From: Geobacter sp. AOG2
Lineage (GTDB): Bacteria; Desulfobacterota; Desulfuromonadia; Geobacterales; Pseudopelobacteraceae
Assembly (NCBI RefSeq): GCF_019972295.1
Contig: NZ_BLJA01000001.1
Location: forward strand, 3,441,574 to 3,505,573
Length of the DNA: 64,000 nt
Direction: 5' to 3'
Below the pieces are notes generated by a model, which was not told the DNA's origin, searched no databases, and saw only the letters and a program-made list of their open reading frames with translations. The position numbers and the translations under genes are program-made. Shown here piece after piece: positions 1 to 64,000 of this stretch. Position 1 is the stretch's first letter, and each line of letters begins with the position of its first letter.

Positions 1-1856
1 CCCTGGCGGTCGCGGATCTCCTTCTCCTCCACCGCACCGTAGGGGCAAACCTTTTGACAGTAGAAGCACCCCACGCAGCCGGCCTCGCGCACGCGGGCCA
101 CAATCGGCTCCCGCTCCAGCTTGTCCTTGGCAAAGAGGGTCATGACCTTGGCCGCGGCGGCCGAGGCCTGGCTGACGGTGTCGGGGATATCCTTGGGTCC
201 CTGGCAGGCTCCGGCCAGATAGATGCCGGCCGTGGCGCATTCCACGGGACGCAGCTTGGCGTGGGCCTCGGAGTAGAAATGGTATTTGTCGTAGGAGATG
301 CCCAGCTTCTGGGCCAGGGTATCGGCCCCCTTCTGGGGCTGCACGGCCGTGGCCAATACCACCATGTCGGCCTCGATCTCCACCTGCACGCCCACGGCGA
401 TGTCGCTCCCCATGACCACGATCTTGTTCCCTTTTTGATAGAGGCGGGAAACCATGCCCCTGATGTACACCGCTTCTTCCTCCTCGATGGAGCGACGCCA
501 GAATTCGTCGTAGCTCTTGCCCGGCGTGCGGGCGTCCATGAAGAAGACGTAGGCCTGGCCGTCATGCACCTTGTGGTGGTAGAGCATGGTGTGCTTGGCG
601 GTGTACATGCAGCAGATCTTGGAACAGTAGGAGATGCCCTTTTCCCGGGCGCGGGAGCCGACGCACTGGATGAAGACGATCTGCTTCGGTTCCCTGCCGT
701 CGGAGGGGCGCAGGATCTTGCCGCCGGTGGGGCCGGAAGCCGAGGCCAGGCGTTCGAAGGTCATGCCGTCGATCACGTCCGGAATCTTGCCGTGGCCGAA
801 TTCACCGTACCCCTTGATGGCGGAGCCCTTGGGCTTCTCCTCGATGGAGTAGAGGTCGAAGCCGGTGGCGACCACGATGGCGCCCACCGGTTCGACGATC
901 AGTTGGTCTTCCTGCTCGTAGTCCACGGCGCCCGGTCCGCACACCTTCTGGCAGACCCCGCATTTGCCGGTCTTGAACTTGGTGCAGTTCTCCCGGTCGA
1001 TGACCGGCGTATTGGGCACCGCCTGGGGGAACGGCACGTAAATGGCCGGGCGCATGCCCAGGTTCTGGTCGAATTTGTTCGGGATCTTCTTTACCGGGCA
1101 CTTGGTCATGCAAACCCCGCATCCGGTGCACTTGTCCTCGTCCACCGAACGGGCCTTCTTGCGTACCGTAACCTGGAAGTTGCCGATGTAGCCCTCCACA
1201 TGCTCGATCTCGGCATAGGTGTAGAGCTTGATCCGGGGATGGTTTGCCACGTCCACCATCTTGGGGGTCATGATGCATTGGGAGCAGTCCAGGGTGGGGA
1301 AGGTCTCGGAGAGCTGGGCCATATGGCCGCCGATGGAGGGCTCGCGTTCCACGAGCACCACCTCGTGGCCGGCGTCGGCGATATCCAGAGCGGCCTGGAT
1401 GCCGGCAATGCCGCCGCCGATGACCAGGGACCGCTTGGTGACCGGCACGGTGATGGTGGGCAGCACCCGGTTCTTCTTGACCCGCTCCACCATCATGCCC
1501 ACGATCTCGATGGCCTTGGCCGTAGCCTCGTCCCGGTCCTCGTGGACCCAGGAGCAGTGCTCGCGGATGTTGGCCATCTCGCACAGGAAGGGATTCAGCC
1601 CGGCCGATTCCACCGCTTTGCGGAAGGTCTTCTCGTGCATGCGGGGCGAGCAGGCGGCCACGACCACGTGGGAGAGCCGCTGTTCCTGGATGGCCTTTTT
1701 CAGGAGCCCCTGGCCGGGGTCGGAACACATGTACTTGTAGTCGGTGGAGAAGGCCACGCCGGGCAGTGTGCCGACCTGGGCCGCGACGCGCTCCACATCC
1801 ACGGTCCGGGAGATGTTTTCACCGCAATGGCAGATAAATACGCCTATTCTGGACAT
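1..1856 (-). CDS. hdrA: HdrA-type heterodisulfide reductase subunit A (FAD/Fe-S), 3' end outside window
   Basis: Flavin and iron-sulfur subunit of a heterodisulfide-reductase-like complex. In known Hdr complexes HdrA carries the FAD that splits electrons between a ferredoxin-type partner and HdrBC. Reading from ATG at 1856 (preceded by AGGAAG), 618 codons are in the window. I see an N-terminal segment with CHCG (residues 9-12), a GGGIAG dinucleotide-binding turn (147-152), CSQC (191-194), a 4Fe-4S motif CTGCGVCMTKCP (243-254), and another cysteine cluster CVGCFYCQKVCP close to the cut end. The gene is third in an hdrC-hdrB-hdrA minus-strand operon, separated from hdrB by a hairpin repeat. The C-terminus lies beyond base 1, so a fusion to another domain cannot be excluded. 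Family assignment is firm; the electron partner is unknown. Confidence 0.93.
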   Translation of the reverse strand, partial: MSRIGVFICHCGENISRTVDVERVAAQVGTLPGVAFSTDYKYMCSDPGQGLLKKAIQEQRLSHVVVAACSPRMHEKTFRKAVESAGLNPFLCEMANIREHCSWVHEDRDEATAKAIEIVGMMVERVKKNRVLPTITVPVTKRSLVIGGGIAGIQAALDIADAGHEVVLVEREPSIGGHMAQLSETFPTLDCSQCIMTPKMVDVANHPRIKLYTYAEIEHVEGYIGNFQVTVRKKARSVDEDKCTGCGVCMTKCPVKKIPNKFDQNLGMRPAIYVPFPQAVPNTPVIDRENCTKFKTGKCGVCQKVCGPGAVDYEQEDQLIVEPVGAIVVATGFDLYSIEEKPKGSAIKGYGEFGHGKIPDVIDGMTFERLASASGPTGGKILRPSDGREPKQIVFIQCVGSRAREKGISYCSKICCMYTAKHTMLYHHKVHDGQAYVFFMDARTPGKSYDEFWRRSIEEEEAVYIRGMVSRLYQKGNKIVVMGSDIAVGVQVEIEADMVVLATAVQPQKGADTLAQKLGISYDKYHFYSEAHAKLRPVECATAGIYLAGACQGPKDIPDTVSQASAAAAKVMTLFAKDKLEREPIVARVREAGCVGCFYCQKVCPYGAVEEKEIRDRQ

Positions 1857-1871
1857 CGATCACTTCCTTTT

Positions 1872-2038
1872 TTTGCCACGGAGCCACAGAGACTCAGAGA
1901 AAAGCAGGAGAAAAACAAAAAACTTTGGAAAAAAACAAAATCAAAAAATCTTTTTTGGTGTTACCCGAAAAGCCTTTTGTTTTTCCCGTCGCATTTATGC
2001 CTTTGATGTTCTCCGTGTCTCTGTGGCTCCGTGGCAAA
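1872..2038. repeat. Long intergenic hairpin repeat, copy A
   Basis: Left arm GCCACGGAGCCACAGAGACT and right arm TCTCTGTGGCTCCGTGGC are inverted copies separated by an AT-rich loop of roughly 100 nt. The element fills the gap between hdrB and hdrA. Related elements are at 22373-22497, 25670-25801, 28761-28902 and 57288-57396. Confidence 0.85.
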
Positions 2039-2926
2039 CTATAAAAGCTGTTTCTGTTTCAAAAGCGGCATGGGGTTGACGATCAGGGCGTCCAGACCGA
2101 GCTTGTCGGCTCCCAGGCCGGCGGCCAGGCCCACCAGTTGGGTTATGTAAAAGACCGGCATGGCGTACTGGGTGCTGTAGACCCCTTCGATCTCTTTCTG
2201 GCGGATGTCCAGGTTGCCGTGGCACAGGGGGCAGGCCACCATGATGCAGTCTGCTCCTGCCGACTTGGCCGAGTCCAGGATGGCGTGGGAGAGTTGGACC
2301 ACCACGCCGGGGCGCGACAGGGTGAAGTTGGCGCCGCAGCACTCCAGGCGGTGGCTCCAGGCCACGGTTTCGGCGCCCACGGCTTTCAGCACGTCCTCCA
2401 TGATGGTCGGCGCCTCGACGCAGTCCAGGTTCGGCACGTCGTTCGGCCGGGTCAACAGGCAGCCGTAGTAGCAGGCCACCTTCAGGCCGGCGAGCGGCTT
2501 GGTTACGGCCTGTTCCAGACGTTCCAGCCCCAGGTCGCGGGCCAGGATGTCCAGCAGGTGCTTGACGTTGCCGTTCAGGGGCACCGGGGCGTCGATCGCC
2601 TTTTCCACCTGTTTGCGTTTGACGTCGCTTTCGCCCAGTACGTGCTGGGTGGTCTTGAGCCGCGAGAAACAGGCGGCGCAGGCGACCGCCAGGTCGCCAT
2701 CGACCTGTTCGGCCAGTTCCAGATTCTTGGCGCACAGGGAGAGGGAGAGCAGTTCGTCCACGTTGTGGGCCGGGGTGGCGCCGCAGCAGAACCAGTCCGG
2801 CACCTCCGTCAGGCCGATATTGAGTTTCTTGAACAGCTCCCGCGTGGAAAGGTCGTATTCGCCGGCCGAAGCATGGAGGGAGCAGCCGGGATAGTAGGCA
2901 TACTTGAGGATGTTCTTGGGGGTCAC
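2039..2926 (-). CDS. hdrB: HdrB-type heterodisulfide reductase subunit B (CCG domains)
   Basis: 295 aa. It carries two cysteine-rich CCG modules, the fold that holds the non-cubane 4Fe-4S clusters reducing disulfides in HdrB and its relatives. Visible pieces are CSLHASAGEYD near the N-terminus, WFCCGA (about 45-50) and CAACFSRL for the first module, and CYYGCLL, ECCGANF and CPLCHGNLD for the second. The start ATG overlaps the hdrC stop by 4 nt, so the two are translationally coupled. Because deltaproteobacteria do not use the CoM/CoB heterodisulfide, the natural substrate is unknown; a role in thiol/disulfide or ferredoxin-NADH electron transfer is inference. Confidence 0.93.
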   Translation of the reverse strand: MTPKNILKYAYYPGCSLHASAGEYDLSTRELFKKLNIGLTEVPDWFCCGATPAHNVDELLSLSLCAKNLELAEQVDGDLAVACAACFSRLKTTQHVLGESDVKRKQVEKAIDAPVPLNGNVKHLLDILARDLGLERLEQAVTKPLAGLKVACYYGCLLTRPNDVPNLDCVEAPTIMEDVLKAVGAETVAWSHRLECCGANFTLSRPGVVVQLSHAILDSAKSAGADCIMVACPLCHGNLDIRQKEIEGVYSTQYAMPVFYITQLVGLAAGLGADKLGLDALIVNPMPLLKQKQLL

Positions 2927-3507
2927 AGCGCCTCCCCGTTCTCCCGCATCCGTTCAATGCGGCTGAAGATCTTTTCGATCTCGGTCATATTCTTGTTTTT
3001 CTGGTGGAATACCTTCAGCTTCCCCTTGGTGATCAACTTGGGGCCCAGCATCAGGTCTTTCAGAAACTGGCCGGATTTGACGTTGAACACGGCGGCCAGG
3101 CGCATCTCGTATTGACGGCCGTAGGTGCGTATGTTCTGGAGAAAAAGCTTGTTGGCCAACTGCACGTAGCTTTCCTTGGACGGCCCTTCGGCATCCCAGG
3201 AAAGTTTGCGCAAGGCGTCCATGATCGAGGCCAGGTGCACCTTGTTGGGGCAGCGGGTGGAACAGGTCTCGCACGAGGCGCAGTACCAGATGGAGCGCCC
3301 TTCCAGGATGCGGCGCCATTGGCCCAGCTGGAGCAGTCGCACGACCCGGTTGGGGGGGTGTTCCATGAAGGTGGCCATGGGGCATCCGGCGGAACACTTG
3401 CCGCACTGGAAGCAACGCCGGACCGACGTTCCGGAAAGGGCTTCGACCTTGCGGACGAAACTTACGTCCATGGTTTCGGCCGAAAGGAGCATTTTTTTCT
3501 TTTTCAC
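2923..3507 (-). CDS. hdrC: HdrC-type heterodisulfide reductase subunit C (2x 4Fe-4S)
   Basis: 194 aa. It contains the two ferredoxin-like cluster motifs of HdrC, CFQCGKCSAGCP (about 35-46) and CASCETCSTRCP (about 76-87), which relay electrons between HdrA and HdrB. It is the first gene of the hdrCBA operon and overlaps hdrB by 4 nt. The start is uncertain: GTG at 3507 gives a MKKKKML N-terminus, while ATG codons at 3492 and 3471 are possible; none has a strong ribosome binding site. A perfect 9-bp inverted repeat lies about 30 nt upstream. Confidence 0.92.
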   Translation of the reverse strand: MKKKKMLLSAETMDVSFVRKVEALSGTSVRRCFQCGKCSAGCPMATFMEHPPNRVVRLLQLGQWRRILEGRSIWYCASCETCSTRCPNKVHLASIMDALRKLSWDAEGPSKESYVQLANKLFLQNIRTYGRQYEMRLAAVFNVKSGQFLKDLMLGPKLITKGKLKVFHQKNKNMTEIEKIFSRIERMRENGEAL

Positions 3508-3536
3508 TCGGGCGCCTTTTTAGTCAAACTAAAATT

Positions 3537-3561
3537 CCACCAGTCTGCCTTTGACTGGTGG
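3537..3561. promoter_or_regulatory. Perfect 9-bp inverted repeat upstream of hdrC
   Basis: CCACCAGTC and GACTGGTGG are separated by 7 nt (TGCCTTT). On the minus strand the hairpin is followed by AATTTTAG, then by a smaller inverted repeat (TTTTAGT/ACTAAAA) before the hdrC start. It could be an operator or a leader attenuator of hdrCBA. The 372-bp gap 3508-3879 otherwise holds only the phoB Pho box. Confidence 0.5.
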
Positions 3562-3788
3562 ATGTGGTAACGGTACCATGTGTCTGACCGCGTGGGTTGC
3601 AATAACACTAATATATTTATCATTGTTTACACAAATGCTTTGAAAAATGCAAGTCAAAATTTCAGTAAGCATGAGGTATTTAGGAAGAGTAAAAATAGCT
3701 GTTCTTCCCCGCCTGCATCCGCAGGCGCAGGGCATTCAAAACGAAAATCGGACAATAAAGCCTCGTTACACACAAACATGTTAGCTTA

Positions 3789-3809
3789 TCGTAACACGAT
3801 TGTAATAAA
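3789..3809 (+). promoter_or_regulatory. Pho box upstream of phoB
   Basis: Two half-sites, GTAAC at 3791 and GTAAT at 3802, are spaced 11 nt apart, the spacing of PhoB direct-repeat sites. The same pattern precedes pstS and pstC in this window. It lies about 70 nt upstream of the phoB start and implies autoregulation. Confidence 0.75.
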
Positions 3810-3879
3810 GCTATGTTACAAGAAGGCAAAAAAGGGTAAAATACAACAAATTTTTGTGTTGTGCCTCAGGGAGGCTCCA

Positions 3880-4563
3880 ATGAAAAACATCCTTATTATC
3901 GAGGATGAAAAAGACCTGGTTGAATTGCTCGTGTTCAATCTGGAGAAGGAAGGCTTCAAGATGCAGTGGTCGTATGACGGCCTCGAAGGTCTTGAGATGG
4001 CGCGCCGCGACGTGCCGGACCTGGTCGTGCTCGATCTGATGCTGCCCGGCATGATGGGAACGGATGTGTGCAAGGAACTCCGCAAGGACGGCCGCACCAA
4101 CCAGATTCCCGTTCTGATGCTGACCGCCAAGGGTGAGGAGATCGACCGGGTCGTCGGTTTCGAGGTGGGGGCGGACGACTATCTGGTCAAGCCGTTTTCC
4201 ATGCGGGAGTTGCTGCTGCGCATCCGGGCGATCCTCAGACGCTGCGACAGCCAGTCGGCGGCCTCGGTCGAGGGGGTCCTCTCCATCGGCGGAATTTCCA
4301 TAGAAACCGAGCGGCACCGCGTGTTGAGCGCGGGGAGCGAGGTGGAACTGACCAGCACGGAATACAAGTTGCTGCTGTATCTGGCGGAACGCCCCGGCCG
4401 GGTGCTGAGCCGGGAACTGCTGTTGCAGAACGTGTGGAGCTATAACAATGTGGGCGATACCCGGACCGTCGATACGCATATCACCCGGCTGCGCGGCAAA
4501 CTGGGCAAGCCGGGGGATCTGATCAAGACCGTGCGCAGCTTCGGCTACAAGATAGAGGAGTAA
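3880..4563 (+). CDS. phoB: Phosphate regulon response regulator PhoB
   Basis: 227 aa, the usual PhoB length. Residues 1-120 form a receiver domain with the acidic pocket (IIEDE near the N-terminus), the phospho-acceptor in VLDLMLPG (Asp52) and the conserved Lys in LMLTAKG. Residues about 130-227 form an OmpR-type winged helix ending SFGYKIEE. I chose ATG 3880, which follows AGGGAGG; the reading frame stays open further upstream but that part is AT-rich leader containing the Pho box. phoR follows after 2 nt. Expected to bind the three Pho boxes at 3789, 6363 and 7853. Confidence 0.95.
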   Translation: MKNILIIEDEKDLVELLVFNLEKEGFKMQWSYDGLEGLEMARRDVPDLVVLDLMLPGMMGTDVCKELRKDGRTNQIPVLMLTAKGEEIDRVVGFEVGADDYLVKPFSMRELLLRIRAILRRCDSQSAASVEGVLSIGGISIETERHRVLSAGSEVELTSTEYKLLLYLAERPGRVLSRELLLQNVWSYNNVGDTRTVDTHITRLRGKLGKPGDLIKTVRSFGYKIEE

Positions 4564-4565
4564 CA

Positions 4566-6329
4566 ATGGGATTCCGCCTGAAATTGATGTTGTCGTATCT
4601 GCTTTTGATCGTTGCGATTGCGGGCAGTTTTTATTTCTACATGGACCATGTCCTTGAGACGAACCTGGTGGAGGAGAGCCGGGCCAACCTGCTCAGCCAG
4701 GCCAAGCTGGCCCGCCTGCTGGTGATGTACGACAATATGAAGCAGCCTCCCCAGAAGCTGGCGGAGACGGTCGGTTCCGCCATCAGGGACCGGCTGACGC
4801 TGATTGCCCCCGACGGGCGGGTGGTCGGCGATTCGGAAGTGGCGGAGGGGAAACTCGGCGAGCTGCAGAACCATCTGGACCGCCCCGAGGTGCAGGCCGC
4901 CCTTGCCACGGGGACCGGCATCTCCATGCGCTATTCCGAGACGCTCAAGACCGACATGCTCTATGTGGCCATGACCTACGGGAGCGGCAGGACGGACGGT
5001 TTTGTCCGGGTGGCCCTGCCGTTGTCCTACCTCACCAATTCCATCAACGCCCTGCACCGGCTGGTGGGCATCGCCACGCTATTGACCGTGCTGGCCGCCC
5101 TGGTCCTGAGCTATTTCCTTTCCAACCTGACGTCCCGCCCCCTGCGGAACATGGCGGCCGCCGCCGCCCGCATCGGACGCGGCGAATTGCCGGTCAGGAT
5201 ACCGGAGTCATCCAATGACGAGGTCGGCAAGCTGGCCCGCGTGCTCAACGACATGAGCGAGCGGATCGACCAGCAGATGCAACGGCTCTCTTCGGAAAAG
5301 CAGCAGCTCGACACGATCCTGCGCGGTATGGGCGAAGGGGTGATGGTCACGTCGCCGGAGGGGGTGATCTCCCTGGTGAACCCTGCATTCCGCAAGCTGT
5401 TCTCCCTCTCGGGCGAGGTGGAGGGGAAAAAGCTGATCGAAATCTCCCGCCATCCCGATCTCCTGGATGCCTTTACCGCGCTGGGCGCTGCCGAGGGCGA
5501 GGAGCTCGTCCGCGAGATCACCATCCAGCCGGGGGAGGTTACCCTGCTCACCCACTGGGCGCCGCTCACCGTGGATGGCAGGAAAAGCGGGGTTGTCGCG
5601 GTATTCCACGATATCAGCGATATGAAGCACGTGGAGAATATCCGCCGCGATTTCGTGGCGAATGTCTCCCACGAGTTGCGTACCCCGGTATCGGTCATCA
5701 AGGGCTACGCCGAGACGCTGCTGGACGGGGCTCTTCAGTCGGATGCCGACCGGGCCGTGCGCTTCGTGGAGATCATCCTCAGCCATTCCGAACGGCTGAC
5801 GGCCCTGATCAACGACATCCTCACCCTTTCGACCCTGGAATCCAGGGATATGTTGCTTGACCTCCACCCGCTGGATATCTCCGGCACCATGCGCAAGACC
5901 TATATGCTGCTGGAGGAAAACGCCCACAAGAAGGAAATCAGGATGCAGATGGATATCCCGGCGGGGCTGCCGCGGGTGATGGCCGATCAGGGGCGTGTGG
6001 AACAGGTGATCGTGAACCTGTTGGACAACGCCATTAAATACACCCCTTCCCAGGGTATGGTGACCCTCTCGGTCCGCAAGGGCGACAAGGACGGTTTCCT
6101 GAAGATCTCCGTCGCCGACACCGGCATCGGCATCCCGTTCAAGGATATCGCCCGCATCTTCGAGCGCTTCTACCGGGTCGATGAAGCCCGCAGCCGCGAC
6201 CAGGGCGGCACCGGATTGGGGCTGGCCATCGCCAAGCACATCGTCCAGTTGCACGGCGGCGAGATCTCCGTGGCGAACAACGACATCGGCAAGGGGTCCA
6301 TATTCTCGTTCACGCTCCCCATCGCCTGA
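4566..6329 (+). CDS. phoR: Phosphate regulon sensor histidine kinase PhoR
   Basis: 587 aa inner-membrane kinase. TM1 is about residues 7-27, an extracytoplasmic loop runs about 28-165, and TM2 is about 166-186. HAMP (187-238), PAS (about 245-350), HisKA with the phospho-acceptor His369 in NVSHELRT, and an HATPase domain follow, with N box VNLLDNAIKY, G1 DTGIGI and G2 GGTGLGLA. E. coli PhoR has almost no periplasmic part, so the roughly 140-residue loop makes this the longer PhoR/PnpS-like architecture seen in Gram-positives. It is coupled to phoB, and pstS follows with its own Pho box. Confidence 0.93.
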   Translation: MGFRLKLMLSYLLLIVAIAGSFYFYMDHVLETNLVEESRANLLSQAKLARLLVMYDNMKQPPQKLAETVGSAIRDRLTLIAPDGRVVGDSEVAEGKLGELQNHLDRPEVQAALATGTGISMRYSETLKTDMLYVAMTYGSGRTDGFVRVALPLSYLTNSINALHRLVGIATLLTVLAALVLSYFLSNLTSRPLRNMAAAAARIGRGELPVRIPESSNDEVGKLARVLNDMSERIDQQMQRLSSEKQQLDTILRGMGEGVMVTSPEGVISLVNPAFRKLFSLSGEVEGKKLIEISRHPDLLDAFTALGAAEGEELVREITIQPGEVTLLTHWAPLTVDGRKSGVVAVFHDISDMKHVENIRRDFVANVSHELRTPVSVIKGYAETLLDGALQSDADRAVRFVEIILSHSERLTALINDILTLSTLESRDMLLDLHPLDISGTMRKTYMLLEENAHKKEIRMQMDIPAGLPRVMADQGRVEQVIVNLLDNAIKYTPSQGMVTLSVRKGDKDGFLKISVADTGIGIPFKDIARIFERFYRVDEARSRDQGGTGLGLAIAKHIVQLHGGEISVANNDIGKGSIFSFTLPIA

Positions 6330-6362
6330 TCCGGCGCGATTCTGTTACGGATAATTATCCTG

Positions 6363-6394
6363 TTTGTAACCTGTCTGTAATATTTTCCTAGTAT
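6363..6394 (+). promoter_or_regulatory. Pho box and -10 of the pstS promoter
   Basis: Two 11-nt direct repeats, CTGTTTGTAAC and CTGTCTGTAAT, end at 6381. A TAGTAT candidate -10 (6389-6394) starts 7 nt later, the arrangement in which PhoB replaces the -35 contact. A weaker half-site GTTAC at 6344 is exactly 22 nt upstream of the first, so the site may be extended. Confidence 0.8.
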
Positions 6395-6435
6395 TGTTTG
6401 TGCAGTAACGATTACAAAAAATCTAGGAGGTTTAC

Positions 6436-7467
6436 ATGAAGTTTTCGACCATCCGCAAAAGTTTTCTGACGCTCGCCCTGTTGGCAACGGTCTGCGTCGC
6501 GGGCCAGGCTGCCGCCGAGACGCTGATCAACGGCGCGGGCGCGACCTTTCCCTATCCGCTCTACTCCAAATGGTTCAGCGAGTACGCCAAGATCGACACC
6601 TCGGTGAAATTCAACTACCAGTCCATCGGCAGCGGCGGGGGCATCAAGCAGATCACCGCCGGTACCGTGGATTTCGGCGCCAGCGATAAGCCGCTCTCCG
6701 ATGCCGAACTCGCCGCCGCACCCGGAAAACTGCTTCACATCCCGACCGTGATGGGCGCCGTCGTAATCACCTACAACCTGCCCGGCATCCCCAAGGGGCT
6801 CAAGCTCAAGGCCGCCGACGTGGTCGACATCTACCTCGGCAAGATCACTATGTGGAACGACAAGCGTATTGCCGATGACAACCACGGCGTGAAACTCCCC
6901 AACGAGCCGATCATCGTCGTACACCGTTCCGACGGCAGCGGCACCAGCGCCATCTTCACCTCCTATCTCTGCAGCGTCAGCCCTGAGTGGAAAAGCAAGG
7001 TCGGCACCGACACCTCGGTCAAGTGGCCGATCGGTCTGGGCGGCAAAGGTAACGAAGGCGTCGCCGGCCAGGTCAAGAACACCAAATACTCCATCGGTTA
7101 CGTGGAACTGGCGTATGCCTTCGAGAACAAACTTCCGCTCGCGTTCCTGCAAAACCAGTCCGGCCACTTCATCGAACCGACGATCGCCTCGACATCCGCT
7201 GCCGCTGCCGGCGCCGTCAAGCATATGCCCGCCGACTACCGTATCGGCCTCGTGAACCAGCCGGGCAAGGATGCCTACCCGATCGCCGGCTTCACCTACC
7301 TCCTGGTGTATCAGCACCAGAAGGATGCCGTCAAAGGCAAGAAGTTGGTGGAATTCCTCAGATGGGAACTGCACAAAGGGCAGAAAATGGCTGCTCCGCT
7401 GCTCTATGCCCCCCTCCCGGCAAGCGTTGCCAAGATGGTGGAAAAAACCATCGGAACCATCAAGTAA
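6436..7467 (+). CDS. pstS: Phosphate ABC transporter periplasmic binding protein PstS
   Basis: 343 aa. The N-terminus is a signal peptide (about 1-27, hydrophobic core LTLALLATVCVA, cleavage near AAA-E). The mature part begins with the PstS hallmark NGAGATFPYPLYSKW, and phosphate-binding segments SIGSGGGIKQ and HRSDGSGTSAIF are present. It captures inorganic phosphate in the periplasm and delivers it to PstCAB. AGGAGG lies just upstream of ATG 6436. A strong terminator follows at 7494, so pstS is expressed apart from pstCAB. Confidence 0.96.
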   Translation: MKFSTIRKSFLTLALLATVCVAGQAAAETLINGAGATFPYPLYSKWFSEYAKIDTSVKFNYQSIGSGGGIKQITAGTVDFGASDKPLSDAELAAAPGKLLHIPTVMGAVVITYNLPGIPKGLKLKAADVVDIYLGKITMWNDKRIADDNHGVKLPNEPIIVVHRSDGSGTSAIFTSYLCSVSPEWKSKVGTDTSVKWPIGLGGKGNEGVAGQVKNTKYSIGYVELAYAFENKLPLAFLQNQSGHFIEPTIASTSAAAAGAVKHMPADYRIGLVNQPGKDAYPIAGFTYLLVYQHQKDAVKGKKLVEFLRWELHKGQKMAAPLLYAPLPASVAKMVEKTIGTIK

Positions 7468-7493
7468 CGAACAGTCCTTCACCGACATTCACC

Positions 7494-7525
7494 GCGCGGC
7501 CCCTCATACGGGCCGCGCTTTTTTT
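7494..7525 (+). terminator. Rho-independent terminator after pstS
   Basis: A 9-bp perfect GC-rich stem, GCGCGGCCC and GGGCCGCGC, with a 7-nt loop is followed by a run of seven T (7519-7525). Confidence 0.93.
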
Positions 7526-7850
7526 CGGCGCACGGTCCGAAACGGCAGTGCTGCGGCCTTTCCTCGGCCGGTCCAAACCGCGGCAGGCTGGAGGAACATA
7601 GCACTGCGGAGGGCCGCCGGCGGCGAAGCGCTGCGCCTGCACCGGAGACGCATCATGCCGCGGCCGCTCCGTTCCGGGCGCCTTTCGGGCACCCGGTATT
7701 CCTCGGGACGTTTCCACAACCCGGCAGGACCGGAGCCGGGCCGGTGCAGGATGGATTCAGGTCTGCTTCGGGGTTGACCCCGCCTGTTTCCCGTTATTCC
7801 AATCATTAACGCATTGTTACAGGTATGAAAATGTTGCCGGATAGTTCCTT
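7526..7850. other. GC-rich spacer without recognisable gene
   Basis: Between the pstS terminator and the pstC Pho box no reading frame with a credible start, ribosome binding site or family resemblance was found on either strand. Composition is GC-rich like coding DNA, so a decayed gene cannot be ruled out. Confidence 0.5.
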
Positions 7851-7852
7851 CG

Positions 7853-7890
7853 CTGTAACAGGGATGTAACACTTTGCTGGTAGATTATAG
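7853..7890 (+). promoter_or_regulatory. Pho box of the pstCAB-phoU promoter
   Basis: Half-sites GTAAC at 7855 and GTAAC at 7866 are 11 nt apart. An AT-rich TAGATTATAG segment at 7881-7890 is the likely -10. It gives pstCAB phosphate-starvation control independent of pstS. Confidence 0.75.
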
Positions 7891-7931
7891 CGATACAGAT
7901 TGATTGAGAAAGCGTCGCATTGGAGGACCAT

Positions 7932-8867
7932 GTGAATACCACGACCACGAAGAAATACGGTGACCGCATCTATCGCGCCATCACCCTCATCTTCGCGCTC
8001 AGCATCCTCGTCATCCTGCTGATCATGACGGCTGAGATGGTGTCGGAAAGCCTGCCGTCGCTACGCAAATTCGGGTGGGGGTTCGTAACGGGAAGCGATT
8101 GGGACGCGGTGCAGGGCAGTTTTGCATCCCTGCCCTATCTGTACGGGTCGGTGGTCTCATCGATCCTGGCCATCCTGCTTGCCACCCCGCTCAGCGTCGG
8201 CACCGCACTGTTCATCACCGAACTGGCCCCCCACAGGGTGGGCGCCGTAACGGCCTCGCTCGTTGAACTCCTGGCCGCAATCCCGAGCGTCATCTACGGC
8301 CTGTGGGGCATCCTGGTCATGACCCCCTGGCTGCAAAGCACCGTGGAGCCCTTTCTGATCAAGCGCCTGGGATTCCTTCCCTTTTTCAAGGGAGCGCCCT
8401 ACGGGGTCAGCATGCTGGCCGCCGTCTTCATCCTGATGATCATGATCGTCCCGATCATCACCTCGATCACCAAGGAAGTGCTCATGGCGGTGCCGTCCAG
8501 CCAGAAGGAGGCCGCCATCGCCCTGGGGGCGACCCGCTGGGAGATGATCCGCATGTCCGTGCTTCCCTACGGTCGTTCCGGCATCCTGGGTGCGGTGATC
8601 CTCGGCCTCGGCCGGGCCATCGGCGAGACCATGGCGGTCACCATGGTGATCGGCAATACGCCCCAGATCTCGCTCTCGCTGCTCTCGCCGGCATACACCA
8701 TGCCCAGCGTCATCGCCAACGAGTTTGCCGAAGCCACCACCAAACTGCATTCCGCGGCGCTGATGGAGATCGGCCTGATCCTGCTGGTCGTCACGCTGTT
8801 CATCAATTTCCTGGCCCGCATGCTCCTCTGGAGCGTCACCCGCAAATGGAAGGGAGACGTAGCATGA
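7932..8867 (+). CDS. pstC: Phosphate ABC transporter permease PstC
   Basis: 311 aa integral membrane subunit with about six TM helices and the binding-protein-dependent permease EAA loop ([21 protein letters not shown]). With PstA it forms the phosphate channel in the inner membrane. I chose GTG 7932, which sits 4 nt after GGAGGA (7922-7927); the in-frame TTG at 7920 lies before that site, and the ATG at 7930 is out of frame and stops at once. The stop overlaps the pstA ATG by 4 nt. Confidence 0.94.
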
Positions 8868-9706
8868 ACCTGCGTTCGATCGCCGCCCGAAAGGCGTCCA
8901 ACCTGGTGGCCACCGCGTTGATGGGAACGGCAACGGTCCTGGTGCTTTTGCCGTTGGTTATCATCTTCTACCACATCATCAAGATGGGTGTCAGTTCCGT
9001 CAACCCGGCATTTTTCACCAACATCCCCCAGCCTCCGGGCGAGGCGGGCGGAGGCATGGCCAACGGCATCGCCGGTTCCGCCATCATGATCGGCATGGCG
9101 TCGCTCCTGGGGCTGCCGGTCGGCATCTTCGGCGCGGTCTACCTGACGGAATACGGCAACGGCAAGCTCGCCACCGCGATCCGTTTCTGCGCCGACGTCC
9201 TGTCCGGCATCCCTTCGATCATTACCGGGATGGTGGCCTACAGCATGCTGGTCGTGCCGCTGAAAGGGTTTTCGGCCCTGGCCGGTTCCTTCGCGCTGTC
9301 GCTCATCATGGTCCCCATCGTGCTGCGCACCACCGAGGAACAGCTCAAGATGGTGCCGGCAACGCTGCGCGAGGCGTCCCTGGCCCTGGGGGTACCGCTC
9401 TGGCGCACCAGTATCAAGGTCACCCTGCGAAGCGCCATGACCGGCGTCATCACCGGCGTTCTGCTGGCCATCGCCCGCGTGGCCGGGGAAACGGCGCCGC
9501 TGCTCTTTACGGCTCTGGGCAACCATTTCTGGAGCAAAAAGCTTACCGAACCCATGGCCGCCCTGCCGTTGCAGATCTTCAATTTCGCCATATCGCCGTA
9601 CGAGGATTGGCACCGTCTGGCCTGGGCCGGCGCGCTGGTGCTGGTGGTACTGATGTTCGGCCTGAGCCTGGCGGCTCGCTGGGTCGGCAGAAGCAAACAC
9701 TCCTGA
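8864..9706 (+). CDS. pstA: Phosphate ABC transporter permease PstA
   Basis: 280 aa partner permease of PstC with about six TM helices and the EAA-type loop [20 protein letters not shown]. It starts at ATG 8864, overlapping the pstC stop (ATGA). Its sequence features SGIPSIITG and [13 protein letters not shown] are typical of PstA. pstB follows after 11 nt, so the three subunits are one transcript. Confidence 0.95.
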
Positions 9707-9717
9707 GAGAGGCTTTC

Positions 9718-10476
9718 ATGAATTGCAAACTATCCATACGTGACCTTAACATCCACTTCGGCGAGAACCACGCCGTCAAAAATGCCGCCATGGAGGTCGC
9801 CGAGAACAGCGTGACCGCCATCATCGGCCCGTCGGGCTGCGGCAAGTCCACGGTTTTGCGCAGCATCAACCGGATGCACGACCTGACGCCGTCCGCGCGG
9901 GTGACCGGCACCATCATGCTGGACGACACCGACATCTACGGCCGCGGCGTGGACCCGGTCACGATCCGCCGCCGGGTCGGCATGGTCTTCCAGAAACCCA
10001 ACCCCTTTCCGGCCATGTCCATCTACGACAACGTGATCGCCGGCTACAAACTGAACGGCGTGCTGAAAAAGGGCGATGCCGACGAGATCGTCGAGTCGAG
10101 CCTGAAGCGGGTCGCCCTGTGGGACGAGGTAAAAGACCGCCTGCGCACCGGGGCCGTGGAACTGTCGGGGGGGCAGCAGCAGCGCCTCTGCATCGCCCGG
10201 ACCATCGCCGTCAAACCGGAAGTGATCCTGATGGACGAGCCCGCCTCGGCGCTGGACCCCATCTCGACACTCAAGATAGAAGAGTTGATCGAAGAACTGA
10301 AATCGAAGTATACTATTGTCATCGTCACCCACAACATGCAGCAGGCGGCGCGGGTATCGGATGTGACCGCTTTCTTCTACCTGGGCGAACTGGTCGAGAT
10401 CGGCGATACGCGAAAGGTCTTCACCAATCCCGAGAAAAAACAGACCGAAGACTATATCACGGGGAGATTCGGCTAA
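9718..10476 (+). CDS. pstB: Phosphate ABC transporter ATP-binding protein PstB
   Basis: 252 aa, the normal PstB size. Walker [10 protein letters not shown] is at residues 37-45, the Q loop is in [12 protein letters not shown], the ABC signature is LSGGQQQRL, Walker B is [13 protein letters not shown] and the H loop is in [14 protein letters not shown]. It powers phosphate import through PstCA. Start ATG 9718 follows GAGAGG. phoU lies 88 nt downstream without an intervening terminator. Confidence 0.97.
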
Positions 10477-10564
10477 CAGGCTGTCCGGCAGAGGGACCAG
10501 GGCTTGCGGCCCTGAATACAAAGAAAACCAGAACAGGTTGCGGGGATGGAAAGGATAGAGATAA

Positions 10565-11236
10565 ATGGAACGTGAACACTTCAGTGCAACATTCGACGCA
10601 GAGCTGGATGAACTGCGGACCATGCTCCTTGCCATGGGAGGCAAGGTGGAGATGATGATCTCCGGGTCGGTCAAGGCGCTTGTGGACCGGGATACCCCCC
10701 TGGCCGAGCGGATCGTCGCCATGGACCACGAGGTGAACCACCTGGAGGTCACCATCGACGAGAAGTGCCTGGAGCTTTTGGCGCTGCGCCAGCCGATCGC
10801 CCGCGACCTGCGCTTCATCACCCTGGCCCTCAAGATCGTCACCGACCTGGAGCGGATCGGCGACAAGTGCGCCAACATTGCCAAGCGTTCCAGCGAGCTG
10901 AACCAGGAACCGCCGCTCAAGCCGTACATCGACATCCCCCGCATGGCCCACTGGACCGAGACGATGGTCAAGGAGGCCCTGGACGCCTTCGTGCGCAGCG
11001 ATGCCGATCTGGCCATCAAGGTCTGCAAGGACGACAACTTCGTGGACGAGATCAACGAGCAGATCCAGCGGGAACTCCTGACCTTCATGCTGGAGGATGC
11101 CAACGCCATCTCCCGTTCCATCAAGCTCAACTACGTGGCCAAATCCCTGGAGCGCATCGCCGACCACGCCACCAACATCGCCGAGATGGTGATCTTCATG
11201 GTCAAGGGGAAGGATATTCGGCATACTATTGCCTGA
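10565..11236 (+). CDS. phoU: Phosphate signalling protein PhoU
   Basis: 223 aa, all-helical, with two PhoU repeats, each with a metal-binding helix motif: LKIVTDLERIGDKCANIAKR in the first and KSLERIADHATNIAE in the second. In known systems PhoU joins PstB and PhoR and keeps PhoR in its phosphatase state when phosphate is plentiful. It is the last gene of the pst operon and is followed by a terminator at 11266. Confidence 0.95.
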   Translation: MEREHFSATFDAELDELRTMLLAMGGKVEMMISGSVKALVDRDTPLAERIVAMDHEVNHLEVTIDEKCLELLALRQPIARDLRFITLALKIVTDLERIGDKCANIAKRSSELNQEPPLKPYIDIPRMAHWTETMVKEALDAFVRSDADLAIKVCKDDNFVDEINEQIQRELLTFMLEDANAISRSIKLNYVAKSLERIADHATNIAEMVIFMVKGKDIRHTIA

Positions 11237-11265
11237 GTAAGATGGATATAGAAAATGCACCCGCA

Positions 11266-11292
11266 AGCCCGGATACTCTCCGGGCTTTTTTT
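11266..11292 (+). terminator. Rho-independent terminator after phoU
   Basis: Stem AGCCCGG and CCGGGCT with a 7-nt loop, followed directly by a run of T. It closes the pst-phoU operon. Confidence 0.92.
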
Positions 11293-11437
11293 GCGTTGAA
11301 ATTTGTTTTTACGGGGTGTAGAAGGGCGAGAGACGTGTTTTGGCGTTTGTCGTGTTTGTGACAGACGTGGCCAAAATTGACGGGAAGGCAATTAAGTATC
11401 ATGGATGTCCCCGGAATTCCCCGAATAGGAGTGAGCG

Positions 11438-11821
11438 ATGTTCGAATTGATTGAATATAATTGGAAAATACATCGATTGCTTCGTCAGTTGGCTAAACAG
11501 CGCGTTAGAGGGGTATTGCAACCCGGTAATGTATGGGTACTTGAATTTGCAGTCCAGGATACCGAAGTAAATCAAGCGCTTATTTATACGTGTCAGTTGA
11601 GGGGCTGGGTGGAATTACTACATGAATCTATTCCAACAGGCCACCTAAACTCTGATGGCTCGTTTACTATGGGTATGCCATTTGACTCTAAAAAACATAT
11701 TTGGAAGCTAACAGATTCAGGATGGGCCGCCATACAAAGGCGGCATGAAATAACGATTATAGGTATACTCATTACGTTAATAGGTGTGATAGCTGCTGTA
11801 ATTTCAATATTTAAGGCATAA
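11438..11821 (+). CDS. Small protein of unknown function with C-terminal membrane anchor
   Basis: 127 aa, not recognised. The first 100 residues are soluble and mixed; WKLTDSGWAAIQRRHE resembles the end of a winged-helix fold, but this is weak. The last 25 residues (ITIIGILITLIGVIAAVISIF) form one TM helix with a cytoplasmic or periplasmic N-terminal domain. The ribosome binding site AGGAGTG precedes ATG 11438. The gene is clearly AT-richer than the phosphate regulon beside it, which suggests acquisition. It converges on the HEPN gene, with a 22-bp hairpin between them. Confidence 0.7.
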   Translation: MFELIEYNWKIHRLLRQLAKQRVRGVLQPGNVWVLEFAVQDTEVNQALIYTCQLRGWVELLHESIPTGHLNSDGSFTMGMPFDSKKHIWKLTDSGWAAIQRRHEITIIGILITLIGVIAAVISIFKA

Positions 11822-11869
11822 TTTTAGGGATATTAGGTGGACACGATGCAATTTATCGGAAGTCTACCT

Positions 11870-11918
11870 GGGGTCGGGTCTACATTCTACATTTTGTGTA
11901 GAATGTAGACCCGACCCC
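11870..11918. repeat. Perfect 22-bp hairpin (REP-like)
   Basis: Left arm GGGGTCGGGTCTACATTC plus TACA and its exact complement flank a 5-nt loop, TTTTG. It sits between two convergent AT-rich genes. No T-run follows on either strand, so it is more likely a REP-type palindrome than an intrinsic terminator, though it could act as a barrier for both transcripts. Confidence 0.85.
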
Positions 11919-11965
11919 CATGGATTTGCTTGATCCCCTTGCTTCTCTTTATAGTAGTGCTTACC

Positions 11966-13624
11966 TCAAATATTTTTTGAGGGCAGACTAAAAAAACTAT
12001 CTCGTAATATAGATTCTAAAAAAATTAAGGACTGTATGCATGATTTCAAAACATCAGCAGTAATTGCCCCGGTTCTTGTGTTGATCGCCTCGTCTTTATA
12101 TGAATGATGCGCAAAATAGTTTCTAGAAGTTACAAATTTCAATATCTGTTTATAAAAATACATCATTTCTTTGGTCCAGCCCTTTTTATGCTCTATTGAA
12201 TCTATATGGGCAAGAATATTTTCAGGCATGTCATTAAGCTTTGTCTTTTTCCAATCAGCACTAAGCGATTCAAGCACTTTTGAATATTTTTTATTTTTTA
12301 ATACCGTCGCAAAGCCAATAAAATTATTCAGTAAATTGTCAGGCGATTTTTCTTTATTAATGGACTTAATATACATATCCCGTATAACAATTTCTGTTCT
12401 TATCGTAATAATAATCAGATAGTCCAATATTCTCGGCTGTTTAAAATTAATAATTGAATTATTATTGATACTCTTGTGCATTTCGCTAAAGGAACGTGTC
12501 CAAGGTGCAAAACTACTAATTTCACATAAATTTGTATAGGTGATATCGAGGCTATCAGTATATCCAAATACTTCAATTTCTTTGCAATAAAACCGCATAA
12601 ATCTTAAAAAAGTTTTCCGTAATTCGAAATCCTCATAAGCAATGATATCTTTTAGCTGGGTCCATTCAGCAGTACGCCAATATTCATAACTCCATTTTTT
12701 GAAATAGTAATCCTCACCAAGTCCAGTAGCAATGCAAAGCCATTCAAATAATAGATATATATCCTGCTTTAACAAGTCAAATGCTTTATTAAGATGAACT
12801 CTGCCATTGCCACAAATTTCACGTTGCCATCTATCATGCAATATCAATAATTGCTCTAAATCAGTCTCTAGTGTTTCTTCTGTCGATTCTGAAAAATCAA
12901 GTAAAAATTTAGAAATATGCTTATCAGGCAAATCACACTTAGTATTCTGATACACAATAACAGACATTGCAGTTCGGTATAACGATAATCTGTTAAAAAG
13001 ACTTCTATATCTTTGATGCCAATTTATATTAACATCAGAAATCCTCTTAATTATCTTTGTCAATCCTTGTTTTTCCGACAAGAACCGATCTATATCGAGG
13101 TAGCCAATTAGTGCATCAACAATAACATAACCATGCCAATAAGCGAAATATGCTTCATATGGCAGAAATTTTCTGCTTTCTGCCATTCTGATTACATTTA
13201 GTCCTTTGGGTATGCCGGTTTTAAAGCTTTCTACAAATTTTGATTTTAGAGGTTCAATGTCATATGGATGCAACAAATTACTCAAGGACAAATCACCCAA
13301 AGGATTCAAATGAATATCATATTTACTGGCTGCTTCGTCAGTCTTGCTTTTATTACCCTGCCAAATGGCTCTATGCTCTGGGAAGTTGGTCCATTTTTTA
13401 AAAAATGAGTTCGGTAACCTTACAAATAAATCTGGAGATAGCGCACCAGCTATGATTAGCTTAGATAGCTTAAGGTCATAAGGGAGTTTTTCTAAGGCAA
13501 AACTATCTTTCAGATAATACCCAAATCGTCCGCCACAGACGCCAGAACAATATCCATGGCATAAAGAGATATCCAAATACCTACAGTACCTATCAGAAGA
13601 AGAGTAAGTAACGGATCTAAACAT
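11966..13624 (-). CDS. HEPN-domain protein, candidate RNase toxin or defence effector
   Basis: 552 aa, strongly AT-rich compared with the surroundings. Near the C-terminus is SRNYFAHHSY, which matches the RNxxxH catalytic signature of HEPN ribonucleases, set in a helix-rich region (about 400-545). This layout, a long helical N-terminal part with a C-terminal HEPN, recalls ApeA-like abortive-infection proteins, but I could not identify the N-terminal domain. A Cys/His-containing stretch (LCHGYCSGVCGG) lies at about residues 22-33. Start ATG 13624 follows AGGAAAA. No obvious antitoxin partner (MNT-type) is next to it. The motif is seen; the function is inference. Confidence 0.6.
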   Translation of the reverse strand: MFRSVTYSSSDRYCRYLDISLCHGYCSGVCGGRFGYYLKDSFALEKLPYDLKLSKLIIAGALSPDLFVRLPNSFFKKWTNFPEHRAIWQGNKSKTDEAASKYDIHLNPLGDLSLSNLLHPYDIEPLKSKFVESFKTGIPKGLNVIRMAESRKFLPYEAYFAYWHGYVIVDALIGYLDIDRFLSEKQGLTKIIKRISDVNINWHQRYRSLFNRLSLYRTAMSVIVYQNTKCDLPDKHISKFLLDFSESTEETLETDLEQLLILHDRWQREICGNGRVHLNKAFDLLKQDIYLLFEWLCIATGLGEDYYFKKWSYEYWRTAEWTQLKDIIAYEDFELRKTFLRFMRFYCKEIEVFGYTDSLDITYTNLCEISSFAPWTRSFSEMHKSINNNSIINFKQPRILDYLIIITIRTEIVIRDMYIKSINKEKSPDNLLNNFIGFATVLKNKKYSKVLESLSADWKKTKLNDMPENILAHIDSIEHKKGWTKEMMYFYKQILKFVTSRNYFAHHSYKDEAINTRTGAITADVLKSCIQSLIFLESILRDSFFSLPSKNI

Positions 13625-13846
13625 ACAATTTTCCTATAGAAAGCTGCTGGAGAATTCCAGGGAGCATACGTAAATTGATATCTCACTTTGGGATTATTCC
13701 GGGTGCATAATACAATTTATTGTTTTCGGCCAAGACTATAATTGCATTCTGCCCCCAGAATATTCAAGAGGTTATTTCAGATTCCCCTTGCGCCCATTGC
13801 CCGACCCAGGTATCATTGTCTTACCAAATCTTACGCGAGGTCCCTT

Positions 13847-14113
13847 ATGGAAACGACACTGCTGTCAAGCAAGGGTCAGGTGATCATTCCCAAAACCATT
13901 CGTTCCAGCCATCACTGGCAGCCGGGAACGCGCTTTGTCGTCGAAGATGTGCAGGGCGGCGTTTTGCTCAAGCCGTTGAACGTGTTTCCCGCCACCGATC
14001 TGGAGAGCGGTCTTGGCTGCACCGGTTATAAAGGCCCGGCGAAAAGTCTTGACGAGATGCAGGCGGCAATCGATGACGAGCTGGCGCGCATCTGGCGCAA
14101 GGGGCGGCGTTGA
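13847..14113 (+). CDS. vapB: VapB-type antitoxin, SpoVT/AbrB fold
   Basis: 88 aa. The N-terminal half is a swapped-hairpin AbrB DNA-binding domain (TTLLSSKGQVIIPKTIR, then GTRFVVEDVQGGVLLKP). The C-terminal half (SLDEMQAAIDDELARIWRK) is the acidic-helical part that usually wraps the toxin. I chose ATG 13847, which follows GCGAGG; the frame stays open upstream but lacks a ribosome binding site. Its stop overlaps the toxin start (TGATG). It neutralises the PIN toxin and represses the pair. Confidence 0.88.
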   Translation: METTLLSSKGQVIIPKTIRSSHHWQPGTRFVVEDVQGGVLLKPLNVFPATDLESGLGCTGYKGPAKSLDEMQAAIDDELARIWRKGRR

Positions 14114-14511
14114 TGATTACCCTCGATACCAACGTCTGGGTGCGCTACCTGACCAACGACGACGAGCTTCAGGCCCGCCGCGCCATGAAGCTTCTGGAAC
14201 AGGCGGACGCCGTGTTTCTGCCCAAGACCGTGCTGCTGGAACTGGAGTGGGTGTTGCGGGCGGCATACGGGATAAAGCCGGCCGTCATACACACATCATT
14301 GCTGCACATCCTGGGGCTGCCCATGGTGATTGCCGAGTCTGCCGGGCAGGTGACTGCCGCACTTGATTTCCACGCGCAGGGCTTCGATTTCGCCGATGCC
14401 TTGCACCTGGCCTCCGGCGATGCAACGGAAGCACTCTATACCTTTGACGAGCGCTTTGTCCGCAAGGGCAAGGGGGCGACGCCGCAGGTCTTGGTGGTTC
14501 CGGGGAAATAG
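14113..14511 (+). CDS. vapC: VapC-type PIN-domain ribonuclease toxin
   Basis: 132 aa PIN domain. It has the acidic residues expected for Mg2+-dependent RNA cleavage: Asp in LDTNVWVRYL (residue 5), Glu in LLELEWVLR, and Asp in FDFADALHLA and TFDERF. ATG 14113 shares its first base with the vapB stop. It forms a type II toxin-antitoxin module with the preceding gene. Confidence 0.92.
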   Translation: MITLDTNVWVRYLTNDDELQARRAMKLLEQADAVFLPKTVLLELEWVLRAAYGIKPAVIHTSLLHILGLPMVIAESAGQVTAALDFHAQGFDFADALHLASGDATEALYTFDERFVRKGKGATPQVLVVPGK

Positions 14512-14640
14512 GGGCGTGCGTCGCTCCCGTCTCGGCTTGTTTTTGAATGTTGACTACAATTGGGAGGGGATGAGGTGCTTGGGAGAATGCCGTGGGGCCA
14601 GGCATTGCCCGGCATGTCATGGACCTACCATTTGCTGAAT

Positions 14641-14931
14641 TTATGCAGCAAGCTTCAGCGGTACGATGTGCAATTTGACCGTTCGTCGAGCAACCCGCAG
14701 ATCATAATCAGCCTGGAGATTCAACCACAACTCCGGTGACACCCCGAAGTAAGCTCCCAAGCGCAATGCAGTATCGGCAGTAATGGATCGTTTGCCGTTG
14801 ACAATGGTGCTTATCCGCCCCGGCGGTACGTCAATTTCACGCGCCAGCTTGTTGATGCTGATCCCCATCGGCTTTAAAAAATCTTCCAGCAAAATCTCGC
14901 CGGGGTGTATGGGATCAAGGTATTCTCTCAT
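14641..14931 (-). CDS. higA: HigA-family antitoxin (XRE helix-turn-helix)
   Basis: 96 aa. It begins with the HigA/VapI hallmark PIHPGEILLEDFLKPMG and contains an HTH (SINKLAREIDVPPGRISTIV) and SPELWLNLQADYDL, typical of the family. AAAGGAA precedes ATG 14931. It is second in the higB-higA operon, 12 nt behind the toxin gene, in the toxin-first order usual for HigBA. Confidence 0.93.
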   Translation of the reverse strand: MREYLDPIHPGEILLEDFLKPMGISINKLAREIDVPPGRISTIVNGKRSITADTALRLGAYFGVSPELWLNLQADYDLRVARRTVKLHIVPLKLAA

Positions 14932-14943
14932 CGAATGTTCCTT

Positions 14944-15222
14944 TCAGTGGTAATCCACGATTTCGACATCATATGCGTCGCCGTCGAGCCATGTGAAGCA
15001 GATACGCCATTGATCATTGATGCGTATGCTGTATTGACCGTCACGGTTGCCGCTCAGGGCCTCCAACCTGTTACCGGGTGGTACAAGCAAATCCTGCAAC
15101 GTCCTTGCTCTGTGCAGGTACATCAGCTTCCGCCGCGCTGGTCTCTCAAAAGCCTGAAAACGCTTTACCAGCCGGTCATCAAAGAGCACATCGGTGTCTT
15201 TGTCGTGGAAACTCTTTATCAT
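14944..15222 (-). CDS. higB: HigB-family toxin (RelE-like mRNA interferase)
   Basis: 92 aa, the normal HigB length. It starts IKSFHDKDTDVLF and ends in the RelE-fold core NGQYSIRINDQWRICF-type strand set (here DGQYSIRINDQWRICFTW), then DAYDVEIVDYH. HigB cleaves mRNA on the ribosome. AGGATG precedes ATG 15222, and the operator palindrome lies 26-46 nt upstream. Confidence 0.93.
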   Translation of the reverse strand: MIKSFHDKDTDVLFDDRLVKRFQAFERPARRKLMYLHRARTLQDLLVPPGNRLEALSGNRDGQYSIRINDQWRICFTWLDGDAYDVEIVDYH

Positions 15223-15247
15223 ATGCGATCATCCTAACTGAAACATG

Positions 15248-15268
15248 GTATTACGTCAAGCGTAATAC
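15248..15268 (-). promoter_or_regulatory. higBA operator palindrome
   Basis: GTATTACG and CGTAATAC form a perfect 8-bp inverted repeat around TCAAG, just upstream of higB. This is the expected place for HigA autorepression. Its last base is also the last base of the upstream radical SAM gene's stop codon. Confidence 0.75.
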
Positions 15269-16587
15269 TAGATCGGCCACCCCTGCTCATACCCTTCCGG
15301 AAAGAAATTCTCCTTGGTCCTGTTGTAGTACCCGAACTGCACCTTGGGAAACTCCCGTTTCAAGCGCTCCAACAGCCGGTACATGCCGATCCCCTTCCCG
15401 CTCACCCCCATCTCCTGGTTGTAAAAATCCGGGTCGATGGACAGGTTGCGCATCTGGATCATGTCGATGCCGGTCTCGCCCAGGAAGCGGAGCAGCGCTT
15501 CCACCTCCTCCGGGGCGTCGCTGACGCCGGGGGAGACCAGGTAGTTGATCATGGTGAAGCGGCCCGCCTTCTTGGCGATCTCCACCGAGCGGAGCACGTC
15601 GCCGAAGGCGTATCCCTTGGGGCGGTAGTAGCGGTTGTACAGCTCTTCCCGCACCGAGTTCATGGAGAAGCGGAAGGAGTCCATGCCCGCGTCGCACAGG
15701 AGTTGCACCCGCTCCGGGATGGAGCCGTTGGAGTTGAAATTGATGGTGCCGCGGCTGGTGGCCTTTTTCAGGCGCTGTGTCGCCTCGGCGATGGTGTCGG
15801 CCTGGAGGATCGGGTCCCCCTCGCACCCCTGGCCGTAGGAGACGATGGCCTGTTCGGCCTGTTCCAGGTGGGGGAGGGCGATCTGGCAGATCTCTTCCGG
15901 GGTCGGCACAAAACCGATGCGCTCGTGGTTGGCCGGGCAGCATTCGGACGGTTGCAGGCTGATGCACCCCAGGCAGGCGGAGTTGCACACCGGCGAGGTG
16001 GGCAGGGGGGCTTCCCAGCGGCGGTAGAAGAGGTTCTTCGCGGCAAAGCAGTGGTAGTCCACGGCGCAGCGGGATAGCTGCTCCAGCAGACGGTTGCCCG
16101 GCATCTCCGCCAGCCGCTGGCGCACCAGCGGGTCCAGGGTGCGGTCGTCGTAATTGACCGGGTTCCAGTTGCTGTTGTTGTCCACCTTGGACGCGGCCAC
16201 CACGAAACAGTCCCGCTCCTCGTCCCACCCCACGGCGGTGTAGGACCAGAGGGGCAGGTGGGCCGTCTTGCGGGAATAGTCGCAGGCGGGCAGCAGGGTG
16301 CGCACGTAGCCGGGCGCCATGAAGGCCGACACCGCCTGGATGCGCCGCTGCCGTTTCCCCTCCCTGATGCGGTCCAGGGTGACGAAGCTCTGCTGGCGCT
16401 CGTCCCAGGCAATGGGCGGCATGGCGGGCATGGTGAACAGGCGGCTGTCTTCGGGCAGCGGGATCAGCTCTACATCCTCGGGCAGCACCGGCACGTTCCC
16501 GTTCATCCCGGCCATACAGAGCTCGGGATGGTCGTAGATGTTCCCCTTTTCATCGGCGTACAGCATTTTCGGCAGGCGCTTGGGCAC
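15268..16587 (-). CDS. Radical SAM protein of unknown function
   Basis: 439 aa. A Cys motif CNSACLGC at about residue 203 is the CxxxCxxC that binds the radical 4Fe-4S cluster, followed by SYGQGCEGDP and NFNSNG, typical radical SAM barrel strands. The roughly 190-residue N-terminal region (KMLYADEKGNIYDHPEL onward) is not a domain I know. Further cysteines occur (CAVDYHC, PSECCP). I chose GTG 16587, which sits 5 nt after GAGGAG; a longer frame to 16686 lacks a site. The gene stands alone upstream of higBA, so the substrate cannot be guessed from context. Confidence 0.8.
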   Translation of the reverse strand: MPKRLPKMLYADEKGNIYDHPELCMAGMNGNVPVLPEDVELIPLPEDSRLFTMPAMPPIAWDERQQSFVTLDRIREGKRQRRIQAVSAFMAPGYVRTLLPACDYSRKTAHLPLWSYTAVGWDEERDCFVVAASKVDNNSNWNPVNYDDRTLDPLVRQRLAEMPGNRLLEQLSRCAVDYHCFAAKNLFYRRWEAPLPTSPVCNSACLGCISLQPSECCPANHERIGFVPTPEEICQIALPHLEQAEQAIVSYGQGCEGDPILQADTIAEATQRLKKATSRGTINFNSNGSIPERVQLLCDAGMDSFRFSMNSVREELYNRYYRPKGYAFGDVLRSVEIAKKAGRFTMINYLVSPGVSDAPEEVEALLRFLGETGIDMIQMRNLSIDPDFYNQEMGVSGKGIGMYRLLERLKREFPKVQFGYYNRTKENFFPEGYEQGWPI

Positions 16588-16793
16588 GGGCTCTCCTCGT
16601 TCTTCCGGTAATCCCGGGTTCGCGACGCCGGCAGCCCCGGCGTCCGGAAAAGCCGGGGAGGCGTTGCGAATTCGGGACAATGCCAAATCATAGCCGCTTC
16701 ACCGCACAGGTCAACAAGAAACAGCAGGTATCGCTTCACACCCGGCTCAAACGGTGCTACACTTCGCCGAAAACCAACCTCTGGATGATCCTC

Positions 16794-17942
16794 ATGAAAC
16801 AACGCATCAACCTGCTGCTCGAATTTTCCGTCCCAATGCTTACCGGTGTGGTAGTGGCCCTTACCTGGGTCAACCTCGACCCGTCCGGGTACCACGCATT
16901 TCTCAAACAACCGCTTGTGTTGGGTGGCTCGTTCCACTTTATCACCAACGAGTTGTTCATGGTGCTCTTCTTCGGCATCGCCGCGGTGGAGATCACCAAG
17001 AGCTGCCTGCCGGGGGGCGCCCTCAACCCTCCGTCCCGAGCCGTCAATCCGCTTTTGGGCACCCTGGGCGGCGTGCTGGGGCCGGTTGTGGTCTACCTGG
17101 GGCTGAACGCCGTGATCGGCGGCCCGAAACTGCACACCGGGTGGGGCATCCCCACCGCCACCGACATCGCCCTGGCGTGGCTGGCCGCCCGCGCCGTCTT
17201 CGGCGCGGCCCATCCGGCGGTATCCTATCTGCTTCTCCTGGCCGTGGCCGACGATGCCGTCGGCCTGGCGATCATCGCTATCTTCTATCCCGATCCCAAC
17301 CTGCCGGTGGAGCCGATCTGGCTGCTGTTGACCGTTCTGGGGATGCTGGTCGCCTACGGCCTGCGCCGCCTGAAGGTCAAAAGCTACTGGCCCGCCGTTA
17401 TCTGCGGCGGCGCCCTGAGCTGGAGCGGCCTGCACCATGCCCACCTCCATCCGGCCCTGGCCCTGGTCTTCATCGTTCCCTTCCTGCCACACGGCCGCCG
17501 TGAGACCAAAGGGCTCTTCGAAGAGGACCTGGCGGACCATACGCCCCTGTCCCAATTCGAACACGAGTGGAAGGTGCTGGTGGACATGGGAATGTTCATG
17601 TTCGGACTGGCCAATGCGGGGGTCGAGTTCTCCAGTATGGGGACCGTCACCTGGCTGGTTCTGGCGGCCCTGCTCTGCGGCAAGCCCCTGGGCATCTTCA
17701 CTTTCAGTTGGGTGGCGTCCCGGTTCGGCTTCGCCCTGCCTCGGGGGATGCACCGCACCGATCTCCTGACGGCCGGCATCATTGCCGGTACCGGTTTTAC
17801 CGTGGCCCTGTTCGTGGCGGGAGAGGCCTTCGCCGATCCCACCCTCCAGGGAGCCGCCAAGATGGGGGCCATGCTGAGTATCGCTTCGGCCGGAATCGGG
17901 CTGGCGGCCGCGCGGCTCCTGGGGATCAGGAGGCACAAATGA
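16794..17942 (+). CDS. nhaA: Na+/H+ antiporter NhaA
   Basis: 382 aa from ATG 16794, close to the usual 380-400. About 11-12 TM helices are present. The catalytic aspartate pair is in LAVADDAVGLAIIAIF, and TATDIALAW and GTGFTVALF are NhaA landmarks. It exchanges external protons for internal Na+ or Li+ at the inner membrane, for pH and sodium homeostasis. ATG 16785 is an alternative start three codons earlier; neither has a strong ribosome binding site. The stop overlaps the next gene by 4 nt. Confidence 0.93.
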   Translation: MKQRINLLLEFSVPMLTGVVVALTWVNLDPSGYHAFLKQPLVLGGSFHFITNELFMVLFFGIAAVEITKSCLPGGALNPPSRAVNPLLGTLGGVLGPVVVYLGLNAVIGGPKLHTGWGIPTATDIALAWLAARAVFGAAHPAVSYLLLLAVADDAVGLAIIAIFYPDPNLPVEPIWLLLTVLGMLVAYGLRRLKVKSYWPAVICGGALSWSGLHHAHLHPALALVFIVPFLPHGRRETKGLFEEDLADHTPLSQFEHEWKVLVDMGMFMFGLANAGVEFSSMGTVTWLVLAALLCGKPLGIFTFSWVASRFGFALPRGMHRTDLLTAGIIAGTGFTVALFVAGEAFADPTLQGAAKMGAMLSIASAGIGLAAARLLGIRRHK

Positions 17943-18772
17943 ATCGGGGGAGGAATCCTGTGAGGTTGTTGTCCGGGAAGGCGAAGGCGGCTTTTCTGGT
18001 CTTGCCGGTTCTGCTGTGTGCGGTTCTGCCGGTATGCGCCGCAGAGCCCCTGCCCACCCTCGACAGCGTCAAACAGCAGGTGGTCGAACGCTTTGGCGGG
18101 CGCGTTCCGCTCCAGTGGGGCGAGACGGTTCGCGGCGTGCGCACCCGGCTGGACACACGGGACAAGGTGGTCGCCCTGACCCTGGATGCCTGCGGCAGCG
18201 GGAAAGGCAAAGGGGTCGATGCCAAACTGATGGATTTTCTGGCGCGGGAGCGGATACCTGCCACCCTGTTCATCAATGCCCGCTGGATCGACGCCAACCC
18301 CGAGTTGTTCAAGCGCCTGGCCGCCAACCCGCTGTTCGAGATCGCCAACCACGGCATGTGGCACAAGCCGGCCTCGGTCGACGGCAGGTCGGTGTACGGC
18401 ATCCAGGGCACGAAGGATACCGGCGAACTGGTGGAGGAGATCGAGCGGAACGCCCGCAAGATCGAAGCGATCACCGGGAAACGGCCGAAGCTCTACCGTT
18501 CCGGCACGGCCTATTACGACGAGGTTGCGGTGGAGGTCGCCAACGCCTTGGGCCACGAGGTGGCCGGTTTCAGCATCCTGGGGGACGCCGGAGCGACCTA
18601 CAGCGCGGCCCAGGTCCGGGCGGCGCTTCTGAAGGCCGGTCCGGGAGACATCATCATCTGCCACATGAACCACCCGGAAAGCGGCACGGGGGCCGGCATC
18701 ATGGCCGCTGTCCCGGAGTTGCTGCACCGCGGCTTACGTTTCGTCCGCATGTCCGACTACCCGCTCAAGTAA
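17939..18772 (+). CDS. Secreted polysaccharide deacetylase family protein (NodB homology)
   Basis: 277 aa. A signal peptide (about 1-36, core AAFLVLPVLLCAVLPV) leads into a NodB-type domain: VALTLDACGS (metal-binding Asp, with an unusual DACG in place of the common DDG/DDP), HGMWHKPA for the HxxxH metal ligands, and a C-terminal GDIIICHMNHP. It probably removes acetyl groups from an extracytoplasmic polysaccharide or peptidoglycan. It is coupled to nhaA by an ATGA overlap. A 119-bp repeat follows. Confidence 0.85.
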   Translation: MNRGRNPVRLLSGKAKAAFLVLPVLLCAVLPVCAAEPLPTLDSVKQQVVERFGGRVPLQWGETVRGVRTRLDTRDKVVALTLDACGSGKGKGVDAKLMDFLARERIPATLFINARWIDANPELFKRLAANPLFEIANHGMWHKPASVDGRSVYGIQGTKDTGELVEEIERNARKIEAITGKRPKLYRSGTAYYDEVAVEVANALGHEVAGFSILGDAGATYSAAQVRAALLKAGPGDIIICHMNHPESGTGAGIMAAVPELLHRGLRFVRMSDYPLK

Positions 18773-18791
18773 AAGGTTGTTGAAAACCTCA

Positions 18792-18910
18792 GGTTGTTCA
18801 AAAATAGTCAGATCGTCGCACCCGCAGAAGGCCCTGCGGAGGCGTAGCAGCGCTACGCCGCACAAAAGGGCATTCGAGGATGGCGGCGAGATGGCTGTTT
18901 TTCAACAACC
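18792..18910 (+). repeat. 119-bp dispersed element with terminal inverted repeats, copy 1
   Basis: It begins GGTTGTTCAAAAATAG and ends CTGTTTTTCAACAACC, with an inner palindrome GGCGTAGCAGCGCTACGCC. The other copies, also 119 bp, are at 40103-40221 (opposite orientation) and 57902-58020. It has no coding capacity and separates two co-directional genes. Confidence 0.92.
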
Positions 18911-18927
18911 TCATAGAGGAGTTTCAC

Positions 18928-19608
18928 ATGTTCCACATCATCCAGAACGACCCTGAAGTCCCGCCGGGCAACATCACCGGGCACCTCCGGCACCTGGGCG
19001 TGGCGGTCACGGTCTGCCATGCCTACCGCGACGAACCGCTGCCCCTGCCGGAAGAGACCCAGGGGGTGATCGTCCTGGGAGGCGCCATGTGCGCCAATGA
19101 CGACCAACGCCATCCCTTTCTCGTACCGGTAAAGGGATTCATCCGGGAGATGGTGGCACAGTCCGTCCCGTACCTGGGGATCTGTCTGGGGGGGCAACTG
19201 CTGGCGGCGGCCCTGGGGGGCAGGGTGGTGGCAAACCGCTGGGAGGAGCTGGGAACGCTGGAGGTTGAACTGACTGCGGCGGGCAGGGAGGACCGGCTCT
19301 TCGCGGGTCTCGCTTCCCGGTTCGGCTCCTTCCAGTGGCACCACGACAGTTTCGATATCCCCGCCGGGGGCGTCCTTCTGGCCGCTTCGCCGGCCTGCCC
19401 GCACCAGGCCTTCCGCATCGGGCCGTGCGCCTGGGGAACCCAGTTCCATCCCGAAGTGACCGAAGAGATCATCCGCGCCTGGTGCGCCTGGGACCCGGCC
19501 ACCAGGGGGCGCGCCGACGAGCTGGTCGCCGCCTGGGAGGCGGAGGGGGGCTATGATCTCATCGCCCGGCGGTTGCTGGAGAACTTCGTGGGGGCAGGCG
19601 ATAAATAG
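18928..19608 (+). CDS. Class I glutamine amidotransferase (GMP synthase GATase-like)
   Basis: 226 aa. The nucleophile elbow GICLGGQLLA carries the catalytic Cys, and FHPEVTEEI supplies the His-Glu pair, so the hydrolase triad is complete. It matches the stand-alone GuaA-like GATase group, for which the amination partner or gamma-glutamyl substrate is often unknown. I chose ATG 18928 after AGAGGAG; frames extended upstream run into the 119-bp repeat. The stop codon abuts a 9-bp tandem repeat. Confidence 0.87.
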   Translation: MFHIIQNDPEVPPGNITGHLRHLGVAVTVCHAYRDEPLPLPEETQGVIVLGGAMCANDDQRHPFLVPVKGFIREMVAQSVPYLGICLGGQLLAAALGGRVVANRWEELGTLEVELTAAGREDRLFAGLASRFGSFQWHHDSFDIPAGGVLLAASPACPHQAFRIGPCAWGTQFHPEVTEEIIRAWCAWDPATRGRADELVAAWEAEGGYDLIARRLLENFVGAGDK

Positions 19609-19706
19609 GACTAATGGGACTAATGGGACTAATGGGACTAATGGGACTAATGGGACTAATGGGACTAATGGGACTAATGGGACTGATAGGACTTATAGGA
19701 CTTATA
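19608..19706 (+). repeat. 9-bp tandem repeat, 11 units, starting at the amidotransferase stop
   Basis: Eight exact units of GGACTAATG (19608-19679) are followed by three variant units (GGACTGATA, then GGACTTATA twice). From 19715 to about 19770 the complementary form (TTGGTCCCAT, GTCCCATTGGTCC) appears, so the stretch can fold back on itself. Confidence 0.93.
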
Positions 19707-19794
19707 AAATAACTTATTGGTCCCATATGTCCCATTGGTCCCATCAGTCCTATTAAGTCCTATCAGTCTATTACCCCCTAAGTCCCATCGATTT

Positions 19795-20748
19795 TTAAGG
19801 CCGCCACAAATACATAAAGCTGCTGGCTCCAAAGGCATCCCAACCGCTCAACGCCTCGGCCAGCCCCGCCTTCTCGGCTGCGCCGGCATAGATGCTCCCC
19901 TTGTAGCTGCCGGGGCGGTAATAGCTCACCACCCGCGCCTTCCCGTCGCCCGCGGCCGTGCGGATCTCGGCGATGACGTCGTCCAGGTAGCCGATCCGGT
20001 CGATCAGTTTTGCCTCCAGCGCCTGGCTTGCGGTATAGACCCGGCCGTCGGCCACCTTGCGTAGTTCATCCCTCGTGAGGCTGTTCCCGGGCCGTTCCAT
20101 GATCACATCCAGAAACCGGCCGTAGAGCTGGTCGATGATCTCCTGCCCCAGCTTCACCTCTTCCGGCGTGGCCTTGCGGAAGGGGGACATGATGTCCTTC
20201 TTGTCGCCGGACTTGACGGTCTGTTCTTCCACCCCGATCTTGCCCATCAACCCTTCCACGTTGAATTTCATCAGGATCACGCCGATGCTGCCGGTGATGG
20301 CCGTGGGGTGCGCCGTGATCTCGTCGGCCGCCGTGGCCACGTAATAGCCGCCCGACGCGCCGGTGCCCACGATGCAGGCCAGCACCGGGACCTTCTTGCG
20401 TTTTTTGAACATGTTGATGTCGTGGCGGATGATATCGCTGGCGGTCACGGTGCCGCCGGGGGAGTTGATGCGCAGGATGACGCCGGCGACATCCCGGTCC
20501 TGTTCCGCCTTGTGCAGCGATTCGCGGACCACGGAAACCAGCGAGGGGGAGGAGCGCCCCAGCAGGCCGCCCGATTTTTCCTCCTCCGAGATGGTGCCGC
20601 TGATGTCCAGCAGCAGGATCTTCTTGGCTCCGTCGCCTTCCAGGACCTGTTCGGCCAGGGGGCTGGGGGGCGGGATCAGCGGTACATTGACAAAGGCGCA
20701 GCCAGGCAGCATCAGGAACAGTGACAGCAACAGAAACGCACGGCGCAT
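19795..20748 (-). CDS. sppA: Signal peptide peptidase SppA (lipoprotein form)
   Basis: 317 aa S49-family serine protease, the short (36K-type) form. The N-terminus MRRAFLLLSLFLMLPGC is a lipoprotein signal with a lipobox Cys at 17. NSPGGTV, the nucleophile segment GTGASGGYYVA and the general-base Lys region in VKSGDKKDIMSPFR are visible. It degrades cleaved signal peptides in the envelope. It is last of three small envelope genes on the minus strand below the cus operon; a shared transcript is possible but unproven. Confidence 0.92.
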   Translation of the reverse strand: MRRAFLLLSLFLMLPGCAFVNVPLIPPPSPLAEQVLEGDGAKKILLLDISGTISEEEKSGGLLGRSSPSLVSVVRESLHKAEQDRDVAGVILRINSPGGTVTASDIIRHDINMFKKRKKVPVLACIVGTGASGGYYVATAADEITAHPTAITGSIGVILMKFNVEGLMGKIGVEEQTVKSGDKKDIMSPFRKATPEEVKLGQEIIDQLYGRFLDVIMERPGNSLTRDELRKVADGRVYTASQALEAKLIDRIGYLDDVIAEIRTAAGDGKARVVSYYRPGSYKGSIYAGAAEKAGLAEALSGWDAFGASSFMYLWRP

Positions 20749-20886
20749 ACAAAACCTCCCGGTCGGACAGCATGATTGCCCTATGATAGCAGCGTTTGGT
20801 TTTGATTCAAGCGCTGATTCCGTCCAGCGTGCTGCGCCGGAGCAGGGGCGGCCGTGGGCGGTGCATCGAATCAGGTTTCAATTTCC

Positions 20887-21741
20887 TTATTCGACATGTT
20901 CCCTGACCTCCAGGGGAAGGGTGTCGGTACCCTGGGCCGTGCGGCCGAGTTTGTCCCTCACGTCCCAGCGTACCCGGACCGGCATCCCGGCGGTGAAGCG
21001 TTCCGGCTGCCGCGGCTTCATTACGGCCGCCATGTCGAAGACCGAGTGGTACACGTCGCCCTCGAAGGGTTTTCCCGCGTTGTCCATGATGTTCAGCGAC
21101 GTTATTTCCACCGGGCGGTCGAAAAAGGCGTTCACCTCTCCGACAGCCTTGGCCCCCTTGTCTTTGACGGCCGTGACGCTCAGCAGGCGGGGCGGACCGG
21201 GGGGCAGTACGACGCTTTCATCGGCCTGAACGTCCAACGGCCGCTCGACGCCTTCCACCTTGATCCGGACGGCGGCTATCCCCTTGAACTGGCGAAGGGT
21301 CAGGGCAATGGCCCGCGCCGCCGGTTCCGCGGCCTTATCCTGCATGGCGCGGCTCAGGGTCACCGTCACCGTGCCCTGGGCTTCGTCCATGGACACAATG
21401 CGGGTTCCGGCCGGAAACGGTTGGAGAAATTCGCCCCTGTAGCTGCCGACGTCCATGCCGCTCAGCAGACGTTCGACGGCCACCTTCCTGATGCTGGCCT
21501 CGTCAAAGGTGAAGAAGGGGAACGGCACCACCTTGCCCGCCTCCCTGGCCGACGGGAAGTAGATCACGAAGGCGAAGCAGGTCCCCTTGTCCGTGGTCGG
21601 AGCCGGGCCGAAATACTTTTCGTAGGCGGCTGTCGCCGAGATCCTGGCCGGTTGAGGCGGCGGAGGCGCCTGCTTCTTCGTGCAACCGGCGGACAGCAGG
21701 GCGGTGAGAAGAATCGGGATGAGCAGGTTGATCTTTTTCAT
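20887..21741 (-). CDS. GerMN-domain lipoprotein
   Basis: 284 aa. MKKINLLIPILLTALLSAGC is a lipoprotein signal with lipobox Cys at 20, followed by a Pro-rich linker. The segment VVPFPFFTFDEASIRKVAVERLL with AGTRIVSMDEAQGTVTVTLS fits the GerMN (sporulation/germination) domain found in many envelope proteins. The C-terminal 100 residues resemble a Gmad2-like immunoglobulin fold. I chose ATG 21741 after GGGAG; the upstream extension is Pro-rich and unlikely. Function in the envelope is unknown. Confidence 0.78.
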   Translation of the reverse strand: MKKINLLIPILLTALLSAGCTKKQAPPPPQPARISATAAYEKYFGPAPTTDKGTCFAFVIYFPSAREAGKVVPFPFFTFDEASIRKVAVERLLSGMDVGSYRGEFLQPFPAGTRIVSMDEAQGTVTVTLSRAMQDKAAEPAARAIALTLRQFKGIAAVRIKVEGVERPLDVQADESVVLPPGPPRLLSVTAVKDKGAKAVGEVNAFFDRPVEITSLNIMDNAGKPFEGDVYHSVFDMAAVMKPRQPERFTAGMPVRVRWDVRDKLGRTAQGTDTLPLEVREHVE

Positions 21742-21831
21742 GGGCGGCTCCCGGCGGGTTGGCGGAGGCGCTCCTTCCGGAAGCGCCTCCGCCGGTGGGT
21801 CCAATCACGCTCGTATTTCAGGCAGCGCCGA

Positions 21832-22311
21832 TTACTTCACCGTGTACCAGAACTTGGCGCTGCGCACCTTGCCGTCGGCCAGCTTGAATTTGCACATCAC
21901 GCCGTACTTGCCCTTCTTCGCCAGGGTGAAATCGGAGCCGAAGCCCCCTTCCATGCCCATCAGGTCCTTGACCTGTTCGGATTTGCCCGGTCCCATGACC
22001 TTGATCTTTGCTTCGCCGCCGCTCATCATCTTTCCCGTTTTGGCGTCGGTGAACATCACCATGATGTGATGGGTTTCCTTCATCCCCATCTCCTTCATCT
22101 TTTTCTGGATGTCCATGACATTGAAGGTCGCCTTGACGCCGTCCACGACCTCTTCATGGACCTTTTTGCCCATGGACATCATGCCGCCGCCATGTTCCAT
22201 CTTCATGGAGCCGTGGTCCATGGGCATGGAATCGTGGTCCATGGCCGCGAAAGCCGAGGGGGCCGCCAGGGCCAGGGTTGCTGCTGCGAGGATCAGTAGT
22301 TGCTTTTTCAT
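21832..22311 (-). CDS. Met/His-rich exported protein, probable Cu/Ag-binding partner of the Cus system
   Basis: 159 aa. A signal peptide (1-22, ending AFAA) is followed by a metal-binding-like stretch of MDHDSM, MDHGSM and MEHGGGMM type. The rest, with TFNVMDIQKKM and KYGVMCKFKL, looks like a small beta domain for which I know no name. Position directly after cusA suggests a periplasmic Cu(I)/Ag(I) carrier, in the role CusF plays in E. coli, although it is not a CusF sequence homologue. AGGAGAA precedes ATG 22311. Confidence 0.75.
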   Translation of the reverse strand: MKKQLLILAAATLALAAPSAFAAMDHDSMPMDHGSMKMEHGGGMMSMGKKVHEEVVDGVKATFNVMDIQKKMKEMGMKETHHIMVMFTDAKTGKMMSGGEAKIKVMGPGKSEQVKDLMGMEGGFGSDFTLAKKGKYGVMCKFKLADGKVRSAKFWYTVK

Positions 22312-22372
22312 CGTTGTTCTCCTTTTGTTGCTGAGTAGTTTTTTTACTGCTTTAGGATCAACATCCGCCACA

Positions 22373-22497
22373 GAGGCACGGAGACGCTGAGGTACACAGA
22401 GAAAACCAGAAATGCTCTAAGAGTTAAATCAGTATCTAAATTTTTCTGTTTTGCCTGCTCCCGGTTTTCTCCGTGTCTCCGTGTCTCCGTGGCGGAT
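22373..22497. repeat. Long intergenic hairpin repeat, copy B
   Basis: Left arm ATCCGCCACAGAGGCACGGA and right arm CGTGTCTCCGTGGCGGAT are inverted. The element lies between cusA and the Met/His-rich gene and may help to lower or stabilise expression across that boundary. Confidence 0.85.
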
Positions 22498-22510
22498 TAT
22501 GATTTTGATC

Positions 22511-25500
22511 TCAATGCTTCATACCGCTGTATTTGAGTGTCCCCTTCCGAAGCTCCCTCTTCTTCATCAGCACGAAGATCACCGGCGTCATGATCAGCAC
22601 ATGCACTGCCGAGGAGATCATGCCGCCGATCATGGGGGCGGCGATCGGTTTCATCACGTCGGCCCCGGTGCCGGTGGACCACATGATCGGCACCAGGCCC
22701 AAAAGCGCCACGGCCACGGTCATGAGCTTGGGCCGCAGGCGGAGCACGGCGCCCTCGAAGGTGGCGTCGTAGATGTCCTGCTCCGTGCAGGGACCGTTGA
22801 TCAGTTTCCGGTCCAGGGCCTCGTGCAGGTAGATCACCATCACCACCCCGGTCTCCACGGCGATGCCGTAGAGGGCGATGAAGCCGACCCACACCGCCAC
22901 CGACAGGTTGTACCCCAGGGCCGCCACCAGGTAAACCCCGCCCACCAGGGCAAAGGGGACCGAGAGCATGACCATGCTGGCCTCCAGGGCCGAGTGGAAG
23001 GTGAAGTAGAGCAGGATGAAGATGATCAGCATGCCGGCCGGCACCAGCATCTTCAGGCGGGCCTTGGCTCGCACCTGGTTCTCCCACTGGCCGGACCAGG
23101 CCACGTAGTAGCCGGCGGGGAGCTTGAGCTGCTTTTCCAGTACCTCCTTGGCCTGGGTGACGAAGCCGCCCATATCGCGGCCGCGCACGTTGAGGAAGAC
23201 GATGGAGCGCAGCAGCCCCCCTTCGCTGTTGATCTCCGGCGCACCGGTGGAAATCTTGAGCTTGGTCACCAGCGACAGCGGCACCTGGGCGCCGTCGGCA
23301 CTCCCCACCAGGATCTGGCGGATGGCCGGGATATTGTCGCGGTAATCACGCTCGTAGCGGATACGGATCGGGAAGCGGTTCCTTCCTTCAACCGTGGTAG
23401 AAAGTGCCGACCCTCCCAAGGCGGTCTCGATCACGTCCTGAATGTCGCCCACGCTGATGCCGTACCGGGCCGCCGCCTCCCGGTCCACGTCGATATCGAT
23501 GTAGTTGCCGCCGGTGACCCGCTCGGCCACCACGTCCGCCGCACCGGGCACGGTCTTCAGTATCCCCTCGGCCTGCACGGCCAGGCTTTTCAGTACGTTC
23601 AGGTCGGAGCCGAAGATCTTGACCCCCAGGTCGGTGCGCACCCCGGTGGAGAGCATGTTGATGCGGTTGATGATCGGCTGGGTCCAACCGTTGCGCACGC
23701 CGGGGATCTGGAGCTTGGCGTCCAGTTCGGCCACGATGTCGGCCTTCTTCACCCCCGGCCGCCACTGGTCCTTGGGCTTGAGGATGATGATGGTCTCGAA
23801 CATGGAAACCGGCGCCGGATCGGTGGAGGTCTCCGCGCGGCCGACCTTGCCCAGGACATTCTCCACCTCGGGAACGCTCTTGATGATGGTGTCCTGCACC
23901 TGGATCAGGCGCTTGGCCTCGGTGATGGAGACGTTGGGCAGGGTGACCGGCATGTAGAGGAGCGACCCTTCATCCAAAGGCGGCATGAACTCGCTCCCCA
24001 TGTGCATGAACAGGGGGATGGCGATCCCCAGCGCCACCAGGTTGAGGGCAATGGTGGTCTTCTTCCATTTCAGCACCCAGCGGATGACCGGCGAGTAAAG
24101 CCGGATGAAGAAGGAGGAAACCGGGTTGGCGCTCTCGGGCGGCATCTTGCCGCGCATGAAGTAGTACATCAGCACCGGCACCAGGGTGATGGCGATCATG
24201 GCCGAGCCCATCATGGAGAAGGTCTTGGTGAAGGCCAGGGGATGGAACAGCTTGCCCTCCTGTCCTTCCAGCAGGAATACCGGCACAAAGGAGAGCACGA
24301 TGATGGCCAGGGAAAAGAAGATGGCCCGGCCCACCTGTTTGGCGGAGGTAATGATCACCTCCAGGTGCCGCTCCTTCCTCTCCTCCGGGGGCAATTCGGA
24401 AAGGTGGCGGTAGCAGTTCTCCACCATGATGACACCGGCGTCCACAAGAACGCCTATCGCTATGGCGATGCCTCCCAGGGACATGATGTTGGAGGTGACC
24501 CCCATCAACTTCATGGTGATGAACGAGATCAGCACCGCGATGGGGAGGGTCAGTACGATCACCAGGGCGCTCTGGAAATGGAGCAGGAATACCAGGATCA
24601 CAAGAGAGACCACGATGGATTCCTCGGTCAGGGCCCTTTTCAGGGTCTCTATGGCCCGCTCGATCAGGTCGGAGCGGTCATAGGCGACCTTGATCGTCAC
24701 CCCCGGAGGGAGCCCCTTCTCAAGGGCGGTGATCTTCTCCTTGACCCGGTCGATGACGTCCTTGGCGTTTTCGCCGTAGCGCATGACCACGATCCCGCCC
24801 ACGGCCTCTCCCTGGCCGTTCTCGTCCAGCAGGCCGCGCCGGATGGCGCCCCCCATCTGGACCGTGCCCAGGTTTCTGACGTAGATCGGGGTGCCGCGCA
24901 TGTCGGCCCCGACCACGATATTCTCCAGATCGGCCACGGATTTCACGTAGCCCTGGCCGCGTATCAGGTATTCGGCGTCGGCCTGCTCGATCAGCCTGCC
25001 CCCCACGTCGTTGTTGGAGCGCTTGACCGCCTCCATCACCTGGCCGATCTTCATGTTGTAGGCGAACAGCTTGTTGGGGTCCAGATCGATCTGATATTCC
25101 CGGACATAACCGCCGATGGAAGCGACCTCGGCCACCCCCTGAACGGTGTTCAACTGGTAGCGCACGAACCAGTCCTGCAAGGTGCGCAACTGCTCCAGAT
25201 CGTACCCCTTGCCCTCGACGGTGTACCAGAACACATGTCCCACCCCGGTGCCGTCCGGGCCAAGCGTCGGCACCACGCCGGCGGGCAGCAGGGAGGCGGC
25301 GTAGTTGAGGCGCTCCAGAACGCGGGTTCGAGCCCAGTAGATGTCCGCCTTGTCCTCGAAGATCACGTAGATCATGGAGAAGCCGAAGGCCGACGAGGCG
25401 CGCACCGCCTTGACCTGGGGCAGCCCCTGCAGGTTGACCGCCAGGGGATAGGTGACCTGGTCCTCCACCACCTGGGGCGAACGGCCGGGGTAGTCGGTGA

Positions 25501-25648
25501 ACACGATCACCTGGTTGTCGGACAGGTCCGGGATGGCGTCCACCGGGGTCTTGTACACCGACCAGACGCCTAAGGCTATGATCAGGGCAAAGATCATCAG
25601 GACGATGACGCGGTTTCTGGCGGAGTATTCGATGATTTTTTCGATCAT
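22511..25648 (-). CDS. cusA: CusA-type heavy-metal efflux RND pump
   Basis: 1045 aa, full RND length, with 12 TM helices in the usual 1+5+1+5 layout. It pumps Cu(I)/Ag(I) from the periplasm and inner membrane through CusB and CusC. Three methionines known in E. coli CusA to bind Cu(I)/Ag(I) have clear counterparts here: in LLYMPVTLPN, in PAPVSMFET and in RINMLSTG. The TM4 segment GVLVDAGVIMVEN carries the proton-relay acidic residues. The first residues MIEKIIEYSARNR are family-typical. It sits 165 nt behind cusB, with hairpin repeat C between them. Confidence 0.93.
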   Translation of the reverse strand: MIEKIIEYSARNRVIVLMIFALIIALGVWSVYKTPVDAIPDLSDNQVIVFTDYPGRSPQVVEDQVTYPLAVNLQGLPQVKAVRASSAFGFSMIYVIFEDKADIYWARTRVLERLNYAASLLPAGVVPTLGPDGTGVGHVFWYTVEGKGYDLEQLRTLQDWFVRYQLNTVQGVAEVASIGGYVREYQIDLDPNKLFAYNMKIGQVMEAVKRSNNDVGGRLIEQADAEYLIRGQGYVKSVADLENIVVGADMRGTPIYVRNLGTVQMGGAIRRGLLDENGQGEAVGGIVVMRYGENAKDVIDRVKEKITALEKGLPPGVTIKVAYDRSDLIERAIETLKRALTEESIVVSLVILVFLLHFQSALVIVLTLPIAVLISFITMKLMGVTSNIMSLGGIAIAIGVLVDAGVIMVENCYRHLSELPPEERKERHLEVIITSAKQVGRAIFFSLAIIVLSFVPVFLLEGQEGKLFHPLAFTKTFSMMGSAMIAITLVPVLMYYFMRGKMPPESANPVSSFFIRLYSPVIRWVLKWKKTTIALNLVALGIAIPLFMHMGSEFMPPLDEGSLLYMPVTLPNVSITEAKRLIQVQDTIIKSVPEVENVLGKVGRAETSTDPAPVSMFETIIILKPKDQWRPGVKKADIVAELDAKLQIPGVRNGWTQPIINRINMLSTGVRTDLGVKIFGSDLNVLKSLAVQAEGILKTVPGAADVVAERVTGGNYIDIDVDREAAARYGISVGDIQDVIETALGGSALSTTVEGRNRFPIRIRYERDYRDNIPAIRQILVGSADGAQVPLSLVTKLKISTGAPEINSEGGLLRSIVFLNVRGRDMGGFVTQAKEVLEKQLKLPAGYYVAWSGQWENQVRAKARLKMLVPAGMLIIFILLYFTFHSALEASMVMLSVPFALVGGVYLVAALGYNLSVAVWVGFIALYGIAVETGVVMVIYLHEALDRKLINGPCTEQDIYDATFEGAVLRLRPKLMTVAVALLGLVPIMWSTGTGADVMKPIAAPMIGGMISSAVHVLIMTPVIFVLMKKRELRKGTLKYSGMKH

Positions 25649-25669
25649 GGGGAGAAAACCTTATCTTCT

Positions 25670-25801
25670 GCCACAGAGACGCAGAGACACAGAGAATCAC
25701 AGAGAAAAACAAAAATCTTTTGCGTAAATCGTCGTTAGAATTGCTGTCTTTTGTTTGCCGTACTCCTGCTTTTCTCTGAGCCTCTGTGGCTCCGTGGCAA
25801 A
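25670..25801. repeat. Long intergenic hairpin repeat, copy C
   Basis: Left arm CCACAGAGACGCAGAGACAC and right arm GAGCCTCTGTGGCTCCGTGG are inverted. It fills the gap between cusB and cusA inside the efflux operon. Confidence 0.83.
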
Positions 25802-25813
25802 ATAGAATTCAAA

Positions 25814-27217
25814 TCACATCTTCATATCGTCCATCTTCAGCGAATCCTTCTTTGCCGGTGCCGGGGCCGGTGTCGTTGGCGCCGGTTTCTTGTCGTCCAT
25901 CTTCATGCCGGGCATGGCTTCCGAGCCGCCGCCATTTCCCTTGAGCTGCGACTCCGAGTCGATCAGGTAGGCACCGGAGACCGCCACCTTGTCCCCCGGT
26001 TTGAGGCCGGAGATGACCTGCACCCGGTCGTCGGTGCGCTGGCCCAACTGCACGTCCCGCGGTTCGAACATGCCGGGAGAGGTCTCGACCCAGGCCACCT
26101 GACGCTTACCCGTATCCATCACCGCCGTGACCGGCACGACGATGGCCTTGCCCAACCCCACCTTGATCGACGCCCGCACGAACATGTCGGGTTTGAGCTT
26201 CATGCCGGGGTTGGCCATCTCCACCCGGGCCTTGACCGTCCTGGTCTTGGGATCGAGGAAGGGATAGATGAAGGCGATCCTGCCGCTGAAGGGCTTGCCG
26301 GGGAAGGACTGGGACTGGATCTCCACCCTCTGCCCGATCTTTATGTTGGGGAATTCGTTCTCGTAGACCTCGACCTCGACCCATACCCTGGAGAGGTCGG
26401 CGATATTGAACAACACGTCGCCGGTATTGACGTACTGCCCCTGCTGGACCATCTTGTCGATGACCACCCCCGACAGGGGCGTGTAGATCGGCAGGCGGAT
26501 GTTGGGCTTGCCGGCCCTTTCCAGTTCCGCTATCTGGCTCTCCTTGACCCCGTACAGCATCAGGCGCTGCTTGGCCGACTGCACCAGTCCCTCGCCGTTC
26601 TGGGAGATGGCGGGGATCGGCGAGTTCTTCAACTGGCCGCGGCTCTTCACCGCCAGCAGGTATTCCTGCTGGGACGACAGGAGATCGGGAGAATAGACTT
26701 CGGCCACCGGCCTGTTTTTGCCGACGTAGGCGCCGACCTCGCTGACGTTGAGCTTGTCGATGCGTCCGGCGATCCAGGCCGTTACCTTGGCCTGGCGCGT
26801 CTGGTCGTACTGCACGATGCCCACGGCGTTGATCTCCTTGTTCATATCTTCCAGCCTCACCTCCATCGTGGCCACGTTGGCCATCACCCGCTGGGTCGGC
26901 GAAATGGAGACATTGCCGAGCATCGCGGCCTGCTTCTTCTCCGCCGCGGTCTGGGTGGTGGCGGCCTGGGCGTCGTTGATCTTCTTGATCAACTCCATGC
27001 CGCAAATCGGGCAAACCCCCGGCTTGTCCTTGATGATGAAGGGGTGCATGGGGCAGGTGTACAGCGGTTTGGCGCTCATCTCCTGTTTGGCCGTGCCGTC
27101 GCTTTTGGTCCAGCCGTTCACCTTGTTCAGCTTGCCGCTTTTGTACAGCCAGCTGGCGACGACGATGGCAAGTACCAGAAGGGTCAGGGGGAGGGTAATC
27201 TTCTTGTTCAGGGCCAT
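25814..27217 (-). CDS. cusB: CusB-type membrane fusion protein
   Basis: 467 aa periplasmic adaptor. An N-terminal TM anchor (about 10-25) is followed by the heavy-metal-binding motif YTCPMHPFI...CPICGMELI (about 53-78), typical of CusB and related pumps. A barrel-sandwich domain, a coiled coil and an MFP beta barrel follow. The last 40 residues are Met/Asp/Lys-rich (MPGMKMDD, KMDDMKM), another likely Cu/Ag site. It links CusA to CusC and transfers metal to the pump. It lies 74 nt behind cusC. Confidence 0.92.
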   Translation of the reverse strand: MALNKKITLPLTLLVLAIVVASWLYKSGKLNKVNGWTKSDGTAKQEMSAKPLYTCPMHPFIIKDKPGVCPICGMELIKKINDAQAATTQTAAEKKQAAMLGNVSISPTQRVMANVATMEVRLEDMNKEINAVGIVQYDQTRQAKVTAWIAGRIDKLNVSEVGAYVGKNRPVAEVYSPDLLSSQQEYLLAVKSRGQLKNSPIPAISQNGEGLVQSAKQRLMLYGVKESQIAELERAGKPNIRLPIYTPLSGVVIDKMVQQGQYVNTGDVLFNIADLSRVWVEVEVYENEFPNIKIGQRVEIQSQSFPGKPFSGRIAFIYPFLDPKTRTVKARVEMANPGMKLKPDMFVRASIKVGLGKAIVVPVTAVMDTGKRQVAWVETSPGMFEPRDVQLGQRTDDRVQVISGLKPGDKVAVSGAYLIDSESQLKGNGGGSEAMPGMKMDDKKPAPTTPAPAPAKKDSLKMDDMKM

Positions 27218-27291
27218 TTTTTGTCTCCGTAGGGCTAACGTTCGTGTCTGCCCGGTAATAGGCGCCTATAAGAGGCGCCCCGCCATGATAG

Positions 27292-28572
27292 CTATTTGTT
27301 CGACAACTCCACGCCGACCATCGCCTCGAGCTGCGCCATCCGTATCTGGTACTCGGCCAGTGATTCGTAATAGTCCCGCTCGTAATTGAACAAGGTGGTC
27401 CGGCTGTCCAGCAGGGTCAGAAAATCCACCTTGCCGACCTTGTAGCCGATGATCGCCGATTCCAGGGACTGGTCCGCCTGGGGGATGATGCCGCTCTTGT
27501 AGAGGTTCGCCAGTTTGCGGCGCTTGTCGAGTTTTGCGATCAGGTCGGAGATGCCGGCATCGATGCTGTTTTTAAGGCTGTTCAAGTCCTGGCCGGCCAT
27601 GTTGGTTGCGGAATTCGCTTCCGCCACCATGGCGTGGCGCCGCTCCCGCCGCAGCGGCAGGTTGAAGGTGACGCCGAGGCTGTACATATCGGCCCCGTCG
27701 CTGCCCATGGCCGGATCGCGCTGCATGTATTCCATGGAGACGTTGAAATCGGGATACGACTCCTTTCGGGCCAGCTTGCGTCCCGCTTCTCCCTTGTCGA
27801 TGAGCGCCTTCAGGCTCTTGATCATGGGGCGGTTGTCATTGGCCGTCTTCCGCAACGACTCGGCCGAAAGGGTCACCGGCCTGATCTCGAAGTCGGGGAT
27901 TTTGCCCACCGGGGTTTCCGCCGGACGCGCGAGCAGGGCGTTGAGGGCCGCCTCAAGGCTCGTGCGCTGTTGTTCCAGGGAGATCCTCATGTCCAGTAGT
28001 TTGGAACGCTCGACCTGGGACTTGAAAACGTCCTGCTGCGTACCCTGGCCGACGGAGTACCTGGTTTCGGCAATGGTAATGAAATCGTCGAGTATGTGGA
28101 TATTTTTGTCCACAATCTCCAGGGACTTGTCGGTGAAGTAGATCTCATACCAGGTCTCCTTCACCATGCGGGCCAGTTCCAGTTTCCGTTCCTCAACCTG
28201 CCAGCGGTACGACTCGGCATCCTTCTGCGCCATCTCTTCCTTCAGTCCCCGCTTGCCCCAGAACGGAATCTGCTGGGAAAGCCCGATCACCTTGCCGGTC
28301 ATGGCCTCCTTGCTGAAATTGAGGGGGTCGTTCACCACGCCGTTCTGGATCTTGAGCATCAGCATTGGGTCGTCCAGGGAACCTGCCTGGGCGATGCGGT
28401 TTTTGAACATCGTCCAGCGTGCTTCGGAGGACTTCAGGTCGGGGTTGTTCGCCAGGGCGGTGTTCACCAGTTCAGGGAGATTTTCCGCCGGTTTGGTCTC
28501 CCCGGCGCGGCTGAAGCCCGCCGGAAGCATGGCGGTGGCGAGCAGGGCAAGAAGGGCGATGCGGGTTTTCAT
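27292..28572 (-). CDS. cusC: CusC-type outer membrane efflux protein (TolC family)
   Basis: 426 aa. A signal peptide (about 1-22) is followed by two TolC/OEP repeats, with long helices such as LPELVNTALANNPDLKSSEA and a second repeat from about 215. It forms the outer-membrane channel of the CusCBA pump. I chose ATG 28572 after AGGCTCCTT. It is the first gene of the operon, whose promoter (28614-28630) and upstream palindrome (28700-28728) resemble a sigma-54 unit. Confidence 0.9.
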   Translation of the reverse strand: MKTRIALLALLATAMLPAGFSRAGETKPAENLPELVNTALANNPDLKSSEARWTMFKNRIAQAGSLDDPMLMLKIQNGVVNDPLNFSKEAMTGKVIGLSQQIPFWGKRGLKEEMAQKDAESYRWQVEERKLELARMVKETWYEIYFTDKSLEIVDKNIHILDDFITIAETRYSVGQGTQQDVFKSQVERSKLLDMRISLEQQRTSLEAALNALLARPAETPVGKIPDFEIRPVTLSAESLRKTANDNRPMIKSLKALIDKGEAGRKLARKESYPDFNVSMEYMQRDPAMGSDGADMYSLGVTFNLPLRRERRHAMVAEANSATNMAGQDLNSLKNSIDAGISDLIAKLDKRRKLANLYKSGIIPQADQSLESAIIGYKVGKVDFLTLLDSRTTLFNYERDYYESLAEYQIRMAQLEAMVGVELSNK

Positions 28573-28613
28573 AAGGAGCCTCGGTGTTTGTTTCGTGGTC
28601 ATGCTTCAATCTG

Positions 28614-28630
28614 TTTCAAGGGGTATGCCA
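28614..28630 (-). promoter_or_regulatory. Candidate sigma-54 promoter of cusCBA
   Basis: On the minus strand it reads TGGCAT-ACCCC-TTGAAA, against a -24/-12 consensus of TGGCAC-N5-TTGC. The -24 GG is present; -12 has GA in place of GC. The same 17-nt layout, including AAAC after the -12, occurs before the HMA gene at 32407-32423. Confidence 0.6.
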
Positions 28631-28697
28631 AAGATGCAATATACCGATTATACAGCGGTTGTTTGCGATGTACAGCGAGTGAGGCGGTTAAAGGTTG

Positions 28698-28732
28698 TGG
28701 AATATCCTACAGGGGTGGGAGTATATTCTCCA
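28698..28732 (-). promoter_or_regulatory. Candidate enhancer palindrome upstream of cusC
   Basis: GAATAT and ATATTC flank a 17-nt spacer that starts CC and contains CAGGGGTGGG. Its centre is about 84 nt above the promoter, the usual range for NtrC-type activators. A close match is at 32504-32531. Confidence 0.6.
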
Positions 28733-28760
28733 GCGACAGCAGAGGGTAGGGCGTAAAACA

Positions 28761-28902
28761 ATCCGCCACAGAGACACGGAGACGCGGAGGTTCACAGAGA
28801 AAGGCAAAAGCGAGAGAGAAAGAAAAATCCTTTGATTTCACCCCAAAAGGTATTGGTTTTCTCTCTGCTTTTCCTCTGTGTCTCCGTGTCTCTGTGGCGG
28901 AT
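28761..28902. repeat. Long intergenic hairpin repeat, copy D
   Basis: Left arm ATCCGCCACAGAGACACGGA and right arm GTGTCTCTGTGGCGGAT are inverted. It lies between the end of the NtrC-type regulator gene and the cus promoter region, and may end or insulate the regulator transcript. Confidence 0.87.
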
Positions 28903-28920
28903 GTTTCAGTTTTTCCAGGG

Positions 28921-30285
28921 CTATTTTTCCGGCGGGATGATGCCGTATTTCTCCATGCGGTAGATGAGGGTATGGCGCGGGATGCGCAGAAAACGGGCCG
29001 CGGCGGTCTGATTCCAGTGGTTGCGCTCCAGGGCCGCCACCACCACCTCGTGCTCCAACTGTTCAAGGGAATAGCCATCGGGGGGGAGGTTGATCACCGC
29101 CGCTGCCCCGGATGGCGCGCCGTTCCCGAAGCGGATCTTGTCCGGCAGGTCCTCGTGCGTGATGGTATCCCCGTTGCGCATGATCAGGAGGCGTTCCACC
29201 GTGTTCTCCAGTTCCCGTACGTTGCCGGGCCAGCCGTAGTTCACCAGCGTATCCAGTGCCGGGCGGTCGAAGCCGACCTGGGGGCTGCCGTGCTTGGCGC
29301 AGAAATAGCGGAGCAGGAGCGGTATGTCGTCCGGCCGTTCCCGCAGGGGGGGGAGGTGGATCGGGATAACCGAAAGCCGGTAGTACAGGTCTTCCCGGAA
29401 GGTGCCCTCGCCCAGCGCTTTTTCCATGTCCAGGTTGGTGGCGGCCACCAGGCGCACGTCCAGCTTGTGGGCCGTGGTCCCTCCCACCGGCTCCACGACC
29501 TTCTCCTGCAAGGCCCGGAGCAGCTTGGGCTGCAATTCCAGGGGCAACTCCCCAACCTCGTCCAGGAACAGGGTGCCCCCCTCGGCCAGTTGGAACCTGC
29601 CGGTCTTGTCCTTCACCGCCCCGGTGAAGGACCCCTTGACGTGGCCGAACAGCTCGCTCTCCAGAAGGTCGCGGGGGATGGCGGCACAGTTGATGGCGAC
29701 GAAAGGCGCATCCCTGCGTCCGCTGTGGGCGTGGATCGAGCGGGCCACCAACTCCTTGCCGGTGCCCGATTCGCCGGTGATCAGCACCGCCGCCTCGCTG
29801 TCGGCCACCTTGCGGACGATGTCGAAGACCCGCTCCATCTGCCGCGAGGCACCCACGATGGTGCGGAAGTCGGAACGGTCGGCAAGTTGGTTCTTCAGGC
29901 GCTTGTTCTCGGCGGCCAGGCCGGTGAATTGCAGGGCCTTGCCCACGGTCAGCCGGAGTTCGTCCCGGTTGAACGGCTTGGTGATGTAGTCGTAGGCCCC
30001 CAGTTTCATGGCCTCCACCGCGATATCCACGGTGCCGAAGGCGGTGATGATCATCACCAGGGTCTCGGGCGACCGCTCCTTGACGGCCTTCAACACCTGG
30101 AGCCCGTCCATGCCGGGCATCTTCATGTCGGTGATGACCAGGGCGGGCGCTTCCTCCCCGAACAGCCGCAACCCCTCCTCGCCGCTGGCCGCGGCAACTA
30201 TCTGGTAGCCGGCCTCCTGGAGGTTGTATTCCAGCACCCGCCGGAGCGAGGTGTCGTCGTCGATGATGAGGATTTTGGGTTTCAT
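28921..30285 (-). CDS. NtrC-type sigma-54 response regulator, probable activator of the metal efflux genes
   Basis: 454 aa. A receiver domain (1-120; acceptor Asp in VITDMKMPG) is followed by an AAA+ domain (Walker A GESGTGKE, sigma-54 loop GSFTGA with Ser in place of the usual Ala, Walker [11 protein letters not shown]) and a Fis-type HTH at the end ([24 protein letters not shown]). It activates sigma-54 RNA polymerase when phosphorylated. The kinase gene lies just upstream on the same strand and the cus operon just downstream, an arrangement like ZraSR. ATG 30285 overlaps the stop of a 21-codon frame and has a weak ribosome binding site. Confidence 0.9.
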
Positions 30286-30347
30286 GGTTGGGGCATCCCG
30301 GTTTCGAGAATTCGTGCGCATACCAGATTGTTAAATACGGCCCTCAT
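30282..30347 (-). pseudogene. 21-codon frame, possible remnant of a PIN toxin gene
   Basis: ATG 30347 overlaps the stop of the antitoxin-like gene (ATGA), and its own TGA overlaps the ATG of the NtrC-type gene. It encodes MRAVFNNLVCARILETGMPQ plus one Pro. The MRAVF start resembles the first strand of PIN-domain toxins (M-[RK]-AVFDTN), but the active-site Asp is absent and the frame ends at 21 residues. It could be a decayed toxin or a coupling leader peptide. Confidence 0.35.
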
Positions 30348-30583
30348 CGTCCAACTCGGTATGACTCGACCTCTTCTGCAATCGTCTCGTCCGTGATGGC
30401 CTGCGCTTGTGGGAGGGCTTGGGTTGCGCGAAAGAGTGCCCGCAACTCTTCACTCCGTGTGGCTTGGTCGTCGTTTTCGGCGATCATCACAACCTCCACC
30501 CGCTGACCGGCCCGGAAAGGGAGGCCGTTGAGTTCAACTTTGGCAGGATCCTTGATGGTTACGTATTGTTTGTAGGCTAGCAT
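30344..30583 (-). CDS. Small antitoxin-like protein, no intact toxin beside it
   Basis: 79 aa: an N-terminal strand-rich part (QYVTIKDPAKVELNGLPFRAGQRVEVVMIAE) and a C-terminal helical part ending in AITDETIAEEVESYRVGR. This resembles, from memory, small antitoxins that precede PIN-domain toxins in cyanobacteria and others. Here a 21-codon frame follows instead of a toxin. It sits between the kinase and regulator genes of the metal two-component system, all on one strand. A cellular role is not established. Confidence 0.6.
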   Translation of the reverse strand: MLAYKQYVTIKDPAKVELNGLPFRAGQRVEVVMIAENDDQATRSEELRALFRATQALPQAQAITDETIAEEVESYRVGR

Positions 30584-30644
30584 TCCAACCTCCCGTTACT
30601 CTGTCTATCCACTATTTTACGCAGTCCATCATTGAATGCAACCT

Positions 30645-31733
30645 CTACATCGCCGGCAGCCTGACAATAACCGTCGTCCCTTTACCAACCTCGCTCTCCA
30701 TCTCCAGCATGCCGCCATGGGCCTCGATGATCTTTTTCGTTATGGCCAGGCCCAGACCGGTGCCGTCCGGCTTGGTGGTGAAGAACGGCTCGAAGACTCG
30801 GGCCAGGGCACTGGCCGCTATCCCCGGACCGCTGTCGCTGAAGCGGATCTCGTACAGGGAGTCCGTCTTTTGGGTGGCGATGGTAATGGTGCCCCCCTCC
30901 GGCGTGGCCTGCAGGGCGTTGATGACGATATTCAGGAAGGCCTGGCGCAGCTTTTCGCCGTCGGCGTTGACGAAGATATCGGCGGCGGGCGGCTCCAGGG
31001 TGAGCTTGATCTTGCGGGCTCTGGCATCGTTGGCGGCGAGGGTGGCGATGGTCTCCAGCTCTTCCCGCAGGGAACAGTGCCGCATCTCCGCCGGTTGGGG
31101 GCGGGCCATGCGCAGGAATTCCTCCACCACCCGGTTCAGCCGCTCGGTCTCCTTGATCTGGATCTCGATGAACTCGTGCTTGGGGTCGCCGGGCCGGTAG
31201 TCGTCCCGCAGGATCTCGGCCGTGCCGCGGATGGAGCCCAGGGGGTTCCTGATCTCGTGAGCCAGCACCGCCGCCATCTCCCCCATGGTGGAGAGCCGCT
31301 CCGCCCGGCGCAACTGCTCCTCGACGGTCATGATCCGCTGCGACTGGGCTTGCAGCTTGTTGTAGGATTCCTCCAGCCCTCGGGCGGTCCGCTGGAGTTC
31401 CAGGCTTCGGGTGCGCTCCCGCTGCGCCAGGAGCCCCGTGACGCCTCCCACCACATTATACATGACGATCTCCAGGTACTTCTCCATCTCCAGGGTCAGA
31501 CCGCCGCCCCACTGGAAGAGGATGTGAGGCGCGTACACCAGACTGACCGTCAGGGAACAGAGCAAGCCGCCCCGGAAACCGAACCAGAGCGCGGCCAGGA
31601 TGATCGGCAGGTAGTAGAACCGCTGAAAGATGTCGTGCAGATAGTGGAGGTGCAGCGGGGTCAGGTAGTGGAGCAGGCTGATGCCAAGGATGGAGAGGCC
31701 CAAAAGGCCGATGCGCAGGATGGTTGATTTCAT
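30645..31733 (-). CDS. Membrane sensor histidine kinase paired with the NtrC-type regulator
   Basis: 362 aa. The first 105 residues contain about four TM helices (ILRIGLLGLSILGISLL, YYLPIILAALWFG, GLLCSLTVSLVYAP and one more) with almost no periplasmic loop. A coiled stretch follows, then HisKA with the phospho-acceptor in LAHEIRNPLGSIRG and an HATPase domain (NIVINALQA, DSGPGI, GTGLGLAI). This is the AtoS/NtrB-like kinase group. Unlike ZraS it lacks a large periplasmic sensor, so it may sense metal within the membrane; that is inference. Confidence 0.88.
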   Translation of the reverse strand: MKSTILRIGLLGLSILGISLLHYLTPLHLHYLHDIFQRFYYLPIILAALWFGFRGGLLCSLTVSLVYAPHILFQWGGGLTLEMEKYLEIVMYNVVGGVTGLLAQRERTRSLELQRTARGLEESYNKLQAQSQRIMTVEEQLRRAERLSTMGEMAAVLAHEIRNPLGSIRGTAEILRDDYRPGDPKHEFIEIQIKETERLNRVVEEFLRMARPQPAEMRHCSLREELETIATLAANDARARKIKLTLEPPAADIFVNADGEKLRQAFLNIVINALQATPEGGTITIATQKTDSLYEIRFSDSGPGIAASALARVFEPFFTTKPDGTGLGLAITKKIIEAHGGMLEMESEVGKGTTVIVRLPAM

Positions 31734-31930
31734 GGGTACCTATATAGCGCAACCTTGGGGAAAATTAAACCGGAATCCGTTTCTCGCGGAGTCCGCGGAG
31801 ATACGGGGAAAATCGGAAGGAGTTTTGGTTTACCCGCAACCTGCCTTGCGCGGTTTTTCGATGTCCTTCTCGCTGCCGCGACAGAGTTGGTAAACTCGGA
31901 TATGAGAGCCTGTCGACGCAGACAGTGCAT

Positions 31931-32347
31931 CTATTCGGGTTTCGTACCCGATTCGCACCAGATGCAACCGCCTGACCGGGCTGCGCCAGCCGTGCCGAAA
32001 TCCTTGCCGGTCATCTGCCGGTATCGATCCGGCGTCACCACCTGCTGCACGGTGCTGTCGAATCCGGCCTTTTTAACATTCTCCGCCAATATCTCCGGTT
32101 TGACCGCTTTGGTGTCGTACCCGACGATGACCCGCCCGCCGTCCAGGTCCACCTGGGTCGAGGCAACCCCCCGGACACCCTGCAACACTTCACAGATCTT
32201 GTCTGCGCAGCTTCCGCAGGTCATGCCCGCCGTCTTCAGGACGGCCACCGAGTCGGCGGTTGCCCCGGTCCTGACACGTACCGCCAGGGCCGCAAGGAAC
32301 AGTATGGCGGTCAAGATGAGGGTCGTATTTATGATGCTGTTTTTCAT
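31931..32347 (-). CDS. Membrane-anchored heavy-metal-associated (HMA) domain protein
   Basis: 138 aa. An N-terminal TM segment or signal (about 8-24) is followed by an HMA domain with GMTCGSCADKI (CxxC metal site, about 41-51) and the usual ferredoxin-like fold (VDLDGGRVIVGYD). The C-terminal tail adds SGGCIWCESG, another CxxC. It probably carries Cu(I)/Ag(I) or Hg(II) in the periplasm, like MerP or CopZ-type chaperones. It has a sigma-54-like promoter at 32407-32423 and shares a palindrome with the cus operon. Confidence 0.85.
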   Translation of the reverse strand: MKNSIINTTLILTAILFLAALAVRVRTGATADSVAVLKTAGMTCGSCADKICEVLQGVRGVASTQVDLDGGRVIVGYDTKAVKPEILAENVKKAGFDSTVQQVVTPDRYRQMTGKDFGTAGAARSGGCIWCESGTKPE

Positions 32348-32406
32348 ATTCGCTCCATCCGGAAGTATGCGGCTATTTCACCGGTCGCCCCACGGTATTT
32401 TGCCGG

Positions 32407-32423
32407 TTTCAAAGAGCATGCCA
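32407..32423 (-). promoter_or_regulatory. Candidate sigma-54 promoter of the HMA gene
   Basis: On the minus strand it reads TGGCAT-GCTCT-TTGAAA followed by C, the same layout as the cusC promoter. It lies 60 nt above the HMA start. Confidence 0.6.
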
Positions 32424-32498
32424 GTGGCGTTGCGTCGTTTAACATGCTTGAATTATTTGTAAATAGTGCAATGGCTGCCGGTGGAATGTATTTTGCGT

Positions 32499-32536
32499 AT
32501 GAAGAATATCCGTCAGAGGTGTGGAATATTCTTCAT
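32499..32536. promoter_or_regulatory. Candidate enhancer palindrome between HMA and Cys-rich genes
   Basis: ATGAAGAATAT and ATATTCTTCAT form an 11-bp inverted repeat with a 16-nt spacer (CC at its start, CAGAGGTGTGG within). It matches the cusC upstream element. The centre is about 94 nt above the HMA promoter, one helical turn more than at cusC. The rest of the 277-bp gap 32348-32624 holds the HMA promoter and a weak sigma-70-like TTGACA at 32585. Confidence 0.62.
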
Positions 32537-32624
32537 CTGGGGATGTGCATCAACAAGGCCTGCTGTACCGCCGACGATTAATCGTTGACAGGAGCGCCTG
32601 AATTCTATACGAAGTGAACCAGTC

Positions 32625-32972
32625 ATGCGTCACCCTGTCTATTATCCATTCGCCATCATCGTGATGGCCCTGTATCTGCTCTTGCCGGCCCGGGCTCTGG
32701 CCCACTGCGACGCCCCTGAGCCCTGCGCTGCCGGGACGCTGGTCGTGCAGGTCGCCGACGATGCACCGTGCGGTTCGTGCCCCTGTTCGGGCGCGCCGCA
32801 CGGCGATTGCTGCGAAAGCGCCTGTTGTTGCCCCTGTCACGCCCCTTTTGGCCAGCGCGTCACCATCACCTATTCACCCATGGTCACGTTCCAAAGCAGC
32901 CCTGAAATCCTCGAGGAACTACCCCAGGTCTATCTTCCCATCTTCGTACCTCCGCAGAACCATACCGCCTGA
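32625..32972 (+). CDS. Small cysteine-rich exported protein
   Basis: 115 aa, family not recognised. A signal peptide (1-26, core AIIVMALYLLLPA, end ALA) precedes a Cys cluster: HCDAPEPC, APCGSCPCSG, then DCCESACCCPCH. The C-terminal 40 residues have no cysteine. It is divergent from the HMA gene and shares the GAATAT palindrome region, so a metal-binding role is plausible. An alternative is an extracytoplasmic Fe-S or disulfide protein. No strong ribosome binding site; AAGTGA lies upstream of ATG 32625. Confidence 0.62.
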   Translation: MRHPVYYPFAIIVMALYLLLPARALAHCDAPEPCAAGTLVVQVADDAPCGSCPCSGAPHGDCCESACCCPCHAPFGQRVTITYSPMVTFQSSPEILEELPQVYLPIFVPPQNHTA

Positions 32973-33110
32973 TCCGGCCATCCATCGGGATGCTGCACCC
33001 CGCTTCCGCATTCCATCCCGTGCAGCTATCGCTTACATCACGAAATTCCTCCGTTGCGTTCACCTTGTGGCGTCCGCGGCAGAGGATATACAATAAAGGA
33101 GTATGTCAAC

Positions 33111-34490
33111 GTGACAACCAATCAGCGTGGTTTTCTGAACTCACTATGGAATTTTTTCTGTTCCCTGACGCTTACCATGTTCCTGCTCATCACCCTGGCG
33201 ATCACCTCGATCATCGGGACGATCGTCCCTCAGGGCCCGCCGCCCCAGGAGTATCTGCAGCAGATAAGCCCCTTTAAATTCAAGCTGTACCAGGCACTGG
33301 GCTTCTTCGACATGTATCATTCCTGGTGGTTCATCCTGCTGCTCTACCTGCTGACGGTCAATCTGGTCGCCTGTTCCATCAAGCGCCTGCCCCACATCTG
33401 GAAGATCATCACCCGGCCGGTGACGATACTGGACAACGGGCTGGAGAGGTCGCTTGCCAACGTGGTCTCCTTCAAGGCTCACGGCGCCCCGGAGAAACTT
33501 CAGGAGCAGGTGGCGGCCTTTCTTGCGGCCGAGTTCGCCGCGCCGGTGGCGACGGAGCGTGACGGCGCCCGGCACCTGTTCGCCCAGAAAACCCCCTGGT
33601 GCCGCCTTTCGGTCTACTTCGTCCATCTGAGCGTCATCGTCATCTTTATCGGCGCCATCGTGGGCTCGTTCTTCGGCTATAAGGGCTTCGTCAATATCAT
33701 GGAGGGCGACAGCATCTCCAAGGTGACGACCCGCTCGGGCAAGGATATCCCCCTCGGCTTCTCGGTGCGTTGCGAGAAGTTCAGCGTCTCCCTGTACGAC
33801 AGCGGCGCACCCAAGGAGTTCAAGAGCGTCCTGACCGTGCTGGAGAACGGCAAGCCGGTGCCGGGTTACGAGCACAAGTCGGTCATCGTCAACGATCCGC
33901 TGACCTACAAGGGGATCACCTTTTACCAGTCCAGTTACGGTAATGCCGGAGAATGCCGTTTTCTGGTCACCGACCTGGACGGCAAGAACGCCGTCCCGGT
34001 GACGGTGCCCGCCGACGGCTCGGTGACCTTGCCAGACGGCAGCAGCATGCATGTGCTTGAGACCACCCCGGACATCGCCCCCTATTCCCCCGGCCTCTCC
34101 GGCCCGGCGGCTCACCTGGAGATTCACACCTCCGATGGCCGTTCGGAGCGGGTGGTCGTCTACGCCAATCACCCCGAGTTGAACCTCGCCCATGCCAAGG
34201 AGCACGGCAAGGGTCCGGTCTTCTACTTCAAGGGCGAAGAAAAACGGATGTACACCGGCCTGCAGGTGGCGAAGGACCCGGGTGTCGGGATTGTCTGGCT
34301 CGGCTGCCTGCTCATGGTGGTAGGCATCTTTGCCGCATTCTTCCTGTCCCACCGCCGCGTCTGGGTGCGGATTCAGCAGGGGACCGTCACCATGGGCGGC
34401 AACGCCAGCAAGAACCAGGCGGCCTTCCAGCAGGTCTTCGAACAACTGGCCCAAAAACTCAAAACGGAATGCTCGGGGGAGAAAAGATAA
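33111..34490 (+). CDS. resB: Cytochrome c biogenesis protein ResB (Ccs1)
   Basis: 459 aa. Three N-terminal TM helices ([43 protein letters not shown] and one at about 180-205), a large extracytoplasmic domain and a last TM (about 400-425) give the ResB topology. With CcsB it moves haem across the membrane and ligates it to CxxCH of apocytochromes c (system II). I chose GTG 33111 after AAAGGAG; longer frames upstream have no site. It overlaps ccsB (TAATG). Confidence 0.9.
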
Positions 34491-35338
34491 TGACAAGCTC
34501 ACTTCTGTTCAATGTCACCACCTTTGCCTATCTCGTCTCCATGCTGCTGTTCTTCGCCTTTCTCGCCAGCCGCGCCGCGGCGCTCGGCACGGCCGGCATC
34601 GTGACCGCCTATGCCGGTCTTGCGGCCCAGAGCGGGGCGATCCTGCTGCGCTGGAAGGAGTCCTACGACCTGGGGTTCGGGCACGCCCCCCTGTCCAATC
34701 TGTACGAGTCGGTGGTCTTCTTCTCCTGGACCATCGTGCTGATCTTTGCCCTGCTCGATCTCAAGTACAAATACCGGGTCATCGGCGCCTTTGTCATGCC
34801 GTTTGCCCTGTTGGGCATGGCCTGGGCCCAGCTCGGGCTGCACAGCGGCATCGAACCGCTGGTCCCGGCGCTCCAGAGCAACTGGCTCCTGTACCACGTC
34901 GTCACCTGCTTCTTGGGCTACGCGGCCTTCGCCGTGGCCTGCGGCATCTCCATCATGTACCTGATCAAGTCGGGCGGCGAAGAACGGGCCGACGCCTCTT
35001 CGGGCCTCATGGCCCTCTTTCCCCCCATCAGGGTCCTGGACGATCTGAACTACCGGGCCATCATGGTCGGCTTTCCGCTCCTGACCCTGGGGATCATCAC
35101 CGGCGCGGCCTGGGCCAACTACGCCTGGGGCACCTACTGGAGCTGGGACCCCAAGGAAACCTGGTCCCTGATCGTCTGGTTCGTGTACGCAGCCTTCCTC
35201 CACGCCCGCTTCACCAGAGGTTGGGTCGGGAAAAAGGCGGCCTGGCTCTCCATCATCGGTTTTGCCGCCACCATCTTCTGCTACCTGGGGGTCAATCTGT
35301 TCCTGTCCGGCCTCCACAGCTACGGCGGGGGGAGGTAG
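34490..35338 (+). CDS. ccsB: Cytochrome c biogenesis protein CcsB (ResC/CcsA type)
   Basis: 282 aa with about eight TM helices. The tryptophan-rich haem-handling motif [13 protein letters not shown] near residue 230 is complete, and conserved histidines lie in the flanking helices ([14 protein letters not shown]). It partners ResB in haem delivery. ATG 34490 shares its first base with the resB stop, and GGGGGAGAAAAG lies upstream. No terminator is seen; the next transcript has its own promoter at 35350. Confidence 0.93.
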
Positions 35339-35349
35339 ACGCAATCTGC

Positions 35350-35379
35350 TTGACAAAGTCCCCGGAGCTTGCGTATAGT
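35350..35379 (+). promoter_or_regulatory. Sigma-70-type promoter of the riboswitch-htpX-terC operon
   Basis: TTGACA (35350-35355) and TATAGT (35374-35379) are separated by 18 nt, close to consensus. The riboswitch starts about 10 nt downstream. Confidence 0.85.
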
Positions 35380-35388
35380 GATACCAGC

Positions 35389-35530
35389 ATAAAGGGGAGT
35401 AGCTACCGGCCGGAGACATGGCCGGCCCCAGGCCCGTCAATACGGTCGCAAGACCCGGGCTGGGGACGATGAGATTCGACAGCAAGACCTTTATCCAGGC
35501 GTTTCACGCCGGGGATAAAGGTCTTTTTTA
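35389..35530 (+). promoter_or_regulatory. yybP-ykoY (Mn2+-sensing) riboswitch with terminator platform
   Basis: The aptamer begins ATAAAGGGGAGTAGC and ends AGCAAGACCTTTAT, both hallmarks of the yybP-ykoY class, with GACCCGGGCT and GGGGACGA in between. P1 pairs ATAAAGG (35389-35395) with CCTTTAT (35488-35494). The same CCTTTATCC is the left arm of a terminator (35485-35496 with 35513-35524, then six T). So P1 and the terminator are mutually exclusive, and metal binding should allow read-through into htpX. terC, the third gene, is a classical member of this riboswitch regulon. Confidence 0.92.
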
Positions 35531-35571
35531 TTACCCCCGGCGACAACTCAATCGTCGGAGGTACCACAATC

Positions 35572-36471
35572 ATGTTGAACCGTTTCAAAACAACCCTGCT
35601 TCTCACCCTGCTGACCCTGCTGATGGTCGCCATGGGCAGCGCCATGGGCGGCAAGACCGGCATGGTGGCCGCTTTTGCCATGGCCGTCGTCATGAACTTC
35701 GCTTCCTACTGGTTTTCTGACCGGATCGTCCTGGCCATGTACGGCGCCCGGGAGATTTCCGCGAGCGACAACCCCTCCTTCCATGGCGTGGTGGAACGTC
35801 TGGCCCGCCGGGCGGGCCTGCCCATGCCGCGGGTCTACATCATCCCCTCGGACAGCCCCAACGCCTTCGCCACCGGCCGCAATCCCGGTCACGCCGCCGT
35901 GGCCGCCACGGAAGGTATCCTGAAGATCCTGACCCCCGAGGAGTTGGAAGGGGTTATGGCCCATGAATTGGCCCATGTGAAAAACCGGGACATCCTCGTC
36001 TCGACCATTGCCGCCACCTTTGCCGGGGCCATCTCCATGCTGGGCAACATGCTCCAGTGGGGCGCCCTGTTCGGCGCAGGCCGCCACGATGACGAAGAGG
36101 GCGGTGCCGGCGGCCTGATCGGCTCCCTGGCCATGGCCATCATCGCGCCCATCGCCGCCATGCTCATCCAGATGGCGGTCTCCCGTTCCCGCGAATACCT
36201 TGCGGACGCATCGGGGGTGGAGATCTGCGGCAAGCCGCTGGCCCTGGCCAACGCCCTGCGCAAACTGCACAACGCATCGCAGATGATCCCCTTGGAGACG
36301 GCCCGCCCCGCCTCGGCCCATCTCTTCATCGTCAACCCGCTGACCGGCGGGGGGCTGATGTCCCTCTTCTCCACCCATCCCCCCATGGAGGAGCGCATCG
36401 CCCGGCTCGAATCCATGGTTGGTCGCTATAAACCCGCAAAGGAGGAATACGTCCATGCCGCGTTTCGTTAG
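35572..36471 (+). CDS. htpX: HtpX-family membrane zinc metalloprotease (M48)
   Basis: 299 aa. Two N-terminal TM helices (about 7-22 and 25-45) are followed by the zinc site [12 protein letters not shown] (HExxH), two further TM helices (about 140-205) and the third-ligand region [10 protein letters not shown]. It degrades damaged membrane proteins. GGAGG precedes ATG 35572. It is the first gene behind the Mn2+ riboswitch, so it is probably made in response to high Mn2+ along with TerC. Confidence 0.93.
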
Positions 36472-36667
36472 GAATTATGCGCGGGAACCGCGCAAACCCA
36501 AAAAGAGCAAGGTCGCGCTGGGCAACGTGATCTCCCTGAGGATCACGGATGAGGAGAGAAAAGCGCTGGAACGCCTCGTAAAGGCGACGTCCAAGAATGT
36601 TTCCGATATCATGCGGGAAGCAATGGACCTGTGGAGCGCCCGAAGGCGCAAAGTGTGTCTTGACTAG
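36455..36667 (+). CDS. Small ribbon-helix-helix protein (CopG/Arc-like)
   Basis: 70 aa. The first 25 residues are basic ([17 protein letters not shown]), then a beta strand and two helices of RHH type ([19 protein letters not shown] and [13 protein letters not shown]). It starts at ATG 36455, 9 nt after AAAGGAGG, and overlaps the htpX 3' end by 17 nt. It probably binds DNA as a dimer; the target is unknown, with its own operon a candidate. No toxin partner is adjacent. Confidence 0.78.
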
Positions 36668-36692
36668 GTAATCTCACAAGGAGGAAGCATCA

Positions 36693-37451
36693 ATGGAGTG
36701 GCTCACGGACCCCCAGGTCTGGCTGGCCCTGGCTACGCTGACCGCACTGGAGATCGTGCTCGGCATCGACAATATCATCTTTATCTCCATCCTTGCCGGC
36801 AAACTGCCCGCCCATCAGCAGGAGCGGGCCAGGATTGTGGGGCTGGGGCTGGCCATGTTCATCAGGATCGGCCTTCTGTTTTCCCTGACCTGGCTCATGG
36901 GGCTCACCAAGCCGTTCTTTTCGCTGCTGGGCAACGAGATCTCGGGCCGCGACCTGATCCTGATCGCCGGCGGCCTGTTCCTTCTGGCCAAGAGCACCAT
37001 GGAGATCCACGGAAAGCTGGAAGGGGGGGAGGGGCATGCCGCCTCGGGCTGCCCCGGAACCACCTTCGGCGGCGTCATTATCCAGATCCTGATGCTCGAT
37101 GTGGTCTTTTCCCTCGACTCGATCATCACGGCCCTGGGCATGGCCAACAAACTGGCGGTCATGGTTGCGGCGGTGGTTGTCGCGGTCGGGTTCATGATGC
37201 TCTTTTCGGGAAAGATCAGCGCCTTTGTGGAACGTCACCCCACCATCAAGATGCTGGCGCTCAGCTTCCTGATCCTGATCGGCGTGGCGCTGATCGGCGA
37301 CGGCCTGGACATGCACCTGCCCAAGGGATACATCTATTTCGCCATGGGCTTCTCGGTAGCGGTGGAGATGCTCAACCTGCGGCTTCGCCGGGGCGTGCCG
37401 GTAACGCTCCACTCTGCCTGCGAGGGGTCTGCCGATGAGGGCACTCCGTGA
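36693..37451 (+). CDS. TerC-family integral membrane protein (YkoY/Alx-like)
   Basis: 252 aa with about seven TM helices. The family signature GIDNIIFISILAGKLP is at about 20-35, with its acidic metal-site residues, and a second one (LDVVFSLDSIITALGMAN) lies near 133-150. TerC members such as Alx and YkoY export Mn2+, sometimes feeding secreted metalloenzymes. AAGGAGGA precedes ATG 36693. It is the last gene of the riboswitch-controlled operon, which supports Mn2+ efflux. Confidence 0.92.
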   Translation: MEWLTDPQVWLALATLTALEIVLGIDNIIFISILAGKLPAHQQERARIVGLGLAMFIRIGLLFSLTWLMGLTKPFFSLLGNEISGRDLILIAGGLFLLAKSTMEIHGKLEGGEGHAASGCPGTTFGGVIIQILMLDVVFSLDSIITALGMANKLAVMVAAVVVAVGFMMLFSGKISAFVERHPTIKMLALSFLILIGVALIGDGLDMHLPKGYIYFAMGFSVAVEMLNLRLRRGVPVTLHSACEGSADEGTP

Positions 37452-37542
37452 GCGCCGAAGGCATGGATGAAGCCGCCGCGGGTTTCGTGGCGCCGCCGTA
37501 GCTTTTGAATTTCGCCCGTTCCTGTGGTATGGTGGAGTTACC

Positions 37543-38472
37543 ATGACCCCGCACAATCCCGACAAAAGCATCGCCACCCGGTTCCGCTACGCCATCGTGC
37601 TCACGCTGGTCACCCTGGTGGCCGAGGTCGTTGGTGGCATCTGGACCAACTCCCTGGCCCTGTTGTCCGATGCCGCCCATGTGTTCCTGGACCTGTTCGC
37701 CCTCTTGCTCTCCCTGGGCGCCATCAAGCTGGCCGGGCTCCCCTCGTCCGAGACCCGAACCTTCGGCTGGCACCGGGCCGAGGTCTTCGCCTCCTTCATC
37801 AACGGAGTATCGATCTTCCTGATCGCCTTCGGCATCCTCTACGAGGCGGCCGGGCGTCTGCTGCACCCGGAGCCGGTCAACAGCCTCCCCATGTTCGTCA
37901 TCGCGGTAATCGGCCTGATCATGAACCTGATCGCCGCCTCGGCCCTCCACCAGCATTCCCATGACGATCTCAACGTGCACAGCGCCTTCCTCCACGTCAT
38001 CGGCGACGCGGCCGCCTCGGTGGGCGTCATCGTCGGCGGGGTGGTCATGTACGTTTCCCACTGGTATGTGCTCGACGCGCTCATCTCCATCGGCATCGGC
38101 TGCGTGGTCTTTTTCGGAGCGTGGCGGGTATTGCGGGAATCGACCCATATCCTGCTGGAGGGGGTGCCCCGCGGGTTGCAGGTGAGCGAGATCGCCGGGA
38201 GCATCCGTAGCGTGCCGGGAGTGCAGGATATCCACCACCTCAACGTCTGGTCCATCTGTTCCCATATCGTGGCCCTCTCGGCCCACCTGGACGTGCGCGA
38301 CGACTTCAAGTGGCAACAGGCCGATGTGATCCACGAGGTGGAACACATGCTTCTGGACCGCTACCACATCACCCATACCACCCTGCAAGTGGAATGCAGC
38401 GCCTGTCAGACCCGGCCGATCATCAAGGATCTGAACCACGCAACCCACCACCATCACGGCCACGCCCATTGA
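37543..38472 (+). CDS. Cation diffusion facilitator (CDF) metal exporter
   Basis: 309 aa with six TM helices. Metal-site motifs SDAAHVFLD (TM2) and HVIGDAAAS (TM5), and a His-rich end (HATHHHHGHAH), are typical of CzcD/ZitB Zn2+ exporters. The cytoplasmic C-terminal domain (VPGVQDIHHLNVWSI) gives the dimer. It starts at ATG 37543 after GGAG, 91 nt behind terC; whether it shares the Mn2+-controlled transcript is not clear. Confidence 0.92.
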   Translation: MTPHNPDKSIATRFRYAIVLTLVTLVAEVVGGIWTNSLALLSDAAHVFLDLFALLLSLGAIKLAGLPSSETRTFGWHRAEVFASFINGVSIFLIAFGILYEAAGRLLHPEPVNSLPMFVIAVIGLIMNLIAASALHQHSHDDLNVHSAFLHVIGDAAASVGVIVGGVVMYVSHWYVLDALISIGIGCVVFFGAWRVLRESTHILLEGVPRGLQVSEIAGSIRSVPGVQDIHHLNVWSICSHIVALSAHLDVRDDFKWQQADVIHEVEHMLLDRYHITHTTLQVECSACQTRPIIKDLNHATHHHHGHAH

Positions 38473-38478
38473 CATGAC

Positions 38479-38656
38479 ACCTGAGTCCGCGACGCCTCCC
38501 TGCCTCCGCTCGTCGGGAAGGCCTCTGCCCTTGCACTCAAAGGGTGTACGACCGTCAGGCGGAGGACCAGCCGGGTGAGTGAGCTGTCGCGACATGGCGG
38601 CGTGCGGGCCCCGGCCCTTCCGGACGCTACGGCATTCCGGCGACACGGATTCAGGT
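38479..38656. repeat. Candidate inverted-repeat-bounded element, about 178 bp
   Basis: ACCTGAGTCCG at the left and CGGATTCAGGT at the right pair with one mismatch. A similar right end (CACGGATTCAGG) bounds the element at 42138-42312. There is no coding capacity. It occupies the gap between the CDF gene and the terminator of the ferritin-like gene. Confidence 0.45.
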
Positions 38657-38663
38657 GACCCTC

Positions 38664-38693
38664 AAAAAAATAGGGCGTCTTTCACAGACGCCC
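38664..38693 (-). terminator. Rho-independent terminator of the ferritin-like gene
   Basis: On the minus strand the 8-bp stem GGGCGTCT/AGACGCCC with a 5-nt loop is followed by a T-run (the A7 at 38664-38670). Confidence 0.9.
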
Positions 38694-38718
38694 CACGTTC
38701 CTTCCGTCACATTGTGTT

Positions 38719-39213
38719 TTATAGCGGTTGCAGGTTTGAAAACTCGCCCCATTCCAGGAAGCTGCGGGGGGCTTCGATGAATTCGTAGATATTCTCCATT
38801 CTGCTGAGGTGCTGTTTTTCCTCCTCCGCCAGCAATGTCAGCAACTCGCGGGTATTCTCCTCGGTTTCGGCCTTGGCCATCCCGTCCAGTAGTTCTATGA
38901 CCTCCTCCTCGGCCTTCACGATATGGTCGAAGGCGTCGGTGTCCTGCTTAAATTCCTTGATGATGTCGTGGCTGTAAAGGGTCCGCCGGAAACCGTTGAC
39001 CACCTGTCCGGCCCGGTCAACCAACGTGGTATCGGTCTCTATGCCGTGCAGGTTTTCGCTCAGTTTTCCGAGGGAGTCCAAATGGCGTTTCTGGTTGTCT
39101 GCCAGGATTTCGAACAGCTCTTTTCGTTCCGCATCGCCGCTTTCGGCGCGGAGGGTTTCAAAAAAACGAAGACCGTCTTCTTCAAAACGTGTCATGAATT
39201 CGATTGCGTTCAT
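38719..39213 (-). CDS. Ferritin-like/rubrerythrin-like protein
   Basis: 164 aa, all-helical. ExxH pairs typical of a diiron four-helix bundle are visible: EEDGLRFFETL, then LADNQKRHLDSL, IVKAEEEVIELL and LAEEEKQHLSRM. There is no C-terminal rubredoxin domain. Such proteins handle iron or peroxide in anaerobes. I chose ATG 39213, 8 nt after GGGAGG; a GTG at 39222 in frame overlaps that site. Related to the protein at 46603. Confidence 0.85.
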   Translation of the reverse strand: MNAIEFMTRFEEDGLRFFETLRAESGDAERKELFEILADNQKRHLDSLGKLSENLHGIETDTTLVDRAGQVVNGFRRTLYSHDIIKEFKQDTDAFDHIVKAEEEVIELLDGMAKAETEENTRELLTLLAEEEKQHLSRMENIYEFIEAPRSFLEWGEFSNLQPL

Positions 39214-39482
39214 ATCATTCACCTCCCTTGCATAGCGTAATTATATCACAATAGCAAAGGGCACGATGCCGCAAATTCATGCATCGTGCAGGCTCTTTAG
39301 TCACACGGCAATGCTTTTTCAGGGGCATGTCCGGGCGGCCATGGGGGGCGGGGCAGGTGAAAACGTAATAAAACCGGGCGCTATTGTCCGTTGACGCAAT
39401 CGGGCTTCCGGCGGGTGAGCATAGGCAAGCAAATTGCAAGTTTAGAGTGTTTGCATAACCAAGCAACGAAGCGAGGTGACCA

Positions 39483-40076
39483 ATGACGACGAGCACCGCT
39501 CAAGCCGGCACTACCCGGCACCACATATCCCCGGCAAAAAAACTGGAGTACGCCATCACTCCCCAGGGCGGGACGGCGCTCCTGGAACTCGACGGAGCCC
39601 TTGCGTCAGGTTGGGCCGGCTGCCTGGCGTCCGCACTTACGCAACAGGACATCAGCATTATCCGGGGCAGTGCCGTCAAGACCAGCGCGCTGAAATGGTC
39701 GGCCCAGTTCGTGATCAGGCCGCTCACGGCGCGCCCGGAGGATCTGGTGTCGCTGGACGTGGCATCCATTTTCGGCAAACCGGCGGATTACCGGTCGGCC
39801 CCCGGCATAAGCCTGAAAGACTATCATCTCGAAGTTTCATCCCGCCACGGCGGTTCGCTCTACGCCAGGATCGTGGGGGCCGACAAGATCGGGTTTTTGG
39901 TGGGAATCCTGCGGCAGCTCAGCTATTTTTCCCTGTTTCCGGTGGAGATGAAGCTCGAGACCGAGGGAACGACCGCATCGGACCATTTCTGGCTCAAACG
40001 GATCGGCAACGTGCAGCCCACGTCGGAAGATATCTCGAATATCCAGGAAAGCCTGTTCGGGTTGCTGACGGCATAG
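39483..40076 (+). CDS. Uncharacterised protein with ACT-like C-terminal domain
   Basis: 197 aa, not recognised as a named protein. The C-terminal 90 residues (LYARIVGADKIGFLVGILRQLSY, then EMKLETEGTTASDHFWL) follow the beta-alpha-beta pattern of an ACT domain as found at the end of GlnD, which binds amino acids. The first 100 residues have no known match. GAGGTGA precedes ATG 39483. It is followed by the 119-bp repeat and a terminator. Confidence 0.68.
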   Translation: MTTSTAQAGTTRHHISPAKKLEYAITPQGGTALLELDGALASGWAGCLASALTQQDISIIRGSAVKTSALKWSAQFVIRPLTARPEDLVSLDVASIFGKPADYRSAPGISLKDYHLEVSSRHGGSLYARIVGADKIGFLVGILRQLSYFSLFPVEMKLETEGTTASDHFWLKRIGNVQPTSEDISNIQESLFGLLTA

Positions 40077-40102
40077 GTCGCGTCCCGATTCTGCCGGCGC
40101 GA

Positions 40103-40221
40103 GGTTGTTGAAAAACAGCCATCTCGCCGCCGTCCTCGAAGGCCCAATTGTGCGGCGTAGCGCTGCTACGCCTCCGCAGGGCCTTCTGCGGGTGCGACGA
40201 TCTGACCATTTTTGAACAACC
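40103..40221 (-). repeat. 119-bp dispersed element, copy 2 (reverse orientation)
   Basis: Reverse complement of copies 1 and 3, with ends GGTTGTTGAAAAACAG and ATTTTTGAACAACC. It is exactly 119 bp, just after the ACT-like gene and before its terminator. Confidence 0.92.
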
Positions 40222-40242
40222 TGGGTTTTTTAGTAGTTTGGC

Positions 40243-40268
40243 CCCGGTCCGGAAGGACCGGGCTTTTT
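40243..40268 (+). terminator. Rho-independent terminator after the ACT-like gene
   Basis: Stem CCCGGTCC/GGACCGGG with a GGAA tetraloop, followed by CTTTTT. Confidence 0.88.
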
Positions 40269-40321
40269 CGTTGAGGGGCTTTATCCGCAGGGGCGGGGAG
40301 CGGGTTGCTTCGCGGGCCGGA

Positions 40322-40726
40322 TCATTCTCCACCGAGTGTTGACGGGGCTTTGTCCCGTGTCGCCGTTTCCGGCTCATTGCGCGGCTGCAGCCTGACCGCT
40401 TTGGGCGTCGCCGGGCAGACATACTCGCAGGTGCCGCAGCCGGTGCATCTGGATTTGTCGATCCTGATTCCCTCGCCCATGACCACCGTGATGGCCTGGG
40501 CTTCGCACCGTTCGAAACAGGCGAAGCAACCGCAGTTTTTGGCCAGGCACCGTTCGTTGCAGGCTACCGCACTCATGCTATCATCCTTGGCCGGGGTGAA
40601 ATCGGCGGTGTCGCGGATGGTGGGGCGTTCAGCCTCCGGCTCCCTCAGGGCGCCGGTAATCGTTGTGATCGCCTCGCCGAGGGAGTACAGGCTCTTTTTG
40701 AAAAATTCTTTGCGGCTGATATCCAT
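40322..40726 (-). CDS. Ferredoxin-like protein with two 4Fe-4S clusters
   Basis: 134 aa. Two cluster motifs are seen: CNERCLAKNCGCFACFERC (about 56-74) with the final Cys just before EAQAI, and CTGCGTCEYVCP (about 94-105). The arrangement is like NapF. The N-terminus SRKEFFKKSL resembles a Tat motif with RK in place of RR and lacks a clear hydrophobic segment, so export is doubtful. It is probably a small electron carrier, alone in its transcript. Confidence 0.8.
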   Translation of the reverse strand: MDISRKEFFKKSLYSLGEAITTITGALREPEAERPTIRDTADFTPAKDDSMSAVACNERCLAKNCGCFACFERCEAQAITVVMGEGIRIDKSRCTGCGTCEYVCPATPKAVRLQPRNEPETATRDKAPSTLGGE

Positions 40727-40906
40727 TTCCGTGTCCTTGTAAAAAGTTTACATGATTCCCGTTCAGAAATAAACGACTGAAATTCATCCGCAAATGTTTC
40801 CCCCGGAATAATCACGACCAAATTGGGCTTGCCGTTTTGTGACGGCATGGTAAATTAGACTCAATAAGTCCTGTTTGTTTTCCTAACACAAAGGAGGAGA
40901 TGCGTC

Positions 40907-41371
40907 ATGTCACTGGAAGGGAAGAAGGCCCCTGATTTCGACCTTGAGGGGAGCGACGGCAAGCGCCACAGCCTGAAGGAATATGCCGGAAAGACGCTGG
41001 TCATTTATTTTTATCCCAAGGATAATACCCCCGGCTGCACCAAGGAAGCGTGCGGTTTCAGGGATGATTACCGGAAGCTGATCGACCGGGGGATCGTGCT
41101 CCTGGGCGTCAGCAAGGACAGCATCGCCTCCCACGGGAAATTCATTGCCGCGCAGAATCTGCCGTTCGTGCTGCTGTCCGACCCGGACACCGCCATGATG
41201 CAGGCCTATCAGGCGTTTGGAGAAAAGGTCCTGTACGGCAAAAAAACAACCGGCACCATCCGCTCCACCGTGGTCATCGGCCCGGACGGCGTGGTGCGGA
41301 AACACTGGGCCAAGGTGGCCAAGGCGGAGCAGCACCCGGCAGAGGTGCTCAAGTTTATCGAAACACACTAG
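40907..41371 (+). CDS. bcp: Thiol peroxidase Bcp (PrxQ-type peroxiredoxin)
   Basis: 154 aa, the family length. The active-site stretch YPKDNTPGCTKEACGFRD carries the peroxidatic Cys in PGCT and the resolving Cys five residues later, as in atypical 2-Cys PrxQ. It reduces H2O2 and organic peroxides using thioredoxin. AAAGGAGGAG precedes ATG 40907. An inverted-repeat-bounded stretch follows. Confidence 0.95.
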   Translation: MSLEGKKAPDFDLEGSDGKRHSLKEYAGKTLVIYFYPKDNTPGCTKEACGFRDDYRKLIDRGIVLLGVSKDSIASHGKFIAAQNLPFVLLSDPDTAMMQAYQAFGEKVLYGKKTTGTIRSTVVIGPDGVVRKHWAKVAKAEQHPAEVLKFIETH

Positions 41372-41376
41372 TGCGT

Positions 41377-41500
41377 TGTCCGGTTAGTTGGTCTGATGCC
41401 AGGGCACGGCGACGCAGGTGCAGCAGGGTCTGCATCAGGGGGCCGAAACGCAGGCAGCAGGCAAAAGCGCCGGAATTATGACAACGAATTAACCGGACAG
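41377..41500. repeat. Candidate inverted-repeat-bounded element, about 124 bp
   Basis: TGTCCGGTTAGTTGGT at the left and ACGAATTAACCGGACA at the right pair over about 14 of 16 positions. An inner pair TGATGC/GCATCA is also present. It fills the gap between bcp and the YceI gene. Only one copy is seen in this window. Confidence 0.45.
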
Positions 41501-41528
41501 TACACGAGTTACTCAAGAGGAGGATGCC

Positions 41529-42116
41529 ATGAAACGCTTTATCTGTTTCCTCGTGGGGTTGGCGCTGCTCTCCCCGCTCACCGTCCTGGCTTCGACCTGG
41601 CAGATCGACCCGAATCACACCACCATGCAGTTCAAGGTGCGCCACCTCATGATCAGCAACGTCAAGGGCGGCTTCGACAAGTTCAGCGGGACCCTGGATC
41701 TGGACGATAAGGACATCACCAAGTCCAAGGTAGAGGTGGTTATCGACACGGCATCGGTCAACACCAATATCAAGTTGCGTGACGATGACTTGCGCAGTCC
41801 CAATTTTTTCGATGCCGCACGGTTCCCCACCATGACGTTCACCTCCACCAAGGTGGAGAAAACGGGCGGCACCGGGTTGAAGATCACCGGCAACCTGACC
41901 ATCAAGGGGACGACCCGCCCGGTGGTCCTGACGGTTGACGGCCTGACCCCCGAGATCAGGGACCCGTGGGGCGGCCTCCGCCGCGGCGCCTCCGCCGTCA
42001 CCACCATCAAACGTCACGATTTCGGCCTGACCTGGAACAAGACCATGGACAACGGCGGTGCGGTGGTGGGCGAGGATGTGGCGATCCAGCTGGAGGTGGA
42101 GTTCGTCAAAAAATAG
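41529..42116 (+). CDS. YceI-family periplasmic lipocalin-like protein
   Basis: 195 aa. A signal peptide (1-20, ending VLAS) is followed by the YceI beta barrel: WQIDPNHTTMQFKVRHLMIS, then VKGGFDKFSGTL and FFDAARFPTMTFTS. Family members bind isoprenoid or amphiphilic ligands in the periplasm; the physiological role is open. AAGAGGAGG precedes ATG 41529. Confidence 0.93.
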   Translation: MKRFICFLVGLALLSPLTVLASTWQIDPNHTTMQFKVRHLMISNVKGGFDKFSGTLDLDDKDITKSKVEVVIDTASVNTNIKLRDDDLRSPNFFDAARFPTMTFTSTKVEKTGGTGLKITGNLTIKGTTRPVVLTVDGLTPEIRDPWGGLRRGASAVTTIKRHDFGLTWNKTMDNGGAVVGEDVAIQLEVEFVKK

Positions 42117-42137
42117 CGGGACCGACGCTTTCATAAA

Positions 42138-42312
42138 CCTGAACCCGTGCCGCCTGAACGGTTCCACTCGCTTGGCATGCCTCAGCCCCGGCAATGCCGG
42201 TCGTATCTCCACCAAGACGGAGGGCCCGCGGTACAAGGGGCATGTCGCTTCATGGGCGGCGTTGGACTCCGGCATGTCGCTCGCTCCACCGCTCAGGCGG
42301 CACGGATTCAGG
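42138..42312. repeat. Candidate element with 21-bp terminal inverted repeats, about 175 bp
   Basis: The left end CCTGAACCCGTGCCGCCTGA and right end CAGGCGGCACGGATTCAGG are complementary at 19 of 21 positions. It contains no gene and lies just before the terminator at 42323. The right end resembles that of the element at 38479-38656. Confidence 0.6.
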
Positions 42313-42322
42313 GTAAAGAAAA

Positions 42323-42354
42323 AGAGGCGAAGGCCACGGCCTTCGCCTCTTTTT
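42323..42354. terminator. Bidirectional terminator between YceI and purine permease genes
   Basis: A 13-bp stem AGAGGCGAAGGCC/GGCCTTCGCCTCT is followed by T5 on the plus strand and by CTTT in an A-rich context on the other. It serves the two convergent genes. Confidence 0.9.
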
Positions 42355-42376
42355 GTATTCAGCTAGCGACTGCGGC

Positions 42377-43678
42377 TCACATCTTGGGCATGAAGAAGAA
42401 CAGGGACAGGGACAAAAGCGCCAGCACCCACATGCCTGCCTTGACCTCGGAGGCCCGCCCGGTAAGCAGTTTGAGCAGGACGTACGTGATCATGCCGGAG
42501 GTCATGCCCACGCCGATGTTGTAGGTGAAGATCATCAACACCACGGTCAGAAAGGCCGGTATCAGCTCGGTAAAGTCGTCGAAGTTGAGCTGGGTAATGG
42601 GGCGGATCATGAAGGAACCGATGACGATCAGGGCGATGCCGTAAGCGTGAGGCGGCACGATCGTGAAGAGCGGGGCAAAGAACAGGGACAGGGCGAACAG
42701 AGCCGCCACCACCAGGGCCGAAAAGCCGGTGCGCCCCCCTTCCTCGATGCCTGCGGCCGACTCGATGTAGGCGCCGGTGGTGGTGGTGCCGAGAAGCGGC
42801 GCCGCCATGGTGGCCAGGGCGTCGGCCAGCATCGGTTTCTCGATCTCCGGCAGGTTGCCGTTCTCGTCCAGAAGGTCGGCCCGCATGGAGAGGCCGATGA
42901 GTGTCCCGACCGTGTCCAGGAAGGCCATGATGAAGATCACCATCACCACCGGAAAGAAGCGCATGGTCAGGGCGCCGGCAATATCCAGCTTGAACAGGAT
43001 GGGTGAGAGGGAAGGGGGGAGGCTGACGATCTGGGCCGGCAGGGGGGTGATCTTCAGGGCTATGGAGCCGATGGTGGTGGCGATGATGCCGATCACCAGG
43101 GCGCCGTGGACACGGCGGGCCATCAGTACCACCACCAGCAGAAAACCGGCCACGGCCAGGAGTACCGATGGTTGGGCGATATTGCCCAACCTGACCGGCG
43201 CCCCCGGCACACCGAGCACCACCAGCCCGGTTTCATTGAGGCCGATGAAGGTCAGGAACAGGCCGATACCCACGGCAAAGCTGGCCTTGAGAGACAGGGG
43301 GATCGATTCCGCCAGCCAACTGCGAACCTTGAATACCGTCAGCAGCGTGAAGAGGGCGCCGGCGATGAACACGGCTCCCAGGGCCACCTGCCAGGGGTAG
43401 CCCATCACTTTGACCACCACAAAGGCGATAAAGGCGTTCTCGCTCATGTAGGGTGCGATGGCAAAGGGTCGACGCGCCCATAAGGCCATGATTACGGTCC
43501 CGATCACCGCCGCCAGGATGGTGGCCGTGACCGACGGTCCCTTGGGGATGCCGGCGTTCTCCAGGATGGCCGGGTTGACGATGATGATGTAGGCCATGGT
43601 CAGAAAGGTGGTGATCCCGGCCAGGGTCTCCTGGCGATAGCTCGTCCCGTACTGTTCGAACCGGAAAAAAGTTTTCAT
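42377..43678 (-). CDS. NCS2-family purine permease (AzgA/PbuG-like)
   Basis: 433 aa with about 12-14 TM helices. The N-terminus FFRFEQYGTSYRQETLAGITTFLTMAYI is diagnostic for the AzgA group of hypoxanthine/guanine/adenine-proton symporters. GTTTTGAYIESAAGIEEGGRTG-type segments (TM8 region) are present. Its ATG directly abuts the hpt stop codon, so uptake and salvage of hypoxanthine/guanine are co-expressed. Confidence 0.92.
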   Translation of the reverse strand: MKTFFRFEQYGTSYRQETLAGITTFLTMAYIIIVNPAILENAGIPKGPSVTATILAAVIGTVIMALWARRPFAIAPYMSENAFIAFVVVKVMGYPWQVALGAVFIAGALFTLLTVFKVRSWLAESIPLSLKASFAVGIGLFLTFIGLNETGLVVLGVPGAPVRLGNIAQPSVLLAVAGFLLVVVLMARRVHGALVIGIIATTIGSIALKITPLPAQIVSLPPSLSPILFKLDIAGALTMRFFPVVMVIFIMAFLDTVGTLIGLSMRADLLDENGNLPEIEKPMLADALATMAAPLLGTTTTGAYIESAAGIEEGGRTGFSALVVAALFALSLFFAPLFTIVPPHAYGIALIVIGSFMIRPITQLNFDDFTELIPAFLTVVLMIFTYNIGVGMTSGMITYVLLKLLTGRASEVKAGMWVLALLSLSLFFFMPKM

Positions 43679-44230
43679 TTACAGCCCTTTCACCGCGTAG
43701 ATTCCCGGCGCATTGCGCCAATACCCTTTATAATCCAGACCATAGCCGAACAGGAACCGGTCCTCGGTTTCCATGCCGGTGAAGTCGGCTCGAAAGCCGG
43801 GTGAGACCTTGCGGTCGTGGCGCTTGTCCACCAGGACCGCCATCAACACGCGGGCCGCCCCCTGCTCGCGGCAATGGTCGGCAATGGCGGCCAGGGTAAT
43901 GCCCTCGTCCAGAATGTCGTCCAGGAGCAGCACCGTTCTGCCGCGCAACTCCAGCCGTGGCCGGACGATCCAGTTCAGGCCCGCCCCCGCGGTCTCGTGG
44001 CCGTAGCGGGTGGCATGGCAATAATCGATCTCCAGAGGGAATACCAGCCTGGTCACGAGCTGCCCGGCAAAGATCAGTCCTCCGTTCATGACACAGAGCA
44101 GTACCGGGTTTGCCTCCGCAAGCTGTTCCGTAATCTCTCCCGCCAGCCGCCCGATAGCTGCTGTTACCCCGGCCTCACCGACCAGCAGGTCGGCATCCGC
44201 CAGCACCTGATTCGCTTCATTCACCGTCAT
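43679..44230 (-). CDS. hpt: Hypoxanthine-guanine phosphoribosyltransferase
   Basis: 183 aa. The PRPP-binding loop is VLLLDDILDEGITL, and the second acidic pair lies in the VDKRHDRKV region. It turns hypoxanthine or guanine plus PRPP into IMP or GMP. The start overlaps the prmC stop by 4 nt, and the downstream permease begins with no gap. Confidence 0.92.
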   Translation of the reverse strand: MTVNEANQVLADADLLVGEAGVTAAIGRLAGEITEQLAEANPVLLCVMNGGLIFAGQLVTRLVFPLEIDYCHATRYGHETAGAGLNWIVRPRLELRGRTVLLLDDILDEGITLAAIADHCREQGAARVLMAVLVDKRHDRKVSPGFRADFTGMETEDRFLFGYGLDYKGYWRNAPGIYAVKGL

Positions 44231-45090
44231 GGCATATCCTTTCGTCGTGCGCCCACCACGCGTTCGATCCCCCCGGGGTCGCGCGCCGTTACGGGCTGGT
44301 CGTAATCCGTCGTCTTTTGGAATAGCTCCACAACCGCAGGGGCTTGGCCGATCCCCACCTCCACCAGCAGCCAGCCGGACGGGTTCAGATATTCCGGGGC
44401 TGCCGGAACCAGCGCCCGGTACGCGTCCAGCCCGTCCGCGCCGCCGTCGAGGGCGCCGCGCGGGTCGAAGTCCCGCACCTCGGGTTCAAGTCCGTCGATA
44501 TCCGCGGTGGGAATGTAGGGGGGGTTGGAAACGATCAGGTCGAAACGGCGTCCGGCCACCGGCTCCAGCAACGACCCGGCCAGGAATTCCACGGCAGCCC
44601 CGTTGCGTTCGGCATTGCGCCGCGCCACCGCCAGGGCGGCGGTGGAGATGTCGGTGGCCGTCACCGCCGCGTCGGGCAGGTGGCGGGCCAGGGCAACGGC
44701 GATGCAGCCGCTGCCGGTGCCGATGTCCAGCACGCTCCGGGCGTCCGGCCGGTGGGCCAGCGCCTCCGCTATCAGGGGTTCCGTGTCGTGGCGGGGAACC
44801 AGCACGTCCGGGGAAACCTCGAACTCCAGGCCGTAGAACTCCTGGGTGCCGAGGATGTGCTGGAGCGGTTCGCGCCGGGCCCGGCGGGCCACCATGGCGC
44901 GAAACGACGCCAGTTCGTTGTCGCTCATCGGCTTGTCGAAATTCAGATAGAGTCCGACCCGGTCCAGTCCGGTGGCGGCGCACAGCAGCCACTCCGCTTC
45001 GAGACGGGCGTTCTCTATGCCTTTGGCGGAAAGGTAGTCTTTAGTCCAGGTAAGGACCTTGATGGTTGTCCAGGTTTCCTGAGGTGTCAT
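44227..45090 (-). CDS. prmC: Release factor glutamine methyltransferase PrmC
   Basis: 287 aa. The N-terminal helical domain (1-85) binds the release factor. The SAM domain shows VLDIGTGSGCIAVALA (motif I) and the catalytic NPPY in IVSNPPYIP. LVPRHDTEPLI is also diagnostic. It methylates the Gln of the GGQ loop of RF1/RF2. The gene usually follows prfA; here it leads an operon with hpt and the purine permease. Confidence 0.95.
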   Translation of the reverse strand: MTPQETWTTIKVLTWTKDYLSAKGIENARLEAEWLLCAATGLDRVGLYLNFDKPMSDNELASFRAMVARRARREPLQHILGTQEFYGLEFEVSPDVLVPRHDTEPLIAEALAHRPDARSVLDIGTGSGCIAVALARHLPDAAVTATDISTAALAVARRNAERNGAAVEFLAGSLLEPVAGRRFDLIVSNPPYIPTADIDGLEPEVRDFDPRGALDGGADGLDAYRALVPAAPEYLNPSGWLLVEVGIGQAPAVVELFQKTTDYDQPVTARDPGGIERVVGARRKDMP

Positions 45091-45222
45091 GTCGCCATTC
45101 CGAAAAGAATGGGCGAATACTAACCTATTATGCTGCTGTGCTCCAGAAAAAAAGCGGAGCCTTCGAGACGTGTCTTGCCGGTTTTTGTCGCCTTGCCTGC
45201 GGACCCCGATGCGGCCGGAACG

Positions 45223-45408
45223 TCACGCCGTGAGCCCGCTGGCCGGCACGGAACAAATGTGCTCCTCCGCGACGCGGTTGGCGAGGTGAAACGAGTACCG
45301 GCACTTCGGGCATACCATCCGCTGCATTTTTCGAGGCATTTCCCCGCGCGATACGGTACTGACAAAGCCGCAGGAGATACAGAAAACGGTTACCGAATCC
45401 TCTTTCAT
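45223..45408 (-). CDS. Small zinc-ribbon-like protein
   Basis: 61 aa. Two Cys pairs, CISCGF at 10-13 and CPKCRY at 33-36, make a CxxC-N19-CxxC zinc ribbon. GGAGGATG lies upstream of ATG 45408. There is no other recognisable domain; the protein could bind nucleic acid or another protein. It lies upstream of prmC on the same strand, about 130 nt away. Confidence 0.65.
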   Translation of the reverse strand: MKEDSVTVFCISCGFVSTVSRGEMPRKMQRMVCPKCRYSFHLANRVAEEHICSVPASGLTA

Positions 45409-45886
45409 TTATTTCATCCTCCCTGTTTCTCTGAATGCATCTTATTCTTGTGGGGGCTGTCCGGTCTCTCCATGTCTCGAAAAAAATATCGAATTAAAAA
45501 GGATCAATCAAATTCCGTGCCATATAAAAAACATCAATATGTTAAGCCTGTTAATGGAAATATCCGTTCATCCCTTCTGAACTGAGACTGTTTTGACGGT
45601 ACAGAAATGGTAATATTTTTAACATCTATAAAATAATCAAATAAAATTAATATATTATGATCATGGTTGGAATGTTAATTTTTTTAACACTATTTAAAAA
45701 TAGCAATTATATTAGCATGATATGTGTGCAACAAATGTGTATTTTTTTGATCTTTGATTTTGGGGTCATCCGGTTCTGCCCGGATCGGGGTTTCTTCCGA
45801 AAAAGAAGGTTTAATTTTGTGCCAGAGTATGCTAAACAGCCACTTGACGAGATAAAATCAGAATGTTACGCATCGGGAGGTTGCAG
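45409..45886. other. AT-rich intergenic region
   Basis: 478 bp, markedly AT-rich from about 45480 to 45760, between divergent genes. No credible gene: short frames here have no ribosome binding site and no family resemblance. It probably contains the promoters of both flanking genes, and a small RNA cannot be excluded. Confidence 0.6.
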
Positions 45887-46399
45887 ATGTCCGAGCAGAA
45901 TCCGCAGGTCATGCTGGAAACATCCAAGGGGTCCATCAAGATCGAATTGTTCAAGGATACGTCGCCCATCACCGTCAAGAACTTTCTTGGCTACGTCAGG
46001 GATGGCTATTACGACGGTTTGATATTTCACCGGGTCATCAGGGATTTCATGATCCAGGGGGGCGGCCTGAACGAAAACCTGGAGCAGAAGAAACCCAAGT
46101 TCGCCATCAAGAACGAGGCGGACAACGGTCTCTCCAACAAACGCGGCACCCTGGCCATGGCCCGTACCGCCGTCGTGGATTCGGCCACCTCCCAGTTCTT
46201 CATCAACGTGGTTGACAACGACTTTCTCGACCATCAGGGCAAACAACAGGACCGTTACGGTTACTGCGTCTTCGGCCAGGTGCTGGAAGGGATGGAAGTG
46301 GTCGACGACATCCGCGCCGTAAAGACCGGCACTCATAAGGGCCATTCGGATGTCCCCGTGGAACCGGTCTTCATTACGTCGGCGAAGGTCCTGGAATAG
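45887..46399 (+). CDS. Cyclophilin-type peptidyl-prolyl cis-trans isomerase
   Basis: 170 aa, cytoplasmic (no signal peptide), the PpiB size. The active-site Arg is in FHRVIRDFMIQGG, followed by LAMARTAVVDSATSQFFINV and YGYCVFGQVLEGM. It catalyses proline isomerisation during folding. I chose ATG 45887 after GGGAGG; the frame is open further upstream but into AT-rich spacer. A terminator follows at 46424. Confidence 0.95.
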   Translation: MSEQNPQVMLETSKGSIKIELFKDTSPITVKNFLGYVRDGYYDGLIFHRVIRDFMIQGGGLNENLEQKKPKFAIKNEADNGLSNKRGTLAMARTAVVDSATSQFFINVVDNDFLDHQGKQQDRYGYCVFGQVLEGMEVVDDIRAVKTGTHKGHSDVPVEPVFITSAKVLE

Positions 46400-46423
46400 C
46401 TCCGCGCACCGCTTGTCGCCCCC

Positions 46424-46465
46424 GAACGCCCCGTTTCCCCGCCGGAATCGGGGCGTTCTTTTTTT
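46424..46465 (+). terminator. Rho-independent terminator after the cyclophilin gene
   Basis: A 10-bp stem GAACGCCCCG/CGGGGCGTTC with a 15-nt loop, followed by T7. Confidence 0.92.
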
Positions 46466-46602
46466 CTGCCGGGAGATCTGTCGCGGAATTGCATTCTTGA
46501 AACTGTATACGATATACGTTACAGTATGAACCGCAATGACGACCCATGTAGATTTTCGACAACTTGCTAATGCCCATACCAGATAGAGGAGGGGAGTACA
46601 TC

Positions 46603-47076
46603 ATGAGTAACGATCAGGTCTGTTATACCTTCGACGCTGCCGTGGAGATGGCCATCGAAATGGAAAATGAAGGTTTTCGCAATTACCTCGCCGCCATCCG
46701 CAGGTTGACCAACAAGGGTGCGCGGGAACTCCTGCGGGATAACGCCCTGGATGAACTCGATCATAAGCATCAGTTGGAAAAGGCGTTGCTGGAAGGGCGC
46801 ATGGAGGGGGGCGAGGCCCTTGACCAGCCCATTCCCACCATGCATCTGGATTATGTTTTTAAAAAACAGGAGCTTGGTCCCGAGTCGGGTGTGCGTGAGG
46901 CGCTGGTGTATGCCATCCATCTGGAAAAGGGTGCGGTCGATTTTTACGGCAAGGTGGCGTCCGGGTGTAGCGGAGCCCCCATGGGGCAGCTTTTTCAGCA
47001 GCTTTTGAAGGAAGAGAGCCGCCATCTTCAGGCTCTGGAAGACCTCTACGAACAGCATTTCATGACGGAAAATTGA
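46603..47076 (+). CDS. Ferritin-like/rubrerythrin-type protein
   Basis: 157 aa, four-helix bundle with EMENEGFRNYL, ELDHKHQLEKAL, HLEKGAVDFYGKV and KEESRHLQALEDLY, giving the Glu and ExxH ligands of a diiron site. No rubredoxin domain is present. It is a second copy of the same general family as 38719-39213. Likely in oxidative stress or iron handling. AGGAGGGGAG precedes ATG 46603, and a terminator follows. Confidence 0.87.
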   Translation: MSNDQVCYTFDAAVEMAIEMENEGFRNYLAAIRRLTNKGARELLRDNALDELDHKHQLEKALLEGRMEGGEALDQPIPTMHLDYVFKKQELGPESGVREALVYAIHLEKGAVDFYGKVASGCSGAPMGQLFQQLLKEESRHLQALEDLYEQHFMTEN

Positions 47077-47123
47077 TAACGGACGGGGCCCGGCGATGCC
47101 CGTCCCCCATCTTTCTCAGCATA

Positions 47124-47166
47124 GGGACGCCCGACGGGAGCCAATTTCCGACGGGCGTCCCTTTTT
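47124..47166 (+). terminator. Rho-independent terminator after the ferritin-like gene
   Basis: A 10-bp stem GGGACGCCCG/CGGGCGTCCC with an 18-nt loop, followed by T5. Confidence 0.9.
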
Positions 47167-47250
47167 CTTTGCTTTCGGTGTTGAAATCTATATAATCACT
47201 CATTTAAATGCAGTCGTGTGGGCATGTCTCACTTGAAAGGGATATCCGTA

Positions 47251-49719
47251 ATGAGCACTACCATAAGCAAGAAGATGCTGATCAACGTCATGCACCCCGA
47301 AGAGGCGCGGGTGGCCATCGTGCATGACGGCCGCCTGATGGAACTCAACATCGAGATCACCGGCAAGGAACAGACCAAAGGTAATATTTATAAAGGGGTG
47401 GTACTGAGGGTTGAGCCGGGCCTCCAGGCCGCCTTCGTCGATATCGGGCGGGCCAAGCCGGGCTTTCTCCAGATGGGAGAATTGCACCCCGACTTCTGGC
47501 AGTGGCGCGACGATGTGCCGGAGGACCAGCGCAAGCGGCGTCCCCGTATTCAGGAGGTGCTGCGCCGGGGCCAGGAACTGGTGGTGCAGGTGGAGAAGGA
47601 TGAACGCGACACCAAAGGTTCCGCCCTGACCAGCTACCTTTCCCTGCCGGGGCGCTATATGGTGATCATGCCGGGCAGCGACTCCACCGGCATCTCCCGC
47701 AAGGTGGAGCAGGAGGGGGAGCGCAAGAAGCTGAAGGAGATCGTGGCCGGCCTGAATATCCCCGAAGGGATCGGCTACATCATCCGCACCGAGGCGGTCG
47801 GGCGTACCCCGGAGGAGTTGCAGAAGGATCTGGAAAACCTGCTGGAGTTGTACCGGGATATCAAGGAGCGGGCGGCCGAAATCAGCGGGGCGGGCGAAGT
47901 CTACCGCGACAGCGGGCTGATCATCCGTTCCATTCGCGATTATTTTTCCGACGATATCGACGAGGTGCTCGTCGACAGCAAGGACGCCTACCGGGATGCC
48001 AAGGAGTTCTTCCGCGAGACCATGCCCAAGTGCGAAAAGCGCGTCAAGCTGCACAAGGAGAAGCGTCCCATCTTCTCCCGCTTCCAACTGGAAGAGCAGA
48101 TCGACCAGATTTATGAAAAACGGGTCTCCCTGCCCTCCGGCGGTTCGCTGATCATCGAACCGACCGAGGCGCTGGTCAGCATCGACGTCAATTCGGGTAA
48201 ATCCAGCGGCGAGCGGGGGATCGAGGATACCGCCTTCAAGACCAATCTGGAGGCCGCCGAAGAGGTGGCCCGCCAGCTCCGGCTACGCGACCTGGGCGGC
48301 CTGATCGTGATCGACTTCATCGACATGCGCGAACGGAAGCATAATATCGAGGTGGAGAAGGTCCTCAAGCAGGCCCTCAAGATGGACAAAGCCAGGGTCA
48401 ACCTGGGACGGATTTCCGAATTCGGCATGCTGGAGATGTCGCGCCAGCGCATCGCCAAGACCCTCAACGACGCCATTCACCTGGCGTGTCCCCATTGCGA
48501 GGGGCGCGGCAAGGTCAAATCGGTGGAGGCCATGGCCGTCTCCTTCCTGCGCAAGGTGCATGCCGCCGCCGCCAAGGGGACCGTGGCCGAGGTGCGTGGT
48601 TCCCTCCCCCTGGAGGTTGCCTACTACCTGCTTAATCGCAAGAAGCGGGAGTTGACCCAGATCGAAAACGATTATGAGATCGAGGTAACGGTCAAGGGGA
48701 AACCCTCGTTTACCATGAATCAGCTCGAGTTGGAGATCGTCAAGCGGGAAAAGCCGCGCATGGAGGATGTCCTGGCCTCCGCGGCCGAGGCTGCTGAAGC
48801 GCCGAAGTCGTCGGAGCGGAAAGAGGCGCGCCCCGAGCCCGCCGTAGCGGAGGAGAAGGCCGCTGAAGGCAGCACTGTAGAAGGAGGCGTCGCCGAGGGA
48901 GGCAAGAAGCGCAAGCGCCGCCGCAAAAAGAAAAAGCCTGCCGGAGAGGGCGCAGCCCTGGTGGCCGGGCCGTCCGCAGAAATCCCGCCGGCGGAGGAAG
49001 TCTCCCACGAGCCTCGGCAGGAAGCAGCGCCGTCGGCAAATGAAGCACAGGACCAGGGCGCAGGCGCCGCGCCGGAGACGCAGGGTAAAGCTAAAAAACG
49101 TAAACGCCGCCGGCGCAAGAGTGGCAAGGCGCAGGACGGGGGCACAGTTGAAACCGCAACGCCGGAGGATGGAGAAGTCGCCCCGGTGACGCCTCTGGAG
49201 CCGCCGGTCGCGGTTGAGCCTGCCCTCGCTCCGGCCTCCAAGAGGTCCCGGCGGGGCAAGGCGCCGCAGGTGGTGGCGGAGACCATAGCCGCACCTGCTG
49301 ATGGAGTGGTTGTTGCCGCTCCTTCTGTCGTGGAACCGGCCGAAGAACGGTCGCCCGGAAAGCCTGCCACGTCACGGCGCGGCGGCCGCAAGGGAAAACA
49401 GGAGCAGAAGGTTGCCGCCGTCCAGCCCGAAACCGTTATTGCCGAGCCGCCCAGTGCGGAGAAGTCCGGGGTCGTACCGGCAGCGGAAAAGCCCAAACGG
49501 GCCAGGGCGCCGCGTAGCCCCAAAAAGAGCGAACCGGCAGTGGCCGCGCAGTCTCTTCCGGCTGAAACGGCCCTTGAACCGTTGAAACCGGCAAAAGCTC
49601 GCCGGGCTCCAGCTAAAAAGACTGCCGAGCCTGCGCCCGAACCGGCAGCGGAGGTTGCGGCGCCGAAGAAACGGACGAGCCGGACCCGTAGTGCCAAAAA
49701 AGACGAAGAAAGCCACTAA
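47251..49719 (+). CDS. rng: Ribonuclease E/G with long basic/acidic C-terminal tail
   Basis: 822 aa. The first 500 residues are the RNase E/G catalytic core: an S1 domain (GVVLRVEPGLQAAFVDIG), the catalytic SIDVNSGKSSG and DFIDMRERKH with Mg2+-binding aspartates, and the Zn-link CPHCEGRGK. From about residue 510 the protein is low-complexity (Ala/Pro/Glu) with clusters KKRKRRRKKKK, KKRKRRRRKSGK and SKRSRRGK, probably RNA- or partner-binding like the E. coli RNase E scaffold. It processes rRNA and mRNA. I chose ATG 47251 after AAGGGAT; an in-frame GTG at 47218 is possible. A weak hairpin plus T-run follows at 49722-49758. Confidence 0.92.
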   Translation: MSTTISKKMLINVMHPEEARVAIVHDGRLMELNIEITGKEQTKGNIYKGVVLRVEPGLQAAFVDIGRAKPGFLQMGELHPDFWQWRDDVPEDQRKRRPRIQEVLRRGQELVVQVEKDERDTKGSALTSYLSLPGRYMVIMPGSDSTGISRKVEQEGERKKLKEIVAGLNIPEGIGYIIRTEAVGRTPEELQKDLENLLELYRDIKERAAEISGAGEVYRDSGLIIRSIRDYFSDDIDEVLVDSKDAYRDAKEFFRETMPKCEKRVKLHKEKRPIFSRFQLEEQIDQIYEKRVSLPSGGSLIIEPTEALVSIDVNSGKSSGERGIEDTAFKTNLEAAEEVARQLRLRDLGGLIVIDFIDMRERKHNIEVEKVLKQALKMDKARVNLGRISEFGMLEMSRQRIAKTLNDAIHLACPHCEGRGKVKSVEAMAVSFLRKVHAAAAKGTVAEVRGSLPLEVAYYLLNRKKRELTQIENDYEIEVTVKGKPSFTMNQLELEIVKREKPRMEDVLASAAEAAEAPKSSERKEARPEPAVAEEKAAEGSTVEGGVAEGGKKRKRRRKKKKPAGEGAALVAGPSAEIPPAEEVSHEPRQEAAPSANEAQDQGAGAAPETQGKAKKRKRRRRKSGKAQDGGTVETATPEDGEVAPVTPLEPPVAVEPALAPASKRSRRGKAPQVVAETIAAPADGVVVAAPSVVEPAEERSPGKPATSRRGGRKGKQEQKVAAVQPETVIAEPPSAEKSGVVPAAEKPKRARAPRSPKKSEPAVAAQSLPAETALEPLKPAKARRAPAKKTAEPAPEPAAEVAAPKKRTSRTRSAKKDEESH

Positions 49720-49848
49720 GCCGCCTATGGCGCGGCTCGGCGGCGAAGGGCTTTTTTTCTTGACCTGACAGGGTGTTGGCGATATTTTTACCAGTCTTGC
49801 CCGCACCGAATTACGGATACGCTTCTCACGAAAGGTTGAACAGATACC

Positions 49849-51327
49849 ATGGAAGAACTCAGCGAACTCCTGCTCCAGAGACGTCGCAAGGTTGACGCCC
49901 TCTGGGAAGCGGGTGTTAATCCTTACCCCAATGATTTCAAGCCGTTGCACACCTCTGCCGATATTTTTGCCGCCTACGGCGACAAGGAACAGTTCGATGC
50001 CGCCGACGATCAGTATGTCGTGGCCGGTCGTATCCTTGCCCGGCGCTCCTTTGGCAAGGCCGCCTTTATCCAGCTTCAGGATCGTAAGGGCCGCATCCAG
50101 GTCTACGTCAAAAAGGACGAGATCGGCGAAGAGGCCTTCGAGGCCTTTGACGGCTTCGACATCGGCGATATCGTCGGCGTCGTGGGGTTTGCGTTCCGCA
50201 CCAAGACCGGTGAGCTGTCGCTTCATGCAAAGCAGATCCGTCTTATGGTCAAGTCGTTACATCCCCTGCCGGAGAAATTCCATGGTCTCACCGACCTGGA
50301 GACCCGTTACCGCCAGCGGTATGTGGACTTGATCGTCAATCCCGAATCGCGGGATGTCTTCATCAAGCGCTCCCGCATCGTCAACCTGATTCGCGGTTTC
50401 ATGGCCGGCCGGGACTTTCTGGAGGTCGAGACCCCCATGATGCAGCCGATACCCGGCGGCGCCACGGCCCGGCCGTTCATCACCCATCATAACGCTCTGG
50501 ATATGCAGCTGTTCCTGCGCATTGCCCCCGAACTCTACCTGAAACGCCTGGTGGTGGGCGGTTTCGAAAGGGTTTTCGAGATCAACCGCAACTTCAGGAA
50601 CGAGGGGATCTCGGTGCGTCACAACCCCGAGTTTACCATGATGGAGTTCTATCAGGCCTACGCCACCTATGAAGAGCTGATGGACTTTACCGAGGAGCTT
50701 TTCTGCCATGTGGCCCAGGAGGTGCTCGGTACCCTGGATTTCAGCTATCAGGGGAACGGGATCAGCTTTAACCGCCCCTGGAAACGCCTGACCGTTCGCG
50801 AGGCGATCCTGGAGTACGGCGATATCGATGCCAAGCAGTTGGACGACCGCGACCTTGCCCTGGCCTATGCCCGTAGCTTGGGCCTCGACCTGCCGCAGGA
50901 CATCGGCTACGGTAAGTTGATAATGGAGATCTTCGAAGAGGTGGCCGAGCACAAGTTGATCCAGCCGACCTTCATCACGGCCTATCCGACCGAGGTCTCG
51001 CCGCTGTCACGCAAAAACGACCACGACCCCGATATCGTCGACCGTTTCGAGTTGATCATCGGCGGACGCGAGATCGCCAATGCCTTCTCGGAATTGAACG
51101 ACCCGGTAGACCAGAAGGAGCGTTTCCTCTCACAGGTGGCCGAGAAGAACAAGGGGGACGAGGAGGCCCATTACATGGATGAGGATTATGTCCGCGCCCT
51201 GGAGTACGGCATGCCTCCCACGGCCGGCGAAGGTATCGGCATCGACCGCTTGGTGATGCTCCTGACGGATTCCGCCTCGATCCGCGACGTGATCCTGTTC
51301 CCCCAATTGCGGAAGGAAACGAAATAG
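49849..51327 (+). CDS. lysS: Lysyl-tRNA synthetase, class II
   Basis: 492 aa. The N-terminal OB fold (about 55-150) recognises the anticodon. Class II motif 1 (FLEVETPMMQPIPGG), motif 2 (RVFEINRNFRNEGIS) and motif 3 (GEGIGIDRLVM) are all present. It charges tRNA-Lys. AAAGG lies upstream of ATG 49849. The Lol permease gene begins 3 nt after the stop. Confidence 0.97.
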   Translation: MEELSELLLQRRRKVDALWEAGVNPYPNDFKPLHTSADIFAAYGDKEQFDAADDQYVVAGRILARRSFGKAAFIQLQDRKGRIQVYVKKDEIGEEAFEAFDGFDIGDIVGVVGFAFRTKTGELSLHAKQIRLMVKSLHPLPEKFHGLTDLETRYRQRYVDLIVNPESRDVFIKRSRIVNLIRGFMAGRDFLEVETPMMQPIPGGATARPFITHHNALDMQLFLRIAPELYLKRLVVGGFERVFEINRNFRNEGISVRHNPEFTMMEFYQAYATYEELMDFTEELFCHVAQEVLGTLDFSYQGNGISFNRPWKRLTVREAILEYGDIDAKQLDDRDLALAYARSLGLDLPQDIGYGKLIMEIFEEVAEHKLIQPTFITAYPTEVSPLSRKNDHDPDIVDRFELIIGGREIANAFSELNDPVDQKERFLSQVAEKNKGDEEAHYMDEDYVRALEYGMPPTAGEGIGIDRLVMLLTDSASIRDVILFPQLRKETK

Positions 51328-51330
51328 TCG

Positions 51331-52593
51331 ATGCCTTTCGAACTATTTATCGGGTTGCGCTACCTGAAGGCAAAGCGCAAGTCTACCTTCATCTCGATCA
51401 TCACCTTCATCTCCACCGCAGGGGTCACCCTGGGCGTCATGGCGCTGATCGTGGTGCTGGCGGTCATGACCGGCTTCGAGGAAGACCTGAAGGAGAAGAT
51501 CCTCGGGACCAACGCCCATGTGGTGGTCATCCACAACGGCGGCCCCATGGAGGATTACCATCAGGTCATGGCGAAGCTCAAGGGCTTCAAAGGGGTGAAG
51601 GCCGCCACGCCGTTCATCTACAATCAGGTTATGTTGTCCTCCGGCAAGAACGTTTCCGGCGTGGTGCTGAGGGGAATCGACGTCAAATCGGATCGCCTGG
51701 TCACCAAGTTGAGCAAGTCGATCATCGAAGGGTCCATCGACAAACTCGACCCCGTCATGGGGAAAGGCTCCGACGCCAAGCCGGGGCTGGTGGTGGGCAA
51801 GGAGTTGGCCAAGAATCTGAACCTGTTTGTGGGCGACACGATCAACGTGGTTTCCCCCATGGGGAACATTACGCCGTTGGGCATGATGCCCAAGATGAAG
51901 CCGTTTCGCGTGGTCGGGATATTCAATACCGGCATGTTCGAGTACGACTCCACCCTGGCCTACATCAGTCTGGCCCAGGCCCAGGCCTTTTTCGATCTGG
52001 GCGACACCGTCACCGGCATCCAGCTCAAGGTGGACGACGTCTACCATACCGGCGAACTGGCGCGCGCCATCAATCAGGCCCTGGGACCCGATTACTACGC
52101 CCGCGACTGGATGCAGATGAATCGCAACATCCTCTTTGCCTTGAAGACGGAGAAGATGGTCATGTTCATCATCCTGACCCTGATCGTGCTCGTGGCGGCC
52201 TTCGGCATCGCTTCGACCCTGTTCATGGTGGTGATGGAAAAGACCAGGGATATCGCCATCCTCAAGTCCATGGGGGCCACCGGCCTCAGCATCATGAAGA
52301 TTTTTGTCCTGGAGGGGCTGATCATCGGCGTTATCGGCACTGTCCTGGGAGTGGTTTCGGGACTTCTGATCGCGCTCAACCTTGAGCCGATCATCAATGT
52401 CGTCGAGAAGGTCACCGGTCTGAACTTTTTCAGCAAGGACGTCTACTACCTGGACCATTTCCCGTCGCTCGTGGTGCCGTCCGATGTGGTCCTGATATCG
52501 GTAACGGCGGTGCTGATCTCGTTTATCGCCACCCTCTACCCGTCGTGGCAGGCGTCGAGAATGCTGCCCGCCGAGGCGTTGCGCTATGAGTAG
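51331..52593 (+). CDS. Lipoprotein-releasing ABC transporter permease (LolC/LolE family)
   Basis: 420 aa. One N-terminal TM (about 20-45), a large periplasmic domain (about 50-260) and three C-terminal TM helices (from MVMFIILTLIVLVAAFG onward) give the MacB/LolE topology; FELFIGLRYLKAKRKS is typical of the family start. With LolD it extracts lipoproteins from the inner membrane for the outer membrane. Only one permease gene is present, so the complex may be a homodimer (LolF-type) instead of LolCE. Confidence 0.9.
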   Translation: MPFELFIGLRYLKAKRKSTFISIITFISTAGVTLGVMALIVVLAVMTGFEEDLKEKILGTNAHVVVIHNGGPMEDYHQVMAKLKGFKGVKAATPFIYNQVMLSSGKNVSGVVLRGIDVKSDRLVTKLSKSIIEGSIDKLDPVMGKGSDAKPGLVVGKELAKNLNLFVGDTINVVSPMGNITPLGMMPKMKPFRVVGIFNTGMFEYDSTLAYISLAQAQAFFDLGDTVTGIQLKVDDVYHTGELARAINQALGPDYYARDWMQMNRNILFALKTEKMVMFIILTLIVLVAAFGIASTLFMVVMEKTRDIAILKSMGATGLSIMKIFVLEGLIIGVIGTVLGVVSGLLIALNLEPIINVVEKVTGLNFFSKDVYYLDHFPSLVVPSDVVLISVTAVLISFIATLYPSWQASRMLPAEALRYE

Positions 52594-52644
52594 GAAATGT
52601 GAATTTTTTTCAACCTGCTGCGTTTTCCGCCAAGAGGTGATATT

Positions 52645-53325
52645 GTGAGCAACCTGCTTGAGGTGCGCGGCCTGTGCAAAACCTACACGACCGGCCCGAA
52701 TCGGGTTGAGGTGCTGATCGACATCGACCTCGAACTGGAAGCGGCAACCACCACGGCCCTGGTGGGGGCGTCGGGTGCCGGCAAGAGTACGCTGTTGCAC
52801 CTGCTGGGGGCTTTGGACCGGCCGTCATCGGGCAGCGTCAGTTTCCGCGGCGAAGACATCTTCCGGAAGAGCGACCGTGAGCTGGCGTTCTTTCGCAACA
52901 AAAGCATCGGTTTCGTCTTCCAGTTCCACCATCTACTGCCCGAATTCACGGCCTTGGAAAACGTCATGATGCCGGCCCTGATCGCCCGGACGGCTCACGA
53001 CAAGGCGCGGGGAGCGGCAGAGGAACTGTTGAACGATGTGGGGTTGGGGCACCGCTTGAGCCATCGGCCCGGCGAGCTGTCCGGCGGCGAGCAGCAGAGG
53101 GTGGCGATTGCGCGCGCTCTTGCCCTGTCGCCCGAACTGCTCCTGGCGGATGAACCGACGGGCAATCTGGACATGAAGACCAGCGAAGGTGTCCATGCCC
53201 TGTTGGCCGAATTGCAGCAGAAAAAGGGATTGACCCTGGTGGTGGTCACCCATAATGAAAGTTTGGCCGCCGCCATGGGGAGAACCGTACGGCTGGTCGA
53301 TGGACGGCTTGAACAATCTTTGTGA
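52645..53325 (+). CDS. lolD: Lipoprotein-releasing ABC transporter ATP-binding protein LolD
   Basis: 226 aa. Walker A is GASGAGKST, the Q loop is in [18 protein letters not shown] (LolD/MacB-type), the signature is LSGGEQQRV and Walker B is [12 protein letters not shown]. It energises the permease encoded just upstream. It starts with GTG 52645 after AAGAGGTGA. Its stop overlaps the next gene's GTG. Confidence 0.94.
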
Positions 53326-55652
53326 GTCTCGGGGGAAGAGTGCCCATATTTCGTGTGTTAGTGCTGATCATCTGTGCGTTGCAGCTTATGGTTGCCGGTG
53401 TGGCGAGGGCTGAAGGCGAAAAGATCGTCGAGGTGCGGATCACGGGTAATCACCGTATCGAATCGGCTGCCATCCTCAATGTCATCTCAACCAAGGCCGG
53501 CGATACCATGCGGGACGACAAGATCGACGCCGATATACGCGCCATTTATAAACTCGGTCAGTTTCAGGATATCAAGGCGGAAGTGGAGGACACCGGCAAG
53601 GGAACGGTCCTCGTCTATGCGGTGCAGGAAAAGCCGGTTGTTCGCGACATAAAATTCGAGGGAAACAAGGAACTCAGCAACGACAAGCTCAAGGACGCCC
53701 TGGAGTTCCGCCAGAACTCCATACTTTCCACTAAAGACCTTGCCAAGAGCGTCGCCAAGATGAAAAAGCTCTACGGCGACGAGGGATATTATCTGGCCGA
53801 GATCGATCCGGTGGTTGAAAAGCGTACGCCCACGGACCTTGCGATTACCTTCAAGGTTACGGAAGGAAAGAAGATCCTCATCCGCACCATTCATTTCGAC
53901 GGCAACAAGGCCTTCAGCGACCGGCAGTTGCGCAAGGTTATGGAAACCAAGGAGAAATGGTTCCTGTCGTGGCTGACCGGGGCCGGCACGTACAAGGAGG
54001 AGGTGCTGAAAAACGACGCCTTGCTGATTGCCGACCACTATATGAATAACGGCTACATCAACGTCAAGGTGGGGGAGCCGGTCGTCAAACTGACCGAGGC
54101 CAAGGATGCCCTGGAGGCGTTCATCGGTATCACGGAAGGGGAACAGTACCGGGTCGGCGACGTCGATTTCAAAGGGGATCTCCTGGAACCGGTCAGCGAG
54201 CTGCGCAAGAAGATCAAGGACGAGCCGGGGCAGATATTCAGCCGGAGTGTCCTGCGCGGCGACATCGCGGCCCTGACCGACGTCTATGCCGACAAGGGCT
54301 ATGCCTTTGTCAATGTCAATCCGCTGACAAAGGCGGACAATACGAAACTTACCATTGATTTGACCTTCGACATGGAAAAGGGCGAGCTGGTTTCCATCGA
54401 GCGGATCAACGTCGCCGGCAACCCCAAGACCCGCGACAAGGTGGTCCGCCGCGAACTGCGCATCACCGAGGGTGATCTCTACAGCGCCACCGGCATCAAG
54501 CGCAGCAAACAAAACCTGATGAATACCGGTTATTTCGAGGAAGCCAACCTTGCGACGGCCAAGGGGAGCGCCAGCAACAAACTCAATGTCAACGTGGATG
54601 TCAAAGAGAAGCCGACCGGCTCTTTCAGTATCGGCGGCGGTTACAGCTCCCTGGACGGCGTCATCGGCCAGGGCTCCGTGCAGCAATCCAACTTCCTTGG
54701 CCTGGGGCTCAAGGCGAATGTTTCCGGCTCCCTCGGCGGAAAGTCCCAGACCTATTCCCTCGGTCTCACCGACCCCTACTTCCTCGACACCAAGTGGACC
54801 CTGGGGGCCGACGTCTACCGGACGCAACGCGATTACAGCGACTACACCCGGCGTCTGACCGGCGGCGATATCAAGGGCGGCTATCCGATCAACGACTTTG
54901 TCGGGACCTTTTTCATGTACAAGTACGAGATCAAGGACATCTACAACCCCCAGCAGGCCTATCTGGATTTCAACGTGACCGACCCGGACAATTATCCGCT
55001 GGGGGTAACCACGACCAGTTCCATCATGGCCAGTATCACCCATAACAATACCGACTACCGTCTCGATCCCTCAACCGGCTTCATCAATTCGCTTACGGCG
55101 GAATTTGCCGGTCTGGGCGGCAACAACAAGTTTGCCCGGTATACCCTGGAGAATACCTGGTTCCATCCGATCTACAAGAAGCTGATATTCTCCACCAAGC
55201 TGGCCATGGGATATGTCCAGAAGGTGGGAGGACGGAAGGTGCCGATCGACGAGAAGTTCTACCTGGGCGGCATCTTTTCGCTCCGCGGCTATAAGGCCCG
55301 CACGGTTTCCCCGGTTAATCCCCTTCTGGTCGTGGACCACGGAACCATGTCGCCGTCCGATCAGAAAGTCTATCTGGGAGGTAACAAGGAGTTCTACGGC
55401 AATACGGAATTCACCTTCCCCATCCTCTCCGATGTGGGGGTCAAGGGGGTCGCGTTCTTCGACTACGGTAACGCAATCGACGATTCCTACAGCAAGATGT
55501 TCAGTTCGCTTCTGATGAGCTACGGTGGTGGGATCAGGTGGGCTTCGCCCTTGGGGCCGCTCCGTCTGGAGTACGGTATTCCCGTCAACCCTCGCCACGA
55601 TCTGGATAGCCCCAGCGGCAGATTAGAGTTTTCGATCGGCAGCCTCTTTTAG
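53322..55652 (+). CDS. bamA: Outer membrane protein assembly factor BamA
   Basis: 776 aa. After a signal peptide (ending about ARA-EGEK) come five POTRA domains (about 25-425; each begins with a strand such as [13 protein letters not shown] or [12 protein letters not shown]) and a 16-strand beta barrel with the family motif [12 protein letters not shown] near residue 645. The last residue is Phe (FSIGSLF), the Bam signal itself. It inserts beta-barrel proteins into the outer membrane. The start GTG 53322 overlaps the lolD stop (GTGA); GTG 53340, just behind GGGGGAAGA, is an equally good alternative. Confidence 0.95.
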
Positions 55653-55687
55653 GCTGCCTCACAATCCAAAAAAGGAGAACGTCAATC

Positions 55688-56206
55688 ATGAGAAGGTTTA
55701 TAGTGGCGGGAATCATGGCTCTTGCCTTTGCTGCGGGGACGGCGTCTGCTGCCGATGTCAAGATCGGCTACGTGGATATGCAGCGGGCGCTCAACAATTC
55801 CGAGGCGGGTAAAGAGGCCAAGGAACAGTTGGCGGCACGACTCAAGAAATACCAGGACGAGATCAACGGCAAGCAGGACGAACTCAAGAAGCTGAAGGAC
55901 GAACTCGAGAAACAGGGCATGCTCCTGTCCGAAACGGCCCGGGCCAGCAAGGAGAAGGACTATCAGCAAAAGCTGAAGGAGTTCCAGCGTTTCACCAAGG
56001 ACGCCCAGGACGAGCTTCAGGGCAAGGATGAAGAATTTACCCGCAAGATCCTCGAAGAGATGGAGAAGGTGATCAAGGAATACGGCCGCGCCAACGGTTA
56101 CGCCTTTATCTTTGCCAAGAACGACAACCTGATGGTGTATGTGGACGATAAGAGCGATGTGACCGAGGACGTGCTGAAACTCTTCAATACCACCAAAAAG
56201 AAATAG
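55688..56206 (+). CDS. skp: OmpH/Skp-family periplasmic chaperone
   Basis: 172 aa. A signal peptide (1-21, ending SAA) is followed by VKIGYVDMQRALNNSEAGKEAKE and a long charged coiled coil (about 45-125), the tentacles of Skp. The C-terminus (YAFIFAKNDNLMVYVD) is typical. It guards unfolded outer membrane proteins on their way to BamA. AAAAAGGAGAA precedes ATG 55688. Confidence 0.93.
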   Translation: MRRFIVAGIMALAFAAGTASAADVKIGYVDMQRALNNSEAGKEAKEQLAARLKKYQDEINGKQDELKKLKDELEKQGMLLSETARASKEKDYQQKLKEFQRFTKDAQDELQGKDEEFTRKILEEMEKVIKEYGRANGYAFIFAKNDNLMVYVDDKSDVTEDVLKLFNTTKKK

Positions 56207-56242
56207 CGGACATGTTGTACCGCTCTATTACAGGACCGTGAT

Positions 56243-57286
56243 ATGCAACAAAGCAAAACATTGAAGGAACTGGCCGATTACCTGGGCGGTGCGGTCAGGG
56301 GCGATGAAACGGTACGTGTTGGCGGACTTGCCCCCCTGGAAACGGCCGGGCCCGACACGGTCACGTTTCTGGCAAACCCCAAATATGCCGCCAAGGTCGC
56401 CCAGACGAAGGCCGGAGCGGTGCTGATGGCGCCCGGAGGCGAGGGCTATGGCCGCAATGTGATCGAGGTGGCCAACCCCTACCTGGGATTCGCCAAGCTT
56501 CTGACCCTCTTCTATACATTTCCCCATCCCCCCCTGGGCATATTGCCCGAATCGAACGTGGGAACCGGCGTGAAGCTGGGGGAAGGGATCAGTGTCTACC
56601 CCGGCGCCTGCGTCGGGAACAACGTCACCATCGGTGACCGGACCGTCATCCATAGCGGCGCCGTCATCTACGAGGGGGCCGTGATCGGCGATGACTGCGT
56701 GGTGCACGCCAATGCGGTAATCCGCGAACGGTGCCGTCTCGGCAACCGGGTGATCATCCAGCCCGGAGCGGTCATAGGGAGCGACGGGTTCGGATATGCC
56801 CCGGATGGTCGCGGTTACTATCGTATTCCCCAGATCGGCATCGTGGTGCTGGAAGACGATGTGGAGGTCGGCGCCAATACGACTATCGACCGGGCCGCCC
56901 TGGAGGTGACCCTGATAAAGCGGGGCACCAAACTCGACAATCTGGTGCAGATCGCCCATAATTGCCAGATCGGGAACGATTGCATGATCGTCTCCCAGGT
57001 GGGGATATCGGGCAGCACCACGGTTGGCGACCATGTGACCCTGGCCGGACAGGTCGGCGTTGCCGGCCATCTTACCATCGGCGACAACGTGATGGTGGGG
57101 GCCAAGTCGGGGGTGCCCAACTCCCTGGCCGCCAATGCCGGCTACAGCGGCTATCCGGCCCAGCCGCACAAGGAGTGGCTCAAGTCCATGGCGGTTGTCG
57201 CCAACCTGCCGACCCTGAAGAAAACGGTCAGCAGTCTGGAGAAACGCATTGCCGAACTGGAAGAGCAGATAAAAAATAAGATCTGA
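56243..57286 (+). CDS. lpxD: UDP-3-O-acyl-glucosamine N-acyltransferase LpxD
   Basis: 347 aa. An N-terminal uridine-binding domain (1-100, with TFLANPKY) is followed by a left-handed beta helix of hexapeptide repeats (about 105-300) with the catalytic His in [11 protein letters not shown], and a short C-terminal helix. It adds the second acyl chain in lipid A synthesis. ATG 56243 has a modest upstream AGGACC. A hairpin repeat follows before fabZ. Confidence 0.95.
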
Positions 57287-57287
57287 T

Positions 57288-57396
57288 TTGCCACGGAGCC
57301 ACAGAGGCCCGGAGGAAAATCAGAAGCAGAGTTACAGGCGTTTTTGAATAGAATTCCGTCTTTGACGTTCTCCGCGTCTCTGTGGTTCCGTGGCAG
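57288..57396. repeat. Long intergenic hairpin repeat, copy E
   Basis: Left arm TTGCCACGGAGCCACAGAGG and right arm CGTCTCTGTGGTTCCGTGGC are inverted. It sits between lpxD and fabZ in the envelope operon. Confidence 0.83.
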
Positions 57397-57438
57397 ATGA
57401 TTTTTGTGGTACCTATTTCAATTTCAACGAGGTTTCCC

Positions 57439-57882
57439 ATGCTAATGGACGTCAATGAAATCATGAAGATCCTTCCCCACCGTTACCCCTTCCTCATGGT
57501 CGATCGGATCGTTGAGCTGGAGCACGGCAAACGCTGCGTCGGAATCAAGAACGTCACCATCAACGAGCCCTTTTTCCAGGGGCACTTTCCCGGCCATCCG
57601 GTCATGCCGGGGGTGCTGATCATTGAGGCCATGGCCCAGGTTGCCGGTATCATGGCCTACCTGGCTTCTGATGATGAAACGAAAAAGAAGGTCAGTTATT
57701 TCATGTCCATCGACAATGCGAAGTTCAGAAAGCCGGTATTCCCGGGGGACCAACTGCGCATCGTGATCGAAACGACCCTCAACCGCCGCGGAATATGGGG
57801 GGTTGACGGCAAGGCGTTCGTGGGCGAAACCCTGGTCACCGAGGCTGCCCTTAAGGCGACCTTTGCCGACAAGGCCGCGTAG
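57439..57882 (+). CDS. fabZ: 3-hydroxyacyl-ACP dehydratase FabZ
   Basis: 147 aa hot-dog fold. The active-site stretch PFFQGHFPGHPVMPGVLIIEAMAQ has the catalytic His and Glu. It dehydrates 3-hydroxyacyl-ACP, the same pool LpxA and LpxD use. I chose ATG 57439 after CGAGG; ATG 57445 is the next candidate. It lies in the usual lpxD-fabZ-lpxA order. Confidence 0.96.
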   Translation: MLMDVNEIMKILPHRYPFLMVDRIVELEHGKRCVGIKNVTINEPFFQGHFPGHPVMPGVLIIEAMAQVAGIMAYLASDDETKKKVSYFMSIDNAKFRKPVFPGDQLRIVIETTLNRRGIWGVDGKAFVGETLVTEAALKATFADKAA

Positions 57883-57901
57883 TAAAACGTTAACAGACCA
57901 A

Positions 57902-58020
57902 GGTTGTTCAAAAATAGTCAGATCGTCGCACCCGCAGAAAGCCCTGCGGAGGCGTAGCAGGGCTACGCCGCACAAAAGGGCTTTCGAGGATGGCGGCGAG
58001 ATGGCTGTTTTTGAACAACC
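57902..58020 (+). repeat. 119-bp dispersed element, copy 3
   Basis: Begins GGTTGTTCAAAAATAG, ends CTGTTTTTGAACAACC, and is 119 bp long. It lies between fabZ and lpxA inside the operon. Terminal inverted repeats match over the first 13 bp and imperfectly over nearly 30. Confidence 0.92.
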
Positions 58021-58048
58021 TCTTAGAAAATCAGCGGGGAGAGTTCCT

Positions 58049-58828
58049 ATGATACACCCAAGCGCGATAATAGAGCCGAGCGCACAACTGGCGTCCGACG
58101 TCGAAGTAGGCCCCTATGCGATCATCGGGAAACATGCCATCATCGGCAAGGGCACCAAGATCGGTGCCCATACCGTGATCGGCGACTGGACGGAGATCGG
58201 CGAGAATAACCAGATCTTCCACCAGGCCTCGGTCGGCGCCCCGCCCCAGGATCTGAAATACCGGGGTGAAGAAACCTGGACCCGCATCGGCGACAACAAC
58301 ATGGTCCGTGAATTTGCCACGATCCACCGCGGCACGGTTTCGGGCCATGGCGAGACCGTAGTAGGCAGCAACAACCTCTTCATGGCTTATTCCCACGTGG
58401 CCCACGACTGCCGCATCGGCAGCAACGTGGTCATGGCCAACGTGGCGACCCTGGCCGGGCATGTTACGATCGAGGACCATGTCATTCTGGGCGGTCTGGT
58501 GGCGGTACATCAATTCGCCACGGTCGGCGCCCACGCCATGATCGGCGGAGGCACCCTGATCGGCCTGGATATCCCGCCGTACATGATTGCCACCTCGGGC
58601 AAGCGTGACGCCAAACTGCGGGGGCTGAACCTGATCGGCCTCAAGCGGAGAGGGTTCACGGACGAGGCGATCAATAACCTGAAAAAGGCCTACAAGACGC
58701 TTTTCATGGCAGGTCTGAAGCTTGACGACGCTGTTGCCCGTCTCAAGGGGGAGATCAAGGGGTGCCCTGAGGTGGACTATCTGCTGGCTTTCATCGAACG
58801 CTCCGAACGCGGGGTTTGTCGCGGATGA
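58049..58828 (+). CDS. lpxA: Acyl-ACP:UDP-amino sugar O/N-acyltransferase LpxA
   Basis: 259 aa. A left-handed beta helix of hexapeptide repeats (1-190) carries the catalytic His in YSHVAHDC, with a helical C-terminus (about 195-259). It catalyses the first acylation of lipid A. With gnnA and gnnB downstream, its natural substrate is probably UDP-GlcNAc3N, giving an amide. I chose ATG 58049 after GGGGAGAG; longer frames read into the 119-bp repeat. It overlaps gnnA (ATGA). Confidence 0.95.
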   Translation: MIHPSAIIEPSAQLASDVEVGPYAIIGKHAIIGKGTKIGAHTVIGDWTEIGENNQIFHQASVGAPPQDLKYRGEETWTRIGDNNMVREFATIHRGTVSGHGETVVGSNNLFMAYSHVAHDCRIGSNVVMANVATLAGHVTIEDHVILGGLVAVHQFATVGAHAMIGGGTLIGLDIPPYMIATSGKRDAKLRGLNLIGLKRRGFTDEAINNLKKAYKTLFMAGLKLDDAVARLKGEIKGCPEVDYLLAFIERSERGVCRG

Positions 58829-59769
58829 CCGCCCTCAGGACGGCCGTCATAGGCGTTGGCTACCTGGGTAACTTCCATGCCCAGAAGTACGCCGCCATCC
58901 CCGATGTGGAGTTGGTGGGTGTCGTGGACAACGACCCGAAGCGAGCCGCCGAGATTGCAGCGGCCTTGGGGACAACCGCCTACAGCGATCACCGGGACCT
59001 GATCGGCAAGGTGGATGCGGTCAGCGTGGTCGTCCCGACCCAGTTCCACCACACTGTTGCCCGCGATTTCCTGGCAGCCGGCGTCCACGTGCTGATAGAG
59101 AAGCCGATCACGGTCACCACGGCTGAGGCCGACGAACTGATCTCCCTTGCCGAAGAGCGCAAGCTGGTCTTTCAGGTCGGCCACCTGGAACGCTTCAATC
59201 CGGTCCTGGTGGCGTTGGGGGACATCCTCCGCGAGCCACTCTTCATCGAGTCGGTACGCATCGCTCCCTTCAAACCGCGCGGTACGGATGTGAACGTGGT
59301 CCTGGACCTGATGATCCACGATATCGACATCATCCAGCACATCGTGGGCTCTCCGGTGGAGCGCATCGATGCCGTCGGCGCGCCGGTGTTCACCGGCGAG
59401 GAGGATATCGCCAACGCCCGGATCGTTTTTGAGAACGGCTGTGTGGCCAACGTGACCGCCAGCCGCATCAGCCTGAAGAGCGAACGCAAAATGCGCATAT
59501 TCCAGCGGGATGCCTACATAACCCTGGACTTCCAGAACCGCAAGCTGCTGGTGGCCCAGAAAGGGAGCGGCGAGCTGTTTCCCGGGGTCCCCAACGTAAA
59601 GGTCGACGAGCGGGAACTGGGGCAGGCCGATGCGCTCAAAAACGAGATAGAATCGTTCATCGAGGCCATAAGAGAAGGGAAGCAGCCGCAGGTGAGCGGC
59701 AGGGAAGGGAAGATGGCGCTGGAGACGGCGCTCAAAATCAACGTAAGCCTGAAAAGGACACACCCATGA
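58825..59769 (+). CDS. gnnA: Gfo/Idh/MocA oxidoreductase, probable GnnA
   Basis: 314 aa. An NAD(P)-binding N-terminal domain (GVGYLGNFHAQ at about 10-20; VLIEKPI with the conserved Lys) is followed by the Gfo/Idh/MocA C-terminal domain (DLMIHDIDII). Between lpxA and an aminotransferase it matches GnnA of Acidithiobacillus and Leptospira, which oxidises the 3-OH of UDP-GlcNAc. The function is inferred from context and family. Both ends overlap neighbours by 4 nt. Confidence 0.85.
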   Translation: MTALRTAVIGVGYLGNFHAQKYAAIPDVELVGVVDNDPKRAAEIAAALGTTAYSDHRDLIGKVDAVSVVVPTQFHHTVARDFLAAGVHVLIEKPITVTTAEADELISLAEERKLVFQVGHLERFNPVLVALGDILREPLFIESVRIAPFKPRGTDVNVVLDLMIHDIDIIQHIVGSPVERIDAVGAPVFTGEEDIANARIVFENGCVANVTASRISLKSERKMRIFQRDAYITLDFQNRKLLVAQKGSGELFPGVPNVKVDERELGQADALKNEIESFIEAIREGKQPQVSGREGKMALETALKINVSLKRTHP

Positions 59770-60860
59770 TACCGATGGTAGACCTCAAAACCCAATATCA
59801 CACCCTGAAAGCGGAGATCGATACGGCAGTTCTCGCCGCCCTGGAGAGCAGCCAGTTCATCCTGGGGCCCAATGTGACCGCCCTGGAGCAGGAGGCCGCG
59901 GCCTACCTCGGCTCTCCCCATGCCGTTACCTGCGCATCGGGCACCGACGCCCTGCACCTGGCCATTCTGGCGGCCGGCATCGGTCCGGGGGATGAGGTCA
60001 TCACGTCTCCGTTCACCTTTATCGCCACGGCCGAGGCCATCTGCTATGCCGGCGCCACGCCGGTATTCGTGGATATCGATCCCCAAACCTTCAACCTCGA
60101 CCCGGCCATGGTCGAAAAAGCCATCACACCGCGTACCAAGGCGATCATACCGGTGCACCTCTTCGGCCAGCCGGCGGACATGGCTGCATTCGCGGCCATC
60201 TGCGGGAAGCATGACCTGCTCCTCATCGAGGATTGCGCCCAGTCCTTCGGCGCCGCGATCGATGGCCGCATGACCGGCACCATCGGCCTTCTGGGCTGTT
60301 TCAGCTTTTTCCCCAGCAAGAATCTGGGATGCTACGGCGACGGCGGCATGGTCACCTGCGCCACGGCCGAGTTGGCCGAACAGGTCAAGGTGCTGCGCAA
60401 CCACGGCAGCCGGGTACGCTACCACCACAGTATGATCGGCTTCAACAGCCGTCTTGACGACATCCAGGCCGCCATCCTGCGGGTGAAGCTCAAGCGGATC
60501 GACGAATTCAACGCCGGCCGCCGCCGCGTGGCGCAGCTCTACTCCTCCCTGCTGGCAGACGTGGCGACCGTTCCCCACGAGGACGGCAAAGGGGTGCATG
60601 TCTATCACCAGTACACGATCCTGACCGACCGGCGCGATGCCGTCATGGCCAAACTCTCCGAACAGCAGATCGCCTCTGCCGTCTACTACCCCATCCCGCT
60701 CCACAAGCAGGACGTTTTTGCCCAAGCCTGCGCAGGTGTCAGCCTGCCGGTGGCCGAGGCCGTGGCCAGTCGTTGCATGTCGCTCCCCGTCTATCCCGAA
60801 ATGCCCGATGCGTCGGTGCGCCTGGTGGCGGAAACCGTCAAAGAGGTACTGGTTGGATAA
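59766..60860 (+). CDS. gnnB: DegT/DnrJ/EryC1 aminotransferase, probable GnnB
   Basis: 364 aa. The PLP Lys lies in FSFFPSKNLGCYGDGG, and IEDCAQSFGA holds the PLP-contacting acid. This is the sugar aminotransferase family. GnnB puts an amino group on the 3-keto sugar made by GnnA, giving UDP-GlcNAc3N. Start ATG 59766 overlaps the gnnA stop. The neighbours lpxA and lpxB support this over an O-antigen sugar role. Confidence 0.85.
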   Translation: MIPMVDLKTQYHTLKAEIDTAVLAALESSQFILGPNVTALEQEAAAYLGSPHAVTCASGTDALHLAILAAGIGPGDEVITSPFTFIATAEAICYAGATPVFVDIDPQTFNLDPAMVEKAITPRTKAIIPVHLFGQPADMAAFAAICGKHDLLLIEDCAQSFGAAIDGRMTGTIGLLGCFSFFPSKNLGCYGDGGMVTCATAELAEQVKVLRNHGSRVRYHHSMIGFNSRLDDIQAAILRVKLKRIDEFNAGRRRVAQLYSSLLADVATVPHEDGKGVHVYHQYTILTDRRDAVMAKLSEQQIASAVYYPIPLHKQDVFAQACAGVSLPVAEAVASRCMSLPVYPEMPDASVRLVAETVKEVLVG

Positions 60861-60905
60861 TTTATGTGTATGTGTCCCCCCTGTTGTTGAAGGGATGTGT
60901 GCCTG

Positions 60906-62069
60906 ATGTCCGACATGACTCCATCGACGACGCGACGGAACATTATGATCGTGGCGGGCGAAGCCTCCGGCGACATCTACGGTGCCGATCTGGCCCGGGA
61001 AGCGCTCAAGCTGGACCCGTCGCTGCGTTTCTTCGGCATCGGCGGCGCGCGCATGCGCGAGGCGGGGGTCGAAACCCTGGTGGATTCGGCCGATATGGCC
61101 GTGGTAGGCCTTGTGGAGGTGCTCAAGCATTTCGACGTCATCTCGGGAGCCTTCCTCAAACTCAAACGCATCCTGACTTCCGACCGCCCGGACTTGCTGA
61201 TCCTGATCGACTACCCCGGATTCAACCTGCGCCTGGCCAAGGCGGCCCGCAAGGCCGGGGTAAGGGTGCTGTACTACATCAGCCCCCAGATCTGGGCCTG
61301 GCGCCAGGGGCGGGTCAGAAAGATCGCCCGGCTGGTGGATCACATGGCGGTGATCCTCCCCTTTGAAGCGCCTTTTTACGAGCGTGCCGGCGTGCCGGTG
61401 TCGTTTGTGGGGCATCCCATGATCGACCTGGTCAAGGTTGCCGCCGGGCGGGACGAGGCGGCCACCGGCTTCGGGCTGGACCCCGGCCGCAGGATCGTCG
61501 GGCTCTTCCCCGGCAGTCGCAGGAACGAGATCGAACGCCTCCTGCCGGTGATCATCGACGCCGCCGTCCTGCTGAAAAAGCGTTTCCCCGACGTCCAGTT
61601 CGTGCTGCCCCTGGCATCCACGTTGCGCGATGAGGACATAACCCCGCAACTTGCGGCGGCAGGGCTTGAGGTCGTCATCACCCGCGAACGGATTCACAAC
61701 CTGATCCGGGCCAGCGATGCCGTCATCTCCGTTTCGGGCACCGTCACCCTGGAAATTGCCCTGGTCGGTACGCCCATGGTCATCATCTACAAGCTCTCGC
61801 CCCTCACCTACCAACTGGCAAAACGCCTGGTGAAGGTGGACAATATCGGACTTTGCAATATCGTCGCCGGGAAAACCGTCGTCAGGGAACTCATTCAGGA
61901 AGAGGCCAATCCCGCCAGGATCGCGGACGAGATAGGTTTGATCCTGACGGATGCGGGGTACGCGGGGACAATCAGGGAAGAATTGGCGGCCGTACGGGAG
62001 AGGTTAGGCGGTGGCGGCGCCTCCGCGAATGTGGCACGACTGATACTGGCAACAATGGACAATCAATGA
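60906..62069 (+). CDS. lpxB: Lipid A disaccharide synthase LpxB
   Basis: 387 aa GT19 glycosyltransferase. MIVAGEASGDIYGADLARE at the start, ISPQIWAWRQGRVRKI, and GSRRNEIERLLP are family hallmarks, with SVSGTVTLEIALVGTPMV near the C-terminus. It joins UDP-diacyl sugar and lipid X. The start is either ATG 60906 or GTG 60897; the AAGGG upstream fits neither perfectly. No LpxH or LpxI gene is seen between lpxA and lpxB. It overlaps msbA by 4 nt. Confidence 0.95.
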   Translation: MSDMTPSTTRRNIMIVAGEASGDIYGADLAREALKLDPSLRFFGIGGARMREAGVETLVDSADMAVVGLVEVLKHFDVISGAFLKLKRILTSDRPDLLILIDYPGFNLRLAKAARKAGVRVLYYISPQIWAWRQGRVRKIARLVDHMAVILPFEAPFYERAGVPVSFVGHPMIDLVKVAAGRDEAATGFGLDPGRRIVGLFPGSRRNEIERLLPVIIDAAVLLKKRFPDVQFVLPLASTLRDEDITPQLAAAGLEVVITRERIHNLIRASDAVISVSGTVTLEIALVGTPMVIIYKLSPLTYQLAKRLVKVDNIGLCNIVAGKTVVRELIQEEANPARIADEIGLILTDAGYAGTIREELAAVRERLGGGGASANVARLILATMDNQ

Positions 62070-63817
62070 AATCAACACTGTTTCGCACGCTCGGTTTTTT
62101 CAGGCCCTATTGGAGGCTTTTGGTAATCTCAGCGCTCTGCTCGGCAATCGTGGGGGGCATGGACGGTGCCTTCGCCTATCTGGTCGAGCCGGTTCTGAAG
62201 AAAATCTTCGCCGGCAAGGATACCGGCATCTTCCTGCTCGTTCCCGTGGGGATCATCGTTCTGTTCGTCGTCAGGGGGTTGGCCCGCTTTACCTACGATA
62301 CCACCATCAAGCTGGCCGGCCAGAAGGCGATCCAGGACATCCGCAATTCCCTCTACGCCGCCACGATGCGCCAGGATATGGCATTTTACAACCGTCAAGC
62401 TACCGGCGAGCTGATGTCGCGCATGACCAACGACATCGCCCAGATGCAGGAGGGGATTGGCCAGGTGGTCACCGGACTGTTCCGCGATATGATCTCGGCC
62501 GTTTCGCTGCTGGGGGTGGTCTTTTACCGTAACTGGGAACTGGCCGTCATCTCGTTCGTGGTAATTCCGGCCACGGCCTACCCTGCCCAGTTGATCGGCA
62601 AAAAGATCAAGAACGCCTCCGGACGCAGCCTCAATGTCATGGGTGGCCTGACGTCCATCCTCCAGGAGACCTTCTCCGGCGTCAAGGTCATCAAGGCGTT
62701 TGGCCTGGAAGATCGCACCATCGCCCGCTTCCACGCGACCAACCTGGAGTTCTTCCGCCAGATCCGTCGCTACATAAAGTACGAGTCCCTGGCCATGCCG
62801 GTCTCCGAGGCCATTATCTCTCTGGGGGTGGCCGGCGTGATCTACTTCGGCGGCAACCAGGTCATGTCGGGCCGCATGACCGCCTCGGAATTCTTTTCGT
62901 TCATCGCCGCCATGGTCATGATGTTCACGCCGATCAAAAAACTGCAGGGATCGTACAATGTGGTTCAGCGCTCGGCCGGCGCCGCGGAGCGCGTATTCGA
63001 TCTCTTGGACGAGCGACGGGCCATCGTCGATCGTCCCGGAGCGGTGGACATCGGCCGTTCGTCCGGGCAGGTCGAGTTTCGCCATGTCTCCTTCAGTTAC
63101 GGCGGTGAGCCGGTCCTTCAGGATGTTTCCCTGACCGCCGAAAGCAACCGTATGGTCGCCCTCGTGGGGCCGTCGGGAGGCGGGAAGTCCACCCTGGTCT
63201 CCCTGATCTCCCGTTTCTACGACGTAAGCGAAGGTGCCGTCTTTATCGACGGCCGCGACATCCGCGATGTAACCATATCATCCCTGGTATCCCAAATCGC
63301 GCTGGTCGATCAGGAAACCACCCTGTTCAACGAGAGCATCGCCAACAACATCCGTTACGGGAAACCGGGCGCCACCCTGGAAGAGGTGGTGGAGGCTGCC
63401 AAGGCCGCCTTTGCCCATGATTTCATCCAGCAGTTGCCCGACGGGTACGACACCAACATCGGAGACCGGGGGCTGCGCCTGTCCGGGGGACAGCGCCAGC
63501 GCATCTGCATCGCCAGGGCGCTTCTCAAGAATGCGCCGATCCTGATACTGGACGAGGCCACCAGCGCCCTGGACACGGAAAGCGAACAGATGGTGCAAAA
63601 GGCCCTGGACAACCTGATGATCAACCGTACCACTTTTGTCATCGCCCACCGCCTCTCCACCGTGTTGCATGCCGACACCATCATCGTTCTTGAAAATGGT
63701 CGTATCGTGGAACGAGGCTCCCATGACGACCTGCTGAAGAACAGCAGTCTCTACAGCAGGCTTCACTCGCTGCAATTCAGCGACCGTAACGCCGGTGCCC
63801 CCGTTAACGAGCCATGA
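62066..63817 (+). CDS. msbA: Lipid A flippase MsbA (ABC transporter)
   Basis: 583 aa fused TMD-NBD half-transporter. Six TM helices occupy about 1-310. The NBD has Walker A GPSGGGKST, Q loop in QIALVDQETTLF, signature LSGGQRQR, Walker B ILILDEATSALD and H loop in VIAHRLST. It flips lipid A-core across the inner membrane. It starts at ATG 62066 overlapping lpxB and is followed by an acyltransferase with the same ATGA overlap. Confidence 0.94.
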   Translation: MKSTLFRTLGFFRPYWRLLVISALCSAIVGGMDGAFAYLVEPVLKKIFAGKDTGIFLLVPVGIIVLFVVRGLARFTYDTTIKLAGQKAIQDIRNSLYAATMRQDMAFYNRQATGELMSRMTNDIAQMQEGIGQVVTGLFRDMISAVSLLGVVFYRNWELAVISFVVIPATAYPAQLIGKKIKNASGRSLNVMGGLTSILQETFSGVKVIKAFGLEDRTIARFHATNLEFFRQIRRYIKYESLAMPVSEAIISLGVAGVIYFGGNQVMSGRMTASEFFSFIAAMVMMFTPIKKLQGSYNVVQRSAGAAERVFDLLDERRAIVDRPGAVDIGRSSGQVEFRHVSFSYGGEPVLQDVSLTAESNRMVALVGPSGGGKSTLVSLISRFYDVSEGAVFIDGRDIRDVTISSLVSQIALVDQETTLFNESIANNIRYGKPGATLEEVVEAAKAAFAHDFIQQLPDGYDTNIGDRGLRLSGGQRQRICIARALLKNAPILILDEATSALDTESEQMVQKALDNLMINRTTFVIAHRLSTVLHADTIIVLENGRIVERGSHDDLLKNSSLYSRLHSLQFSDRNAGAPVNEP

Positions 63818-64000
63818 AACGCCTTTTCTGGTCAGTCCAGACAGCCCTGTTCTATCTTTTTACCCTGGCTGCGGCAGCTATCCCGGGGAGTCTCATTCCT
63901 CCGGCCGGAAAAGCGATCGGCGGCCTCATGGCCCTGTTTCTGCGCAAACGGCGCGGCATCGCCGTCGATAACATTCGCCGGGCGCTTCCGTTCATGACAA
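63814..64000 (+). CDS. Lipid A late acyltransferase (LpxL/HtrB family), 5' part only
   Basis: The first 62 codons are in the window. An N-terminal TM (FWSVQTALFYLFTLAAAAIP) is followed by RRGIAVDNIRRALP, a typical LpxL/HtrB pattern before the HxxxxD active site. It would add a secondary acyl chain to lipid A. Its ATG overlaps the msbA stop. Confidence 0.85.
   Translation, partial: MKRLFWSVQTALFYLFTLAAAAIPGSLIPPAGKAIGGLMALFLRKRRGIAVDNIRRALPFMT

Follow-up and report, generated by a model that had tools for sequence, protein, structure and literature searches.

A cysteine-rich exported protein at the head of a resB-ccsA operon in Geobacter: a probable metal-sensing leader of the CutF/CruR design

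Background

Two described leader proteins, CutF of Rhodobacter capsulatus and CruR of Bordetella pertussis, offer the closest points of comparison for the gene discussed here. CutF is an exported protein with a cysteine-containing CxxxC motif and a C-terminal proline motif that is encoded upstream of cutO; its target is a multicopper oxidase, a stem-loop covers the Shine-Dalgarno sequence, and it acts in cis (PMC9973294). CruR is a DUF2946 protein that is described as unstructured, ends in a RAPP tail and lies upstream of bfrG at a distance of 162 nt; it shuts off a TonB-dependent transporter (PMC9426467), and a figure legend of the same paper gives the spacing between the Cys motif and the PP as conserved among DUF2946 proteins. 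In both cases copper is reported to be sensed via the cysteines of the nascent exported protein and the proline motif to act on the ribosome, resulting in control of the next gene in cis, with copper not acting in the same direction in the two systems (PMC9973294, PMC9426467). CutF-like proteins have been collected with filters for fewer than 150 residues, a PP in the last 15 residues, a signal peptide and a gene on the same strand no more than 1000 nt away; the same paper presents CzcI as being devoid of a C-terminal proline motif and labels a SilD in the legend of its network figure (PMC9973294).

In the main text of PMC9973294 the terms ResB, Geobacter and Desulfuro- are absent, and the synteny section of PMC9426467 names neither ResB nor cytochrome c biogenesis. 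Among the papers listed by a literature search at the level of titles and abstract openings, none reports ResBC as the target of such a leader. Here we describe P0001, a small cysteine-rich protein which, judged by analogy with CutF, CruR and CopL, probably acts as an upstream regulatory ORF, in other words a leader protein that senses metal for a resB-ccsA operon in the way they do, and not as a periplasmic metal store.

The leader gene and the resB-ccsA operon

The P0001 gene (32625..32972, + strand) is located in the window, i.e. the whole 64,000-nt stretch of Geobacter sp. AOG2 DNA that was analyzed, where it is the first of a co-directional run with resB and ccsA. Comparison with three congeners (L045-L047) yielded dN/dS values of 0.181, 0.163 and 0.146, which mark it as a translated and constrained gene; P0001 is a conserved coding gene under purifying selection. 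The three congeners have the start codon and reading frame in common with the window, and likewise a TTGACA-containing block immediately 5' of the gene (32580..32624, + strand). This block is almost invariant across the four genomes and could tentatively represent a promoter (TTGACA at 32585-32590 and TATACG at 32606-32611), though a consensus promoter scan did not call it as one.

The sequence-only reading of this region had proposed a 115-aa ORF whose product has a signal peptide, about 14 cysteines and no recognizable family. The ORF is present as described and its product begins with a hydrophobic segment; the cysteines, by contrast, number 11 (residues 28, 34, 49, 52, 54, 62, 63, 67, 68, 69 and 71). 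At E <= 1 P0001 is without a match in Pfam or NCBIfam, in agreement with that reading, and its affinity to the CutF/CruR class is one of design only. The signal peptide region comprises residues 1-26 (32625..32702), with a hydropathy of 2.54 over 14 residues and a probable cleavage site, placed by eye, between ALA and HC. Residues 6-24 are predicted to form a helix in an AlphaFold model that is disordered beyond this signal helix (mean pLDDT 53), and no credible match emerged among the solved structures with which the protein was compared. All 11 cysteines are contained in a Cys/His region spanning residues 28-72 (32706..32840), for which the dN/dS against the three congeners is 0.16-0.24 (0.15-0.18 for the whole gene), indicating purifying selection. 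The protein ends in FVPPQNHTA, with the PP at residues 109-110 of 115; the FVPPQN tail and the stop codon (32943..32972), including the PP codons CCTCCG (32949-32954), constitute a putative translation-arrest motif.

The leader gene is followed after a gap of 138 nt (32973..33110), with the Shine-Dalgarno sequence AAGGAG at 33096-33101, by resB (CcsB; 33111..34490, + strand; PF05140, 3.1e-107) and then by ccsA (ResC; 34469..35338, + strand; PF01578, 2.5e-54). The presence of both the ResB and CcsA domains in these genes places them in cytochrome c biogenesis system II, in which ResB-CcsA attaches haem to the CXXCH thiols of cytochromes c. The sequence-only reading had overlooked this link to resB and ccsA.

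Distribution and genomic contexts of the family

A search with P0001 at E <= 0.01 recovered matches in 81 of 97 genomes, the window's own included. A 53-member profile matched 73 of 146 genomes of the class at E <= 0.001, with nine of these 73 lying outside the window's order (best E 3.9e-14), while across the phylum it matched 8 of 198 genomes, three of them beyond the class and weakly. The family set considered below consists of 130 members, namely those found in 120 fetched stretches together with the window, the weakest matches of the search having been left out; all 130 belong to the window's order. Two of the loci (L151 and L154), although they come from genomes of different families within the order, encode identical leader proteins in matching surroundings, pointing to recent transfer or to contamination.

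Contexts were assigned by tblastn with the window proteins. By this approach 61 of the 130 members are found upstream of genes for CusC, CusB or CusA (Cus-type), 42 lie within 700 nt upstream of ResB (ResB-type), 38 of these being also accompanied by CcsA, and a single member precedes CcsA only. The other contexts (26/130) include among their neighbours TerC, a cation-efflux protein, GDT1 and FtsX/MacB. Altogether, 103 of the 130 precede cus or resB genes, and for 98 of these 103 a downstream start was found by a rule that may have misplaced some of them; the gap from leader to next gene centres at about 120 nt in both ResB and Cus contexts. The P-II protein (PF00543; e.g. 8910-9248 in L092) is a further recurring neighbour, found at position +4 in 10 loci under greedy ORF calling.

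In a quick tree of the leaders the window protein falls within a group of 30 rows, all ResB-linked, with a support of 80 (not starred), and the context labels require 11 changes as against 56 in shuffles, many forks of this tree being weak. The genome of the window contains five stretches that match the ResB model, with two long places among the matches listed, and one match to the leader profile. Twenty ResB paralogs picked by hand as leaderless from among the ResB matches listed yielded no family member upstream (best E 0.18); one ORF (L216) situated 305 nt from a leaderless ResB passed a crude Cys-plus-PP filter and was taken as a chance occurrence. A quick ResB tree unites 18 of the 20 leaderless paralogs in one branch with a support of 100, and places the 41 led ResB outside of it, in more than one branch and with two unled ones among them. 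Since the led ResB fall outside the branch of these 18 paralogs, the leader goes with particular ResB lineages. As a separate observation, the leaderless ResB of L211-L216 are preceded by a reading frame with multihaem-like CH...CKECHK motifs at its end.

Conserved features and affinities of the leader proteins

The members share a common build, in which a hydrophobic N-terminus (a signal as judged by hydropathy in 124/130) is followed by a core of Cys and His residues and, at the C-terminus, by an F-x-PP tail. Nearly all are shorter than 150 aa (129/130) and have the PP inside their last 15 residues (128/130), and P0001 is typical in all of these respects. The tail displays the strictest conservation: PP is present in 130/130, the F in 124/130 and the Q in 105/130 members, and a [FY]-[VIA]-PP signature is found in 125 of 129. 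Its extended form PPQN (78/129) is distributed over 38/42 ResB-type, 23/61 Cus-type and 17/26 other leaders. The PP is followed by exactly four residues in 100 of the 130 members and by five in 14, including P0001. In the core, two cysteine columns are near-invariant (123/130 and 126/130), these being the only such columns among the 11 cysteine columns of P0001, and a C-H pair is seen in most members (86/130 and 90/130); the number of cysteines per member ranges from 1 to 12. In 99 of 129 members the last cysteine lies 38-40 residues before the PP, the distance in P0001 being 38, whereas a count of core-Cys spacing of 119/129 is biased, as it considers only cysteines lying 33-46 residues before the PP. 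At 38-40 residues from the PP codons, the last cysteine would lie near the exit of the ribosomal tunnel.

Taken together with the operon position, these features fit the CutF/CruR leader class at the level of design. Like CutF, P0001 is a short exported Cys protein with a C-terminal proline motif encoded by the first gene of an operon; unlike CutF, which targets a multicopper oxidase and has a stem-loop over the Shine-Dalgarno sequence, it precedes cytochrome c biogenesis genes and no extra occlusion was found for it (see below). With CruR it shares the conserved Cys-to-PP spacing, the PP near the C-terminus, the long gap, the poorly structured nature and the position at the head of an operon, but it ends in FVPPQN instead of RAPP and has no match to DUF2946 (PF11162). 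That model matches 6 of 53 relatives weakly (best E 7.2e-5), and a search of 57 genomes with it returned no match above the Pfam cut-off. P0001 has the four properties used to collect CutF-like proteins (length, PP position, a signal peptide by hydropathy and a same-strand resB at 138 nt) and lacks both the DUF2946 score and the RAPP tail, and is for these reasons regarded as probably working like CutF and CruR without being a DUF2946 protein.

Other named families are more distant. The CopL family (NF033807) is similar in being composed of proteins named as metal-binding and regulatory, and matches 6 of 53 relatives weakly (best E 3.1e-7), but it does not match P0001, and the three of these matches that were examined in detail all fall below the curated cut-off of 40 bits, with a best score of 31.1. 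SilD of pMOL30 resembles the family in its signal peptide, its Cys and His residues, its proline-rich C-terminus and its location directly upstream of a TolC-type gene and efflux genes; nevertheless, its alignment to the family profile is confined to the signal peptide (probability 19.7). CzcI (NF045614) is comparably a small protein encoded upstream of an RND efflux operon, but leaves P0001 unmatched and reaches only 1 of 53 relatives, at E = 0.047.

Proposed mechanism and alternatives

Under the preferred interpretation, the leader would be translated and exported, with its C-terminal tail slowing or arresting the ribosome. The cysteines emerging from the tunnel, at 38-40 residues from the PP codons, would bind a thiophilic metal, with Cu(I) as the likeliest candidate, and the length of the arrest would change as a result. 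Copper is suggested as the ligand because of the Cus neighbours and the published relatives. The stay of the ribosome at the end of the leader would then decide between two outcomes, namely a stop to expression by Rho or RNA structure in the next ~120 nt, and expression of resB-ccsA. Such a device might serve to tune one particular ResBC pair at times when the assembly of cytochromes c in the periplasm is endangered by metal, in bacteria dependent on many multihaem cytochromes.

Two versions of the final step can be envisaged. In the first, as in CruR, the ribosome's stay would determine whether Rho can reach the C-rich gap, and metal would thereby set transcription into resB-ccsA. The composition of the gap, which in the window shows an excess of C over G and is rut-like, favours this route, with the CutF occlusion route being less supported, and we rate the Rho route as having close to an even chance of being correct. 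The C over G skew of 84 leader gaps has a mean of 0.161 and is positive in 80, as against a mean of 0.03 and 56 positive values among 109 control gaps between other co-directional genes at these loci, taken from simple ORF calling (p = 5e-11; here and below all p-values are optimistic because the family sequences are related); the skew upstream of the leaders is -0.036. The gap length is also comparable to the 162 nt of cruR-bfrG, and the conserved Cys-to-PP spacing has its parallel in that stated for DUF2946 proteins (PMC9426467). Nevertheless, the skew indicates Rho loading only weakly, the control depends on simple ORF calling, and the F-x-PP-Q-N tail is not the RAPP of CruR.

The second version, which we consider rather unlikely although its protein design is as in CutF, holds that copper slows the export of the nascent leader and that the slowed ribosome opens an mRNA structure over the resB start region. 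Folding was assessed for 83 of the 98 leaders with a downstream start (84 for skew), the others having been dropped by limits on gap and Shine-Dalgarno. In the free mRNA the Shine-Dalgarno sequence is no more occluded than in shuffles (probability of being unpaired 0.317 versus 0.311 in ResB-type and 0.234 versus 0.199 in Cus-type leaders), and on this measure the CutF stem-loop model is not supported as such. Masking the leader end does, however, free the resB Shine-Dalgarno of ResB-type leaders beyond shuffles (gain 0.111 versus 0.029, p = 0.0012), with no significant gain in the Cus type (p = 0.45). Furthermore, the anti-Shine-Dalgarno sequence CCTCC is enriched at the PP codons of ResB-type leaders (20/42, versus 179/890 PP pairs elsewhere, p = 0.00013; Cus-type 8/61, other 13/26), although the CCTCC of the window is replaced by CCCCC in the three congeners. 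In a consensus fold of the four congeners, ten pairs of mostly unchanged letters join columns 14-29, in the tail of the leader, to columns 177-188, which surround the start codon of resB. These pairs show zero compensatory changes, the covariation term for the whole fold is unfavourable (+1.44), and ten ResB-type leaders taken from other genera yield no consensus fold (-1.13 kcal/mol). The fold of the window RNA is itself ordinary (z -1.08), and an Rfam scan returned nothing above the gathering score, its best hit (E = 0.15) lying in the leader region but on the opposite strand.

Beyond these two versions of the leader model, the sequence-only reading had suggested that P0001 may be a periplasmic metal sponge. 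In such a role the mature 89-residue Cys-rich protein would accumulate in the periplasm, bind Cu(I)-like ions and protect the ResBC haem ligase as a sponge or chaperone. Part of that proposal stands, in that the link to metal is borne out: the family is not clearly one of loci unrelated to metal or of unconserved cysteines, since 61 of 130 members lie beside metal-efflux genes of the Cus type and the two core cysteines are conserved as described above, with 42 members heading resB and 26 in other contexts. The hydrophobic N-terminus, the 11 cysteines and the purifying selection on the Cys region would also suit a sponge. The sponge role itself is unsupported, because what is best conserved is the cysteine-free F-x-PP tail, along with its spacing, and because the gene is located ahead of cus or resB in 103 of 130 cases. 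The widely varying number of cysteines and the paucity of near-invariant columns among those of P0001 further argue against it, and it does not account for why the gene comes first or why a long C-rich gap follows it; we accordingly judge it improbable. A last reading, that ResB-linked leaders monitor cytochrome c assembly itself, with a Cys-Cys-x-Cys-His-like core serving as a decoy of the haem-attachment motif whereby the nascent chain reports, in feedback on resBC, whether ResBC or a metal blocking ResBC engages CXXCH thiols (an arrest sensor for the haem ligase, as SecM is for SecA), draws on the occurrence of CXXCH in 9/42 ResB-type versus 0/61 Cus-type leaders (p = 0.00018, kinship ignored; 1/26 in the other contexts), but appears very doubtful given that the motif is absent from 33 of the 42 ResB-type leaders.

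If the metal-sensing leader model is correct, the control exerted by such leaders would extend beyond metal transporters and cuproenzymes to the machinery for haem attachment to cytochromes c. It would directly link metal stress to a particular ResBC pair in Geobacterales, which are noted for their many multihaem cytochromes, and would suggest a reason for the retention of several ResB copies in these genomes. It would also imply a small regulatory unit acting in cis; most members of the family to which it belongs lack a relevant match in Pfam or NCBIfam.

The divergent HMA gene, the cus locus and their palindromes

On the other side of the P0001 gene, and divergent from it as the sequence-only reading had stated, lies a gene for an HMA-domain protein with a hydrophobic N-terminus (31931..32347, - strand; PF00403, 1.1e-13). 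A neighbourhood with cus genes is seen in the 61 members noted above, whereas a divergent HMA gene accompanies only 4 of 130 members, namely those of the window and its three congeners in one genus, and a partnership with HMA as a functional unit is thus rejected.

The same reading had noted a palindrome shared by this intergenic region and cusCBA. Both copies are present, one at 32504..32531 (GAATATCC-N12-GAATATTC) and a close copy upstream of cusC at 28700..28728 (GAATATCCTACAGGGGTGGGAGTATATTC), and they are better explained as activator sites of the HMA and cusC genes. They lie upstream of sigma-54-like elements by 81 bp in the case of HMA (a -24/-12 element, TGGCATGCTCTTTGAA, 32408..32423, - strand) and by 70 bp in the case of cusC (TGGCATACCCCTTGAA, 28615..28630, - strand), and the two elements share the letters TGGCAT and TTGAAAC. 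In the three congeners TGGCAT and TTGA of the HMA element are kept and the half-sites of the palindrome at 32504-32531 are unchanged, with a spacer 2 nt longer. The sigma-54 scan used a weighting of our own, and dozens of other sites in the window score as high as the two elements or higher, so that the case depends on the shared position, the shared letters and, for the HMA copy, conservation in the congeners. Likewise, the first palindrome pattern has one match in the window against 0.40 expected, and a loose pattern is found at three distinct places genome-wide, but as the reversed control gives 5 and 4 hits, the rarity of the palindrome proves nothing by itself.

Between the cusC and HMA genes are encoded an NtrC-type response regulator (28921..30321, - strand; PF00072, PF00158, PF02954) and a sensor histidine kinase (30645..31733, - strand; PF00512, PF02518). 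The palindromes are probably sites at which this regulator activates the sigma-54-like promoters of cusCBA and HMA; CusR-type regulators are usually of another kind. Use of the palindrome as an operator of P0001 is disfavoured by the location of both copies 70-81 bp upstream of the cusC and HMA elements, though an additional effect on P0001 is conceivable.

The cus genes themselves occupy 22511..28602 on the - strand (cusC 27292-28602, cusB 25814-27217 and cusA 22511-25648), and cusCBA and HMA apparently have in common both a promoter of the sigma-54 type and a palindrome upstream of it (28615-28728 and 32408-32531). Downstream of cusA a 179-aa Met/His-rich protein is encoded (21832-22371, - strand), which has no Pfam match and NCBIfam matches at chance level only, and is perhaps a periplasmic copper carrier. 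The interval between cusC and the regulator gene additionally contains an inverted repeat at 28761-28902, consisting of CACAGAGACACGGAG units, with arms of 30 nt that are 93% complementary and 82 nt apart.
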